Assembly: GCA_016193465.1 (NCBI GenBank)
Contig: JACPSE010000113.1
Location: forward strand, 1-50,791
DNA from: Deltaproteobacteria bacterium
GTDB taxonomy: Bacteria > Desulfobacterota > Binatia > UBA9968
DNA length: 50,791 bases
Direction of reading: 5' to 3'
A program made the position numbers and the translations under genes. This document shows positions 1 through 50,791 of this stretch, one piece after another. Position 1 is the first letter of the stretch, and every line of letters starts with the position of its first letter. The notes beneath the pieces were generated by a model, which did not search any database, was not told the origin of the DNA, and saw only the letters and a list, made by a program, of their open reading frames with translations.

Positions 1-1
1 A

Positions 2-151
2 AACGACGATGAGGGCGCGACGCTGTTGGGCATTGATTACGCCACCAAGCAGTGTGAAGGACTGCTTTCTTTTGGCGTGCCGGGGATCCATTTCTATTCT
101 TTGAATAAGTCTCGCTCGGTCAAGGCAATCTTTGAAAATCTGCATCTGTAA
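2..151 (+). CDS. metF: Methylenetetrahydrofolate reductase, C-terminal fragment
   Basis: Only the last 49 codons are inside the window; the gene enters from the left edge in the frame starting at base 2 and stops with TAA at 149-151. The translated tail contains [13 protein letters not shown] followed by [13 protein letters not shown], the conserved C-terminal strand-helix-strand of MetF, where the family usually reads G-I-x-x-A-T-x-Q-C and G-V-x-G-I-H-F-Y-T-L-N. MetF reduces 5,10-methylene-THF to 5-methyl-THF for methionine synthesis in the cytoplasm. Ninety bases separate it from lysS; I see no clear terminator there. The assignment is confident for the family, but nothing can be said about the missing N-terminus. 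Confidence 0.85.
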
Positions 152-241
152 GCGTCTCGCGGCGGATTTCATTGAATTAAAGGCCCGGGGATAGTAAGGT
201 AAGGATCAAAAGAGCGGTTCTGCATCTGTGGAAGAATCAGC

Positions 242-1723
242 ATGGATGATCTCACCGAGCAAATGGAGGTGCGCCGGCAAAAACTCTTCAAGTTAAAGGA
301 GTTTGGCCAGACCCTCTATCCCAACGATTTCAAGCCGAGCCATTCGACCTCTCAGATCGTGGCCGACTTTGGCCAGGCACCTGAAGACCAGCTTAACGTC
401 CTTGAAGCCACTTTCTCTTTGGCGGGCAGGGTCATGGGGATTCGCTCTTTCGGGAAGGCCTCATTCTTTCACCTCCAGGACCGCAAGGGTAGGCTGCAAG
501 TTTATGCGCGCCGGGATCGGTTGGGGGAGGAGGGATTTCGACTTTTTCAACTGCTGGACGTGGGCGACATTGTGGGGGTGCAGGGGCGTCTCTTTCGGAC
601 CAAAACCGGGGAGCTAACCGTCGCGGCTGAGGGAATTCGCCTTCTTTGCAAATGCCTGCGACCATTGCCGGAGAAATGGCATGGGCTGGCGGACGTGGAG
701 GCGCGCTACCGACAGCGATATGTGGACCTGATGGTCAATCGCGAGGTGAGGGAGCTATTTGAAAAACGCTCGCGCATTGTCCGTCTCGTGCGACGCTTTT
801 TTGAGGAGAGGGATTTCCTCGAGGTGGAAACCCCGATGATGCAATCTATTGCCGGTGGCGCGGCGGCAAGGCCTTTTATCACGCATCACAACACGCTGGG
901 TTTGGATCTGTATCTGAGGGTCGCCCCGGAGCTCTTTCTCAAGCGCCTCCTGGTAGGAGGCGCCGAGAGGGTGTTTGAGCTCAATCGTAATTTTCGCAAC
1001 GAAGGGGTCTCCGTGCGCCACAATCCCGAATTCACCATGCTGGAGTTTTATCAGGCCTATGCTACCTACGAAGATCTCATGGCCCTGACGGAGGAGTTAT
1101 TTGGGACGATAGCGCAGGAAATCGTGGGATCCCTCAAGGTTTCCATGGGCGGTGAGACAATCGATCTCCTGCCTCCGTGGCGGAGGCTCTCTCTTAGTGG
1201 GGCCATCGAGGAATATGGCGGGGCGCGAAGAGAGCAGATATCGACCCTTGATGGGCTGCGGGGGTACGCGAAGGAAAAGGCTTTGCAGGTTGATACGGCG
1301 CTCCCTTACGGCAATCTCCTGGTGGAGGTGTTCGAAGAGGTTGCGGAATCACGCCTCATTCAACCCACCTTTATAACGGGCTACCCACTGGAGGTATCAC
1401 CCTTGGCGAGAAAGAACGATTCCAATCCGGCTCTGGTGGATCGGTTTGAGCTCTACATCAGCGGCAAAGAGCTGGCCAATGCCTTTTCGGAATTGAACGA
1501 CCCGCTAGATCAGCGGTCTCGTTTTCAGCAGCAGGCGGAGGCTCGTAGATCGGGTGATGAACTGGCCAGTCCCACGGACGAAGATTTCTTGCGCGCTCTG
1601 GAGTACGGCATGCCTCCGGCGGCGGGAGAGGGAATAGGCATTGACCGTTTGGTGATGCTCTTTACCGACTCCGCTTCGATCCGCGACGTGATTCTTTTCC
1701 CGCTACTCCGGCCTGAGCGTTAA
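242..1723 (+). CDS. lysS: Lysyl-tRNA synthetase, class II
   Basis: Charges tRNA-Lys with lysine in the cytoplasm. The 493-residue product has the usual length. An OB-fold anticodon-binding domain spans about residues 58-145. The class II core follows, with motif 2 at about 251 (FRNEG, then RHNPEFTMLE) and motif 3 near the C-terminus (GIGIDRLVML). The ATG at 242 follows a purine-rich stretch (GGAAGAA) and gives the expected short N-terminal helix. Position between metF and the Lol genes fits a housekeeping cluster. In related lineages lysS directly precedes lolC-lolD. No missing signature residues were noticed. Confidence 0.97.
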   Translation: MDDLTEQMEVRRQKLFKLKEFGQTLYPNDFKPSHSTSQIVADFGQAPEDQLNVLEATFSLAGRVMGIRSFGKASFFHLQDRKGRLQVYARRDRLGEEGFRLFQLLDVGDIVGVQGRLFRTKTGELTVAAEGIRLLCKCLRPLPEKWHGLADVEARYRQRYVDLMVNREVRELFEKRSRIVRLVRRFFEERDFLEVETPMMQSIAGGAAARPFITHHNTLGLDLYLRVAPELFLKRLLVGGAERVFELNRNFRNEGVSVRHNPEFTMLEFYQAYATYEDLMALTEELFGTIAQEIVGSLKVSMGGETIDLLPPWRRLSLSGAIEEYGGARREQISTLDGLRGYAKEKALQVDTALPYGNLLVEVFEEVAESRLIQPTFITGYPLEVSPLARKNDSNPALVDRFELYISGKELANAFSELNDPLDQRSRFQQQAEARRSGDELASPTDEDFLRALEYGMPPAAGEGIGIDRLVMLFTDSASIRDVILFPLLRPER

Positions 1724-1843
1724 GCACGTTGTTCGTGGGCGTGCCTCGTGTTTTATCGTTTCTCGTGATCGTGTCTCGTGCTCGTGGGGGGAAGATGGGG
1801 GCGAACACGACCCTAACCAAGTACGAGCACGGAATTGGGCTTT
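1724..1843 (+). repeat. CGTG-rich short intergenic repeat with inverted arms
   Basis: The 120-bp gap between lysS and lolC is a run of degenerate TCGTG/CTCGTG units. They occur near 1730, 1740, 1748, 1762, 1768 and 1776. Near 1800-1831 units of the opposite orientation appear (GAACACGAC, ACGAGCACG). The sequence CGTGCTCGT on the left is the exact reverse complement of ACGAGCACG on the right, so the RNA could fold into a long imperfect hairpin. I see no promoter or T-run terminator. The structure resembles low-complexity palindromic repeats scattered in intergenic DNA of some environmental Gram-negative genomes. Confidence 0.55.
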
Positions 1844-3094
1844 ATGAACTACGAACTCTTCATCGGTCTCAGGTATCTGCGTGCGCGTCGACGCGAGACC
1901 TTTATTTCTTTAATCACCGTTATCTCCATCCTGGGAGTAATGATCGGCGTCATGACCCTGAATGTGGTCATGGCGGTGATGACTGGGTTTGAGGAGGTTC
2001 TTCGGGACCGGCTCCTCGGTATCAATGCCCATGTGGCCGTGGTCAAGTCAGGAGACCGCCTGACCGAGTATGAAAAAGTCGTTGGTCACATCATGCAGGA
2101 AAAAGGGGTCGTGGCTGCTGCCCCGTCGGTCTATGGACAGGTAATGGTTACCTCGGGCGGGCGTGTCTCCGGGGTTGTGGTGCGCGGTATTGATCCCGAG
2201 CGGGCTAACCGGGTGGTTGACATTGAGCGCTATATAAAGGAAGGGAGCCTCCAGGGGCTAAAGAGGCGTCATGTGCTCCAGGTCGAAGGGCGATCCGTGC
2301 CGCTGCCCGGGGTGGTCCTTGGGACAAGGCTGGCCGGTCAGCTTAGAGTGATGGTCGGAGATCCCATTCAGGTAGTCTCTCCCTTGGGAACGCCCACGGT
2401 GCTCGGGGTGGTTCCAAAGGTTAGGCGTTTTGTCGTTGCGGGACTGTTCGATTCTGGGATGCACGAGTACGACGCCACGCTGGTGTACATGAGCCTCGCC
2501 GACGCCCAGCAATTTTTTGAAATTGGTGATTCGGTGAGCAGCGTTGAGATCCGGGTTCAGGACGTTTATCAGGCCCAAGACGTCGCCAGGAGGATTCAGC
2601 AAAGATTGGGTCTCCCTTATTGGGTTGAGGATTGGTCTCGGCTCTGGCCCAATCTCTTCTCCGCCCTGAGACTGGAGAAGACGGTTTATTTTTTGGTGTT
2701 GCTGCTCATGGTCCTGATTGGGGCCTTTAATATCATATCGACATTGATTATGGTGGTGATGGAGAAGAGAAAGGATATCGCCATCCTCCAGTCGATGGGC
2801 GCTACTCGCCGCAGCATTCGGAGAATTTTCCTGATCAAGGGGTGCGTGATTGGGACCGTGGGAACTCTCCTCGGCGTTTTGTTTGGCTACGGAATCTGCC
2901 TGCTGATTGAGCGGTACCAGTTTATTGAGTTGCCTAAAGATGTCTTCCTTATTTCTACGGTCCCGGTGCGCATCTATCTCGGCAATTTCGTGTTGGTTGC
3001 CGTGGCTTCCTTCTTGATATGCCTTCTCGCTAGCATTTATCCGGCACGGCACGCCGCCAAATTGGACCCGGTGGAGATCATCCGCTATGAGTAA
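1844..3094 (+). CDS. lolC: Lipoprotein-releasing ABC transporter, permease LolC/LolE
   Basis: Inner-membrane permease of the Lol system, which extracts outer-membrane lipoproteins from the inner membrane and passes them to LolA. The 416-residue product begins MNYELFIGLRYLRARR, the hallmark LolC/E start. I therefore take the ATG at 1844 rather than an in-frame TTG nine bases upstream. Membrane segments are visible at about residues 20-47, 275-300, 320-345 and 380-402, with a large periplasmic domain between the first two. This is the MacB/FtsX-type layout. The gene overlaps lolD by 8 bp. With only one permease gene here, the protein may act as a homodimer (sometimes called LolF) instead of a LolC-LolE pair. 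That is inference, since a second permease could lie elsewhere. Confidence 0.93.
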   Translation: MNYELFIGLRYLRARRRETFISLITVISILGVMIGVMTLNVVMAVMTGFEEVLRDRLLGINAHVAVVKSGDRLTEYEKVVGHIMQEKGVVAAAPSVYGQVMVTSGGRVSGVVVRGIDPERANRVVDIERYIKEGSLQGLKRRHVLQVEGRSVPLPGVVLGTRLAGQLRVMVGDPIQVVSPLGTPTVLGVVPKVRRFVVAGLFDSGMHEYDATLVYMSLADAQQFFEIGDSVSSVEIRVQDVYQAQDVARRIQQRLGLPYWVEDWSRLWPNLFSALRLEKTVYFLVLLLMVLIGAFNIISTLIMVVMEKRKDIAILQSMGATRRSIRRIFLIKGCVIGTVGTLLGVLFGYGICLLIERYQFIELPKDVFLISTVPVRIYLGNFVLVAVASFLICLLASIYPARHAAKLDPVEIIRYE

Positions 3095-3764
3095 GCTGCT
3101 TCAGGTTCAGGCGCTGCGCAAGTCTTTTAGCGAAGCAGGAGAAGAAATCCGTGTCCTTCGAGGACTGGACTTCGAGTTAGAAGAGGGGCAAAGGATGGCC
3201 ATCGTGGGCGAGTCCGGCGTAGGAAAAAGCACCTTGCTCCATATTCTGGGGACCTTGGATCGTCCCAGCAGCGGCCAGGTGATCTATCGGGGCAGAGACC
3301 TTTCGACGATGGACGAAGAGACTCTGTCCGGCATTCGCAATCGCGAGATAGGTTTTATCTTTCAATTTCATTATCTGCTGCCAGATTTCACTGCCCTGGA
3401 GAACGTGATGCTGCCCGCCTTAATCCGGGGGTGGAAGCGGGAGAGGGCGCGGCAAAGCGCCGGCAGGATTCTGGAGATGGTCGGACTGAAAGAGCGCATG
3501 TCTCACCGGCCAGGGAAGCTGTCCGGCGGGGAGCAACAGCGGGTGGCCGTTGCCCGATCGATCGTCTTGGAACCCCAAGTGATTCTTGCCGATGAACCCA
3601 CGGGAGACTTGGATCCTGCTACTGGAGAGGAGATCCAAAATCTCTTGTTCCGCCTCAATGAGGAGAGGCGGGTAGCCTTCGTGGTAGCTACCCACAATAG
3701 GGGCTTTGCCGCCAGGGTAGGTTGCCGGATGGAGCTGAAAGATGGTCAGCTTTTCCCGATTTGA
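3087..3764 (+). CDS. lolD: Lipoprotein-releasing ABC transporter, ATPase LolD
   Basis: Cytoplasmic ATPase that powers lipoprotein release by the permease encoded just upstream. The 225-residue protein shows Walker [10 protein letters not shown] at 41-49, Q-loop near 93, signature LSGGEQ at 145-150, Walker [11 protein letters not shown] at 165-174 and the switch histidine in ATHN at 201-204. The closely related MacB-type ATPases share these motifs. The 8-bp overlap with a LolC/E permease and the neighbouring bamA gene decide for LolD. Translation is probably coupled to lolC. Confidence 0.95.
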
Positions 3765-3781
3765 GTTAAAATCAATTTAAC

Positions 3782-3810
3782 TTTACAAAAGTTGGTGAAT
3801 TTGTTACAAA
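3782..3810 (+). promoter_or_regulatory. Possible sigma70-type promoter before bamA
   Basis: TTTACA at 3782-3787 and TACAAA at 3805-3810 are separated by 17 bp. The first matches the -35 consensus TTGACA at five of six positions; the second matches TATAAT at four of six. The region is AT-rich compared with flanking genes and lies in the only real gap between lolD and bamA. A small inverted repeat, GTTAAA/TTTAAC, sits just upstream at about 3766-3782. This is a pattern match only. Confidence 0.35.
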
Positions 3811-3854
3811 AAAGTAGTTCTAGACAGGATGTTGGGAGTGGTGAGAAGCAGCCA

Positions 3855-6227
3855 ATGAAAGAAATCAGCCGGGCTTGGACCAAAGCTACGCTTCTTTTTA
3901 TCCTCTATTGTTCCGTTCTGAGCCTAAGCGCCCCTTCGTTGGCTCAGGAAAAGGTGAAATTAAGGGAGGTCAGGATCCAAGGAAATCTAAGGGTTGAGGA
4001 GGATGGGATTCGGCTTCACGTTAAGACACGTCCAGGGGATTTTTTTGATCCGGCCGCTGTGGATCAGGACGTGAAGTCTATCTACCGGATGGGCTTTTTC
4101 GATGAGGTGAAAGCCGAGATCTCTGAGGAGGCCATTCTCACCTACTTCGTGAAGGAGAAAGCTTATATCCGGGAGGTGAAAATCCTGGGCAATTCGCAAC
4201 TCAGCAAGGAAAAGATCGAAGCTGCCCTCGGAGTCAATCCCAGAGCCATTTTAGACCGGGACAAGGTTGCGGAAGGCGTTGAAAGGGTGAGGAAGCTTTA
4301 CGGCGAGCAGGGCTACCTGAACGCCAGTGTCGATTTTTCCGTTTCTCTCATCGAAAATAACCAGGCCGTCGTTCAACTGCTGATCGAAGAAGGCAACCGA
4401 CTTTTGATTCAGAAGATCTCCTTCGAAGGGAACCGTGCCTTTACCGAGAGCACATTAAAGGGCCTCATGGCAACCAAGGAGAAATGGTTTCTCTCGTTCC
4501 TGACCAACAGGGGGGTATTGGATCGTGATGTCCTGACCAATGACCTCGCGATTCTTTCGGCTCATTACTACGACCACGGTTACATCAATCACAAGATAGA
4601 TGAGCCCATCGTCTTGAGGCAGAGAGAAGGTATTGAGGTGGTGATCCGGGTTGAGGAGGCGGAGCAATATCGGGTGGGCAAAGTGGAGATCGGCGGGGAG
4701 CTGATTGCGGACGCCGAAACGCTGCTTAAAAAGGTCGAGCTGGCTACGGGCCAGATCTTTAGAGGCAGCCGTCTGCGCGGCGATATCGCAACGCTTTCCG
4801 AATTTTATTCTGACAAGGGATTTGCTTTTGCCCAGGTGGAGCCTGTGACTAAGGTGAATGGCGAGGAAAAGAATGTGGATATCGCCTTGCTTGTCACTCG
4901 TGGCCCCCCGGTTTATTTCAATCGCGTCATGATCGCCGGGAATACCAAGACCAGAGATAAAGTCATTCGCCGGGAGATTCAGGTGGCGGAGCAGGAGCTC
5001 TTTTCCGGCGACAGAGTCAAAAAAAGTCGGGATGCCCTTCAGCGCACGGGTTATTTTGAAGATGTCCAGCTAAGCAGCAAGAAAACCGACCAGGCAGACG
5101 CCGTAGATCTTTTGGTGGATATCAAGGAAGGGCCGACTGGGACCTTCAGCATCGGCGCCGGATATAGCAGCGGCGACAATTTTGTTTTTAACACCTCGGT
5201 GTCGGAAAAAAATCTCTTCGGCCGCGGCCAAGCCATCAACGCGAGTTTTGATGTAGGGACAGTCCGGCAGGATTTTGTGCTAAGCTTTACAGAGCCCTAT
5301 CTCTATGACACCCCTTTGACGCTCGGTGTTGATGCCTTCAATACCCGCCGTGACTTCACCGAGTTTACTTCGCGGAAAACGGGTTACGCCGTGCGTACCA
5401 GCTATCCCCTGAAGCGTCTGGACCTTCCGTACCTCAAGCGGCCTTCCGACGATAGGGGCTATGGGAGACCTGGCGGGGATTACCCCGGCTTCATAGAATA
5501 TACCCGTGGCGGCATGTCTTACGAGTTGACACGCGAGAAGATCGGCAGCATTCAGTCCGAGGCCACAGCCACCATTAGGGATGAAAAAGGGACCTCATGG
5601 ACCAGCAGTCTCACACCAAACTTGTCTTACGACAGCAGGGACCATTACTTTAGTCCCACTCAAGGAACCACCGCCAACTTGGCTGTTGAGTTTGCCGGTT
5701 TGGGAGGAGACAACCGTTTTCTGAAGACGGATGCCAAAGGCCGGTGGTACTATCCGGTGCTCAAGGATCCGAACTGGGGTGGGACTTACACCGTGGCCCT
5801 GGGCGGAGCGCTGGGCTACGGTGTCGGATTGAAGGAGCGTCCCAATGGGAAAAAAGATCTGCCTCTTTTTGAGCGCTATTTCCCCGGCGGCATGAATACG
5901 GTCCGCGGTTTTAAAGAGCGGAGCCTTGGGCCTAGGGAGGGGGGCGATTCCGTTGGGGGGGACAAGCAGGCCGTTCTCAATGCCGAGTTGCTCTTTCCAA
6001 TTATGGAGCAATACGGTCTGCGTGGCGTAGCCTTCTTTGATATGGGGCAGGCGTTCAGAAGAGGGGACAGCATTTTTGATTTTGGGGACTTCAGGAGATC
6101 GATCGGGGTGGGCGGCCGTTGGCTCTCTCCTTTCGGTCCTCTCCGCGTTGAGCTCGGCTTTCCCCTCAATAAGAAATCGGGTGACGACACTTCGGTGATA
6201 GGCTTCTCTCTAGGCGGTCAGCCTTAG
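3855..6227 (+). CDS. bamA: Outer-membrane protein assembly factor BamA
   Basis: Central beta-barrel of the BAM complex, which folds and inserts outer-membrane proteins. From the ATG at 3855 the product is 790 residues, with a signal peptide (TLLFILYCSVLSLSAPSLA, cleavage before QEK) that supports this start over an in-frame TTG 63 bases upstream. POTRA repeats fill about residues 30-400. The C-terminal half is the Omp85 barrel, with the conserved loop-6 motif NTVRGF followed by ERSLGPR. Length is typical. Odd point: the last barrel strand ends FSLGGQP, so the usual terminal aromatic residue is replaced by proline. The gene is followed by skp and lpxD, the standard order. Confidence 0.95.
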   Translation: MKEISRAWTKATLLFILYCSVLSLSAPSLAQEKVKLREVRIQGNLRVEEDGIRLHVKTRPGDFFDPAAVDQDVKSIYRMGFFDEVKAEISEEAILTYFVKEKAYIREVKILGNSQLSKEKIEAALGVNPRAILDRDKVAEGVERVRKLYGEQGYLNASVDFSVSLIENNQAVVQLLIEEGNRLLIQKISFEGNRAFTESTLKGLMATKEKWFLSFLTNRGVLDRDVLTNDLAILSAHYYDHGYINHKIDEPIVLRQREGIEVVIRVEEAEQYRVGKVEIGGELIADAETLLKKVELATGQIFRGSRLRGDIATLSEFYSDKGFAFAQVEPVTKVNGEEKNVDIALLVTRGPPVYFNRVMIAGNTKTRDKVIRREIQVAEQELFSGDRVKKSRDALQRTGYFEDVQLSSKKTDQADAVDLLVDIKEGPTGTFSIGAGYSSGDNFVFNTSVSEKNLFGRGQAINASFDVGTVRQDFVLSFTEPYLYDTPLTLGVDAFNTRRDFTEFTSRKTGYAVRTSYPLKRLDLPYLKRPSDDRGYGRPGGDYPGFIEYTRGGMSYELTREKIGSIQSEATATIRDEKGTSWTSSLTPNLSYDSRDHYFSPTQGTTANLAVEFAGLGGDNRFLKTDAKGRWYYPVLKDPNWGGTYTVALGGALGYGVGLKERPNGKKDLPLFERYFPGGMNTVRGFKERSLGPREGGDSVGGDKQAVLNAELLFPIMEQYGLRGVAFFDMGQAFRRGDSIFDFGDFRRSIGVGGRWLSPFGPLRVELGFPLNKKSGDDTSVIGFSLGGQP

Positions 6228-6264
6228 CATTTGCCTTTCGAAATTTCTTTAATTCGGAGGTCCC

Positions 6265-6798
6265 GTGAAAAAAACATTTGCTATTTTCTTATTGGCGCTC
6301 TTTGCTTTGCCGGTCTGGGCTCAGGAGACGCTGAAGATCGGGGTCGTAGACATCCAGCGCGTGATTAGCGAATCCGAGGCCGGAAAGGCAGCTAAAGAGA
6401 AGTTTCAGAGTCAGGTAAAGAAGGTCGAAGCAAATCTCCTGAAGGAAAAGCAGGAGGTCGAGAAGCTGAAGGGCGATTTGGACAGGAAGAGTGCTCTCCT
6501 CAAGGAGGAGGACAGGAGAAATCTGGAAAAGGAGATTCAAAGAAGGGAGCGCGGGTATTTGCTTAGCGCGCGGGATTCCCAAGAGGAGCTGCGCCAGAGG
6601 GAAGGGGAGATGACTGCGGAGGTCTTCAAGGATATCGTGAAGATCGTTGGCGATGTGGGTAAGGGCGAGAAATTCTCGCTCATCGTCGAGCGTTCCCAGA
6701 TCCCCTATAGTGATGATGCCATTGATATCACCAAGAAGGTTGTTGACCTCTACAATAGTCGCACTCCTGCACCTGGAAAGGTGACCAAGGGCAAGTGA
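6265..6798 (+). CDS. skp: Periplasmic chaperone Skp/OmpH
   Basis: Holds unfolded outer-membrane proteins in the periplasm on their way to BamA. The 177-residue product has a signal peptide (KKTFAIFLLALFALPVWA) and then IGVVDIQRVISES, the family's first strand. A long charged coiled coil follows at about 50-115, rich in K, E and R, and then the C-terminal strand motif with SLIVERSQIPYSD. The GTG start at 6265 is preceded by a strong CGGAGG five bases away. The stop overlaps the GTG start of lpxD by 4 bp (GTGA). Confidence 0.93.
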   Translation: MKKTFAIFLLALFALPVWAQETLKIGVVDIQRVISESEAGKAAKEKFQSQVKKVEANLLKEKQEVEKLKGDLDRKSALLKEEDRRNLEKEIQRRERGYLLSARDSQEELRQREGEMTAEVFKDIVKIVGDVGKGEKFSLIVERSQIPYSDDAIDITKKVVDLYNSRTPAPGKVTKGK

Positions 6799-7877
6799 CC
6801 AAGGTGCAGAAAACCCTTTCCGAACTGGCCGGTCTCGTTGGCGGTAAGGTGGTTGGGGATGGGGGAATTGAAATCGCCAGAGTCACGTCAATCGAGGAGG
6901 CGGGCCCTGGAGACATTACGTTTCTGGCGCATCCACGCTATCGTTCGTACCTTGCGAACTGTAAGGCCAGCGCGATCATAGTTGGGACTGGCGTGGCCAT
7001 TCCCTCGGTCGCGGGCACGGGGAGAGGCTACCTTCAGGTCTCGCACGCTTATCTCGCCTTCGCCAAAGTCCTGCAAATCTTCAATCCCCCTCCAGCGTAT
7101 AGCGGTGGAGTTAGCCCGCACGCCAGTATTGATCCCACGGCGATGGTGGAAGAGGGGGTAGTGGTTTTCCCTTTTGTCTATGTGGGCAAGGGAGTGAGGG
7201 TAAAGCGGAAAACGGTGCTTTTCCCGGGCGTGTTTCTGGGAGACGGCGTCGAGGTGGGTGAAGATTGCGTGCTGCATCCGCAGGTCACGGTGCGGGAAGG
7301 CTGTCGCCTCGGCAACCGGGTCATTCTCCACGCCGGGGTGGTGATTGGCGCCGACGGATTCGGTTACGCGGGAGAGGGCAGAGAGCGGATCAAAATCCCG
7401 CAGGTAGGGATCGTGGAGATTGAAGATGAGGTGGAGATCGGGGCAAACACCACCGTGGATCGTGCGACGCTGGGGCGGACCATTATCCGGAGGGGGACCA
7501 AGATAGATAACCTGGTGCAAATCGCGCACAACGTGGTTGTGGGAGAAAATGCGATCATTGCAGCCCAGGCCGGCATCGCCGGCAGCACGCGAATCGGCAA
7601 TGAGGTTGTCCTTGCCGGCCAGGTGGGTGTGGTCAATCATATCGAGATCGGCGACCGGGCTAGAATTGGTCCCCAATCCGGGATTCCGCGCTCGGTTCCT
7701 CCCGGGGCTGTCCTCTCCGGGGGCGTAGCGGCGGCGCCGCACCAGGAGTGGTTAAAGGTCATGACGCTGCTGCCCCGGCTGCCGAAATTATGGAATGCGG
7801 TGCGGCAGCTTGAACGAAAGATCCCTCACGTGGGGCCGAGAAGCCGAAAAGGAGTCAAGAAACATGCTCGACGTTAG
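6795..7877 (+). CDS. lpxD: UDP-3-O-acylglucosamine N-acyltransferase LpxD
   Basis: Third step of lipid A synthesis: transfers a hydroxyacyl chain from ACP to the 2-amino group of UDP-3-O-acyl-glucosamine. The 360-residue product has the N-terminal uridine-binding domain (about 1-105). A left-handed beta-helix of hexapeptide repeats follows at about 110-310, including IGADGFGYA and the catalytic region QIAHNVVVG. The C-terminal helix ends the chain. The GTG start overlaps the skp stop by 4 bp, and the end overlaps fabZ by 14 bp, so translation is probably coupled throughout. Confidence 0.96.
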   Translation: MTKVQKTLSELAGLVGGKVVGDGGIEIARVTSIEEAGPGDITFLAHPRYRSYLANCKASAIIVGTGVAIPSVAGTGRGYLQVSHAYLAFAKVLQIFNPPPAYSGGVSPHASIDPTAMVEEGVVVFPFVYVGKGVRVKRKTVLFPGVFLGDGVEVGEDCVLHPQVTVREGCRLGNRVILHAGVVIGADGFGYAGEGRERIKIPQVGIVEIEDEVEIGANTTVDRATLGRTIIRRGTKIDNLVQIAHNVVVGENAIIAAQAGIAGSTRIGNEVVLAGQVGVVNHIEIGDRARIGPQSGIPRSVPPGAVLSGGVAAAPHQEWLKVMTLLPRLPKLWNAVRQLERKIPHVGPRSRKGVKKHARR

Positions 7878-8301
7878 AGAGATCTTTAAGCGGATTCCTC
7901 ACCGTTATCCTTTCCTCCTAGTGGACCGAATCCTGGAAGTCGAAGGGGAGCAAAGGATCGTGGGGATTAAGAACGTTACTTTCAATGAAGGTTTTTTCCA
8001 AGGCCACTTCCCCCATCGTCCCGTCATGCCAGGAGTGCTTATTTGCGAGGCCATGGCCCAGGTCGGAGCCATCTTTGCCTACATAGCCAGGGGCGGCGGT
8101 AACCATGACAAGGTCTTTGTGCTGACTGGACTGGACCGGGTAAAATTCAAGCGGCCCGTCGAACCTGGAGATCAGCTTCGCCTGGAATTGACATCTCTGA
8201 AGCGGCGCGGCTCTTTTTGGAAAATGTGGGGGGTCGCTATGGTAGACGGAAAAATCGTCGCCCAGGCAGAGATATCGGCTATGGAGGTTGCCATGGACTA
8301 A
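7864..8301 (+). CDS. fabZ: 3-hydroxyacyl-ACP dehydratase FabZ
   Basis: Dehydrates beta-hydroxyacyl-ACP in fatty acid elongation and so competes with LpxA/LpxD for the same hydroxyacyl-ACP pool. The 145-residue hotdog-fold protein begins [17 protein letters not shown], which fits the ATG at 7864 with AAAAGGAG upstream. The active-site helix [13 protein letters not shown] with its histidine and the downstream glutamate in CEAMAQ are present. It lies between lpxD and lpxA as in most diderms. Confidence 0.97.
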
Positions 8302-8425
8302 CAGCAAGGCAAAATGCAAAGTGCAAATTTTAAAATGCAAAGGGTCTGATAATGCTGGCTTGTGATCACCGAGTCTCATCTTTGCGGATTTTGACTTTTG
8401 CATTTTGCAATTTTCATTTTGCAAT
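8302..8425 (+). repeat. TTTGCA/TGCAAA palindromic intergenic repeat
   Basis: The gap between fabZ and lpxA is made of TGCAAA-type units on the left (8306-8342: GCAAAATGCAAAGTGCAAA and more). It has the complementary TTTGCATTTTGCA units on the right (about 8380-8425). The arms are imperfect reverse complements around a 37-bp centre. The same units recur at 19091-19160. The AT content is far higher than in the flanking genes. Function unknown; the RNA would form a long hairpin between two co-transcribed genes. Confidence 0.6.
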
Positions 8426-8440
8426 ACGCCGAAGGCGAAA

Positions 8441-9217
8441 ATGGCTGGCATTCATGAAACAGCGTTGATCGATCCGCGTGCGGAGTTGGCTCCCGATGTA
8501 GAGGTTGGCGCGTATTCTATTATCGGTCCAAAGGTCAAAGTCGGTAAGGGGACCCGGATCAAGTCCCATGTCGTAGTGGAAGGGAATACGGCTATGGGTG
8601 AGGGAAATGTGGTCTTTCAGTTCGCTTCTGTCGGCTCCATTCCTCAGGATCTTAAGTACAGAGGGGAGGAGAGTCAGCTCATCATTGGTAACCGCAACAC
8701 GATCAGAGAATTTGTCTCCATCAACCCCGGAACCACGGGCGGGGGAATGGTGACCCGGGTCGGCGATCATAATCTCTTGATGATGTATTGTCATATAGCG
8801 CATGACTGCGTTCTCGGCAACCGTAACATCATTGCCAACGGAGCGACTCTGGGCGGCCATGTAGTGATTGAGGACTATGTTATCGTTGGCGGCCTGGTCG
8901 GTATCCATCAGTTCGTTAGGGTTGGAGCGAGCGCGATTCTGGGAGCAGGATCGATGGTCTCGAAGGATATTCCGCCCTACTGTAATGCGACGGGGGATAG
9001 GGCCAGCCTCAGGGGGCTGAACGTGGAGGGGCTCAGGCGCAGAGGATTCAGCAGGGAGCAGATGGAAACATTAAGGAAGGCTTATCGCATCATTTTTCAA
9101 TCTGGCTTAAGGACCCAAGAGGCCTTGAAGGAAGCAAGGCGGAATTTCCCCGAATCCGCCGAGGTGGAGCAGATGGCGACTTTTATTGAGCGGTCCCAGA
9201 GAGGGATTTGCCGGTGA
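8441..9217 (+). CDS. lpxA: UDP-N-acetylglucosamine O-acyltransferase LpxA
   Basis: First step of lipid A synthesis, moving a hydroxyacyl chain from ACP onto UDP-GlcNAc (or UDP-GlcNAc3N in some lineages). The 258-residue protein starts MAGIHETALIDP, which matches the family. Earlier in-frame codons from 8405 come from the AT-rich repeat and are rejected. A GAAGG five bases before the ATG supports this start. Hexapeptide repeats run from about 10 to 185 with the catalytic-histidine region MMYCHIAHDC. A C-terminal helical domain follows (NVEGLRRRGF). Confidence 0.96.
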   Translation: MAGIHETALIDPRAELAPDVEVGAYSIIGPKVKVGKGTRIKSHVVVEGNTAMGEGNVVFQFASVGSIPQDLKYRGEESQLIIGNRNTIREFVSINPGTTGGGMVTRVGDHNLLMMYCHIAHDCVLGNRNIIANGATLGGHVVIEDYVIVGGLVGIHQFVRVGASAILGAGSMVSKDIPPYCNATGDRASLRGLNVEGLRRRGFSREQMETLRKAYRIIFQSGLRTQEALKEARRNFPESAEVEQMATFIERSQRGICR

Positions 9218-9290
9218 TTCTGAAAAAACAGTTCAAGCCATCCCAGCAGTTCAAATCGTTCAACGGCTTAAACGTCTCGAGCGTTTCTTA
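9218..9290 (+). repeat. GTTCAA-type intergenic repeat
   Basis: The 75-bp gap between lpxA and lpxI contains GTTCAAGCC, GTTCAAATC and GTTCAACGG. It then has the opposite-orientation TTAAACG and GAGCGTTT, giving a loose palindrome. A related piece, CGTTCAAGCCGTTCA, forms the 3' end of the glycosyltransferase gene at 49691-49705. No promoter or terminator was recognised. Confidence 0.4.
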
Positions 9291-9292
9291 GT

Positions 9293-10099
9293 GTGAAGAA
9301 ACTTGGACTGATCGCCGGGAACGGAAGGTTTCCACTGATCTTTGCCGAAGAAGCGAAGCGAGCGGGGGTTTCGCTGGTAGCCGTAGCCCATCGTGGAGAG
9401 ACCGATAAAGCAATCGAAGCGGTGGCAGATGCGGTTACGTGGATCTATGTTGGCGAGTTGGGGAAAATCATTCGGACCTTTCACCAGGCTGGGGTCAAGG
9501 AAGCAGTGATGGTCGGCGGAATCCAGAAAGTGAGACTCTTCTCCCATTTCCGGCCGGATTTGAAGGGGGCTGCCTTTCTGGCCAGGGTACGGGGTCGTGA
9601 AGACGATCAACTCTTGAGAGCCGTAGCCGAGGAACTCGAAGGAGAGGGCATCCGCGTTTTGGAGTCGACCCTTTTCCTGTCGCAGATCATTCCGTCCGCG
9701 GGTGTGCTCACGCGCCGTTCGCCTACTACAAAACAGTGGGAAGATATCCGCGTCGGGTTTGACATGGCAAAGGAAGTCGGAAGGCTGGGGATCGGACAGG
9801 CTGTCGTGGTCAAGAACCGGGTTGTCCTGGCAGTCGAGGCAGTAGAGGGAACGGATGCGGCGATTCGCCGAGGAGCGGGCTTGGGCAAAGGGGGCTTCGT
9901 GGTGGTCAAGGTGAGCAAGCCCCAGCAGGATCTTCGCTTTGACGTGCCTGCTGTGGGTGTAGATACGATTAAGCTCTTGCATGAGCTGAAAGGCGCCGTC
10001 TTGGCGACTGAAGCGGGGAAAACGGTTCTCTTGGAAAAAGAGGAAGTTGTGCGCGAGGCGGACCGCAAAGGGATTGTGGTAGTTGCCGTGAGCTTTTGA
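9293..10099 (+). CDS. lpxI: UDP-2,3-diacylglucosamine hydrolase LpxI (DUF1009)
   Basis: Fourth step of lipid A synthesis in bacteria lacking LpxH: hydrolyses UDP-2,3-diacylglucosamine to lipid X and UMP. The 268-residue product has the two-domain layout of the family. The N-terminal domain begins KKLGLIAGNGRFPLIFAEEA. The C-terminal domain carries AVEAVEGTDAAIRRG and a PAVGVDTI segment near the end, all typical LpxI signatures. The GTG at 9293 is the first reasonable start. Location between lpxA and lpxB is the usual one for LpxI. Confidence 0.94.
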   Translation: MKKLGLIAGNGRFPLIFAEEAKRAGVSLVAVAHRGETDKAIEAVADAVTWIYVGELGKIIRTFHQAGVKEAVMVGGIQKVRLFSHFRPDLKGAAFLARVRGREDDQLLRAVAEELEGEGIRVLESTLFLSQIIPSAGVLTRRSPTTKQWEDIRVGFDMAKEVGRLGIGQAVVVKNRVVLAVEAVEGTDAAIRRGAGLGKGGFVVVKVSKPQQDLRFDVPAVGVDTIKLLHELKGAVLATEAGKTVLLEKEEVVREADRKGIVVVAVSF

Positions 10100-10110
10100 T
10101 CTGAAGGAAC

Positions 10111-11043
10111 ATGAAGCATCCAGGAAAGATCCGGGTTGGAGTTGTCGGTGTCGGCTATGCGGGCCGATTGCACGCGGAGAAGTATGCCGCATCCAAAAAG
10201 GCAGAGCTGGTCGGGGTGGCGGACTTGGATTCCGGCCGGGCCAAGGAAGTTGGGCAGAAACTCGGCGTAGCTTCTCTGACTGATTACCGGGGACTCTTTG
10301 GCGGGGTCCGGTGTGTCAGCGTGGCTGTGCCGACGCGTCTGCACTTCGAGGTTAGCCGGGATTTCCTGGAAGCCGGCATCGATGTCCTGGTGGAAAAACC
10401 TATGGCTGCCTCTCTCGAAGAAGGGCGGGAGTTGGTAACATTGGCGCGGGAGAAGGGACGGATACTGCAAATCGGTCATCTGGAAAGATTCAACCCGGCG
10501 ATTCGCCGGCTCGAAGGGGTCATCCAGGGACCAAGGTTCGTTGAGTGCCATCGCCTCGCCCCATTTGTGGAGCGGGGGACTGATGTGGATGTCGTCTTTG
10601 ATTTGATGATCCACGACATTGACGTGATCGCCAGTCTGGTGCGCTCTCCGTTGCAACGGGTAGAGGCGGTTGGAGTGCCCGTCTTGACAGATAAGCCCGA
10701 TATTGCCAATGCGCGCATCACCTTCTCCAATGGATGTATTGCCAACGTTACGTCCAGCAGGGTTTCTATGAAGCGGGAGAGAAAGATCCGCTTCTTCCAG
10801 CCGGATGCTTACATCTCTATTGATTATGACCTGAAGCGGGCACAGATCTACCGTAGACCGGAAAAGGGGGCGGGGTGGCAAGATATCCGCGGGGAAACGA
10901 TCGAGATTCAAGATAGCGACGCCCTAGCGGACGAGATTGAGTCTTTTTTGGATTCGGTGAGAGGCCGGAGCCTTCCCCTGGTCAGTGGAGAGGAGGGACT
11001 CAGGGCTTTGGAAATAGCTACGATGATTAGTGAGCGGCTGTGA
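10111..11043 (+). CDS. Gfo/Idh/MocA family oxidoreductase in the lpx operon
   Basis: NAD(P)-dependent sugar dehydrogenase of 310 residues. The Rossmann motif GVVGVGYAGRLHAEKYA lies near the N-terminus, and VLVEKPMAASLEEG carries the family's EKP loop at about 98. The substrate domain contains LMIHDIDV with its conserved histidine and aspartates. It sits between lpxI and lpxB, with ATG after GAAGGA and a 4-bp overlap into lpxB. Family members in this position have been linked to GnnA, which oxidises the 3-hydroxyl of UDP-GlcNAc so that GnnB can aminate it for amide-linked lipid A. No GnnB-like aminotransferase is next to it, so that role is inference and the substrate is open. Confidence 0.85.
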   Translation: MKHPGKIRVGVVGVGYAGRLHAEKYAASKKAELVGVADLDSGRAKEVGQKLGVASLTDYRGLFGGVRCVSVAVPTRLHFEVSRDFLEAGIDVLVEKPMAASLEEGRELVTLAREKGRILQIGHLERFNPAIRRLEGVIQGPRFVECHRLAPFVERGTDVDVVFDLMIHDIDVIASLVRSPLQRVEAVGVPVLTDKPDIANARITFSNGCIANVTSSRVSMKRERKIRFFQPDAYISIDYDLKRAQIYRRPEKGAGWQDIRGETIEIQDSDALADEIESFLDSVRGRSLPLVSGEEGLRALEIATMISERL

Positions 11044-12209
11044 TCCCGGCGGGCAAGAGCGCAGATGACGCCATCAAACGGGTGAAGCGGGTCATGCTGG
11101 TAGTGGGTGAGGCCTCCGGAGACCTGCACGGAGCCCATCTGGTCAAGTCCCTTTACCGACGTGATCCGACGCTAGAGGTTCTTGCTGTGGCTGGTGAGGG
11201 ATTAAAACGAGAGGGGGTGAAGGTTCTTTTCGATGTGGATCAGCTCACGGGAATGGGATTTGCGGAGTTGGCTGGCAATCTCCGGACTCTCTGGCAGGCC
11301 TACCGGCGTTTGCGGGGTATCCTGCGGCGAGAGAGGCCGAATCTTCTGGTCCTGATCGATTTTCCGGAGTTCAATTTGCGTCTTGCGCGTGTGGCAAAGA
11401 AACTGAGCATACCCGTGCTCTATTACATCAGCCCTCAGGTGTGGGCCTGGCGGAGGCGGAGGGTTCAAAAGATTGCCCGGTGGGTAGATAGGATGGCCGT
11501 GGTGTTTCCCTTTGAAGTCCCGCTCTACCAAAAAGAAGGAGTGCCGGTGAGCTTCGTGGGACATCCCCTGCTGGATGTGGTGCGAGCTACCCAGCCACGT
11601 GAAACGACCTTGAGGGAGTATGGGTTGGAACCAACGAGACGAACCATCGCCCTTTTGCCTGGGAGTCGAAAACGGGAGGTTACCTATCACCTCCCTGCTA
11701 TGCTGGAGGCTGCCAATCGTTTAAGCAAAGAGATGGAAGTGCAGTTTATTCTGGCGCGGGCGAACACTGTAGAAAGGGCCATTTTTGAGGCGATGCTGCA
11801 TCAGGCCGCCGTGAAGGTTCCCATCGCCGAAGGAAATACCTATAATATCCTGCATGCTAGTGATCTTGCCTGGACCGCTTCCGGGACTGCCACGCTGGAG
11901 ACGGCACTGATGTTGAGGCCGATGATTATCGTCTATCGGTTGGCCTGGCTAACCTATGGCTTAGCCCGATTGCTGGTGCGCGTGAATCACATCGGGATGG
12001 TCAATATTGTCGCCGGGGAAGCCGTCGTGCCCGAATTGATTCAAAGCGAGGTGACGGCGGAGAGGATCGTCGTGGAGAGTCGCGCGATCTTGAGAGATGA
12101 GGTGTCGCGTCAGCGGATGGTCAGCAAATTGGCGCAGGTTAAGGAGCGGCTCGGCCGCCCTGGGGCAGCCGAGCGCGTGGCGGATATCGCCCTTTCCATG
12201 ATTTCATGA
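11040..12209 (+). CDS. lpxB: Lipid-A-disaccharide synthase LpxB
   Basis: GT19 enzyme that joins UDP-2,3-diacylglucosamine with lipid X to give the lipid A disaccharide at the inner membrane. The 389-residue chain shows VMLVVGEASGDLHGAHL at the N-terminus and YYISPQVWAWRRRRV at about 125. Further on are LPGSRKREV at about 205 and the donor-binding segment TASGTATLETALM at about 280. The GTG start overlaps the preceding stop by 4 bp; an internal GTG about 16 codons later is also possible. Length is normal. Confidence 0.96.
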   Translation: MIPAGKSADDAIKRVKRVMLVVGEASGDLHGAHLVKSLYRRDPTLEVLAVAGEGLKREGVKVLFDVDQLTGMGFAELAGNLRTLWQAYRRLRGILRRERPNLLVLIDFPEFNLRLARVAKKLSIPVLYYISPQVWAWRRRRVQKIARWVDRMAVVFPFEVPLYQKEGVPVSFVGHPLLDVVRATQPRETTLREYGLEPTRRTIALLPGSRKREVTYHLPAMLEAANRLSKEMEVQFILARANTVERAIFEAMLHQAAVKVPIAEGNTYNILHASDLAWTASGTATLETALMLRPMIIVYRLAWLTYGLARLLVRVNHIGMVNIVAGEAVVPELIQSEVTAERIVVESRAILRDEVSRQRMVSKLAQVKERLGRPGAAERVADIALSMIS

Positions 12210-12225
12210 GAGAAGGGAGAAACAC

Positions 12226-13977
12226 CTGAACATTTATCTGCGCTTGCTAAGGTATCTCCGGCCTTATGTCTGGCCGTACTTCACTATGGCTATGGTCTGC
12301 ATGGCGGTGTATAGCGCCACGAGCGGGGCCTTGCCATTTTTGGTCCAGCGGGTCATTGATGATATCTTTGCTCGGAAGGATGAAACCGCCCTGTCTTATC
12401 TCCCCTTCGTGATCATAGGAGTTTTTGCCCTTCGCGGGCTCATGAACTTCGGCGATAACTACTTCACCGATTATGTCGGTCTCCGCATCATTAACGATGT
12501 GCGCGATGGACTGAATCGCCACCTGCAATTTCTCTCCCTTTCTTTTTTCCAGCGCCATCCGACCGGCACTCTGATTTCACGAGTCACCAACGACGTCTCT
12601 CTGGTGCGCTCGGCGTTAACAGACTCAGTTGCTTCGTTGATACGGGATACCACTTCTCTCTTGGCGTTGATCGCGGTTGCGTTCCTCAAGGATTGGGTCC
12701 TGGCCACCATCGCGTTTGTGGTCTTTCCCGCTTCGGTTTTGCCCATTACCCGGCTGAGTAAGAAGATCAAGCGTTTTACGAAGCGAGGGCAAGTCGCCAA
12801 GGGGAACCTGACCAACCTTTTACAGGAGAGTATTCAGGGTAATCGTATCGTGAAGGCCTTTGGGATGGAGCAGTACGAGATCGGGAGATTCCAGGAGGAA
12901 AATCGGCGGATCTTCAGACAATCCATCAGGGCCAGCCGCATCCAAGCTGTGGTGACCCCGGCTATGGAGCTTTTGGCGTCTCTGGCCATCGGCGCGGTGG
13001 TTTGGTATGGCGGCTCCAGCGTGATTGCGGGCGGGCGGACACAGGGAGAATTTATGGCCTTTATGACTGCCATGTTCCTTATGTACCAGCCGTTCAAGCA
13101 CTTGAGCCGGACCTATGCGACGATTCAACAGGGTATTGCCGGCGCCGAAAGAATCTTCGAGGTTTTAGATGAGCATCCGGAAATCAAGGACCGACACGAC
13201 GCCGGGGCCGCCCCCGCGTTTTCTCAGTTGATCGAGTTTCATGATGTGAGCTTCGGTTACGGCCGTAAAATGGTTTTAAATAACATCAATCTGAAAATAA
13301 GGGCAGGAGAAATGGTGGCCCTGGTGGGCGTCAGTGGCGTGGGCAAGAGCACTCTAGCGGACCTTATCCCAAGGTTCTATGACGTGAGCTCGGGGAGAAT
13401 CACCCTCGATGGGGTGGATATCCGTAACGTCACCCTTGGGTCGCTTCGTTCGCAGATCGGCATTGTCTCGCAGCACACGTTTCTTTTTAATGACACGGTG
13501 AGGAACAATATCGCCTATGGCGACCCCTCACAAAACATGGATCCTATCGTGGCGGCGGCCAAGGCGGCGCATGCGCATGAGTTTATTATGGCCATGCCTC
13601 AGGCTTACGACACCATGATCGGAGAATTGGGGATGAGGCTTTCGGGTGGGCAGCGGCAACGCCTGGCGATTGCGCGGGCGTTGCTCAAGAACGCCCCTAT
13701 TCTTATCCTGGATGAGGCGACTTCCTCTTTGGATACTGACTCGGAGAGACTGGTGCAGGAAGCGCTGGAGAATTTGATAATCCGCCGCACCACGTTGGTG
13801 ATTGCCCATCGGCTTTCCACTATTCGCAAGGCAACCCGCATCGTGGTGCTGGTCGAGGGGTCGATTGTAGAGGAAGGGACTCACGACGAACTGCTGGCCC
13901 AAAAGTCCGAATACAGCAGGCTCTATACCCTGCAATTGCTGGAAGATGAGAGGCCTTCTCACAAGACTCTGCATTAG
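12226..13977 (+). CDS. msbA: Lipid A export ABC transporter MsbA
   Basis: Flips lipid A-core across the inner membrane. The N-terminal six-helix domain covers about 1-320 and the nucleotide-binding domain follows: Walker A GVSGVGKST, signature LSGGQRQRLAIARALL, Walker B ILILDEATSSLD, switch AHRLST. Start choice: the usual N-terminus of these proteins, IYLRLLRYLRPY, is reached only from CTG at 12226, which has GAAGGGAG seven bases upstream. The first standard codon, TTG at 12244, has no ribosome site and would cut off six residues. The CTG start gives 583 residues; it is an inference from sequence. Confidence 0.95.
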   Translation: MNIYLRLLRYLRPYVWPYFTMAMVCMAVYSATSGALPFLVQRVIDDIFARKDETALSYLPFVIIGVFALRGLMNFGDNYFTDYVGLRIINDVRDGLNRHLQFLSLSFFQRHPTGTLISRVTNDVSLVRSALTDSVASLIRDTTSLLALIAVAFLKDWVLATIAFVVFPASVLPITRLSKKIKRFTKRGQVAKGNLTNLLQESIQGNRIVKAFGMEQYEIGRFQEENRRIFRQSIRASRIQAVVTPAMELLASLAIGAVVWYGGSSVIAGGRTQGEFMAFMTAMFLMYQPFKHLSRTYATIQQGIAGAERIFEVLDEHPEIKDRHDAGAAPAFSQLIEFHDVSFGYGRKMVLNNINLKIRAGEMVALVGVSGVGKSTLADLIPRFYDVSSGRITLDGVDIRNVTLGSLRSQIGIVSQHTFLFNDTVRNNIAYGDPSQNMDPIVAAAKAAHAHEFIMAMPQAYDTMIGELGMRLSGGQRQRLAIARALLKNAPILILDEATSSLDTDSERLVQEALENLIIRRTTLVIAHRLSTIRKATRIVVLVEGSIVEEGTHDELLAQKSEYSRLYTLQLLEDERPSHKTLH

Positions 13978-13982
13978 GTTCC

Positions 13983-15275
13983 ATGGCCTACTGGCTTTAT
14001 AATCTTCTTATCTCCTTCTTTTTCATCGTTTCTCTGCCCATCGCGCCTTTTCTTCTCCTGTGCGGGAGGAGATTCCGCGAAGGGTTTTTACAGCGGCTCG
14101 GTTTTTATCCGCGGGAGATTTGCCAGTTGGTGGGGTCCTCCCGGCCTATCTGGATTCATGCGGTTTCCGTTGGGGAAGTGTTGTCAGTGAGGCAACTAGC
14201 CGGAAGACTCAAGGAGAAATTTCCGGGGCACAAGATCCTGCTCTCCACTTTTACCGCCACGGGCAACGAGATTGCGCGGCAGAACGCAGTCGGAGACGCG
14301 GTCATCTTCTTGCCGTTGGATTACCCATGGATGATCCGGCGGGCTTTAAAGATTTTCGATCCGTCGCTTTTGGTATTTTTAGAGACGGAGATCTGGCCTA
14401 ACCTGCTGCGTCTGGCCCATCGGAGGGGCATCCCGACGCTGCTGCTGAGCGGCCGGCTGTCCCCAGGCTCTTTCCGCCGGTACTTTTGTTTCCGTCTTTT
14501 TTTCTCCGAGGTGGTGCGGCATTTTACCGCCGTTGGCATGCAGAGCAGGGACGACGCGGAACGCATAATCCGCGTGGGATGTGATCCGCGGCGGGTCTCG
14601 ATCACCGGAAGTCTCAAGCATGCGTTTCAGGCAGGAGAGCGCGAAGAAAACGGGAACGGCGGGGAGCCAAAGTTGCCCATTCAAAGAGGTCCGGGCAGGC
14701 AGGTACTGGTCGCGGGTAGCACTCATAGGGGAGAGGAGGAAATACTCGTGGATGTGTTTTTAGCCCTTAAGGACCGCTTCCCTGCTCTCCTAATGGTTCT
14801 GGCGCCGAGGCATCCACAGCGCTTTTACGAGGTCGAGAGGCTGCTGGAAAGGAAAAGGGTGGCGTATGAGAAGAAGAGTCAAATCAATGCACGGGAGGAT
14901 GGCTCTGCTGACGTTATTTTTTTGGACACATTGGGAGAACTTTCCGCGCTTTATGCCGCTGCGGACGTCGCTTTCATAGGTGGTAGTTTGGTCAATGCAG
15001 GGGGGCATAATTTGATGGAACCGGCGCGTTTTGGCAAGCCGGTAGTCTTCGGTCCCTATATGACCAACTTCGCCGATATTGCCGAGGAAATGAAGAAAAA
15101 GGGAGGTGGCATTGAGGTGCGAGGACGGGAAGATCTTGTGCGCGAGATATCTGGACTTTTGGCCGACCGGGCCAAGGCCGAGAGTGTGGGAAAAATTGCC
15201 CAAAGTGTCGTGGAAAGGGATCGGGGCGTAGTGGAACGGAGCATCGGCTTAGTCTCCCGGTATATGCATCCATGA
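13983..15275 (+). CDS. waaA: 3-deoxy-D-manno-octulosonic acid transferase WaaA
   Basis: GT30 enzyme that adds Kdo from CMP-Kdo to lipid A at the cytoplasmic face. The 430-residue protein has an N-terminal membrane anchor at about 5-27. IWIHAVSVGEV follows, holding the catalytic glutamate, then LETEIWPNLL at about 130. The C-terminal half has the donor-binding GGSLVNAGGHNLMEPARFGKPVVFGPYM. Length is normal. It starts five bases after msbA and is followed by lpxK. The number of Kdo residues it adds cannot be read from sequence. Confidence 0.95.
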   Translation: MAYWLYNLLISFFFIVSLPIAPFLLLCGRRFREGFLQRLGFYPREICQLVGSSRPIWIHAVSVGEVLSVRQLAGRLKEKFPGHKILLSTFTATGNEIARQNAVGDAVIFLPLDYPWMIRRALKIFDPSLLVFLETEIWPNLLRLAHRRGIPTLLLSGRLSPGSFRRYFCFRLFFSEVVRHFTAVGMQSRDDAERIIRVGCDPRRVSITGSLKHAFQAGEREENGNGGEPKLPIQRGPGRQVLVAGSTHRGEEEILVDVFLALKDRFPALLMVLAPRHPQRFYEVERLLERKRVAYEKKSQINAREDGSADVIFLDTLGELSALYAAADVAFIGGSLVNAGGHNLMEPARFGKPVVFGPYMTNFADIAEEMKKKGGGIEVRGREDLVREISGLLADRAKAESVGKIAQSVVERDRGVVERSIGLVSRYMHP

Positions 15276-15294
15276 TAGCTCACCTTGGAAATTG

Positions 15295-16386
15295 ATGAAT
15301 GGGACATGGATCCGAAGGGCCTGGGACCATAAAGGCCTTTGGGGGTTTCTTATCTGGTTGTTTCTTTTGCCACTCTCTTTTCTCTATGGCCTGGGAGTGC
15401 GAGTTCGCAACCTCGCCTACTCTCTCGGCTGGGCGCCTACCAAGAATCTTCCCTGCGCTGTGATCAGCGTCGGAAATTTAACGGCGGGAGGGACGGGCAA
15501 GACACCAACTGTTTTATGGTTGGCGCAAGAATTGGAAAAGAGGGGCTGTCGCGTGGCGATCTTGAGCCGGGGCTATAAGAAAACTACCGGGGGAACCATG
15601 ATTCTCGACCGCGGGTCTCAGAAATCCCGCTCGTCCCTCGACGAGTCCTTCGACGCCGGTGACGAGCCGATGATGATGGCCCGGATATTCGGCCAAAAGG
15701 TGGGCGTAGGGAAGAAACGGCATGAGGTTGGGGAAAGAATGCTCCGCAAGGGGGAGCTCGACGCGGTCATTTTGGACGACGGGTTTCAGCACCTGCAGTT
15801 GAGCCGAGACATCGATCTATTGCTTCTTGGCTCGGATTGGAAGGGATGGCTGCTCCCCGCGGGCCCGTTTCGAGAGCCAAGGAGCGCCTTGCGCCGAGCC
15901 TCTCTTTATCTTGTTACAGGTTCCAGGGAAAGATGGGAAACGCTGCTGCGGGGCCGCCCTCAGGCGGTTGTTTTTTTCGGCTCGCTTGAGGCGAAAGCGC
16001 TTTTTGGCTTTGAGGGAGAGCAGCGGAAGGAGTACCCGCTGGGCGTCTTAGATCGGAGCAGGATCCTGGCTGTTTCCGCGATTGCCAACCCCGGCCCGTT
16101 CTATCGCATGATCCACGATTGGGAGGGAGAGATTGTGGACAGCATGGAATTCCCCGACCATCATCTTTACTCCACCGAGGATTGGCAGAGGATCAATCGT
16201 GCGGCCCGCGATGTCGACCTTATTGTTACGACCGAGAAGGACATGGTTAAGCTGGTTCGTTTTCCGTTTGCCAGGGAGAAGCTTCTGGCCCTGCGGGTGG
16301 AAATGGTCGTGGAAGACGGCGCTTCATTGGTGGCGGTCGTGGAAAACGCCATCCAAGCAAAAAGAGGAAATGCGCAACTTCGATGA
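15295..16386 (+). CDS. lpxK: Tetraacyldisaccharide 4'-kinase LpxK
   Basis: Phosphorylates the 4' position of the lipid A precursor at the inner membrane. The 363-residue product has an N-terminal hydrophobic helix (FLIWLFLLPLSFLYGLGV). The P-loop follows in SVGNLTAGGTGKTPTV at about 60. LILDDG-type catalytic aspartates are seen in DAVILDDGFQHLQL, and VTTEKDMVKL lies near the C-terminus. The ATG at 15295 is preferred over a TTG one codon earlier. Its end overlaps the next start by 4 bp. Confidence 0.95.
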   Translation: MNGTWIRRAWDHKGLWGFLIWLFLLPLSFLYGLGVRVRNLAYSLGWAPTKNLPCAVISVGNLTAGGTGKTPTVLWLAQELEKRGCRVAILSRGYKKTTGGTMILDRGSQKSRSSLDESFDAGDEPMMMARIFGQKVGVGKKRHEVGERMLRKGELDAVILDDGFQHLQLSRDIDLLLLGSDWKGWLLPAGPFREPRSALRRASLYLVTGSRERWETLLRGRPQAVVFFGSLEAKALFGFEGEQRKEYPLGVLDRSRILAVSAIANPGPFYRMIHDWEGEIVDSMEFPDHHLYSTEDWQRINRAARDVDLIVTTEKDMVKLVRFPFAREKLLALRVEMVVEDGASLVAVVENAIQAKRGNAQLR

Positions 16387-16967
16387 CGCGGGCGCGAACG
16401 ACAACGCCGGGGGTTTTTGTTGATCGGGATGGGACGTTGATCAGGGAAGTTGGCTATCTCAGTCGGCGGGAGCAGATCGAGGTTCTCCCCAGGGTTCCAG
16501 AAGCCATCCGACTGCTTCGCCAACAAGGTCTCAAAGTGGCGGTTATCACCAACCAGTCGGCAGTGGCTCGCGGTTTTATCACGGAGGAGGAACTGCAACA
16601 GATTCACCGGGAACTGGAGAAACGGTTGGCCAGAGACGGGGCCTTTTTAGATGGGATCTATTATTGTCCTCATCATCCCACCGAAGGAAAGGAGCCGTAC
16701 CGGATCCTGTGCTATTGTCGAAAGCCAAACTTGGGTTTGGCCCAGCGGGCCGCGGGGGAGCTGAACCTGGACGTGGCGCGTTCCTACGTGGTGGGGGATC
16801 AAACAAGCGATATGGAACTCGCAGCGCGTCTGGGAACCAAGGGGATCCTCATCAGAGCTGAGAACAGTAGAACCGGCTCGCAAAGGGGGGGGAAGGAATT
16901 TCTGGCTGTGAACGATCTTTGGGAAGCAGCGCTGTGGGTGGTGCAAGATGTCCGCGGGATGAGGTAA
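16383..16967 (+). CDS. gmhB: D-glycero-D-manno-heptose 1,7-bisphosphate phosphatase GmhB
   Basis: HAD phosphatase that dephosphorylates heptose 1,7-bisphosphate on the way to ADP- or GDP-heptose for the LPS core. The 194-residue chain has the nucleophile motif FVDRDGTLI at about 13. VITNQSAVARG follows, then the zinc-binding loop with YYCPHHP and CYCRKP, and the closing motif VVGDQTSDMELA. The zinc loop separates GmhB from other HAD proteins. ATGA overlap with lpxK suggests coupling. The heptosyltransferases downstream use the product's activated form. Confidence 0.94.
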   Translation: MTRARTTTPGVFVDRDGTLIREVGYLSRREQIEVLPRVPEAIRLLRQQGLKVAVITNQSAVARGFITEEELQQIHRELEKRLARDGAFLDGIYYCPHHPTEGKEPYRILCYCRKPNLGLAQRAAGELNLDVARSYVVGDQTSDMELAARLGTKGILIRAENSRTGSQRGGKEFLAVNDLWEAALWVVQDVRGMR

Positions 16968-16983
16968 AAGAAAGGAGAGATCT

Positions 16984-17151
16984 ATGGTAATCAGTGAGGA
17001 TTTATTGGAGATTTTGGCGTGCCCGAAATGCAAGGGGGACATTCGCGTAAACCCATCAGGAGATGGTCTCATTTGTGAGGCATGCCGCTTGATGTACCCA
17101 ATCAAAGATGACATCCCGATCATGTTAATTGACGAGGCCGTCAAACTGTAA
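16984..17151 (+). CDS. Trm112-like small zinc-ribbon protein (YcaR family)
   Basis: A 55-residue protein starting at ATG 16984 with GAAAGGAGAG just upstream. It has two cysteine pairs, CPKC near residues 13-16 and CEAC near 35-38, and ends with YPIKDDIPIMLIDEA, which is the Trm112/YcaR pattern. Family members are often encoded next to lpxK or kdsB in Gram-negative bacteria. Trm112 proteins elsewhere activate methyltransferases, but the bacterial role is unsettled. Here it lies between gmhB and a heptosyltransferase. Confidence 0.88.
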   Translation: MVISEDLLEILACPKCKGDIRVNPSGDGLICEACRLMYPIKDDIPIMLIDEAVKL

Positions 17152-17237
17152 TAGCAACCAGCCGTCAGCTTTCAGTAATCAGGTAGAAAGATTTTGGGAA
17201 GCGAGACCGAAAGCTGTTGGGTGAGAGCTGATAACTT
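17152..17237 (+). repeat. CAGCTTTCAG-type palindromic intergenic repeat
   Basis: The gap before the first heptosyltransferase contains GTCAGCTTTCAGTAATCAG on the left. On the right it has CGAAAGCTG and GAGAGCTGATAAC, loosely complementary (CAGCTTTC with GAAAGCTG exact). Repeats of alternating CAGCT/AGCTG units are a familiar class of intergenic palindrome. No clear ribosome site or promoter was found between the right arm and the ATG at 17238. Confidence 0.5.
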
Positions 17238-18338
17238 ATGGCTTCTTTAAAGCAGGAAAAGATCCTGGTGGTTCAAACCAGCTTCCTTGGCGACGCTGTT
17301 TTGACTACGCCGCTTTTTCCCAAGATCCGAGGCCGTTTTCCAAAGGCGCAGGTGGCTGTTCTCTGTACGCCTCAGGCGAGGTACCTCTTTGAGAGTAACC
17401 CCGATATCGACGAAATCCTTACGGACGACAAGAGGGGCACGGAAAGGGGATTAATAGGGGTATGGCGCAAGGCCAAGGATTTGAAGAGTCGTGGTTTTAC
17501 GATCGCGATCTCGCCCCATAAATCATTCCGCAGCGCGCTGCTGGTTTACCTTGCGGGAATCCCTTTCCGCGTGGGCTTTTGTCAGAGCGCCGGATGGTTT
17601 TTCTATCATCACCGGGTCCGTCGGGATCCGACTCGCCATGATGTGCAGAGGAACCTCTCGCTCCTTGCGCCCTTTGGGATCGATCCTGCAAAGGGCCAGC
17701 AAGACCTTCGCATCGAGGTAAATTCCGGTAGCCGCGAGGCTGTGGAGCGACTGTTCCGTGCCCTGGGGATTGAACGGAGCGGTCTGATATTTGGGGTGAA
17801 TCCCGGGTCTGTGTGGCCAACAAAAAGATGGATTGCACAGGGGTACGCCGAGTTGATAGTCCAGCTCAGAAGAAAATATGACTGTCAGATCCTTATCTTC
17901 GGTAGCGCCGAGGACGAACCGATCGTGGCGAAGATCCAGGAGCTTAGCGGCAACGCCGGAGTGAGTCTGGTAGGCAAGGTCCATCTTAAGCAACTGGCGT
18001 GTGCGCTCGATTGGTGCGATCTTTTCATTACCAACGATAGCGGGCCGATGCACATTGCGGTTGCCCGCGGCGTGCCCGTGCTAGCCGTCTTTTGTGCCAC
18101 GACACCCGGGCTGGGCTTTTATCCATACACCTCCAGGGCAGTGGTGATAGAAAAGGCATTGCCTTGTCGCCCCTGCAGCTCCCACGGAGGGCGTCGCTGT
18201 CCCCTGGGCACGGAGGACTGCATGCGTTTAATAAAGGCAGAAGACGTTCTGCGGGGCGTGGAGCGCCTCCTCAACGGGAAAAATCAGGCGGGCCCTGCAA
18301 TGGCAGATGCTTACCTGCCTCAATTCGTCGCTCTTTAG
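17238..18338 (+). CDS. waaF: ADP-heptose:LPS heptosyltransferase (GT9, WaaF-like)
   Basis: Adds heptose to the inner core of LPS at the cytoplasmic face of the inner membrane. The 366-residue GT9 protein begins ILVVQTSFLGDAVLTTPLF, the WaaF-type N-terminus with its catalytic aspartate. The C-terminal donor site holds FGVNPGSVWPTKRW, LIFGSAEDEP and FITNDSGPMHIAVARGVPVLAVF. A cysteine-rich stretch (CRPCSSHGGRRCPLG) near 310-325 is typical of heptosyltransferase II. A second GT9 gene lies at 19970. Which heptose each adds is inferred from similarity only. Confidence 0.9.
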   Translation: MASLKQEKILVVQTSFLGDAVLTTPLFPKIRGRFPKAQVAVLCTPQARYLFESNPDIDEILTDDKRGTERGLIGVWRKAKDLKSRGFTIAISPHKSFRSALLVYLAGIPFRVGFCQSAGWFFYHHRVRRDPTRHDVQRNLSLLAPFGIDPAKGQQDLRIEVNSGSREAVERLFRALGIERSGLIFGVNPGSVWPTKRWIAQGYAELIVQLRRKYDCQILIFGSAEDEPIVAKIQELSGNAGVSLVGKVHLKQLACALDWCDLFITNDSGPMHIAVARGVPVLAVFCATTPGLGFYPYTSRAVVIEKALPCRPCSSHGGRRCPLGTEDCMRLIKAEDVLRGVERLLNGKNQAGPAMADAYLPQFVAL

Positions 18339-18347
18339 CAATCTTTT

Positions 18348-19106
18348 ATGTCTACCCTTGGTGTCGTGGTTTTGAGCCTGCACGGGATGAAACATCTCTC
18401 TGAGTGTTTGGAGAGCGTGCGCTGGGCGGAAGCGGTTACGTTGCTCCATGCCGGTGAAGAAGCTCCCACGGTTGGAGCCAGCGCCTTTCCTTCCTTGACC
18501 CTTCGAAAGTTCTCTTCGACGCAAGAGCTGGCGGAGCACTGTCAAGGAGTCAAGACCGATTGGGTCCTTCATCTTTGGGGCGAAGAGCGCGTAGAAGCAG
18601 TGCTCCGCGAAGAGCTCCGTGCCGTTTGTCAAAAAGAATTGCCGCAGGCGCCTTTAGGATATCGCATCTCCATTCGTTCTCGTCTTCTGGGCCGTTGGGT
18701 CGAGGGTAGCCTTTTGGGCCCGAGCCCGGCGCTGCGTCTCAGCCGCCAAGTCGAGGAGATCCCTACCGGCTGGTGGGATGCAACGCGGCATAGCCTTCGG
18801 CAATATCCGGTACTGGGGCGGGGATGGATCGGGGATTACTCGGCGGCTGAGCTGAGAGAGGGCTTCGACCGGGTGCAAAATATCAGCGGGCTTTGGGCGG
18901 ACCGATTGCAGACCAGGGGGTCGAAGTTAACCCCGATGGCCCGCCTGCTGTGCCCGCTGCGAGTTTTTATTAAGATGCTTCTTATGAACGGGATATTTTC
19001 CAACGGTCTTGCCGGCTTGACATTATCAACATTGGCCGCCTACGCTACTCTGCTGGCCAGCGCGAAGGTGTGGGAAGCAAGGAACGTTAAGTCAATTGCA
19101 AAGTGA
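18348..19106 (+). CDS. Degenerate WaaE/KdtX-like glycosyltransferase family 2 protein
   Basis: A 252-residue protein that resembles LPS core GT2 enzymes of the WaaE/KdtX type in layout. It has a start of the form TLGVVVLSLHGMKHLSECLESVRWA and a middle segment GSLLGPSPALRLSRQ (family: GWYPD-x-x-LRLFRR). The C-terminal part, FIKMLLMNGIFSNGLAGL then AYATLLASAKVWE, closely follows the family end. The metal-binding DADE motif is missing: the expected place reads DWVLHLWGEERV. It may be a pseudoenzyme or use another mechanism. It lies between a heptosyltransferase and an LPS kinase, and its last codons run into a TGCAAA repeat. Confidence 0.6.
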   Translation: MSTLGVVVLSLHGMKHLSECLESVRWAEAVTLLHAGEEAPTVGASAFPSLTLRKFSSTQELAEHCQGVKTDWVLHLWGEERVEAVLREELRAVCQKELPQAPLGYRISIRSRLLGRWVEGSLLGPSPALRLSRQVEEIPTGWWDATRHSLRQYPVLGRGWIGDYSAAELREGFDRVQNISGLWADRLQTRGSKLTPMARLLCPLRVFIKMLLMNGIFSNGLAGLTLSTLAAYATLLASAKVWEARNVKSIAK

Positions 19107-19160
19107 AGAATGCAAAATGAAAATTTTAAAATTTACAATTTGTACTTTGCCCTTTGCATC
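19091..19160 (+). repeat. Second TTTGCA/TGCAAA palindromic repeat
   Basis: Left arm AATTGCAAAGTGAAG and AATGCAAAATGAAAATTTT, right arm ACTTTGCCCTTTGCAT, separated by AT-rich sequence. The units match those at 8302-8425. The left arm contains the stop codon of the upstream gene (19104-19106). In-frame translation of the rest gives a low-complexity peptide ahead of the kinase gene, which I treat as non-coding. Confidence 0.55.
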
Positions 19161-19199
19161 GCTCGGGTAAAAGGAAAAGTGAGATTAACGCTCGTAAGC

Positions 19200-19973
19200 A
19201 TGGTTGAGAAATGCGTTTGGGGTGATGTGCCCCCAGGCTTCAAGCGACTCTCGCCGCACCGGGGGCAGATGGTCTTAGTCCGTGAAGGGCTCGAAGGCAG
19301 CCTGCATCCGGCAGAATTTTTTCGGGAGGGGGAAGCAGAGCAAAAGACCAGCCCCTTCCATGGCAGAGGACAGCTCCGTCGTCTGCGTCTGGACAACGGG
19401 GAGAGTGCCCTGGTTCGCGGTTATCGCCACGGGGGCACGCTTCGGCACCTTACGGGCGATTTTTTTTTCACCTGGCCGCCGCGGCCCTTTAAAGAGCTGG
19501 CGATTACCGAGGAGGTTAGGCGGAGGGGGGTGCCTACCCTGGAGGTTCTTGGGGCCGGGGTTGAGAGGGTTGGGGGGCCGATTTACCGCGGCTGGTTGAT
19601 AACCCGAGAGCTAAAAGACGCGCGGGACCTTTGGGATGTTTTGCAACATGGCCTTTACTGCGAGGATGACGGAACCGGGCTGCTGCAAGCGGTTGCGCGT
19701 AGCGTCAGATACATGCATCGGCAGGGGGTCTATCACCGGGACCTCAATCTGAAAAATATTATGGTCCGGCGAGAGGGAAAGCAGGTCAGAGGCTACATTA
19801 TTGATTTCGATAAGGCCGAACTTTTTGCTGGAGAACTGCCGGCGCACAGAATCCAAAGAAACCTGAGGCGCCTTCTGAGGTCGGTTTGCAAGCTGGATCC
19901 CAATAGGCAAAGGCTTTCGCCAGGAGATTGGGATCTTTTTATCCGTTTTTACAGGGAGGCGTCCGCCGGATGA
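19200..19973 (+). CDS. Kdo/LPS core kinase, KdkA-like (WaaP family)
   Basis: Cytoplasmic kinase that phosphorylates Kdo or core sugars using ATP. In the 257-residue form the kinase catalytic loop YHRDLNLKNIMV lies at about 178-189 (HRD-x4-N), and the metal-binding motif IIDFDKAEL follows at about 200. The DFDKA form is typical of Kdo kinases. I chose the ATG at 19200 (MVEKCVWGDVPPGF) because codons upstream are repeat-derived; a GTG at 19179 is the alternative. The gene ends with a 4-bp overlap into a heptosyltransferase. It is one of three such kinases in the window. Confidence 0.82.
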   Translation: MVEKCVWGDVPPGFKRLSPHRGQMVLVREGLEGSLHPAEFFREGEAEQKTSPFHGRGQLRRLRLDNGESALVRGYRHGGTLRHLTGDFFFTWPPRPFKELAITEEVRRRGVPTLEVLGAGVERVGGPIYRGWLITRELKDARDLWDVLQHGLYCEDDGTGLLQAVARSVRYMHRQGVYHRDLNLKNIMVRREGKQVRGYIIDFDKAELFAGELPAHRIQRNLRRLLRSVCKLDPNRQRLSPGDWDLFIRFYREASAG

Positions 19974-21010
19974 TTCTTGATCCGCAGAGGATTCTTATCG
20001 TCCTTCATGGCTCCATTGGAGATGTGACGCGAGCCCTTCCCCTCGCGAATTTGGTCCGACGGCGCTACCCCGGAGCACGGCTCTCCTGGTCTGTCGAGCC
20101 TCCGGTTTTTCCTTTAGTGGAGCATCATCCGGCCGTGGATGAGGTTATCCTGTTTGACCGGAGCCGGTGGTGGAGGAGCCTGGGACCATTCTTGAAGCGG
20201 ATCCGCTCGAAGCAGTTTGAGCTGGTGCTCGACTTGCAGAGGCTTCTTAAAAGTGGATTTATTAGCTGGTGGAGCGGCGCTCCGCATCGCTTGGGCTTTC
20301 ATTCCTGTGATTCCAAGGAGTTCAACTGGCTGTTTAACAATCACCATATTCCGGCAGCGGGGGACGGCATATCGAAGTTGTCACATTATCTTAAGTTCGC
20401 CGAGTGGCTAGGGATCGAGCCTCATCCCGTGGAATGGCGTCTGCAGTTGCTGCCACAAGAGCAAGCCAGCGTGGAGAACATGCTCCGGGAGGTTGGAGGG
20501 CCGTTTGCGGTTTTTTTTGTCGGCAGCCGGTGGGAAAGTAAGCAGTGGTTTCCCGGTGATACGGCGAAGTGCTCGGCCGAGATTCAAAGGCGCTATGGTC
20601 TGGAAATTGTCCTTTTGGGTAGTAGGGAAGACAGCCCTTTTGCGGACGAGGTGCGGGGCTTCGGTCTCCAGCGGCTTGCCAACTGGGTGGGAAAGACGTC
20701 GTTGCGGCAAGCTATAGGGATTCTCGGCAGGGCGCAGGTCTCAATAGGGCCGGATACCGGGCTCATGCATATCTCCGCGGCCGTGGGAACACCCGTGGTT
20801 TCCCTATGGGGTGCTACCAGCCCTACGCGCACCGGCCCGTATGGCTTTGAAAGCCTCATCGTCCAGGGAAAGGCTCCCTGCTCCCCCTGTTACTTGAGGC
20901 AATGCCCTATCGGGCGGATCTGTATGCAGTCTATAGACATTGACGAAGTGACGGCTAAGGTGGGAAAGGCCCTCTCGCAAAAAATCAAGCAAGATGGCGC
21001 TCAACTCTAA
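19970..21010 (+). CDS. waaC: ADP-heptose:LPS heptosyltransferase (GT9, WaaC-like)
   Basis: A 346-residue GT9 enzyme for inner-core heptose. The N-terminus ILIVLHGSIGDVTRALPLANLVRRRYP carries the catalytic aspartate. The C-terminal half has VGSRWESKQW, IVLLGSREDSP and SIGPDTGLMHISAAVGTPVVSLWGATSPTRTGPYG. The last segment, with SPTRTGPYG, fits heptosyltransferase I (WaaC) better than II. Start ATG at 19970 overlaps the kinase stop (ATGA). Its 3' end overlaps the next kinase gene by 17 bp. Confidence 0.85.
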   Translation: MILDPQRILIVLHGSIGDVTRALPLANLVRRRYPGARLSWSVEPPVFPLVEHHPAVDEVILFDRSRWWRSLGPFLKRIRSKQFELVLDLQRLLKSGFISWWSGAPHRLGFHSCDSKEFNWLFNNHHIPAAGDGISKLSHYLKFAEWLGIEPHPVEWRLQLLPQEQASVENMLREVGGPFAVFFVGSRWESKQWFPGDTAKCSAEIQRRYGLEIVLLGSREDSPFADEVRGFGLQRLANWVGKTSLRQAIGILGRAQVSIGPDTGLMHISAAVGTPVVSLWGATSPTRTGPYGFESLIVQGKAPCSPCYLRQCPIGRICMQSIDIDEVTAKVGKALSQKIKQDGAQL

Positions 21011-21866
21011 ATATCGGTTCTTCCGCAAGGGGAGATGGGACCTCTGGGTGCGCACCGAGGGATGGAACGAAGGACTTTGGGAGGAAATCTTGCGCCAGCT
21101 AACAGATCAAGCGCCGATGCGCCATCCTCAGACCAAGCGGTTTTATTACCCTCAGGGCGAAAAGGGAGAGGAGTTTTATCTCAAGGCGTATTATTGCTTT
21201 CATCTCGCGGGGACTATCAAGGACCTCTTTCGCTATTCCAAGGCGTTCCGGGCCCTGAAACAAGGAGTGGCGTTGACCGAGCAGGGATTTCACGTCCCTC
21301 TTGCGGTGGCGGCAGGCGAGGAAAGGGACCTAGGGCTGTTGAAAAAGGCGTTCCTGCTGACCGCCCGCGTGGAAGGCTCCCCTCTTCCCCTTTTTCTCCG
21401 GGATCGTTTTGTCGGTCCTTTAGGAGTTGCCGCCCTGCGGGAGAAGAGGGACTATTTGAAAAGGCTTGCTTTGGAGATCCGGCATCTGCACCAAGCGGGA
21501 TTTGTTCACGGCGATCTAGTCCCCTCCAATATTTTGTTTCGGAAGGAGGAAAGGGGAGTCACTATTTTCTACATGGATAACGACCGAACCCGGCGCTACC
21601 CGCTCTGGCTCCCTCAGAACCTTTGGAAGAGAAACCTGGTGCAGCTCAACCGTTTTGTCCTGCCAGGGATTTCTCTTCAAGACCGAATGCGCTTTTTGAA
21701 ATCGTATTTAGGAGGCAAAACTTTGGGTGGAAAAGATCGGCGACTCGTCGGTTGGCTGGAAAAGAAAACCAGAAAAAGGCGCCGGGAGTGCGACCGGATA
21801 ACCGCCCCGGTTAGCTTTAGGGAACTCATGAGATGGAATGGGCCATTTACTAGGAATATTCAGTAA
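20994..21866 (+). CDS. LPS core kinase, WaaP-like (second copy)
   Basis: A 290-residue predicted cytoplasmic kinase. The loop FVHGDLVPSNILF (HGD-x4-N, His at about 172) and the metal-binding YMDNDRTRR at about 195 identify a protein-kinase-like LPS phosphotransferase. Its N-terminus (KYRFFRKGRWDLWV) and glycine-rich region differ clearly from the KdkA-like gene at 19200, so the two are not recent duplicates. It overlaps the heptosyltransferase by 17 bp, which suggests that it phosphorylates a heptose. The acceptor is inferred from context. Confidence 0.75.
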   Translation: MALNSKYRFFRKGRWDLWVRTEGWNEGLWEEILRQLTDQAPMRHPQTKRFYYPQGEKGEEFYLKAYYCFHLAGTIKDLFRYSKAFRALKQGVALTEQGFHVPLAVAAGEERDLGLLKKAFLLTARVEGSPLPLFLRDRFVGPLGVAALREKRDYLKRLALEIRHLHQAGFVHGDLVPSNILFRKEERGVTIFYMDNDRTRRYPLWLPQNLWKRNLVQLNRFVLPGISLQDRMRFLKSYLGGKTLGGKDRRLVGWLEKKTRKRRRECDRITAPVSFRELMRWNGPFTRNIQ

Positions 21867-21874
21867 GAATAACC

Positions 21875-23617
21875 ATGAAATTAATGTTTAACATCACTTC
21901 TAGATGTGGCCTATTCCTGCACCTTGCGGTGCTTTTGAGTCTCTGCTCGGTACTGTATTTCCCTTATCTTGGTAGAGTTCCGTTTTTCAATAAAGGGGAA
22001 CCCAGAGAGGCGATTGTAGTCCAGGAGATAGTGCAACATGGGAATTGGTTGTTCCCATTAAAAAAGGGCGAGGAGGTGCCGTCCAAGCCTCCGCTTTTCC
22101 ACTGGCTCGCGGCTCTGACATCGATGGTGAGGGGCGGAGTAAGCGAGGCGACGGTACGCTTCCCTTCGGCGCTGCTTGCCACGGCGTCCGTATTACTCTT
22201 ATACGGATTGGGACGAAGGATGTTTGACGGAGAGACTGCTTTCCTGGCCGGATTGATGCTCGCGACCACGGTAGCCTATCAGAGCGAGGCGGTCGCCGCC
22301 AGGGTGGATATGACCCTGGCTTTTTTTGTGACCGTTGTCCTCGTCATCTTCTACCTGGTGTACCAGGGGTTCCTCAAGGGGAGCGGCTGGCTCTACGGGT
22401 TCTATCTTCTGCTTGGGCTTGGGGTGCTCGCCAAGGGGCCGGTTGGCCTGATCCTGCCGGCGATGGTAATATGCGCCTTTCTGATTGCGAGGAAGAGATG
22501 GGATTTCCTGTCTCGGCTCTGTTTTCACAAGGGAGTGATTCTCGCCCTGTTGGTCGGACTGGCGTGGTACGGCCTCGCCGTGGCGAAAGGCGGAGAGGAG
22601 TTTGTCAGCCGTCAGGTGATCCATGAAAATCTGGCCCGCTTTTTTCTCTCCGGAGAAGGCGGCTCCGGACACCAGAAACCGGTCTACTATTATATCCCGT
22701 ACCTCATGCTGGAGGGGCTCCCTTGGAGCCTGTTCCTGCCGTTTGTCGTGGCGGACTGGTTCCGGCGCAAGGCTTTTGCCGAGGACGATTTGCTATTTCT
22801 GATACTGTGGACGGGGCTGATTTTTGTTTTCTTTTCGCTTTCGGCCGGCAAGCGATCGGTCTATATTCTTCCGCTGTATCCGCCGCTCGCCTTGCTGACT
22901 GCGATGTGGTTGAGAAGGACCGAAGAAGACGGAATCCGGGCGTGGGGACTCAAGTCCGTCGGGGGGCTCTGCCTGCTCCTCGGCGCCGTCGCGCTCTTTA
23001 CCTCTGTCGTCGGCCTCTTTGCCCGAGAAAGCGTGTCGTTGCTTTTTTCCTTTGTCGAGACGACGGTCAAAGCCAAGGACCAGGCTGCTCTGGCGATCGC
23101 GCGAGATGCCCTGGCCCAAAGCGGTTGGATTTTCCTGCCGCTTTTCCTTCTCTCCTCTATTCTCTGGATCGCCGCTGGGCTCTGGCTGTTGGCCATGGAT
23201 CATCGAGCGGCAGCCGCCTGTCTGGTACTGTTGTCCTTGCTCGTGGGGCTGGCAGTACAGGGGATGGTCATGGCTTCGCTTGCCGAAGCGAGAAGCTATC
23301 GGCCCTTTATGGAAGAAGTGAACCGAAGGGTGGGATGTTGCGAGCGACTGACTCTCTACGGTGGGGGATGGGACTCCAGCTCAGCGATATTCTACCGTGG
23401 CGGGCGGGTTCCGGCGCAGGGAGGTGATCTCGCCTCGCTGAAAGAAAAGATGCGAGCAACCGGCGGATATTATATTATGGGCGAACGGGAGTGGAAAAAG
23501 CTGGTGGCCCTGGGAGGGCCGGGCCTTACGGTGGAGATGAGAAGTCAGGGAACGGGCCCTGAAGGAAAAGAGCCGATCGTGTTGATTCGGAGCGTGAAAG
23601 GCGGGAAAGGGGAGTAA
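21875..23617 (+). CDS. ArnT-like GT39 membrane glycosyltransferase
   Basis: A 580-residue polytopic membrane protein with an N-terminal segment, then LGRVPFFNKGEPREAIVVQEI, the first periplasmic loop of ArnT/PMT enzymes with its acidic catalytic residue. PSKPPLFHWLAAL and RFPSALLATASVLLLYGLGRRMF follow. About 11-12 hydrophobic segments extend to residue 470, and a soluble tail follows. ArnT moves 4-amino-arabinose from undecaprenyl phosphate to lipid A; the sugar moved by this member is unknown. It ends with the stop directly abutting rfbF (0-bp gap). Confidence 0.82.
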   Translation: MKLMFNITSRCGLFLHLAVLLSLCSVLYFPYLGRVPFFNKGEPREAIVVQEIVQHGNWLFPLKKGEEVPSKPPLFHWLAALTSMVRGGVSEATVRFPSALLATASVLLLYGLGRRMFDGETAFLAGLMLATTVAYQSEAVAARVDMTLAFFVTVVLVIFYLVYQGFLKGSGWLYGFYLLLGLGVLAKGPVGLILPAMVICAFLIARKRWDFLSRLCFHKGVILALLVGLAWYGLAVAKGGEEFVSRQVIHENLARFFLSGEGGSGHQKPVYYYIPYLMLEGLPWSLFLPFVVADWFRRKAFAEDDLLFLILWTGLIFVFFSLSAGKRSVYILPLYPPLALLTAMWLRRTEEDGIRAWGLKSVGGLCLLLGAVALFTSVVGLFARESVSLLFSFVETTVKAKDQAALAIARDALAQSGWIFLPLFLLSSILWIAAGLWLLAMDHRAAAACLVLLSLLVGLAVQGMVMASLAEARSYRPFMEEVNRRVGCCERLTLYGGGWDSSSAIFYRGGRVPAQGGDLASLKEKMRATGGYYIMGEREWKKLVALGGPGLTVEMRSQGTGPEGKEPIVLIRSVKGGKGE

Positions 23618-24424
23618 ATGAAAACTGTCATTCTCTGCGGCGGGCTGGGAACACGGCTGAGGGAAGAAACGGAGTTCAGACCCAAGCCCATGATAGTTGT
23701 AGGCGATAAGCCGATCCTGTGGCATATCATGAGGATTTACTCTTCCTATGGATTCAAGGACTTCATCCTTTGTCTGGGCTACAAGGGTGAGGCGATTAAG
23801 AGTTACTTTCTTGAATACGATTTGCTGTACAGTGATTTTACCGTTCGATTGGGGACCAAAGAGATCGCCCGTCATTCCGTATTCCATGATGAGAGCGATT
23901 GGCGGGTCACGCTGGCAGAGACCGGGCTGCAGACCATGACCGGGGGAAGAATCAAAAGGATTGAAAGGTATGTCGACGGCGATACCTTCATGATGACCTA
24001 CGGCGACGGGCTAGCGAATGTCGATATCCGTCGCCTGCTGAAATTCCACAAGGAAAAGGGAAAGATCGCCACCGTCACCGCCGTGCGTCCTATAGCGAGG
24101 TTCGGGGAACTCGCGGTGAATGGAGACCTCGCGGCATCATTTCGGGAAAAGCCGCAGATCGAGAGCGGCTGGATCAACGGCGGGTTCTTCGTGTTCAACA
24201 GAAAGGTCTTTGACTATCTGGATGAAGACTGCGTGCTGGAAAAGGGACCTATGGAGACACTTGCGAAAAAGAGGCAATTGGCAGTCTATAAACACGCCGG
24301 GTACTGGCGATGCATGGATACCTTCCGGGACTTAGAGGCTTTGAATCACGACTGGATGAGCGGCCGCCCGGGATGGTTGCGATCCCCCCGGGAGGATAGA
24401 AAAAGCCGGCAGGTTTTATCTTAG
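23618..24424 (+). CDS. rfbF: Glucose-1-phosphate cytidylyltransferase RfbF
   Basis: Makes CDP-glucose from CTP and glucose-1-phosphate, the entry step to CDP-3,6-dideoxyhexoses. The 268-residue protein starts MKTVILCGGLGTRLREETE, the nucleotidyltransferase G-G-x-G-T-R-L motif. It contains RPKPMIVVGDKPILWHIM, MTYGDGLANVDI and the RfbF-type C-terminal pattern EKGPMETLAKKRQLAVYKHAGYW. It shares an operon with an RmlC-like cupin and an RmlD-RfbH fusion. The expected next enzyme, CDP-glucose 4,6-dehydratase (RfbG), is not encoded here. Confidence 0.93.
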   Translation: MKTVILCGGLGTRLREETEFRPKPMIVVGDKPILWHIMRIYSSYGFKDFILCLGYKGEAIKSYFLEYDLLYSDFTVRLGTKEIARHSVFHDESDWRVTLAETGLQTMTGGRIKRIERYVDGDTFMMTYGDGLANVDIRRLLKFHKEKGKIATVTAVRPIARFGELAVNGDLAASFREKPQIESGWINGGFFVFNRKVFDYLDEDCVLEKGPMETLAKKRQLAVYKHAGYWRCMDTFRDLEALNHDWMSGRPGWLRSPREDRKSRQVLS

Positions 24425-24445
24425 TCGGAGGGGGCATAGGACAAA

Positions 24446-24895
24446 ATGATTGAGGGAGTTTCGATCCGTCCGTTGAGGCAGATTCCTGATGAGCGTGGAA
24501 AGATTATGCATATGCTCAGGCGGGATGATCCCTGGTTCGAGAAGTTTGGAGAGATATATTTCTCTGTTGTCTATCCCGGGGTCATCAAGGGCTGGCATCT
24601 CCACAAAACCATGACCTTGAACTACGCCGTGGTCAGCGGAGTGATCAAAGTGGTTCTCTTCGATGACCGGGAAGGCTCGGCAACCAAAGGAGAGCTCCAG
24701 GAGATTTTTACCGGGGAAGAGGCTTACTCTTTGATCACTATTCCGCCGGCGGTTTGGAACGGGTTTAAGGGGTGCGGGGTCAAGCCGGCAATCGTCGCCA
24801 ATTGCGCTACCGAGCCGCACGACCCCGCGGAAATCGTGCGGATGGACCCTTTCTCCGAGAAGATCCCCTACGATTGGAATCTCAAGCATGGCTAA
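24446..24895 (+). CDS. RmlC-like cupin, nucleotide-sugar 3,5-epimerase family
   Basis: A 149-residue single-domain cupin of the dTDP-4-dehydrorhamnose 3,5-epimerase family, with VVYPGVIKGWHLHKTMTLNYAV holding the conserved histidine at about 51 and IPPAVWNGFKG in the second half. It is shorter than classical RmlC (about 180). Placement between rfbF and an RmlD-RfbH fusion suggests that it acts on a CDP-4-keto-6-deoxyhexose, as AscE does in ascarylose synthesis. That role is inference. It overlaps the following gene by 8 bp. Confidence 0.78.
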   Translation: MIEGVSIRPLRQIPDERGKIMHMLRRDDPWFEKFGEIYFSVVYPGVIKGWHLHKTMTLNYAVVSGVIKVVLFDDREGSATKGELQEIFTGEEAYSLITIPPAVWNGFKGCGVKPAIVANCATEPHDPAEIVRMDPFSEKIPYDWNLKHG

Positions 24896-27104
24896 GGTGA
24901 GGGCTGCAGTGATCGGCGCGTCGGGCTTGGTCGGCCGGGCTCTGGCGCGGGCGCTCGAGAACAGCCGGTACGAGGTCTCAGGAACTTACGGTACCCGCGC
25001 CGCCGATGGATTGGTGTTTCTGGATATCCGGGATTCTGCTGCCGTGCGGGAATACTTTTGCGGGTTTCAACCGGATATCGTATTTCTAACGGCTGCCCTA
25101 ACCAATGTAGATTACTGCGAGGACCATCCGGAAGAGGCCTTCGCTACCAACGTCGAGGGGACAAGGCATGTTGCAAGAGAAGCCGCGCAATGCGGCTGCA
25201 AACTGGTTTTCTACTCAACGGACTACGTCTTTGACGGCAAAAACGGCCCTTACGAAGAAGAGGCCGAGGCCTCGCCCGTCAGTGTCTACGGGAGGAGCAA
25301 GCTGGAGGCCGAAAAGGCGGTCCAAGAAATCGTTTCGGACTATCTAATGGTCCGCACCACGGTGGTTTACGGATGGGACCGGCAGTCGAAGAATTTTGCC
25401 ATGCAGCTTTACCAAAAGCTTCAGGGCGGGGCGACCATGGCGGTGCCTGAAGATCAGATCGGCAACCCGACCCTCGTCGACTACCTGGCCGAGGCGAGCA
25501 TCCGTTTAGTCCAGCAGGGGACGCGAGGGATTGTGAACGTTGTCGGCAAGGACCTGTTGCCGCGCTCGGAATTTGCCAAGGCGCTGGCACGGGTTTTCGG
25601 CCTCGACCCGGCGATGATCGTTCCTGTCTCGACTGCCAGTTTGAAGCAGCGCGCTGAGCGTCCCTTGCGGGGCGGCTTGAAGGTGGAAAGACTGAGCCAG
25701 TTGTTGGGTACGGAGGCGATGTCCCTTGAGGAGGCCTTCAAGCGTCTGCGCAGGCAATGGCGCGGGGATGCCCAGATTACCTATGTTAAGGCAGAACGTA
25801 AGGGAGAATCGGCAGGAGTTGCCAAAGAGATCCTCGACCGGGTCAAGCGATATTATGAACTGGTCCATAAAGAAAGGGGGTTTGTACCCTTCAAGACGCC
25901 TATCTCATACGCAGGCCGGGTGTTCGGCGAGCAGGAGATGATCAATCTAGTGGATAGCGCCCTGGATTTTTGGTTGACCCTCGGTCCCTATGGCGACCAG
26001 TTTGAGAGAAAGATGAGAAGTTTCTTCGGCGCCCGCGACTTCATCTTAGTGAACTCAGGCTCTTCTGCCACGCTTCTGAGCGTTGCCTGCTTGATGCCCC
26101 ACGATCTTGAGGGCCATCTTGAAAAAGGGGACGAGGTGATCACGCCAGCAGTAACATTTCCCAGCACCCTGGCTCCTATAGTCCAGAACGGACTGATTCC
26201 TGTTCTGGTTGATGCTGAGGTAGGCACCTATAACATTAACCCTTGCCTGATTGAAAAGGCCATTTCTCCTCGGACGCGCGCCCTGTTCATTCCTCATACC
26301 TTGGGCAATCCATGCGATATGGATATCATTTGTGATATCGCGCGGCGGCACCAGTTTTTTTTGATCGAAGATGCCTGTGATGCGTTGGGGTCGACGTTTC
26401 GGGGAAGATTGGTTGGGAGTTTCGGGGATATCGGGACTCTGAGTTTTTTCCCTGCCCACCACATTACCACGGGAGAGGGAGGGGGTGTGATAGTTAACAG
26501 TTCCCGGTTCTCAAAGGTTGCCCGGTCCCTGCGTGATTGGGGAAGGGACTGCTGGTGCGCGCCGGGTGAGTCCAACACCTGCACGAAGCGTTTTGGTTGG
26601 CATTTGGGGGATCTTCCAGCAGGGTACGATCATAAGTACATCTATTCGCATATCGGCTATAACCTCAAGCCTACCGATCTCCAGGCGGCCGTGGGTGTGG
26701 CGCAGGCAGACCGGATTCAAGACTTTGTTCAAAAGCGCCGAGACAACTTTCAGAAACTCTACCGGGCCTTGGAGCCCTATCAGGATTTCATCATTCTGCC
26801 TAGACTAGATCCGCGTTCTCAGCCGGCCTGGTTCGGCTTCCCGATCACGGTTAAGAGCAAGGTATCCAAGCGCGAGCTGGTCCAGTGGCTGGAAGCGGCA
26901 AAGATAGAGACCCGTGCTGTCTTTGGCGGTAACATCCTGCGTCAGCCTGGCTACACGGGCATTGAGTGCCGCGTTGCCGGTGAGCTGACCCAATCGGACG
27001 TCATCATGCGGGATACCTTCTTTATTGGGGTCTATCCGGGTCTTACTGAGGAAATGGTTAATTTCATGATTGCCCGTCTCCAGAGTTTTTTTGACCAGCT
27101 TTAA
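24888..27104 (+). CDS. rfbH: RmlD-like reductase fused to RfbH-type CDP-sugar 3-dehydrase
   Basis: A 738-residue two-domain protein. Residues 1-293 are an RmlD-like SDR (GASGLVG at 10-16, STDYVFDG at 110-117, YGRSK at 134-138). Residues about 310-738 are an aminotransferase-fold PMP enzyme of the RfbH/AscC (E1) type, which removes the 3-hydroxyl of CDP-4-keto-6-deoxyglucose. Two diagnostic features are present. The usual PLP lysine is histidine (H524 in FPAHHITTGEGG). Cysteines 497, 555, 557 and 565 give the spacing C-x57-C-x1-C-x7-C of the E1 [2Fe-2S] cluster. The linker lies at about 294-310. The fusion suggests that 3-dehydration and 4-keto reduction act in sequence on one CDP-sugar. Confidence 0.88.
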   Translation: MAKVRAAVIGASGLVGRALARALENSRYEVSGTYGTRAADGLVFLDIRDSAAVREYFCGFQPDIVFLTAALTNVDYCEDHPEEAFATNVEGTRHVAREAAQCGCKLVFYSTDYVFDGKNGPYEEEAEASPVSVYGRSKLEAEKAVQEIVSDYLMVRTTVVYGWDRQSKNFAMQLYQKLQGGATMAVPEDQIGNPTLVDYLAEASIRLVQQGTRGIVNVVGKDLLPRSEFAKALARVFGLDPAMIVPVSTASLKQRAERPLRGGLKVERLSQLLGTEAMSLEEAFKRLRRQWRGDAQITYVKAERKGESAGVAKEILDRVKRYYELVHKERGFVPFKTPISYAGRVFGEQEMINLVDSALDFWLTLGPYGDQFERKMRSFFGARDFILVNSGSSATLLSVACLMPHDLEGHLEKGDEVITPAVTFPSTLAPIVQNGLIPVLVDAEVGTYNINPCLIEKAISPRTRALFIPHTLGNPCDMDIICDIARRHQFFLIEDACDALGSTFRGRLVGSFGDIGTLSFFPAHHITTGEGGGVIVNSSRFSKVARSLRDWGRDCWCAPGESNTCTKRFGWHLGDLPAGYDHKYIYSHIGYNLKPTDLQAAVGVAQADRIQDFVQKRRDNFQKLYRALEPYQDFIILPRLDPRSQPAWFGFPITVKSKVSKRELVQWLEAAKIETRAVFGGNILRQPGYTGIECRVAGELTQSDVIMRDTFFIGVYPGLTEEMVNFMIARLQSFFDQL

Positions 27105-27132
27105 TAAAATCTGAAAAAGTGAACGATGAAAC

Positions 27133-27903
27133 GTGAGTGAGTCGCCCGGCCAGCTAAAGATCGCGATTTTTATCCCCACTTATAACGCAGCCCATACGCT
27201 ACCCTTGGTCCTTGACCGGATCCCTGAGGACGTGAAGAGTCGGGTGGAGGAAATCTTTATCGTGGACAACGCAAGCGCGGACAATACCTACCTGATAGGA
27301 GTAGGATATAAAAACGAGAAGGGCATGCACAATCTCAACATCTACAGAAACGACAAAAATCTTGGGTACGGCGGCAGTCAAAAAGTCGCTTATCGCTATG
27401 CCATCGAGAGAGGGTACGACGCGGTGGTCATGCTGCATGGAGATGCTCAATACGCGCCGGAAAAGATTGCCTACCTGCTGGAGCCGTTTGAGAAAGGGGA
27501 GGCGGATATGGTTTTTGGCTCCCGCATCGCTGGCCTGCCGTTGAAGGGGGGAATGCCGCTGCACCGTTTTCTGGGCAACCGCTTCCTGAGCACGGTGCAG
27601 AATTATATCCTCGACTGGAATCTATCGGAGTACCACTCCGGCTTTCGTGTCTTTGGCTGCGAGGCCCTGAAAAAGGTTCCCTTTCACTTGTGTTCGGACG
27701 ATTATCACTTTGATACGGAAATCCTCGTGCAATTCAAGCTGAAGGGCTTGAGGGTCGTGGAGAGGCCTATTCCCACGCACTACGGCAACGAGAGGAGCTA
27801 TGTTAACGTGTGGCGCTACGGCCTGGATGTCCTGTACGCGATGGCGGAGTACGTTCTCCATCAAAGGGGGATCCGAAAGGTCGATAAGTTCGACATCAAG
27901 TAG
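27133..27903 (+). CDS. Glycosyltransferase family 2, polyprenyl-phosphate (DPM1/ArnC-like)
   Basis: A 256-residue GT2 protein starting at GTG 27133, with IAIFIPTYNAAHTLPLVLDRIP, IVDNASADNT and the DXD-type motif VVMLHGDAQYAPEKI at about 97. DMVFGSRIAG and a terminal region without obvious membrane helices follow. The pattern is that of dolichyl- or undecaprenyl-phosphate sugar synthases. Such enzymes supply lipid-linked donors to GT39 transferases, two of which flank this gene (21875 and 30291). It follows the RfbH fusion and may use the CDP-sugar's relative; the sugar is unknown. Confidence 0.8.
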   Translation: MSESPGQLKIAIFIPTYNAAHTLPLVLDRIPEDVKSRVEEIFIVDNASADNTYLIGVGYKNEKGMHNLNIYRNDKNLGYGGSQKVAYRYAIERGYDAVVMLHGDAQYAPEKIAYLLEPFEKGEADMVFGSRIAGLPLKGGMPLHRFLGNRFLSTVQNYILDWNLSEYHSGFRVFGCEALKKVPFHLCSDDYHFDTEILVQFKLKGLRVVERPIPTHYGNERSYVNVWRYGLDVLYAMAEYVLHQRGIRKVDKFDIK

Positions 27904-28240
27904 CACCTTTCAGGAAAATCGGTTGCTTATTAATGAGTTCGTTAGTATCTAGACAAGTGACGTAGCTGGCATCCCTCAGGCCGAGCCCTTCCGAGCGCGG
28001 TCAATAGGCCTCTGCCTTGTAGGCCACCACCCCGTCCTCTCCAAGGGTGGCTATTCCTACGGCCTGGGCCAGAACGCAACCTCTACGCTCCTGTGCCCGC
28101 GCTCTTCAGGACTCGCCCCTCGGCTGCCTGACGGCAACTTACTTATGAACTCCTTAATAAATCTCAATGGCTGCAGGGTGATATGATTTTGCCCCGCCTG
28201 GTTCCTGGAACATCGCGCGACGCGAAAGACAAGACGACCC
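27904..28240. other. 337-bp non-coding gap with TIR-bounded segment 27927-28160
   Basis: No convincing gene is present. TTATTAATGAGTTCGTTA at 27927-27944 and TTATGAACTCCTTAATAA at 28143-28160 are imperfect inverted repeats (15 of 18 positions pair), enclosing a GC-rich core. Inside, TAGGCCACCACCCC and GGGTGGCTA near 28020-28053 form a further hairpin. I see no flanking target duplication. It could be a MITE-like element, a decayed IS, or a structured RNA. The surrounding glycosyltransferase genes are otherwise densely packed, so an insertion is likely. Confidence 0.5.
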
Positions 28241-29395
28241 GTGAAAATCGCTCTGGCACATAAGAGACTGGATCTGGCGGGAGGAACGGAGAGGGATTTT
28301 TACCGCACCGCGGAGGGCCTGAGAGACCTGGGCCACGAGGTGCATCTGTTTTGCGCCGAGTTTGAGATTTCCCCGCCGCAGGGAACCGGCACGCACAAGG
28401 TCCCGATCTTGGCGTTGGGCAGGACCGCGCGTCTGCTGAGTTTCGCGTTTCTCGCGCCCAAGGTGATCTTGCCGCATCAGTGTGACGTGGTCGTGAGTTT
28501 CGGCAGAATCGCCCAGCAGGATGTCTTGCGCAGCGGGGGAGGTACTCATCGGGTGTTTCTCAAGAAGATGGAGTCGGGCGAGGGGCTGCATCGCCGCCTC
28601 TGGCACCTGCTCAGCCCATATCACCGAAGCGTCCTGGCAATTGAGAGACTGCAGTACCGTCCGGGCGGCTACAAGAGGGTCGTGGCGGTTTCCCAGGAAG
28701 TCAAGCGGGAGATCGTAACTACCTACGAGGTCCCGGAGGAGAAGGTCACGGTTATCTACAACGGAGTGGACCACGAGCGCTTTCATCCTCGGATCAGGCG
28801 GCAGGCAGGGGAGAGGATCAGAAGGCAATGGGGCATACCGGAGCAGTCCCCGCTGGTCCTTTTCGTGGGCAGTGGATTCCAGCGGAAGGGGCTTGAGCGG
28901 CTGCTGCGTGTATGGGGCTCCGCCAGGCTTGAAGGGGTCTATCTTCTGGTGGTCGGGGACGACGCGCAGCGCGGCCGCTATGCCGCTTGGGCGGAAAGAG
29001 AGGCAGCCGGGAGAATCATTTTCGCGGGTCGGCAGGGAGACATCGAAAATTATTACGCCGCGGCAGACCTTCTCGCTCTCCCGGCCCTCCAGGAGGCCTT
29101 TGGCAACGTGGTTTTGGAGGCGCTGGCCTCCGGACTGCCGGTTCTCCTAGCGAGGGCGGTAGGCGCCGCGGAGATCCTGACGGCTGAGATGGAGGAAAAC
29201 ATAGTAGCCCAGCCGGATGATCCGTCGGAGATGGAGGCGAAGATCCTCTGCCTTCTGGATCGTGCCCGTTGGCCGCAGCTCTCCGCACAGGCCAGAAGGC
29301 TCGGGGAAAGATACTCGTGGCAAAATCACTTCCGCGAGCTGGAGCAATTGCTCGCGCAGGTGGCTGAACAGAAGCGCTGTGGAACATTTGCCTGA
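28241..29395 (+). CDS. Glycosyltransferase family 4, WaaG-like
   Basis: A 384-residue GT4 enzyme with N-terminus MKIALAHKRLDLAGGTERDFYRTA, the acceptor-side loop of WaaG-type glucosyltransferases. It also has FGRIAQQDVLRSGGGTHRVFL, VAVSQEVKREIV and YNGVDHERFHP. The donor site holds FVGSGFQRKGLERLL and LPALQEAFGNVVLEALASGLPVL, with the EX7E glutamates. It likely adds a hexose to heptose of the LPS core. GTG start at 28241. The gene overlaps the following kinase by 17 bp, as in waaG-waaP arrangements. Confidence 0.87.
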   Translation: MKIALAHKRLDLAGGTERDFYRTAEGLRDLGHEVHLFCAEFEISPPQGTGTHKVPILALGRTARLLSFAFLAPKVILPHQCDVVVSFGRIAQQDVLRSGGGTHRVFLKKMESGEGLHRRLWHLLSPYHRSVLAIERLQYRPGGYKRVVAVSQEVKREIVTTYEVPEEKVTVIYNGVDHERFHPRIRRQAGERIRRQWGIPEQSPLVLFVGSGFQRKGLERLLRVWGSARLEGVYLLVVGDDAQRGRYAAWAEREAAGRIIFAGRQGDIENYYAAADLLALPALQEAFGNVVLEALASGLPVLLARAVGAAEILTAEMEENIVAQPDDPSEMEAKILCLLDRARWPQLSAQARRLGERYSWQNHFRELEQLLAQVAEQKRCGTFA

Positions 29396-30248
29396 ACATC
29401 TCTTTTTGAAAATTGGCGCTTCCTCTCTATGGGTTACGCGAGAGCTGGCCGGAGATCCCGGACTTACGCGACTCGCGGACCCGGATTCTCTGTTGGCTTC
29501 ACCAGGGTGCAAGATCATCAAGGATCAAAAAAAGATCAAAGTGGGGAGGCTGCGGCTCGAGCTGGGGGGGCAGCAGAGGGGAATCTACTTGAAGCGTTAC
29601 AATGTGTTCTCCTGGCGATACCGGCTGGGGTCGCTCTTCACGCGCTCGGCGGCGTACCACTCGTTGCGCGGCGCGGAGTTTTTTATCGAGGCCGGGTTCC
29701 ATGTGGCGCCTCCTTTGGCGGCGGTCGAGGAGCGCCGTGGAAGAGTATTGCAAAAGAGCTTTTATATATCCGGCGAAATTCCGAAAAGCTTCACCCTGGG
29801 CGAGTTTTGGGCTGCGAAGGCTGCGGCTTTGGATTTCAGGGAGATATGGCGTCTACAAAGGTGTTTGATTACAGAGGCTGCTGCTCTTTTTCAATCTCTC
29901 CATCGGAAAAAAATCTACCACAATGACTTAAAAGAGGCCAACATCCTCGTTCGAGAAGAGGCCGGACTGCGCCAGTATTATTTTACGGATCTGGAACGTG
30001 CGGCCGGAAGAAGGCTTTCCTGCCGTAGAAAGGTTAAGAACCTGGTGCAGATTGACCGCACCCTGGGGAGAAAATTCTCGCGTGGCAGGCGCCTTGCTTT
30101 TCTGATGGCCTATCTCGGAGACGGCTTTAAGAACAAGAGCGCAAGACGGCGATGGATCTTCAGGATCGTGCGTGAAGGTCGCAGGAGAGATCTGCGTTCG
30201 CTGGCAAAGCAAAGTAGGAAAAATGGGTTATCCTGGCTGGGCCGTTAG
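29379..30248 (+). CDS. LPS heptose kinase, WaaP-like (third copy)
   Basis: A 289-residue kinase whose catalytic loop is IYHNDLKEANILV (H at about 181; the HRD arginine is asparagine) and metal motif YFTDLERA at about 207. RGIYLKRYN provides the ATP-binding lysine, and SLFTRSAAYHSLRGAEFFIEAG is typical WaaP sequence. I chose GTG at 29379 because the longer in-frame extension overlaps 160 bases of the GT4 coding region and is basic, low-quality sequence. Position directly after a WaaG-like gene supports heptose phosphorylation. Confidence 0.82.
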   Translation: MEHLPEHLFLKIGASSLWVTRELAGDPGLTRLADPDSLLASPGCKIIKDQKKIKVGRLRLELGGQQRGIYLKRYNVFSWRYRLGSLFTRSAAYHSLRGAEFFIEAGFHVAPPLAAVEERRGRVLQKSFYISGEIPKSFTLGEFWAAKAAALDFREIWRLQRCLITEAAALFQSLHRKKIYHNDLKEANILVREEAGLRQYYFTDLERAAGRRLSCRRKVKNLVQIDRTLGRKFSRGRRLAFLMAYLGDGFKNKSARRRWIFRIVREGRRRDLRSLAKQSRKNGLSWLGR

Positions 30249-30290
30249 GAGCGATACGATTGGGTTTCAGACTGCTTTGCGATAGGGGGA

Positions 30291-31790
30291 TTGAGAGCTA
30301 TCGCTGAGAATAAGAGTATAGGCCGTTTCTACTGGATAGGGGCGCTGGCGCTTGCCCTCGGGGTGCGGCTTTACCTCTTTACCAGGTATTACACAATCAA
30401 TAATGACGGCGTCTTGTATATAGAAGCCGCACGCCATTTCTGGGAAGGGCGGTGGGGTGAAGGCATGGCCTCTTTCTATCCTCCTCTTTTCCCTCTCATG
30501 ATTGCGGGAGTCTATCCGCTGCTGGGCGACTGGGAGTTTGCCGGGCAGTTCTGGCCTCTGCTCCTCAGTCTCCTGATGCTGTTGCCGCTTTTTGGTCTCC
30601 TTAGCAGGATCTACGGCCAAAGGGTGGCCCGCGTGGCTTTGCTGTTTTACGGCGTGAGTCCGTATGTCGCCCGCTTGTCTCTGGAGGTAAGGACCGAAAT
30701 ACCGTACACTTTTTTCCTGGTCTTGTCTCTCTATTTGCTGCAGCGGGGGTTAGACGACCGAAAGCTGCTTCTGCTGTTTCTTATGGGCGTAATCTCTGCG
30801 CTGGCCTACCTGGTGCGTCCGGAGGGAGCTGGCCTGCTTATTGTCGGAGTCTCGCTTTTGCTCTACCGAAGATGGATCGCCGAACGATCGGAAAGAATCG
30901 CGCTGAAGGTGTCGGTGTTGATTCTGGGCTTTGTTATCTTCTCGGCTCCTTACCTCCTTTACCTCAGGTGGGACACGGGCGAGTGGGCGATCAGCCGCAA
31001 GACCGGCCTCGTTTTCTCAATGGCCTTGGCGAGGCAAGGCTGGAACCGGGATGAATCCGCCGCGGGCGATTCGAGCCAAGTCAGGATCACGGATTTTGTC
31101 GCTTCTCATCCTTTGAGCTACTTGAACAAGGTCTTTGCCGACTCGCTCCGTTCCCTTGGTTTCTACTTCGAGGCCCTCCATTACTCCTATCTGCCCTTTT
31201 TGTTCGCCGGTTGGTTCCTCTTTTTTCGCGGAAGGTTCTGGGAGAAGGGAGACTTTCTATTTCTTGTGGTTGTCGTTTTTTATCTAGGAACATTCGCGCT
31301 CATCTACGTGACTCGACGCTACGGGGTCCCTTTGGTTCCGCTTTCCCTCGGATGGGTGGCTTCGGGTTATATCTTCCTTGTGGATCGCCTGGGCAACTTT
31401 GTGCGATCCCGTCATCGTAGCTACTGGGTGGGCGCGCTGCTCGCCCTGTTTGTTGCCGGCACCCTGCCCAAGACGCTTCAAGCCATTGGGTGGGATAAAT
31501 TCTATCTCCGTCAGGCCGGCGCCTATCTCAAGGCAAAAGCCGGCGCCACCATTGCCACGAACAACGGGCGCGTGGCCTTTTACGCTGAAGGGGAGAACCG
31601 GGTCCGTCTTGTGAATGCCGAGGACTTGCCAGTTCTCCTCGGAAAGGGCGCGGACTACCTGGCGTTGGACGAGGCCGGGCTGCGCCTGACAGGCCGGTCG
31701 TTGGCTGAGCACGGCTGGCTAGTAGAAAAAGAATTTTCCTACGAGCGCAAGGAGAGGCTTGTGATCTTTCGTAAGGCGGGGAGCGGATGA
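30291..31790 (+). CDS. GT39/PMT-type membrane glycosyltransferase (second copy)
   Basis: A 499-residue polytopic membrane protein. After the first helix comes LFTRYYTINNDGVLYIEAARHFWEG, the acidic first loop of this superfamily. FYPPLFPLMIAGVYPLLGDWEFAGQF and RVARVALLFYGVSPYVARLSLEVRTE follow. About 9-10 helices reach residue 400, then a soluble tail. It is not closely similar to the ArnT-like protein at 21875. TTG at 30291 lies right after AGGGGGA, closer than ideal, so the exact start is uncertain. It overlaps the methyltransferase gene by 4 bp. Confidence 0.78.
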   Translation: MRAIAENKSIGRFYWIGALALALGVRLYLFTRYYTINNDGVLYIEAARHFWEGRWGEGMASFYPPLFPLMIAGVYPLLGDWEFAGQFWPLLLSLLMLLPLFGLLSRIYGQRVARVALLFYGVSPYVARLSLEVRTEIPYTFFLVLSLYLLQRGLDDRKLLLLFLMGVISALAYLVRPEGAGLLIVGVSLLLYRRWIAERSERIALKVSVLILGFVIFSAPYLLYLRWDTGEWAISRKTGLVFSMALARQGWNRDESAAGDSSQVRITDFVASHPLSYLNKVFADSLRSLGFYFEALHYSYLPFLFAGWFLFFRGRFWEKGDFLFLVVVVFYLGTFALIYVTRRYGVPLVPLSLGWVASGYIFLVDRLGNFVRSRHRSYWVGALLALFVAGTLPKTLQAIGWDKFYLRQAGAYLKAKAGATIATNNGRVAFYAEGENRVRLVNAEDLPVLLGKGADYLALDEAGLRLTGRSLAEHGWLVEKEFSYERKERLVIFRKAGSG

Positions 31791-32785
31791 GCGAGTCGTG
31801 CAGGCTTTGCGGCTCGCAGGACGCAGCCGCTCTTTTTGAGAGCCGGGACCGGGTCCACGGTCTCCCGGGAAGTTTTACGGTTTTTCAGTGCAGCCACTGT
31901 GGTGCGGTTTTCTACGCTCCTCATCTTCAAGCGGGAGAGCTGTCACGTTACTATCCGGATACCTATGGTCGCTACCGCCGTTCCAAGGCAATCGACAGAA
32001 AAACATACAAGGGCATCAGACGTTTTGTCTTGGAGAACTACTACGGTTATCCCCCCTTAGGAAAGCGCCGGCCTTTCCCTGTTGGCAGAGGGGCAGCCTT
32101 TATCCTCTCCTTTCTGATGGCCAAGGATGCCATCCCGTATCGTGGGGAGGGCCGCTTTCTCGATGTCGGCTGTGGCGGAGGATCCTATTTGTATCGGCTT
32201 CAACAGTGGGGCTGGAAGGTCTATGGGGTGGAGCCGGGCAGCGCCGGGGCAGCTCAGGCACGGTCGTTAGGCCTAAATGTCTATCAAGGGCAAGTCGAGG
32301 ACGCTCGCTTCCCGGATAACTTTTTTAATGTAGTTCGGCTGAATCATGTGTTGGAGCACCTCGCAGAACCTCAGGCGACCTTTCGTGAGATTGCGAGGGT
32401 CCTTAACCCTGACGGCGTGGTTTATATTACTGTTCCAAATACGCGAAGCCTTAATTTCTGGCTCTTCGGGGAGAATTGGTACGGGCTGGATCCCCCGCGG
32501 CATGTCGTATCCTATTGCCCTGAGGCATTAAGATTTCTCTGTGATGCCACCGGGTTTGAAATTGCCATGATTCGTTTTCGCTCGGGCCCTTTTAACTTTG
32601 TCAGAAGTGTGAAGTATTACCTTGACGACAAAGGCGATCGTTGGCCCCGCTGGTTGCGGGAGATCAATTGGCCGAGCAATAAACCGATCCGGCGAACACT
32701 GAAACCATTTTTTTTTCTCCTTGATGGGTTACGCTTGGGGGATGTTTTACAGGCCACCCTACAATTGAAACGTGGCGAGTCTTGA
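31787..32785 (+). CDS. Class I SAM methyltransferase with N-terminal zinc ribbon
   Basis: A 332-residue protein with a four-cysteine ribbon (CRLCGS near 5 and CSHCGA near 36). The SAM-binding core contains FLDVGCGGGSYLYRLQQWGWKVYGVEP at about 125 and VVRLNHVLEHLAEPQ. Proteins of this layout often methylate surface-polysaccharide sugars. The acceptor is unknown. It overlaps the upstream membrane transferase (ATGA). A promoter-like sequence for the next operon begins within its last codons. Confidence 0.82.
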   Translation: MSESCRLCGSQDAAALFESRDRVHGLPGSFTVFQCSHCGAVFYAPHLQAGELSRYYPDTYGRYRRSKAIDRKTYKGIRRFVLENYYGYPPLGKRRPFPVGRGAAFILSFLMAKDAIPYRGEGRFLDVGCGGGSYLYRLQQWGWKVYGVEPGSAGAAQARSLGLNVYQGQVEDARFPDNFFNVVRLNHVLEHLAEPQATFREIARVLNPDGVVYITVPNTRSLNFWLFGENWYGLDPPRHVVSYCPEALRFLCDATGFEIAMIRFRSGPFNFVRSVKYYLDDKGDRWPRWLREINWPSNKPIRRTLKPFFFLLDGLRLGDVLQATLQLKRGES

Positions 32786-32794
32786 TGCTATAAA
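32765..32794 (+). promoter_or_regulatory. Putative promoter for the ulosonic-acid cassette
   Basis: TTGAAA at 32765-32770 and TATAAA at 32789-32794 each match five of six consensus bases and are separated by 18 bp. Transcription would start near 32801 and read into a hairpin before the NeuB-like gene. The -35 box lies inside the end of the methyltransferase gene. It is the best sigma70-like match I noticed in the window. Confidence 0.45.
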
Positions 32795-32803
32795 TTGGCT
32801 TTG

Positions 32804-32828
32804 AAGGCTGCAAAAGGTTCGCAGCCTT
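32804..32828 (+). other. Perfect 8-bp stem hairpin in leader of NeuB-like gene
   Basis: AAGGCTGC at 32804-32811 and GCAGCCTT at 32821-32828 pair perfectly around a 9-base loop. The right arm is followed by TGATAG, not a T-run, so a strong intrinsic terminator is unlikely. It would sit at the very 5' end of a transcript from the promoter at 32765 and could stabilise the mRNA or weakly end upstream transcription. Confidence 0.4.
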
Positions 32829-32856
32829 TGATAGAGGCTAGATTCGGAGAGTTCCC

Positions 32857-33918
32857 GTGGCTCGATCATTTAGGGTAGGAAATACTGTCATTTCCCGGGA
32901 TGGCCCGGGTTGCTTCGTCGTTGCGGAGATCGGACATAACCATCAGGGCAGCTTAGAGAAGGCGAAGGAGCTTTTCAGGCGCGCCAAGGAATGCGGCGTC
33001 AACGCAGTCAAATTACAAAAACGTGACAACCGCTCCCTGTACACCGGGGACATATACAACATGCCTTATAACCATGAGAACAGCTTCGGTCCTACCTATG
33101 GTGCTCATCGAGAGGCCCTGGAGTTTGGCTACGACGAGTACACGGAGCTGAAGCGTTACAGCGGGGAGCTTGGCCTGACGATGTTTGCAACCGCCTTTGA
33201 TTTTGCGAGCGCGGATTTTCTGGCGAAACTAGAGATGCCGGCCTATAAGACAGCCTCGGGTGATCTGAAGAACACCCCGCTCCTCAGACACATCGCTGAG
33301 ATAGGCAGGCCGGTCTTCGTCAGCACGGGCGGCGGCACGATGGAGGACGTGCAACGCGCCTACGATACCATTATGCCCGTCAACTCCCAACTCTGTCTTC
33401 TCCAGTGTACCGCGAGCTACCCGGTGGAGGCGGAGGAGATGAACTTGCGCGTGGTGACGACGTACAAGAAACGGTTTCCCGGCATAGTGGTCGGGCTTTC
33501 GGATCATCAGAATGGCATCGCCATGGCAGTCGTGGCTTATGCGCTTGGGGCGCGGGTCATTGAAAAGCACTTTACTTTGAACCGCGCCTGGAAGGGGACA
33601 GATCACGCCTTTTCGCTCGAGCCTATCGGGATGCGCAAGATGGTGCGAGACCTTCGGCGCACGGAGGCCGCTCTCGGTGATGGGGTAAAGCGGATTTACC
33701 AGTCGGAGGAGAAGCCGCTATTTAAGATGGCGAAGAAACTCGTGGCTGCCCGCAGCCTGCCGGTCGGTCATGTCCTGACCCGTGAGGATATTGCTATTAA
33801 GTCTCCTAATGACGGGCTACCACCCTATGAAATCGAGCAAGTCATCGGGAAAGTGACAATCCGTCTGCTCGACGAGGATCAGACCATCTCCTTTGACGAC
33901 CTGAGGGAAGACCGGTGA
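32857..33918 (+). CDS. NeuB-family ulosonic acid synthase (PEP-dependent)
   Basis: A 353-residue enzyme of the sialic acid synthase family, which condenses phosphoenolpyruvate with an aldose to give a 3-deoxy-2-ulosonic acid. The TIM barrel has VVAEIGHNHQGSLEKAKEL at about 22. It continues with KLQKRDNRSLY, SFGPTYGAHREALEFGYDEY, FATAFDF, KTASGDL and EKHFTLNRAWKGTDHAFSLEP. A C-terminal SAF (antifreeze-like) domain covers about 285-350. The GTG at 32857 has GGAGAG upstream. There are no NeuC or PseC/LegC-type genes near it, so the acceptor need not be an N-acetyl hexosamine. It overlaps the phosphatase gene by 4 bp. Confidence 0.87.
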   Translation: MARSFRVGNTVISRDGPGCFVVAEIGHNHQGSLEKAKELFRRAKECGVNAVKLQKRDNRSLYTGDIYNMPYNHENSFGPTYGAHREALEFGYDEYTELKRYSGELGLTMFATAFDFASADFLAKLEMPAYKTASGDLKNTPLLRHIAEIGRPVFVSTGGGTMEDVQRAYDTIMPVNSQLCLLQCTASYPVEAEEMNLRVVTTYKKRFPGIVVGLSDHQNGIAMAVVAYALGARVIEKHFTLNRAWKGTDHAFSLEPIGMRKMVRDLRRTEAALGDGVKRIYQSEEKPLFKMAKKLVAARSLPVGHVLTREDIAIKSPNDGLPPYEIEQVIGKVTIRLLDEDQTISFDDLREDR

Positions 33919-34439
33919 AGGTAAGAAGGCGCCCTCTCGACGGTTCGGCCCTTAAACGGGCTCTTCGGGAGATTCGTCTCGTCGTGTTCGATTTTGACGG
34001 GGTTTTTACCGACAATCGGGTCCTGGTCGGCGAGGATGGCAGGGAGTATGTTTTCTGCAACCGCGCTGATGGGTTGGGTCTGGCAAATTTGCGACAGCGG
34101 GGGATAGACTGTATCGTCCTTTCTACTGAGACGAACCCGGTGGTTGCAAAGAGATGCGAGAAGCTACGACTGGAGTGTTTCCAAGGCTGTGCCGATAAGT
34201 GGGAGACGTTGACGGAGATCCTGTGGAGAAGAAAGATAGACCCAGCCCAGGTAGGGTTCGTGGGCAATGACATTAATGATCTAGCCTGCATGGAAAATGC
34301 GGGTGTTGCCATCGGCGTGGCTGATGCCGCGCCGGAAATCAAGGCTATTGCTCATCTGGTGACGTCGCGGCGGGGCGGGGAGGGTGCTGTTAGAGAGGTA
34401 TGCGATCTCGTGATCAGCGCCAGGGACAGGGGGAGGTAG
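33915..34439 (+). CDS. KdsC-like HAD phosphatase
   Basis: A 174-residue HAD phosphatase of the KdsC/YrbI type. It has VVFDFDGVFTDNRV (nucleophile aspartates), CNRADGLGLANLRQRGID, VLSTETNPVVAKRCEKL, VGFVGNDINDLACMENAG and a C-terminal REVCDL. KdsC enzymes dephosphorylate Kdo-8-phosphate, and close relatives act on ulosonate-9-phosphates. Placed right after a NeuB-like synthase (4-bp overlap), it suggests that the synthase makes a phosphorylated ulosonic acid. Confidence 0.85.
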   Translation: MKVRRRPLDGSALKRALREIRLVVFDFDGVFTDNRVLVGEDGREYVFCNRADGLGLANLRQRGIDCIVLSTETNPVVAKRCEKLRLECFQGCADKWETLTEILWRRKIDPAQVGFVGNDINDLACMENAGVAIGVADAAPEIKAIAHLVTSRRGGEGAVREVCDLVISARDRGR

Positions 34440-34447
34440 CAGGGGGA

Positions 34448-35263
34448 ATGGCTGACGAACCCGCCTATCTGGACCGTATATTTAGCTTGACGGGACAAAT
34501 CGCGATTGTGACCGGCGGCATGGGACAGCTCGGCACGGAATACGTGGGCGCCCTAGCGCGCGCGGGTGCCAGGGTAGCTGTCTACGATATCAAGGAGCGA
34601 CCCAATGAAGCCTTGAAGAGTCTCGCCGAGGGCTATCCCGTAATGTTTTTTGCCGTGGATATCACCAATCGCAAGGCCCTTGAGGATGCCACGGACCGGC
34701 TGGAGGCTTCATGGGGGCCGCCCAAGATATTGGTGAATAATGCAGCCCTGGATTTTCCTCCTCAGGCCTCTGGGGAAAGGTTTGAAGATGCACCCGTCTC
34801 TCAGTGGAGGCAGATCCTGGAAGTAAACTTGACGGGTGTTTTTCTCTGTTGCCAGGTTATCGGAGGGCGCATGGCACGGGCTGGGATCGGGAGCATTATC
34901 AATATCTCGTCCATCTATGGCTTGGTTTCGCCAGACCAACGCATCTATGAGAATCCAAAGCGCAAGGGGAGTTTTATCAAACCGGCAGCCTACGGCGTGA
35001 GCAAATCCGGTTTGCTAAGCTTGACGCGCTATCTCGCTACTTATTGGGCGGACCGAAATGTCAGGGTCAATGCCCTCTCTTTGGGCGGGGTGTTCAATAA
35101 CCAAGAGGAATGGTTTGTGGCCAACTATTCCCAGCGCACTCCTTTGGGTCGCATGGCCCGTCAAGATGAATACAACGGGGCCGTTGTGTTCCTGGCGTCG
35201 GATGCCTCTTCCTACATGACAGGGGCCAATCTCGTCATTGATGGAGGTTGGACGGCGTGGTGA
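34448..35263 (+). CDS. SDR oxidoreductase, PtmA-like
   Basis: A 271-residue short-chain dehydrogenase with nucleotide motif IVTGGMGQLGTEYVG. It has NNAALDFPP, catalytic serine in INISSIYGLVSPDQRIYE, and Y-x3-K in AAYGVSKSGLLSLTRYLATYW. It ends SSYMTGANLVIDGGWTAW. This pattern resembles PtmA proteins linked to flagellin and legionaminic-type sugar genes; that is a memory-based comparison. ATG at 34448 is chosen over an upstream in-frame codon inside the phosphatase gene. Substrate unknown. Confidence 0.82.
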   Translation: MADEPAYLDRIFSLTGQIAIVTGGMGQLGTEYVGALARAGARVAVYDIKERPNEALKSLAEGYPVMFFAVDITNRKALEDATDRLEASWGPPKILVNNAALDFPPQASGERFEDAPVSQWRQILEVNLTGVFLCCQVIGGRMARAGIGSIINISSIYGLVSPDQRIYENPKRKGSFIKPAAYGVSKSGLLSLTRYLATYWADRNVRVNALSLGGVFNNQEEWFVANYSQRTPLGRMARQDEYNGAVVFLASDASSYMTGANLVIDGGWTAW

Positions 35264-36750
35264 GGGAAGAGGATGGCGATGACAAGAAACTTTTCCCGCC
35301 AGAGATTCCCAACTGGATTTGCGGTGAGGAACGTCCGGCGATCTCTGGAGAGTTATTTGAGAAGTTCAATCCTGCTAACGGTAGAGCCATCTGCCGCGTG
35401 GCTCGGTCCCGTGCCGCGGATACGGAACGGGCGGTGCGACTTGCCAGAGAATCCCAGCCTGCGTGGGCCGAATTGTCCCCGGTAAGACGGGGCGAGATCC
35501 TGCATGACGTCGCCGTGGGACTGAAGGCGCGTCGAGAAGAGGTAGCGCAGATCGTGGCCCTGGAAACCGGCAAGTCTTATCAGTCGGCATTGGCAGAGAC
35601 CGATGGGGCGGTGGCATTGGGGTTGTTTATGGCCGGCGAGGGACAGCGCCTCTACGGCCGGACTGCTACCAGCGGTGTTCCCAATCGATATGCCATGACG
35701 ATCCGGCAGCCAATCGGCGTGGCTGGTCTCATTATTCCGGCAAATACCCCTATTGCCAATGTCGCGTGGAAGGTATTTCCGGCGCTGATTTGCGGCAATT
35801 CGGCGGTCCTCAAGGCGGCTGAAGATACTCCCGCAACGGCTTGGGTTTTTGGCGCAATCGCTCACCGGGCTGGCCTCCCGGCTGGTGTTCTCAACGTTGT
35901 ACAAGGTTACGGCGATGAGGCGGGCGCTCCGCTGGTGGCAAACCATGACGTGGGCGTCATCAGCTTCACGGGCTCGACAGCGGTGGGCCGGCGGATTGGG
36001 GCCATTGCCGGCGAGCGGCTGGCGAAAGTGTCCCTGGAACTGGGCGGAAAGAATCCGCTTGTCGTCTGTGATGATGCTGACCTGGACAATGCCGCCAGAT
36101 GGGTTCTGCTCTCGGCCTTCAGCAATGCCGGGCAGCGGTGCGCTTCGGCAAGCCGCATCATCGTTTTCGCCGCCGTCTACGACGAGTTCCGGGATATGAT
36201 TGTGGAGCGCACGAAGAGACTCAGAGCAGGACCGAAAAATGATGATGACCTTGGCCCGGTGATCAATGAGGAGCAGCTCCGTGCCATGCTGAGTTGTGTC
36301 GAACGGGCGCGCCAACGGGGCGCTGTTGTTCTGATCGGTGGCCACAGACTGATCGACCCTGAGCATCGAGACGGATTTTATATGGCGCCCACGCTCATTG
36401 AGAACGCGGATCCGAACGACGAGCTTTCGAAAACCGAGCTGTTCGGTCCCATTGCCTGCCTGTATCGCGTCAAGGATTTTTCTGCGGCCCTTGCCGTAGC
36501 CAACGACTCCCCCTATGGGCTGACGGCTTGCATCCATACCCGCAGCCTCAATCGGGCGATTCAGTTCACGCAAAAAGTTCAGGCCGGGGTAGCGGTAGTT
36601 AACGCCGGGACTTACGGGAGCGAGCCTCACATGCCCTTTGGCGGCGTGAAACAATCAGGAAACGGTTGGCGGGAGCCCGGCACCGAAGCGCTGGATGTCT
36701 ACTCCGAGCTAAAGGATGTCTACATTAGTATTGACCCCGACGCGCTGTAG
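35257..36750 (+). CDS. NAD(P)-dependent aldehyde dehydrogenase
   Basis: A 497-residue ALDH. It has GVAGLIIPANTPIANVAWKVFPAL, the cofactor loop FTGSTAVGRRIG, catalytic glutamate in LELGGKNPLVV, nucleophile Cys295 in NAGQRCAS, and the C-terminal HMPFGGVKQSGNGWREPG. The start is GTG at 35257 or the adjacent GTG at 35260; GGAGG lies 9-12 bases upstream. It overlaps the SDR by 7 bp. In this context it could oxidise a sugar aldehyde to an aldonic acid, the substrate type of the enolase-superfamily enzyme two genes on. That link is inference. Confidence 0.87.
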   Translation: MVREEDGDDKKLFPPEIPNWICGEERPAISGELFEKFNPANGRAICRVARSRAADTERAVRLARESQPAWAELSPVRRGEILHDVAVGLKARREEVAQIVALETGKSYQSALAETDGAVALGLFMAGEGQRLYGRTATSGVPNRYAMTIRQPIGVAGLIIPANTPIANVAWKVFPALICGNSAVLKAAEDTPATAWVFGAIAHRAGLPAGVLNVVQGYGDEAGAPLVANHDVGVISFTGSTAVGRRIGAIAGERLAKVSLELGGKNPLVVCDDADLDNAARWVLLSAFSNAGQRCASASRIIVFAAVYDEFRDMIVERTKRLRAGPKNDDDLGPVINEEQLRAMLSCVERARQRGAVVLIGGHRLIDPEHRDGFYMAPTLIENADPNDELSKTELFGPIACLYRVKDFSAALAVANDSPYGLTACIHTRSLNRAIQFTQKVQAGVAVVNAGTYGSEPHMPFGGVKQSGNGWREPGTEALDVYSELKDVYISIDPDAL

Positions 36751-36782
36751 AGAAAAATGTTTAAGTGGGATCGCGGAAGATT

Positions 36783-38720
36783 ATGCCGAAGATAGTGCTT
36801 ATCCCGGTGACGGAGTTTGATCGCGTCCGGGCGGCGGCGACTGAACAGTGCGAAAAGCTGGCGTTAGTCTCTGACATGTGTCGTGCCAACGCGCTGGCCT
36901 CGGTGAAGCGCGCCGGGTCGGGCCACCTTGGGTCCAGTTTTAGCTCGCTGGATATTGTGACGATGCTTTACTACTCGGAGATGAACACGGCTCGCTTAGG
37001 AGTTGACCACGCGGACCGGGACATCTATTTCTCGTCCAAGGGGCATGACGTCCCCGGTTTGTATGCCGTGCTGTTTTCTTTGGGGATTCTCCCCAAGGAA
37101 AAGTTCATAAAACTGAGACGATTGCAGGGGACGTATGGGCACCCGGATGTAAGCACGCCGGGCATGGAAGCCAATACGGGTTCGTTGGGCATGGGGATTT
37201 CGAAGGCCAAGGGAATGGCCCTGGCTAAATCCTTGCGGCAACGGCGGGGGCGCATCTTTGTCATGACGGGAGATGGAGAGCTGCAAGAAGGACAGATCTA
37301 CGAGGCGTTGCAGACCGCTGTGCACCAGAAAATCCACAACCTGACTGTGATTATTGATCACAATAAGGTGCAGTCGGACAAACCGGTCAGCGAGATTGTT
37401 GATCTGGGGGATCTGGCTGCGAAGCTCCGCGCCTTCGGCTGGCATGTGGCGCGTTGCGATGGGCATGACTTTCGGCAGTTGGAAAATGTGTTTGCCCAGT
37501 TCAGAGCGGTTGCGGATAAGCCCAAGATACTGATTGCTGACACGGTCAAGGGACGGGGTGTCTCGTTTATGGAGCACCCAACGGCTTTGAGATCGGGCGG
37601 GGGTATCTACCGCTGGCACTCAGGGGCTCCAGACGACCAGGCCTATACGGATGCTCACGAAGAGATTGTCAAGCGCATCAACAATCGCCTGGCGCGCGCC
37701 GGGATGTCTCCCTTGATGTTCGAGGAGATTCCCTCGGAAGAGAAGGGCCCAGGCAGTGTCTCCCGCGAATACGTGGCAGATGCCTTTGGCGAAGCGCTTG
37801 CCGAAATAGCCGCCGAACGGGAAGACTTGGTGGTCTTGGATGCGGATCTCTCGGCGGATTGCCGTCTTCGCGCATTTGAGCTGAAATATCCGGAACGCTT
37901 TATCGAGAATGGCATTGCCGAGCAGGACATGGTTTCTATGGCAGGCGGGCTGGCGCTTCAGGGACTCTTGCCAGTGGTCAATACCTTTGCCAGTTTCCTT
38001 GCCGCGCGAGCCAACGAGCAGATTTACAATAACGCCTGCGAGCAGACCAGGATCATCTATGTCTGCCATTACGCCGGCCTGGTCCCGGCGGGACCAGGCC
38101 AATCGCATCAGAGCATCCGGGACATTTCGCTGTTTGGGGCCCTGCCGAATTTCGTAATCATTGAGCCATGCAATGCAGCAGAGACTCGCATGGCCCTCAA
38201 ATATTGCGTCCATGAAGCAAAAGAAAACTGTGTGCTTCGGCTGGTCATCGGCCCGTCTCCACGGGTTGTTTCCCTACCGCCCGATTACCAATTCACACCC
38301 GGCAGGGGAGCTGTGCTTACCGAGGGGGAGGATGGCGTGTTGTTCGCCTATGGTCCCGTCATGTTGCATGAGGCCTTACTCGCTGCCGAGGTCCTGAGAG
38401 AAGAGCGCTTCAACCTCAAGGTGGTGAACATGCCTTGGCTCAATAGAATCGATCATCAATGGTTGGAGGAGGTCATAGGATTATGCCAAAAGGTCTGCGT
38501 GCTCGATGACCATTCTCCTGTCGGCGGATTGGGCGATGTCATTCTAGACGCGCTCGCAGGTTCCGGGCTTTTGGCGGCAAGACGTTTTAAGAAGTTCGGA
38601 GTCGAAGGCTATCCTGCTTGCGGAACGCCTCAGGAGGCGCTTCGGTATCACGGCCTAGATGGTGCCACTCTCGCGTGCAGGTTAAGATCGGAGCGCGACT
38701 TAAAGTGCAATGGAGAGTGA
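36783..38720 (+). CDS. Full-length transketolase
   Basis: A 645-residue thiamine-diphosphate enzyme that moves two-carbon ketol units between sugars. The N-terminal half has SVKRAGSGHLGSSFSSLDIV, the ThDP motif MTGDGELQEGQIYE ending in N194, and TVKGRGVSFMEH. The C-terminal half has VVLDADLSADCRL, FIENGIAEQDMVSMAGGLA with the catalytic glutamate, and a transketolase C-domain. It is one polypeptide, whereas many polysaccharide-locus transketolases are split. The ATG at 36783 has GGAAG upstream. Inside a sugar-acid cassette it probably makes a specific aldose or ketose precursor. Confidence 0.88.
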   Translation: MPKIVLIPVTEFDRVRAAATEQCEKLALVSDMCRANALASVKRAGSGHLGSSFSSLDIVTMLYYSEMNTARLGVDHADRDIYFSSKGHDVPGLYAVLFSLGILPKEKFIKLRRLQGTYGHPDVSTPGMEANTGSLGMGISKAKGMALAKSLRQRRGRIFVMTGDGELQEGQIYEALQTAVHQKIHNLTVIIDHNKVQSDKPVSEIVDLGDLAAKLRAFGWHVARCDGHDFRQLENVFAQFRAVADKPKILIADTVKGRGVSFMEHPTALRSGGGIYRWHSGAPDDQAYTDAHEEIVKRINNRLARAGMSPLMFEEIPSEEKGPGSVSREYVADAFGEALAEIAAEREDLVVLDADLSADCRLRAFELKYPERFIENGIAEQDMVSMAGGLALQGLLPVVNTFASFLAARANEQIYNNACEQTRIIYVCHYAGLVPAGPGQSHQSIRDISLFGALPNFVIIEPCNAAETRMALKYCVHEAKENCVLRLVIGPSPRVVSLPPDYQFTPGRGAVLTEGEDGVLFAYGPVMLHEALLAAEVLREERFNLKVVNMPWLNRIDHQWLEEVIGLCQKVCVLDDHSPVGGLGDVILDALAGSGLLAARRFKKFGVEGYPACGTPQEALRYHGLDGATLACRLRSERDLKCNGE

Positions 38721-38726
38721 TCCCAA

Positions 38727-39905
38727 ATGAAGATCACACAAATTGAAACACTTCACTGCGACGGTGGGTGGCGGCCGTGGACGTTTATTAAAATAACTAC
38801 TGATGAAGGGATGGCGGGTTGGAGCGAGTGCACGGATTCACATGGATCACCGCAGGGGATTGAGGGTGTAGTAAAAGATCTTTCCCCGCTCCTTATAGGG
38901 CAGGATCCACGGGCAGTGGAGAAACATTACTGGCTGATGCATTCGCGAACCCGCCAAAGCCCGGGAAGCATCATCCAGAAAGCCATAGGCGGCATTGAGA
39001 ATGCGCTCCTTGATATCAAGGCCAAAGCCCTTGGCGTTCCGGTATATGAACTTTTGGGAGGAGCAGTGCGCGAGAAAATTCCTCTTTACTGGTCGCACTG
39101 CGGAACAAGTCGAGTAAGGGCGTGGCAGTGGGTAGGGAAACCGCAAATTAAATCCCTGGAGGACATAAAAACGTTCGGCCAAGAAATCCAGGCCTCACGC
39201 TTTCGCGCCATTAAAACCAATATCGGCATATTGAGCGATGAGAATTCCCGCATCTACATGCCTGGTTTTTCCAAAAGCGATGGAGGACCGGAACTTAACG
39301 CCAACCGCGATATTCTTAAGGCCATAGATATATGGATCGGGGCGCTGCGCGATGCAGTGGGTGAGGATATTGATATCGTGCTTGACTTGAATTTCAATTT
39401 CAAAACCGAAGGCTATATCAAGATTGGAAGAATGCTTGAGAAATATAATCCTCTGTGGCTTGAGATTGACTCCTACGATCCCGAAGCTCTGCGCATGATT
39501 AAAGATTCTTTAAGAACACCCATCGGCTCCTGCGAGAATCTTTATGGACTGCGCCAATATCGTCCTTATTTTGAGAAGCATGCTATGGATATCGCGTCCA
39601 TTGATATACTTTGGAACGGCTTTTACCGTTCAAAGCAGATTGCTGATATGGCCGAGTTATACGAGATGAACGTCGCCCCCCATAATTATAATGGCCACCT
39701 CTCCACGTTTATTAGCGCTCAATTTTGCGCTCTTGTGCCGAATCTCCGTATTATGGAGTACGATGTGGACGATGTGCCGTGGAGAGAGGAACTTTTTACC
39801 AATCTTCCTAAAATCGAGAACGGGGCCATGGAGGTTCCCACAGGACCTGGGTGGGGAACGGAGATCAAGGAAGAGGTTTTACGTCAGCACACGTGGCGCA
39901 AGTGA
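38727..39905 (+). CDS. Enolase-superfamily sugar acid dehydratase (MR/MLE, galactonate dehydratase-like)
   Basis: A 392-residue mandelate racemase/muconate lactonizing-type protein. The capping domain is at 1-115. The barrel carries K163-T-N165, metal ligands D220, E246 and E270, the D293 partner and catalytic H319 (VAPHNYNGH). The K-x-N form plus the barrel histidine fits acid-sugar dehydratases, which turn aldonates into 2-keto-3-deoxy acids. Base composition drops here: one sampled 60-base line (39421-39480) has 24 G+C against 38 in a line of the aldehyde dehydrogenase (36001-36060). It and the next two genes may have a separate origin. Confidence 0.83.
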   Translation: MKITQIETLHCDGGWRPWTFIKITTDEGMAGWSECTDSHGSPQGIEGVVKDLSPLLIGQDPRAVEKHYWLMHSRTRQSPGSIIQKAIGGIENALLDIKAKALGVPVYELLGGAVREKIPLYWSHCGTSRVRAWQWVGKPQIKSLEDIKTFGQEIQASRFRAIKTNIGILSDENSRIYMPGFSKSDGGPELNANRDILKAIDIWIGALRDAVGEDIDIVLDLNFNFKTEGYIKIGRMLEKYNPLWLEIDSYDPEALRMIKDSLRTPIGSCENLYGLRQYRPYFEKHAMDIASIDILWNGFYRSKQIADMAELYEMNVAPHNYNGHLSTFISAQFCALVPNLRIMEYDVDDVPWREELFTNLPKIENGAMEVPTGPGWGTEIKEEVLRQHTWRK

Positions 39906-40816
39906 AGTCCATTGCTATACTGGGGCCCGGCGCCATTGGCGGATTTCTGGCAGCGATTCTCACGCGTGCAGGGCATAACGTGACCTGCATTGCCAGAGAG
40001 GGGGTAGAATTCAAGAATGGCATTCATCTTGAGAGTGCCATCTTTGGAAACTTCCGTGTCTTCCCAAGAATCGTCTATCGCCTCGATACCGAGCCAGATT
40101 TTATCTTGGTGACAGTCAAGGCACCCTTTCTCAGAGAATCTCTTCGCGCGATTCCGAAGGAGCAAGTCAAACGCGCAGCAATGATCCCGCTCTTAAACGG
40201 GCTTGGCCATGCCGAGGTGCTGCGTGGCGATTTTGGTCCAAGGATCGCCGTAGGAACGATTGGCAGAATGGAGGCGCAATTAGAGGTTCCTGGACAGGTC
40301 AAACATTTATCTCCTTACCCCCCGCATGTAGAGTTTGCCTCAGATAAAGATATTCCGCGGGCCGCACTCCATGAGATTTCAGCGGTATTGAGTGGTGCCG
40401 GCACCAGCACTGCGGTATTGGAGAGAGAAGCAGAGGTGATTTGGAGAAAGTTAGTGAGGTTGAATGCGATTGCCTCGGTGACCGCGGCTTCGCAGAAGCC
40501 AGTAGGGTTTGTCCGCAACGATCCCGAATGGCGGAAAAAGCTTTTCGGGTGCGTGTGCGAAGGAGCAGAAATCGCAAGAAGGGAAGGGGCGGAGATTGAT
40601 CCCCAAGAGGTAATGCGCGAGATCGACGCGCTTCCGGCAGAGCTTAGTACCTCGCTCCAGCGCGATATTGCTCAAGGCCGCCCCTCAGAACTCGAAGCAA
40701 TTACCGGCGCGGTGATGAGACAGGCGGAAAAATATCATATTTCCTGTCCTTTCATTCGCGAGGTATATGAAGGCATCAAAACCAAGTATAGCCAACTAGT
40801 TTTCAGTAGTATATGA
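39902..40816 (+). CDS. Ketopantoate reductase-like dehydrogenase (PanE/ApbA family)
   Basis: A 304-residue protein. The N-terminal Rossmann motif is IAILGPGAIGGFLAAILTRAGHNV. VTVKAPFL and PLLNGLGHAEVL follow, then the C-terminal helical domain with WRKLVRLNAIASVTAA (family lysine and asparagine) and RPSELEAITGAVMRQA. The GTG start overlaps the previous stop by 4 bp. PanE reduces ketopantoate, a 2-keto acid. Sitting between a sugar-acid dehydratase and a CMP-sugar synthetase, this member may instead act on a 2-keto sugar acid. A true pantothenate role cannot be excluded. Confidence 0.82.
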   Translation: MKSIAILGPGAIGGFLAAILTRAGHNVTCIAREGVEFKNGIHLESAIFGNFRVFPRIVYRLDTEPDFILVTVKAPFLRESLRAIPKEQVKRAAMIPLLNGLGHAEVLRGDFGPRIAVGTIGRMEAQLEVPGQVKHLSPYPPHVEFASDKDIPRAALHEISAVLSGAGTSTAVLEREAEVIWRKLVRLNAIASVTAASQKPVGFVRNDPEWRKKLFGCVCEGAEIARREGAEIDPQEVMREIDALPAELSTSLQRDIAQGRPSELEAITGAVMRQAEKYHISCPFIREVYEGIKTKYSQLVFSSI

Positions 40817-41565
40817 TTGCTATAAGCGATTTGAAGATTATGGGCATCATTGGGGCGCGGTCCGGCTCCAGAGGTGTGCCTCATAAAAATATACGGTCGC
40901 TTGCTGGAAAGCCGCTCATTGGCTGGATTATTGAGACTGCCAAAAAGTCTAAGTACATCAACCGAGTGGTGGTTTCCACCGATTTGGAAGAGTACGCCGC
41001 TATTGCCCGCGCTCACGGAGCGGATGTGCCCTACCTCCGGCCCAAGGAATTGGCTGAGGACAAATCTCCTGAATACGATTATGTGCGGCACATGGTGGAG
41101 TGGTTGGAGAAGAACGAAGGGTATCGGCCCGATATTGTGGTCCGTATGACGGCCACTGTCCCTTTACAGGCAACCGGAGACATTGATGCTGCAATTGAAG
41201 AACTCTTAAAAGACCCAAAAACTCATTCGGCCGTAGTGATTGCCGAAGCCCGTCAGCATCCTTTAAAGGCTCTCAAGCTGGTTGATGATGGAAAGGGAGG
41301 CAAAAAATTGGTGACCTACTTTACCGAGAGTGGAAGAGAGGTAACGCCCATTGCGCGCCAAAATTATGAGAAGGCGTATTTTCGCGCGAATGTCATTGCC
41401 TGTAGGACTGCCGTGATTTTTGAGACTGATTCCCTTACCGGTGATCAGGTGCGCTACCATATTATTCCCCAAGAGCGGGCGATTGACATCGATAATCCTG
41501 TTGATTTTTTCATTGTCGAGAAGTTGATGGAGAAATTTGATAATAAAGATACCCCTCGCCGCTAA
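40813..41565 (+). CDS. NeuA-like CMP-sugar acid cytidylyltransferase
   Basis: A 250-residue cytidylyltransferase of the NeuA family. It has MGIIGARSGSRGVPHKNIRSLAGKPLIGW (nucleotide-binding loop), RVVVSTDLEEYAAIA, VRMTATVPLQATGDIDAAIEELL and a terminal AIDIDNPVDFFIVEKLM. The family transfers CMP to ulosonic acids such as Neu5Ac, legionaminic acid or Kdo-like sugars. Its ATG overlaps the previous stop (ATGA), so it closes the cassette begun by the NeuB-like gene. Its product would be the donor for one of the glycosyltransferases nearby. Confidence 0.87.
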   Translation: MIAISDLKIMGIIGARSGSRGVPHKNIRSLAGKPLIGWIIETAKKSKYINRVVVSTDLEEYAAIARAHGADVPYLRPKELAEDKSPEYDYVRHMVEWLEKNEGYRPDIVVRMTATVPLQATGDIDAAIEELLKDPKTHSAVVIAEARQHPLKALKLVDDGKGGKKLVTYFTESGREVTPIARQNYEKAYFRANVIACRTAVIFETDSLTGDQVRYHIIPQERAIDIDNPVDFFIVEKLMEKFDNKDTPRR

Positions 41566-41664
41566 GTCAGAATTAGCGTTATTTTACTTTCACCGGCACG
41601 GCTTGATTCTTACGACGGTAACTACGTGATCCCGAAACCATTTCAGGCATGATAGGATAAAAAA

Positions 41665-43041
41665 GTGAAGACAGTCTTTCTTTTCCTCCGTCAAGGCATT
41701 TCCAACCGCAATTTGCTGCGCACGGATTTTTTAAAGACCCTAAAGGGACAGCCGGAGGTTCGGATCGTCATTCTATCACCGATCGGCGATGAGCCGGGAT
41801 TTCGAGAAGAGCTCGTGGGCCCCAATGTCCTCGTGGAAAAATGGCCTCGTACCAAAGTGGGCTTTTGGGAGAGGCGGCTCAAGAACCTGAAAGACTATAT
41901 ATGGGTGAGCCGCAACCTTACCCGGGCGATCAGGGTTCGGCGTCTTGCCCAACTGGGTTGGTGGGGGTTGGTTTGGCGCGACCTCCTGGGGGCGTTGGCA
42001 CGAAGGGTGGGTGTAACCGAACAACTTATTAATGACTGGGAACTCAGGATTTACCGAGGGCACCCTGAAATTGAAAGGTTGTATGATAAGTATCAACCTC
42101 AGTTGGTGGTTTTTACGAGGCTGTTCGGCACCAACGTTCATGTGATCAAAGAGGCCAAAAAGAGGGAAGTTCCAATTCTTTGTCTAGTAGAGAGTTGGGA
42201 CAACTTAATTTGCAAAGGCCCTCTTGCGGTCGTTCCGGACCGGATGGCTGTTTGGAATGAGGGAATGAAAAAGGAGGCGGACCGGTTTCATGAGTTTCCC
42301 TCAGACAGGGTTGTTGTCGTCGGAGTCCCTCAGTTTGATCTCTATGCCGATGTGACGAACTTTATCGAGCGGGATCTTTTTTTTGCGAACCACGGGTTAG
42401 ATCCAGGCCGAAAACTTATAACCTATGCCGCCTCCACCGAGGGTTTTATTCCAGACGAGCCGGAGATCATTGAAAGGATCTACGGAGCCATCCAAGGGGA
42501 TCAATTAGAAACTCCGGTGCAGCTTTTGGTGCGGATGCACCCGATTACGTCAGTTGGGCTTAAGGCGGAATACTTGCGTCGTTTTACGGGCCGTCCGAAC
42601 TTAGTGCTTCAGGGGCCCGGGCGGACATCAAGGCTTCACGACGGTTGGGATCCCTCATGGTCCGATATGCTACTGCTAGCCTCTACTGTGTTTCATTCTG
42701 ATGTCGTTGTGAACATTGCTTCGACTTTTAGCATCGACGCGGCAGCCTTAGATAAGCCTATTGTTTGTGCCGGGTTTGGAAGCGGGAAGAAAACTCGCAG
42801 TAAGTATTTTCAAGGTATTTTCGACCAAAGCCACTATACGAAACTAGTCGACACAGGAGGAATACGGGTAGTCTATAGTCTTGAGGAGCTTCTTGCCTCT
42901 GTGCGCGACTATCTGGTGAATCCAATGTTAGATAGCGTTGGTCGCAAACGGTTGAGGGAAGAGTTGTGCTATCGTCTGGACGGCAAGTCAGGGCAGAGAG
43001 CGGCCTCGGTGGTTTTACGGGAGTTAGGCGTTGGTCTTTAG
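41665..43041 (+). CDS. GT-B-like surface polysaccharide protein of uncertain function
   Basis: A 458-residue protein with no family I can name firmly. Two Rossmann-like halves are apparent. The first has MKTVFLFLRQGISNRNLL, VVFTRLFGTNVHVIKEAKKREVPIL and WDNLICKGPLAVVPDRMAVWNEGMKKEA. The second has GRKLITYAASTEGF, LLVRMHPIT and VVNIASTFSIDAAALDKPIVCAGFG. The last pattern resembles CDP-glycerol or capsule-type glycosyltransferases and UDP-GlcNAc 2-epimerase-like folds. It starts with GTG after AGGAT. As it lies just after the NeuA-like gene, it could be the transferase for that CMP-sugar; that is a guess. Confidence 0.55.
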   Translation: MKTVFLFLRQGISNRNLLRTDFLKTLKGQPEVRIVILSPIGDEPGFREELVGPNVLVEKWPRTKVGFWERRLKNLKDYIWVSRNLTRAIRVRRLAQLGWWGLVWRDLLGALARRVGVTEQLINDWELRIYRGHPEIERLYDKYQPQLVVFTRLFGTNVHVIKEAKKREVPILCLVESWDNLICKGPLAVVPDRMAVWNEGMKKEADRFHEFPSDRVVVVGVPQFDLYADVTNFIERDLFFANHGLDPGRKLITYAASTEGFIPDEPEIIERIYGAIQGDQLETPVQLLVRMHPITSVGLKAEYLRRFTGRPNLVLQGPGRTSRLHDGWDPSWSDMLLLASTVFHSDVVVNIASTFSIDAAALDKPIVCAGFGSGKKTRSKYFQGIFDQSHYTKLVDTGGIRVVYSLEELLASVRDYLVNPMLDSVGRKRLREELCYRLDGKSGQRAASVVLRELGVGL

Positions 43042-43060
43042 CTACAAGAGGTTGAAAAAG

Positions 43061-43708
43061 ATGGACGTTGATTGGACACTCGTAAACAAAGCAAAAAACC
43101 TTGTTGAGGACCAACTCGATCTGCCCATCCTTAAGCTCCCTATGGTTCGAGACTTCCGAAAACCCCTGATCGATTTTTTGCGCCCTGCAATGAAGGTATT
43201 AGACATCGGGGCCAACGATCGCTCGTTGAAAGACTTCATGGATCGGGAAATGGGTTTTAGTGTGAACTACAAAAGCATGGATATCGATCGGTCTTACGAG
43301 CACGATTTTTACACTCTGGAAGAAATCAAGGAAGAATTTCATGCCATCGCGTGTTTTGAGGTAGTGGAACACATGACTGCCGGTATGGCCCTGGCTCTTT
43401 TCCAAAAGGCCTATCAATTACTCACCCCTGGGGGACGGTTATTCGTTTCCACTCCCAATGTGTATCATCCCATGTCCTTCTGGTCCGATGCCACCCATAT
43501 AACCCCTTTTCGCTTCCGTCACCTCGCCGGTTGGATGGCAACGGCAGGCTTCGAACGCTTCTGGGGGTATCGGGTATGTGATTTGACCTGGAAGAAAAAA
43601 TGGCGATATTGGCGATACCGTGGCCTGTTGAGGTTGTTGAACCTGGATTTTGCCCCGGGCATTGTTGTGGTTGGAGAGAAGAGTGCGGGACGGGTTCAGC
43701 AGGCGTGA
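43061..43708 (+). CDS. Class I SAM-dependent methyltransferase
   Basis: A 215-residue protein with MKVLDIGANDRSLKDFM as SAM motif I at about 45, an acidic residue in SMDIDRSYEHDF, and AIACFEVVEHMTAGMALALFQKAYQLLTPGGRLFVSTPN for motifs II-III. The ATG at 43061 has AAGAGG upstream; the earlier in-frame GTG overlaps the preceding gene. It probably methylates a polysaccharide sugar or a lipid-linked intermediate. Acceptor unknown. Confidence 0.78.
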   Translation: MDVDWTLVNKAKNLVEDQLDLPILKLPMVRDFRKPLIDFLRPAMKVLDIGANDRSLKDFMDREMGFSVNYKSMDIDRSYEHDFYTLEEIKEEFHAIACFEVVEHMTAGMALALFQKAYQLLTPGGRLFVSTPNVYHPMSFWSDATHITPFRFRHLAGWMATAGFERFWGYRVCDLTWKKKWRYWRYRGLLRLLNLDFAPGIVVVGEKSAGRVQQA

Positions 43709-43716
43709 GGGAGGGT

Positions 43717-44628
43717 ATGGGGAGGACGGACTATTCAGAGATTTTGGTGACGGGAGGATTCGGATATCTTGGCGGTCGCATTGCAGAGCACTTCCGCCAT
43801 CAGGGATATCCCGTTGCCGTTCTCGGATTGTTGCCTCAGCCACAGGTCATTGAGTGGGCGGAGGGATTAGATATTCGAATTGCGGACGTGGCCGTTATCC
43901 ACTGTGCTTCAGTGAATCAACAGATCTGCGAGAGCAATCCGGCGCAATCGGTGTTGGTTAATGGGCTGGGGACTTTCAACATGCTCGAGAAAGCGCGGAC
44001 CTCCAAGGCTCAGCGCTTCATATACTTTTCAACTTTTCACGTTTATGGACGGGTAGCGGCGAGCGAGATTGATGAGGAGGCCATCCCTCGCCCGGTTCTT
44101 CACTACGGCATCTCGCATCTTTTGGGAGAGATGTTCGTTAGTCAGGCCCGTGCGCAGGGGCTGGCTGCGGTCTCTCTCCGCCCCACTAACGGCTACGGCG
44201 CGCCGGCTCATCTGTGGGCGGATTCCTGGATGCTCGCGCTGAACGACTTTTGTCGCTCAGGGGTGAATGAAGGTCGTATCGTTCTGGCAACCACCGGCGA
44301 GCAGCGTAGAGATTTTGTGTCGATTAGAGATATCATTCGAGCGCTGGAGATACTATTGGGAGGTTCTCCTCCTATGGATGCAGTTTACAACGTTGGAGGG
44401 GACAACGTTTTGTCTATTCGCGAGCTGGCGCAGCGCGTGGTTGAGGTGGCTGAAAAGGACTACGGACGCAGGATCTCGTTGGAGGTGCCCCGAGAATCGA
44501 AACAACCGGCTGCCCCGTGGAAACCTTTCCGCTGTGACCGCATTAAGAAGCTTGGCTACAAGCCCAGGGATGAAATCCGCGAGGCTGTCAGGGAATTGTT
44601 TCACCTTTTGGGATGGAATGGGAAATGA
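43717..44628 (+). CDS. NAD-dependent epimerase/dehydratase (extended SDR) with altered active site
   Basis: A 303-residue extended SDR. The nucleotide motif is ILVTGGFGYLGGRIAEHF, the catalytic-serine region is IYFSTFHVYGR, and the C-terminal half has RRDFVSIRDIIRAL and YNVGGDNVLSIREL. The usual Y-x3-K reads HYGISHLLGE, so the lysine is histidine. Either the activity is lost or it is a variant group. The N-terminus is also short between the first strand and AVIHCASVNQ. Start ATG at 43717 follows GAGGGAGG. It overlaps the next gene by 4 bp. Confidence 0.75.
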   Translation: MGRTDYSEILVTGGFGYLGGRIAEHFRHQGYPVAVLGLLPQPQVIEWAEGLDIRIADVAVIHCASVNQQICESNPAQSVLVNGLGTFNMLEKARTSKAQRFIYFSTFHVYGRVAASEIDEEAIPRPVLHYGISHLLGEMFVSQARAQGLAAVSLRPTNGYGAPAHLWADSWMLALNDFCRSGVNEGRIVLATTGEQRRDFVSIRDIIRALEILLGGSPPMDAVYNVGGDNVLSIRELAQRVVEVAEKDYGRRISLEVPRESKQPAAPWKPFRCDRIKKLGYKPRDEIREAVRELFHLLGWNGK

Positions 44629-45509
44629 CGGACCTCACCATCATTATACCGACGAGAAACCGTCTCCCCAGCCTGGGCCGCTTATTTGCGAGCTTGCGTC
44701 TTTCGCTGAGCCGGATTGGGGCTTCGTATGAAATGTTTGTAGTCAATAACGGTGATGTGCCTAATACGGCAAAGATCCTAGAGCTGTCAAAGGCGGCAAA
44801 TCTGGAGATCGAGGTCCTCGGCCCGACCCCGGGAAAATCGTGGGGTTTAAACGAGGGTCTCAAGAGAGCCAGGGGGAGGATTATTTGCCCCCTCGACGAT
44901 GACGTGGTTGTGGCCCCCGATTGGGCGGAGAATCTCCTCGAGGCCCATGCCTCCACCGGCTTTGACGCGGTGCAGGGGAAGATTCTCCCTGGGGTCGATC
45001 CGCAGGGAAAGGCTGCGCATCCTGAGAAGCTGCGCGAGTACAACATTCCGATCATCGATTACGGTGAGGAGGTCAGAGAGATCCGAGGGCTTACCGGCAC
45101 CAATGGCTCTTTCAGACGTGAGGTTTTCGAGAAGGTGGGTTTCTACGACACGCGCCTGGGTCCGGGCGCTTCGGGGTTCAGCGAGGACACGGAATATTCA
45201 ATGCGCATCCGCCGGGAAGGGTTCAAGATCGGTTATACGCCGCGTGCCGTTGTTTACCACGAACTGGACCCCGCGCGTTATGGCCTCGCCGTTAAGCGAA
45301 GCGTGCAATTCCGCAAGGGACTGAGCCGGAGCGTGTACCGTCGCGACTCCATCGTTTTTGACGTCTTGCCGAACCTTTTAGCTAACTGCTTTCGGTTTGT
45401 CATTTATAGGGCCATGGGAATGAAGCAGAAGTCCTATAAGACCGAGGGGCGGATCATGAAGCATTGGGGATATCTGGTGGGGAGGTTCCAGGGGAGAGCG
45501 GGGAAGTAA
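44625..45509 (+). CDS. Glycosyltransferase family 2 (paralogue of 48799 gene)
   Basis: A 294-residue inverting GT2 enzyme. It has LTIIIPTRNRLPSLGRLFASL, metal motif CPLDDDVVVAPDW at about 90, and LTGTNGSFRREVFEKVGFYDTRLGPGASGFSEDTEYSMRI at about 150-190. The C-terminal helix region is VLPNLLANCFRFVIYRAMG. The second half shares a distinctive motif series with the protein at 48799. ATG at 44625 overlaps the epimerase stop. Donor and acceptor are not predictable. Confidence 0.82.
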   Translation: MTDLTIIIPTRNRLPSLGRLFASLRLSLSRIGASYEMFVVNNGDVPNTAKILELSKAANLEIEVLGPTPGKSWGLNEGLKRARGRIICPLDDDVVVAPDWAENLLEAHASTGFDAVQGKILPGVDPQGKAAHPEKLREYNIPIIDYGEEVREIRGLTGTNGSFRREVFEKVGFYDTRLGPGASGFSEDTEYSMRIRREGFKIGYTPRAVVYHELDPARYGLAVKRSVQFRKGLSRSVYRRDSIVFDVLPNLLANCFRFVIYRAMGMKQKSYKTEGRIMKHWGYLVGRFQGRAGK

Positions 45510-45511
45510 CG

Positions 45512-46423
45512 ATGGCTGTAGGGTCGGAGCCGGGGGGCTTGCCTTCCGTTTCGGTTGTGATCGCCACCTACAACCGGGCGCGCTTTCTGCCGGAGACGAT
45601 CGCGAGCGTTTTGCAGCAGCGGTTTCGAGATTTTGAGCTTATCGTGGTGGATGACGGCTCGACGGATGACACCCAAGAGTTGTTGAAGTCATATAGCGAC
45701 CCTATCCGCTCGTTTAGGCAAGAAAACCGAGGCCCGTCGGCGGCGCGTAATTTTGGCGTACGTCAGGCGCGCGGGAAATGGATCTCGATCCAGGATTCGG
45801 ACGACCTCGCTACGCCCGACCACCTGGAAACTCTTTTCCGTTTCGCCGAGAAGCATGTCGATTGCGGTATGGTCTTCGCGAATGGAGCCTATCTGGGAGG
45901 CCCGGAGCATAACCGCGAAACCATTATCCCCGGGCAGAAATCCCGCCGCCTGGCTCAGAACGGAGTGCGTCTGGTGGACCTTTTTGACAAGAGCATCGTC
46001 CGTTTGCAGGCGGCGCTGTTATCTAAAAAATGTATTGACGCCCTCGGGGGGCATGACGAGAGCCTGCGCATTTGCATGGACTTGGATTTGGCCTTTAGGA
46101 TCTTTATGCGCTATCCGGTAGCCTACCTGGATCAGGTGGTGTTCTTGTACCGCAAGCACGAAGGCAACATCGGTCGCAATCAAGACCTCCGGCTGCTGGA
46201 GAATATCCGAGTGATAGAGAAATTAGTTCGGGATTCGCCCCAGGCAAGGGAGCTTTTGGGAGCGCGGAGGATCGCCCAGCGCATGGCATACCGCTATTAC
46301 CGGCTTGCCAAAGGGCGTTGGAAGGAGGGGAATAAGGGAGGGGCTAAAGAGGCCATTAGAAAGGCCGCTTCGATCTGTCCCTTTTCTTTGAAGTATCGTC
46401 TCTATCAACTTCGATGGGTTTAA
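45512..46423 (+). CDS. Glycosyltransferase family 2
   Basis: A 303-residue GT2 (A-fold) enzyme. It has VSVVIATYNRARFLPETIASVLQQ, IVVDDGSTDDT, NRGPSAARNFGVRQARGKWISIQDSDD with the metal-binding aspartates at about 95, and DLDLAFRIFMRYPVAYL. The C-terminus is helical and basic, with a TPR-like feel (KGRWKEGNKGGAKEAIRKA). Starts two bases after the previous stop. It likely adds a sugar to a surface glycan repeat. Confidence 0.83.
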   Translation: MAVGSEPGGLPSVSVVIATYNRARFLPETIASVLQQRFRDFELIVVDDGSTDDTQELLKSYSDPIRSFRQENRGPSAARNFGVRQARGKWISIQDSDDLATPDHLETLFRFAEKHVDCGMVFANGAYLGGPEHNRETIIPGQKSRRLAQNGVRLVDLFDKSIVRLQAALLSKKCIDALGGHDESLRICMDLDLAFRIFMRYPVAYLDQVVFLYRKHEGNIGRNQDLRLLENIRVIEKLVRDSPQARELLGARRIAQRMAYRYYRLAKGRWKEGNKGGAKEAIRKAASICPFSLKYRLYQLRWV

Positions 46424-46432
46424 GAGGACTCT

Positions 46433-47479
46433 ATGGCACTAAAGCCGGAAGGCAAAGGTTTGTTTTCGGGGAAGCGCGTTTTAGTGACAGGTGGCACCGG
46501 CTCGTTTGGTCACCAGATCGTCGATCGGCTTCTGAAAGAGGGGCCGGCTGAAATACGCATCTTCAGCCGGGACGAGGACAAGCAAGTCAGGATGAGCGAA
46601 GAATACGGGATGGCCCGGCACTATCCCAAGAATGCTTCCATGAACTTTGTCATTGGGGATGTGCGAAATCCGAGCCGGGTAAGAGAAGTAATGAGAGGGA
46701 TTGATATTGTTTTCCACGCCGCGGCCCTGAAGCAGGTTCCCTTATGCGAGTATTACGTTTGGGAGGCTGTTCAGACAAATATCATGGGCGCGGAGAATGT
46801 CATTCAAGCGGCGGTCGAGGAGGGGGTCGAAAAGGTCATTGCTATCAGCACCGATAAGGCGGTAAAGCCCGTGAATGCGATGGGTATGTCGAAAGCCATT
46901 CAGGAGAAGCTCTTTACGGCGGCCAACTTCCACACGGCAAGCGAGGGAACGGTTTTCGCCTGTGTGAGGTACGGAAACGTCGTGGGATCGAGGGGATCTG
47001 TCATTCCTCTCTTTAAGAGGCAGATTGAATCCGGCGGGCCGGTTACCATTACCGATCCGGAAATGACGCGCTTCATCCTTACCCTTTCAGAAGCCATCGA
47101 TTTGGTTTTTCATGCCGTCGCGACTGGCGTGGGTGGGGAGGTGTTTGTGCTCAAGATACCGGCCGCGCTGGTGGCGGATATCGCCCAGGTCATGGTGGAA
47201 TCCCTGGCTCCGGGGCGTGGGATTCCCATCCAAACCATTGGGATCCGTCCGGGAGAGAAGATCCATGAGGTCCTGATCTCAGAAGCAGAGTCTGTGCGCA
47301 CCATTGAGGAAGGCTCTACCTACACGATTCTTCCTCAAATTGACATCGCGGAGACTCGTGCTTCCCACCGCCGCGGCGCGCAGGTGGCCTTTCGGGAATA
47401 CAAGTCCGATACAGCTCCGAGGCTCTCAAAAGAAGAAATCGCTTCGATCCTGAGCCGAACTGGCTGGCTCGGGCTATGA
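46433..47479 (+). CDS. UDP-HexNAc 4,6-dehydratase/5-epimerase, CapE/FnlA/WbjB-like
   Basis: A 348-residue SDR of the short CapD/FlaA1 group. It has KRVLVTGGTGSFGHQIVDRLLK, FHAAALKQVPLCEYYVWEAVQTNIMGAENV, ISTDKAVKPVNAMGMSKAIQEKL (methionine in place of the tyrosine, as in this group) and IRPGEKIHEVLISE. The family forms UDP-2-acetamido-2,6-dideoxy-L-arabino-hexos-4-ulose from UDP-GlcNAc. Followed at once by an RmlD-like reductase and a cupin, it begins a UDP-L-6-deoxyHexNAc pathway. The 2-epimerase needed for L-FucNAc (FnlC) is not here. Confidence 0.87.
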   Translation: MALKPEGKGLFSGKRVLVTGGTGSFGHQIVDRLLKEGPAEIRIFSRDEDKQVRMSEEYGMARHYPKNASMNFVIGDVRNPSRVREVMRGIDIVFHAAALKQVPLCEYYVWEAVQTNIMGAENVIQAAVEEGVEKVIAISTDKAVKPVNAMGMSKAIQEKLFTAANFHTASEGTVFACVRYGNVVGSRGSVIPLFKRQIESGGPVTITDPEMTRFILTLSEAIDLVFHAVATGVGGEVFVLKIPAALVADIAQVMVESLAPGRGIPIQTIGIRPGEKIHEVLISEAESVRTIEEGSTYTILPQIDIAETRASHRRGAQVAFREYKSDTAPRLSKEEIASILSRTGWLGL

Positions 47480-48381
47480 AACTCCTTGTCACTGGGGCGG
47501 GTGGCATGCTCGGGCACAGCTTCCTACGTCTCGCCGCGGGGAGACATGAGAGCTGGGGAATCTATAGGTCTTTTTGCCCCTCGGCGCCGATAGGAAGGGC
47601 GTTGGTCATGGACTTGACCGATAGAGCCGTGGTCAAGGAACAGGTGGCTGCCTTGAAGCCAGATGCCATCATCCATACTGCTGCTTTGACGGATGTCGAG
47701 GAGTGCGAAAGGGACCCGCTCAAAGCCCGGCAGATAAATGTCGAAGTCACAAAAGAGCTGGCTGACCTGGGAGAGAAGCTCGGCAGCGAGGTTGTTTATA
47801 TCTCGACGGATTATGTTTTCGATGGAAAGAGAAGGGACTATAGCGAGGCAGACGCTCCCAGGCCGATAAACTTCTACGGGGAGAGCAAGCTGTTGGGAGA
47901 AGAGGCCGTGCGGCTGTTCTGCCCCAGGTCATTGGTAATTCGCACATCGATTTTTGGTTTCAACATCCAATCGAAGATAGGACAAGTAGAGTATTTTAGG
48001 GAGTCACTAACGGGAGGTAAGTTCATAACTCGCTTTTCGGACCAGTTCTCTTCGCCTATTTATACCGGTGACCTAAGCCGGGTGATACTGGAGCTTTTGG
48101 AACACAGGTCTACTGGCCTGTTTCATGTTGGCGGAGGAGAGAGAGTCAGCCGCTACGACTTTGCCGTCAAAGTGGCGGAGGCCTTTTCCCTCCGCCCGGG
48201 AAGGATTCGGCCGGCGCCATTTACGCATCTGGAAGGACTGGCCCAAAGACCGAGGGACAGTTCCCTTTGCAGTGAAAAGATAGAGCGCTATCTGAAGATG
48301 GAATTGCCGAAAATAGGAGATGGGCTGGAAAGGTTGAAGCAAGATCTCGGCGGGCATCAAAAATCGGAGGGGAAGAAATGA
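47476..48381 (+). CDS. RmlD-like nucleotide-sugar 4-keto reductase
   Basis: A 301-residue reductase of the RmlD group. It has MKLLVTGAGGMLGHSFLRLA, IIHTAALTDVEECERDPLKA, YISTDYVFDGKRRDYSE, NFYGESKLLGE (Y-x3-K) and the C-terminal LFHVGGGERVSRYDFAVKVAEAF. The 4-bp overlap with the CapE/FnlA-like gene suggests that it reduces that enzyme's 4-keto product, comparable to WbvR or to the SDR half of CapF. dTDP-rhamnose synthesis is less likely because RmlA and RmlB are absent from the window. Confidence 0.83.
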   Translation: MKLLVTGAGGMLGHSFLRLAAGRHESWGIYRSFCPSAPIGRALVMDLTDRAVVKEQVAALKPDAIIHTAALTDVEECERDPLKARQINVEVTKELADLGEKLGSEVVYISTDYVFDGKRRDYSEADAPRPINFYGESKLLGEEAVRLFCPRSLVIRTSIFGFNIQSKIGQVEYFRESLTGGKFITRFSDQFSSPIYTGDLSRVILELLEHRSTGLFHVGGGERVSRYDFAVKVAEAFSLRPGRIRPAPFTHLEGLAQRPRDSSLCSEKIERYLKMELPKIGDGLERLKQDLGGHQKSEGKK

Positions 48382-48788
48382 TTGGGGGCGTCGAGGTCTA
48401 TCCGCTCGATATCAAACGTGATGAGCGGGGTTGGTTAGGAGAAATTCTGCGGGGGGAGAAGAAGCAGGCCAATGAGGAGTTTGCCCATCTCTACGTGACC
48501 GTGGCGTTTCCCGGGAAGACCAAAGGGAAGCACTACCATCACCGTAAAGTGGAATGGTTCTGTGTCGTGAATGGCGAGGCCGTGCTTTTCCTGAAAGACA
48601 TTCGAACGGGCAAGGAGGAGAAACTAACTCTGGGGGAAAAGAATATGGCGACGGTGCGTATTCCTCCGTATGTGGCCCACGCCATCACGAACACGGGAAA
48701 CGTGCCATTTTATCTCATTGTTGTTGTGAGCGAGCAGTTTAACCCTAAGGATCCGGATACCTTTCCGTTTGATTTTTCCGGTTTGTAA
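48378..48788 (+). CDS. Cupin-domain sugar epimerase-like protein (CapF C-domain-like)
   Basis: A 136-residue single cupin with DERGWLGEILRGEK and VAFPGKTKGKHYHHRKVEWFCVVNGEAVLF, which provides the metal-binding histidines. It continues with VRIPPYVAHAITNTGNVPFYLIVVVSEQFNPKDPDT. The ending N-P-x-x-P-D-T and the HYHHRK motif resemble the C-terminal cupin of CapF/WbjC, which epimerises carbon 3. Together with the RmlD-like gene just upstream (4-bp overlap) it looks like a split CapF. That equivalence is inference; it could equally be an RmlC-type epimerase. Confidence 0.75.
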   Translation: MIGGVEVYPLDIKRDERGWLGEILRGEKKQANEEFAHLYVTVAFPGKTKGKHYHHRKVEWFCVVNGEAVLFLKDIRTGKEEKLTLGEKNMATVRIPPYVAHAITNTGNVPFYLIVVVSEQFNPKDPDTFPFDFSGL

Positions 48789-48798
48789 AAGGGCCCAG

Positions 48799-49716
48799 GT
48801 GGAGAACTCGCTAAGCATCGTTATTGCGACTTCGGGCCGTGTGGAAAAACTGCGCCGTCTGTTGGAAGGGCTATATCGAGCGCATGGCTGGGACCAAAGC
48901 AGGCACGAGATCATTGTCGCCAACAACGCCCCCGATGAGGCCGGGGCAAAGGTAGTGGAGGATTGCGTAGAGGAATACTCACGGCGCGCAGGACCTCGAT
49001 GCCGGCAGGTCAGAGAGCCTGTGCCGGGGAAATGCCGCGCCCAGAACCGGGCTATTGTCCAAGCCCGAGCTTCCATAGTAGCGTTTTTTGACGATGATCT
49101 TGAGGTCGATCCCCACTGGCTCGAAGCGGTAAGCGGTTTTTTCTCTAGCTTTCCGCACGACGTTATGCAGGGTTCCATCCGGATGCATCCGAAGGACCGC
49201 GACGACCGGCGTCTCCAGAAGGCTTTGCAACGCTATCGGACGATAGACTTCATTGACTACGGTTATCCTCCCGGCACGGACATCCGAACTCTCACGGGCG
49301 GCAACATTGCCGTTAGGCGCGAGGTGTTCGACCAGGTCGGAATGTTTGACGAGCGGCTAGGTCCCGGGGAGGCCGGTATTTCCGAAGACGTCGAGTTCGC
49401 CAAGAGGATTCTCCAGGCGGGGAAGAGGATCGGCTACGAACCCCGGGCCGTCGTGTATAATGAGGTGGACTGGAGTCGACTTACTGAGGAATTTTTCCGC
49501 TTCCGTCACGAGACGCAAGGCAGGAGTCGGCTTGTCTACAAAAGAAATTCGATTTTTACCGTCGTTCCCAACCTGTTGCGCGCCGTGTGGACGTTTGGCT
49601 GGTATTCTCTGCTGGGTGACGAGCGCAGGAAGTACCGCGCCAAGGGGCGATACTTTCACTATCGTGCCATGCTCCTGGAAAAGTTAAAAACGTTCAAGCC
49701 GTTCACCACGACTTGA
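48799..49716 (+). CDS. Glycosyltransferase family 2 (paralogue of 44625 gene)
   Basis: A 305-residue GT2 enzyme. It has LSIVIATSGRVEKLRRLLEGL, metal motif VAFFDDDLEVDPHWLEAV at about 100, and LTGGNIAVRREVFDQVGMFDERLGPGEAGISEDVEF at about 170-205. VVPNLLRAVWTFGWYSLLGD closes the conserved part. The GTG at 48799 has AAAGGG upstream; an earlier in-frame TTG would overlap the cupin gene. The last codons, KTFKPFTTT, come from a CGTTCAAGCCGTTCA repeat unit, so the end may have been altered by repeat insertion or the adjacent IS. Confidence 0.82.
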   Translation: MENSLSIVIATSGRVEKLRRLLEGLYRAHGWDQSRHEIIVANNAPDEAGAKVVEDCVEEYSRRAGPRCRQVREPVPGKCRAQNRAIVQARASIVAFFDDDLEVDPHWLEAVSGFFSSFPHDVMQGSIRMHPKDRDDRRLQKALQRYRTIDFIDYGYPPGTDIRTLTGGNIAVRREVFDQVGMFDERLGPGEAGISEDVEFAKRILQAGKRIGYEPRAVVYNEVDWSRLTEEFFRFRHETQGRSRLVYKRNSIFTVVPNLLRAVWTFGWYSLLGDERRKYRAKGRYFHYRAMLLEKLKTFKPFTTT

Positions 49717-49733
49717 CAAATTGAAAATTTGGT

Positions 49734-50739
49734 TCAAACAAATTTTTTCTGTTGAAAATGCTTACCATTACACGTGACCTTTGGACGCTGTCGGATCAGA
49801 GCAGTCGCCCACATTTGCAGTGCTTGAGGGCTGCGGATGGTTCGCGTCTGGCGCATCAAATCACGAACAATTCGCCCCATCGCTTCTACCGTGCCCGTGG
49901 TAGTGGGCAACTTCAGATGCGGGTATTTGCGATAGGCCCTTGAATTGATCGGTACGTCTGAGAAACTCCCTCACTACCATGCGGGTGCGGGCAGCACCGC
50001 CAGGTTGACGGACCAGTCTTTTCAGACGCTCAAGGACCCGTTGGAGTTTGGGACCACCGGGAAGCTCCAGTGCCTGCCGGGTAAGCTGGTAGCAAAGTTC
50101 ACGCATGTTTCTGCCTACGACTTTTCTCTTTCGCCTTCCCCGGTTGCCTTGCAGCTGGCTGATGAGATGAAAATGACACAGCTGCAAACCCCAACCTTTG
50201 TGCGCGGTCAAAGAGGTGATACCCCGGATCTGGTCGGACACCAAGGCATGAATGCGCTTGTTCACTCTGACTGGAATGGTGTCGATGGTTTGCGACCAAA
50301 AACCGATCTCCTCCCGACCAGGAAAAAGCAAAGGGTCCAGGAAAAGAGCGTGGTTTTGATGACAGGGTTTCAACGCCATCAAATACAGCACCCAGGGGCC
50401 TCCGTTGAAACGAAAGTAAAGCCCGTCGATCAGAAGGACCAGTGGGCCTACTGGCACACGCAAGGCGCGAGGTCGAGACACGAGTTGGTGCATGGCCCGA
50501 CGAAAACGGTGACTCAAGGCTTGAGGAGTAAGCCCAGCACGTGGAGCAAAACTTTTCAGCGTTCTTCCTTGCAGCAACACTGCGTCCAAAAATCGGGACG
50601 AGGCTCGCCAGCGCTTGCGGCCTCGTTTTTTTCTGCGGATACTCCACGTGCGTTTGCAATGGCTGCACTGACGACGTCGAGAACCAAAGCGACAAATTTT
50701 GGCTCCACAACAGGGAGATTTCGCGTGCGACGAATTCAT
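49734..50739 (-). pseudogene. Frameshifted IS transposase (IS256/Mutator-like with zinc finger)
   Basis: The minus strand encodes a transposase beginning at ATG 50739. Its N-terminal zinc finger (CCGAK and CSHCKRTW) is followed by LLIDGLYFRF (first Asp), ALVSDQIRGI (second Asp) and LQLCHFHL, a Mutator/IS256-type D-D-C-x2-H pattern. The frame closes at 49861 after LRRTDQFK and a nonsense tail. In the +1 frame the protein resumes as AYRKYPHLKLPTTTGTVEAM and ends at 49734. The TTTGTVEAM segment likely carries the catalytic glutamate. One extra base near 49940 would explain the break. The IS family name is tentative. Confidence 0.75.
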
Positions 50740-50791
50740 GCACGTGAATTATCCGCCTATTGAGGGTCAAAGCATGGGAAATCACAGAAAA
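49745..50791 (-). mobile_element. Insertion sequence, probably running to or past the right edge
   Basis: TTTTCTGT with ATGCTT five bases on (49745-49763) is mirrored at the right edge by ACAGAAAA (50784-50791) preceded eight bases earlier by AAGCAT (50770-50775). These look like imperfect terminal inverted repeats enclosing the transposase. The right end may extend beyond the window, and the target duplication cannot be checked. The left arm lies within the last codons of the repaired transposase frame, which is unusual and lowers confidence in the exact boundary. Confidence 0.45.

Follow-up and report, generated by a model that had tools for sequence, protein, structure and literature searches.

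What would a bacterium make with a protein that joins an RmlD-type sugar reductase to an RfbH-type 3-dehydrase, and is such a protein real? The window studied here, i.e., the whole stretch formed by positions 1–50,791 of contig JACPSE010000113.1 (forward strand; assembly GCA_016193465.1, Deltaproteobacteria bacterium; Binatia; UBA9968), holds one such gene (24888..27104, + strand), a single ORF of 738 aa with zero internal stops. Both halves belong to well-known enzyme families and their fusion has apparently gone undescribed; no RmlD-RfbH fusion was found in the literature searched, which left out most subscription journals. We consider it fairly probable that its product is a bifunctional enzyme in a CDP-3,6-dideoxyhexose pathway, with the RfbH step preceding the RmlD step; both activities and their order are predictions from sequence.

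Domain layout and integrity of the fusion

The N-terminal part is a predicted RmlD-type NAD(P)H-dependent 4-ketoreductase domain (residues 8–287; 24909..25748, + strand), matched by Pfam RmlD_sub_bind (PF04321) with 215.8 bits (gathering score 27). The rmlD equivalog TIGR01214 scored 211.7 bits on the fusion, just below its cut-off of 224.05; by sequence, this half is RmlD-like and is not filed as the RmlD of dTDP-rhamnose synthesis. The C-terminal part is a predicted RfbH/E1-type CDP-4-keto-6-deoxyglucose 3-dehydrase domain (residues 309–736; 25812..27095, + strand), with 619.8 bits for NCBIfam RfbH (NF011936; cut-off 423) and 280.5 bits for Pfam DegT_DnrJ_EryC1 over residues 349–731. Between them lies a linker of ~15–20 residues (about residues 293–308; 25764..25811, + strand). 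One 738-residue chain with an RmlD-type and an RfbH-type half, as the original prediction described it, is thus what the reading frame and both domain models return.

The original prediction had named the case that would undo it: a sequencing error joining two genes at about 25770–25820, revealed by close relatives. It had also proposed a domain search for further RmlD-RfbH fusions, and that search found them, with the junction intact. A congener (G003, identical in sequence to public contig L011) has an intact fusion with 79% identity to the window, a second (G001) keeps the fusion at 74% identity as far as its contig end, and MAGs of Acidobacteriota (L008), Elusimicrobiota (L009) and Chloroflexota (L010) carry it over the full length at 58–62% identity. 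Residues 280–344 of the window protein contain zero in-frame ATG, GTG or TTG codons, and the same holds for G001; therefore, translation of the RfbH half could not begin separately at the junction. Linker length is conserved among fused proteins. The dN/dS values between the window and L011 are 0.12 for the RmlD domain, 0.14 for the linker and 0.09 for the RfbH domain, and at the sequence level purifying selection acts on both domains and on the linker. A further Chloroflexota locus (L013, 5821–8160) has a fusion copy of the same layout with two apparent frame changes, by assembly error or decay. That errors or decay occur in a related MAG is all that could be set beside the idea that sequencing or assembly fused two genes here, for which no support was found. 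Because of the relatives' fusions, the missing start codon and the low dN/dS across the linker, such a join is excluded at the level of sequence, and we regard its probability as negligible.

Catalytic signatures and electron supply

The RfbH half bears the [2Fe-2S] and histidine signature of E1-type enzymes, which marks it as a putative 3-dehydrase. Cysteines stand exactly at 497, 555, 557 and 565 of the fusion and a histidine at 524; in the alignment, C497, H524, C555, C557 and C565 fall on C193, H220, C251, C253 and C261 of 3bcx with a constant offset of 304. This upholds the proposed E1-like cysteine spacing, with H524 in the place of the PLP lysine. E1 residue numbers were taken from the alignment and from the title of 3bb8 (E1 H220K), an entry which indeed has K in the H220 column. 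In E1, the four-cysteine motif (the [2Fe-2S] ligands) and the histidine as lysine replacement are established (PMC8987622). The closest solved structure is E1 itself (AscC/DdhC/RfbH of Yersinia pseudotuberculosis, 3bcx; 474 bits), which shares its fold, histidine and four cysteines with the C-terminal half (Foldseek TM 0.92, target-normalised; 46% identity). Across the 27 full RfbH-domain rows of alignment A2, and in the partial congener too, none of the five residues varies. The half does have the DegT aminotransferase fold, so an aminotransferase rather than a dehydrase could be imagined; however, a histidine replaces the PLP lysine, all four Fe–S cysteines are kept, and NF011936 lies far above its cut-off while the PseC, WecE and ArnB models score far below theirs, which makes an aminotransferase highly improbable.

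The active-site positions of the reductase half are kept as well: a GxSGxxG motif (G10, G13, G16), S110-T-D-Y113 and Y134xxxK138. Residues G10, G13, G16, S110, Y113, Y134 and K138 are invariant in all alignment rows having an RmlD domain. PF04321, the cofactor motif, STDY and YxxxK are thus common to this half and to RmlD, the dTDP-4-dehydrorhamnose reductase.

E1 has a single domain and needs a dedicated partner protein, E3, which is a ferredoxin–FAD–NADH reductase (PMC8987622). The window protein differs by its N-terminal RmlD domain and by its genome, where a profile search with PF00970 (FAD_binding_6) and PF00175 (NAD_binding_1) did not find a dedicated E3 with 2Fe-2S ferredoxin, FAD and NAD domains. 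The sole match to these models in the genome (C70; L153) is a DHODB-type subunit adjoining Fe–S and oxidoreductase genes. Since no E3 was found, a ferredoxin is the probable electron donor. There is a parallel in SpnQ of the spinosyn pathway: this [2Fe-2S] PMP 3-dehydratase, likewise without a dedicated E3, works with pairs of a ferredoxin or flavodoxin and its reductase (PMC8987622). SpnQ differs in its dTDP substrate and single domain, and the RfbH half matches E1 much more closely.

Three genomes with the fusion (G003, G001 and G528) gave zero FAD_binding_6 matches, G003 and G001 being 87% complete, and so did 6 of the 16 genomes with an unfused RfbH. A missing E3 is therefore not special to the fusion, and no dedicated E3 turned up in the RfbH-bearing genomes of this lineage. 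It is possible that divergent E3 proteins were missed by the models. General ferredoxins may commonly serve E1-type enzymes outside enteric bacteria; what reduces these enzymes there is a question posed by the fused and the several unfused RfbH genomes in which E3 is apparently missing.

The operon and the role of the reductase half

The fusion follows RfbF, a glucose-1-phosphate cytidylyltransferase (23618..24424, + strand; TIGR02623, 337.2 bits, cut-off 300.25), and an RmlC-like cupin of 149 aa (24446..24895, + strand; PF00908, 30.7 bits, cut-off 27), which overlaps the start of the fusion by 8 nt. At its 3′ side lies a GT2 glycosyltransferase (27133..27903, + strand), a candidate user of the product, whose closest match among the loci compared (69% identity) stands directly after RfbH in L012. 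The wider locus is devoted to LPS core and cell-surface glycan synthesis, with two GT9 heptosyltransferases, two PMT-type transferases, one GT4, a NeuB/HAD pair and three WaaP/Kdo-type kinase candidates, two of them confirmed by Pfam. At 46433–48381 of the window, a PseB/FnlA-like dehydratase precedes another RmlD-like reductase, a divergent one (215 bits against a cut-off of 224); this pair probably belongs to a separate aminosugar pathway.

We searched the genome family by family for pathway partners. The window operon has no RfbG, and an RfbG-type protein is encoded on another contig (C210:1148-2134), an arrangement repeated in the congeners. It is about 53% identical to RfbGs found beside RfbH elsewhere and scores 202 with TIGR02622, against 206 and 209 for those RfbGs, all of them below the cut-off. 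The genome thus encodes RfbF, an RfbG-type protein and RfbH, the CDP-3,6-dideoxyhexose pathway set. By profile search, it has no RmlC match and no RmlB over the cut-off (best match 162 bits, cut-off 365). A dTDP-rhamnose role for the RmlD half was judged unlikely here on account of these two absences, which also leave the CDP pathway as the natural source of its substrate. With RfbF and the cupin as operon neighbours, RfbG encoded in trans and neither RmlC nor over-cut-off RmlB, the most likely substrate of the RmlD half would be the CDP-3,6-dideoxy-4-ketohexose that the RfbH half produces.

Related loci show the same neighbours. The order in L009 is RfbF-RfbG-cupin-fusion, and L025 has RfbF-RfbG-cupin-RmlD-RfbH as five separate genes, the last three overlapping, which suggests that these enzymes also act together when unfused. 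In L059, too, an unfused RmlD sits between cupin and RfbH.

Could the RmlD half act on some other substrate, e.g., a dTDP- or UDP-4-ketosugar, and have been joined to RfbH by chance? Four family members (G008, G009, G015 and G017; L116–L119) have an RmlD of this type (52–57%) as a separate protein in the corresponding LPS-core locus and no RfbH over the cut-off, so that such a reductase can have another job, and some of the family's LPS loci with a stand-alone RmlD have RmlA, RmlB and RmlC nearby. L012, for its part, does without an RmlD at the place of the fusion, and this too tempers our reading of the reductase half. However, the window's own genome lacks RmlC and over-cut-off RmlB, at least four phyla retain the fusion beside RfbF, RfbG and the cupin, and the unfused RmlD of L025 and L059 occupies the same place. 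We regard another substrate as unlikely. The fusion ties this branch of RmlD-type reductases to a chemically well-understood 3-dehydrase, and thereby gives the branch a testable function.

In L009, L011, L013, L025, L044 and L059 the cupin is found together with RmlD or the fusion; L012 and L016 have it alongside RfbG and RfbH. It has a WHxHK motif; the column of the RmlC catalytic Tyr is not kept and its closest structure is the uncharacterised 3ejk (130 bits). Because the RmlC tyrosine is absent, epimerisation by this protein is uncertain, and on sequence it is a possible 5-epimerase. If it were one, cupin and RmlD-type reductase would follow RmlC/RmlD logic, leading to an L-sugar such as ascarylose.

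We hypothesize the following route. RfbF would make CDP-glucose, which the RfbG-type 4,6-dehydratase from the other contig would turn into CDP-4-keto-6-deoxyglucose. The RfbH half, with PMP, H524 and a [2Fe-2S] cluster on C497, C555, C557 and C565, would remove the C3 hydroxyl, drawing electrons for the [2Fe-2S] step probably from a general ferredoxin. The cupin may epimerise the RfbH product, probably at C5, and the RmlD half would use NAD(P)H to reduce the ketone at C4. The resulting CDP-3,6-dideoxyhexose, possibly an L-series sugar (ascarylose-like), would go into the LPS core or a glycan of the locus. The fusion would fix the stoichiometry of the two enzymes and hold the labile 3-deoxy-4-keto intermediate close to the reductase that takes it up.

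How closely the intermediate is held can be considered on a structure model. AlphaFold2, run on the monomer only with 36 sequences, gave a mean pLDDT of 88.9 and a pTM of 0.64, with a mean pLDDT of 60 at residues 291–300, in the linker. Confidence drops in the Fe–S region (553–590) as well, which is to be expected of a model that lacks the cofactor and the partner subunit. There are two confident domains joined by a weak linker, and no confident domain interface or mutual placement. Channelling from the RfbH to the RmlD half is a reasonable hypothesis, possible on such a monomer model, which neither proves nor excludes it. There is about an even chance that the pathway is the same but that nothing is channelled, the fusion only fixing stoichiometry or co-expression and the free intermediate passing through the separate cupin. 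The low-confidence linker and the pTM of 0.64 with two well-folded domains speak for this, as do the separate gene of a cupin that maybe acts between both steps, and the many unfused operons among the loci compared. Against it, E1-type enzymes are dimers (PMC8987622) whereas the model is a monomer, and the linker keeps its length. The more ambitious picture of an E3-independent, self-contained dideoxysugar synthase, with hand-over of the intermediate within the chain, a general ferredoxin as donor and spread across phyla, seems to us doubtful.

Distribution and history of the fusion

Fusions of consecutive deoxysugar steps have precedents: the RmlC/RmlD fusion of Prymnesium parvum and the plant UDP-rhamnose synthases (PMC6556577, PMC8987622) each place an RmlD-type reductase in one chain with another step. 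In those, the partner is an epimerase, not a PMP/Fe–S 3-dehydrase, and they come mostly from eukaryotes and large DNA viruses. The bifunctional reading of the window protein would also make it a natural construct for one-pot 3,6-dideoxysugar synthesis, a field in which attempts to obtain CDP-paratose and CDP-tyvelose were reported as failed (PMC7851689).

RfbH is, as expected, normally a separate protein. RfbH over the cut-off occurs in 9 of the 148 genomes of the class sample and is fused in just three of them, all of the window's genus; in the phylum sample, a strong RfbH match occurs in 25 of 395 genomes, and the window's protein is the only one among them to cover both domains. The fusion is nevertheless conserved, at the level of sequence, in at least four bacterial phyla. 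Deep forks of the RmlD tree are unresolved, and for this reason we make no dating claim for the fusion from it. A tree of 65 RfbH domains places every fused row in a single group of eight (95/89) spanning four phyla, with the unfused L012, which has no RmlD at that place, nested among the fused proteins. This is consistent with one old fusion, horizontal spread across phyla and one loss, the simplest reading; alternatively, the fusion may have had two origins.
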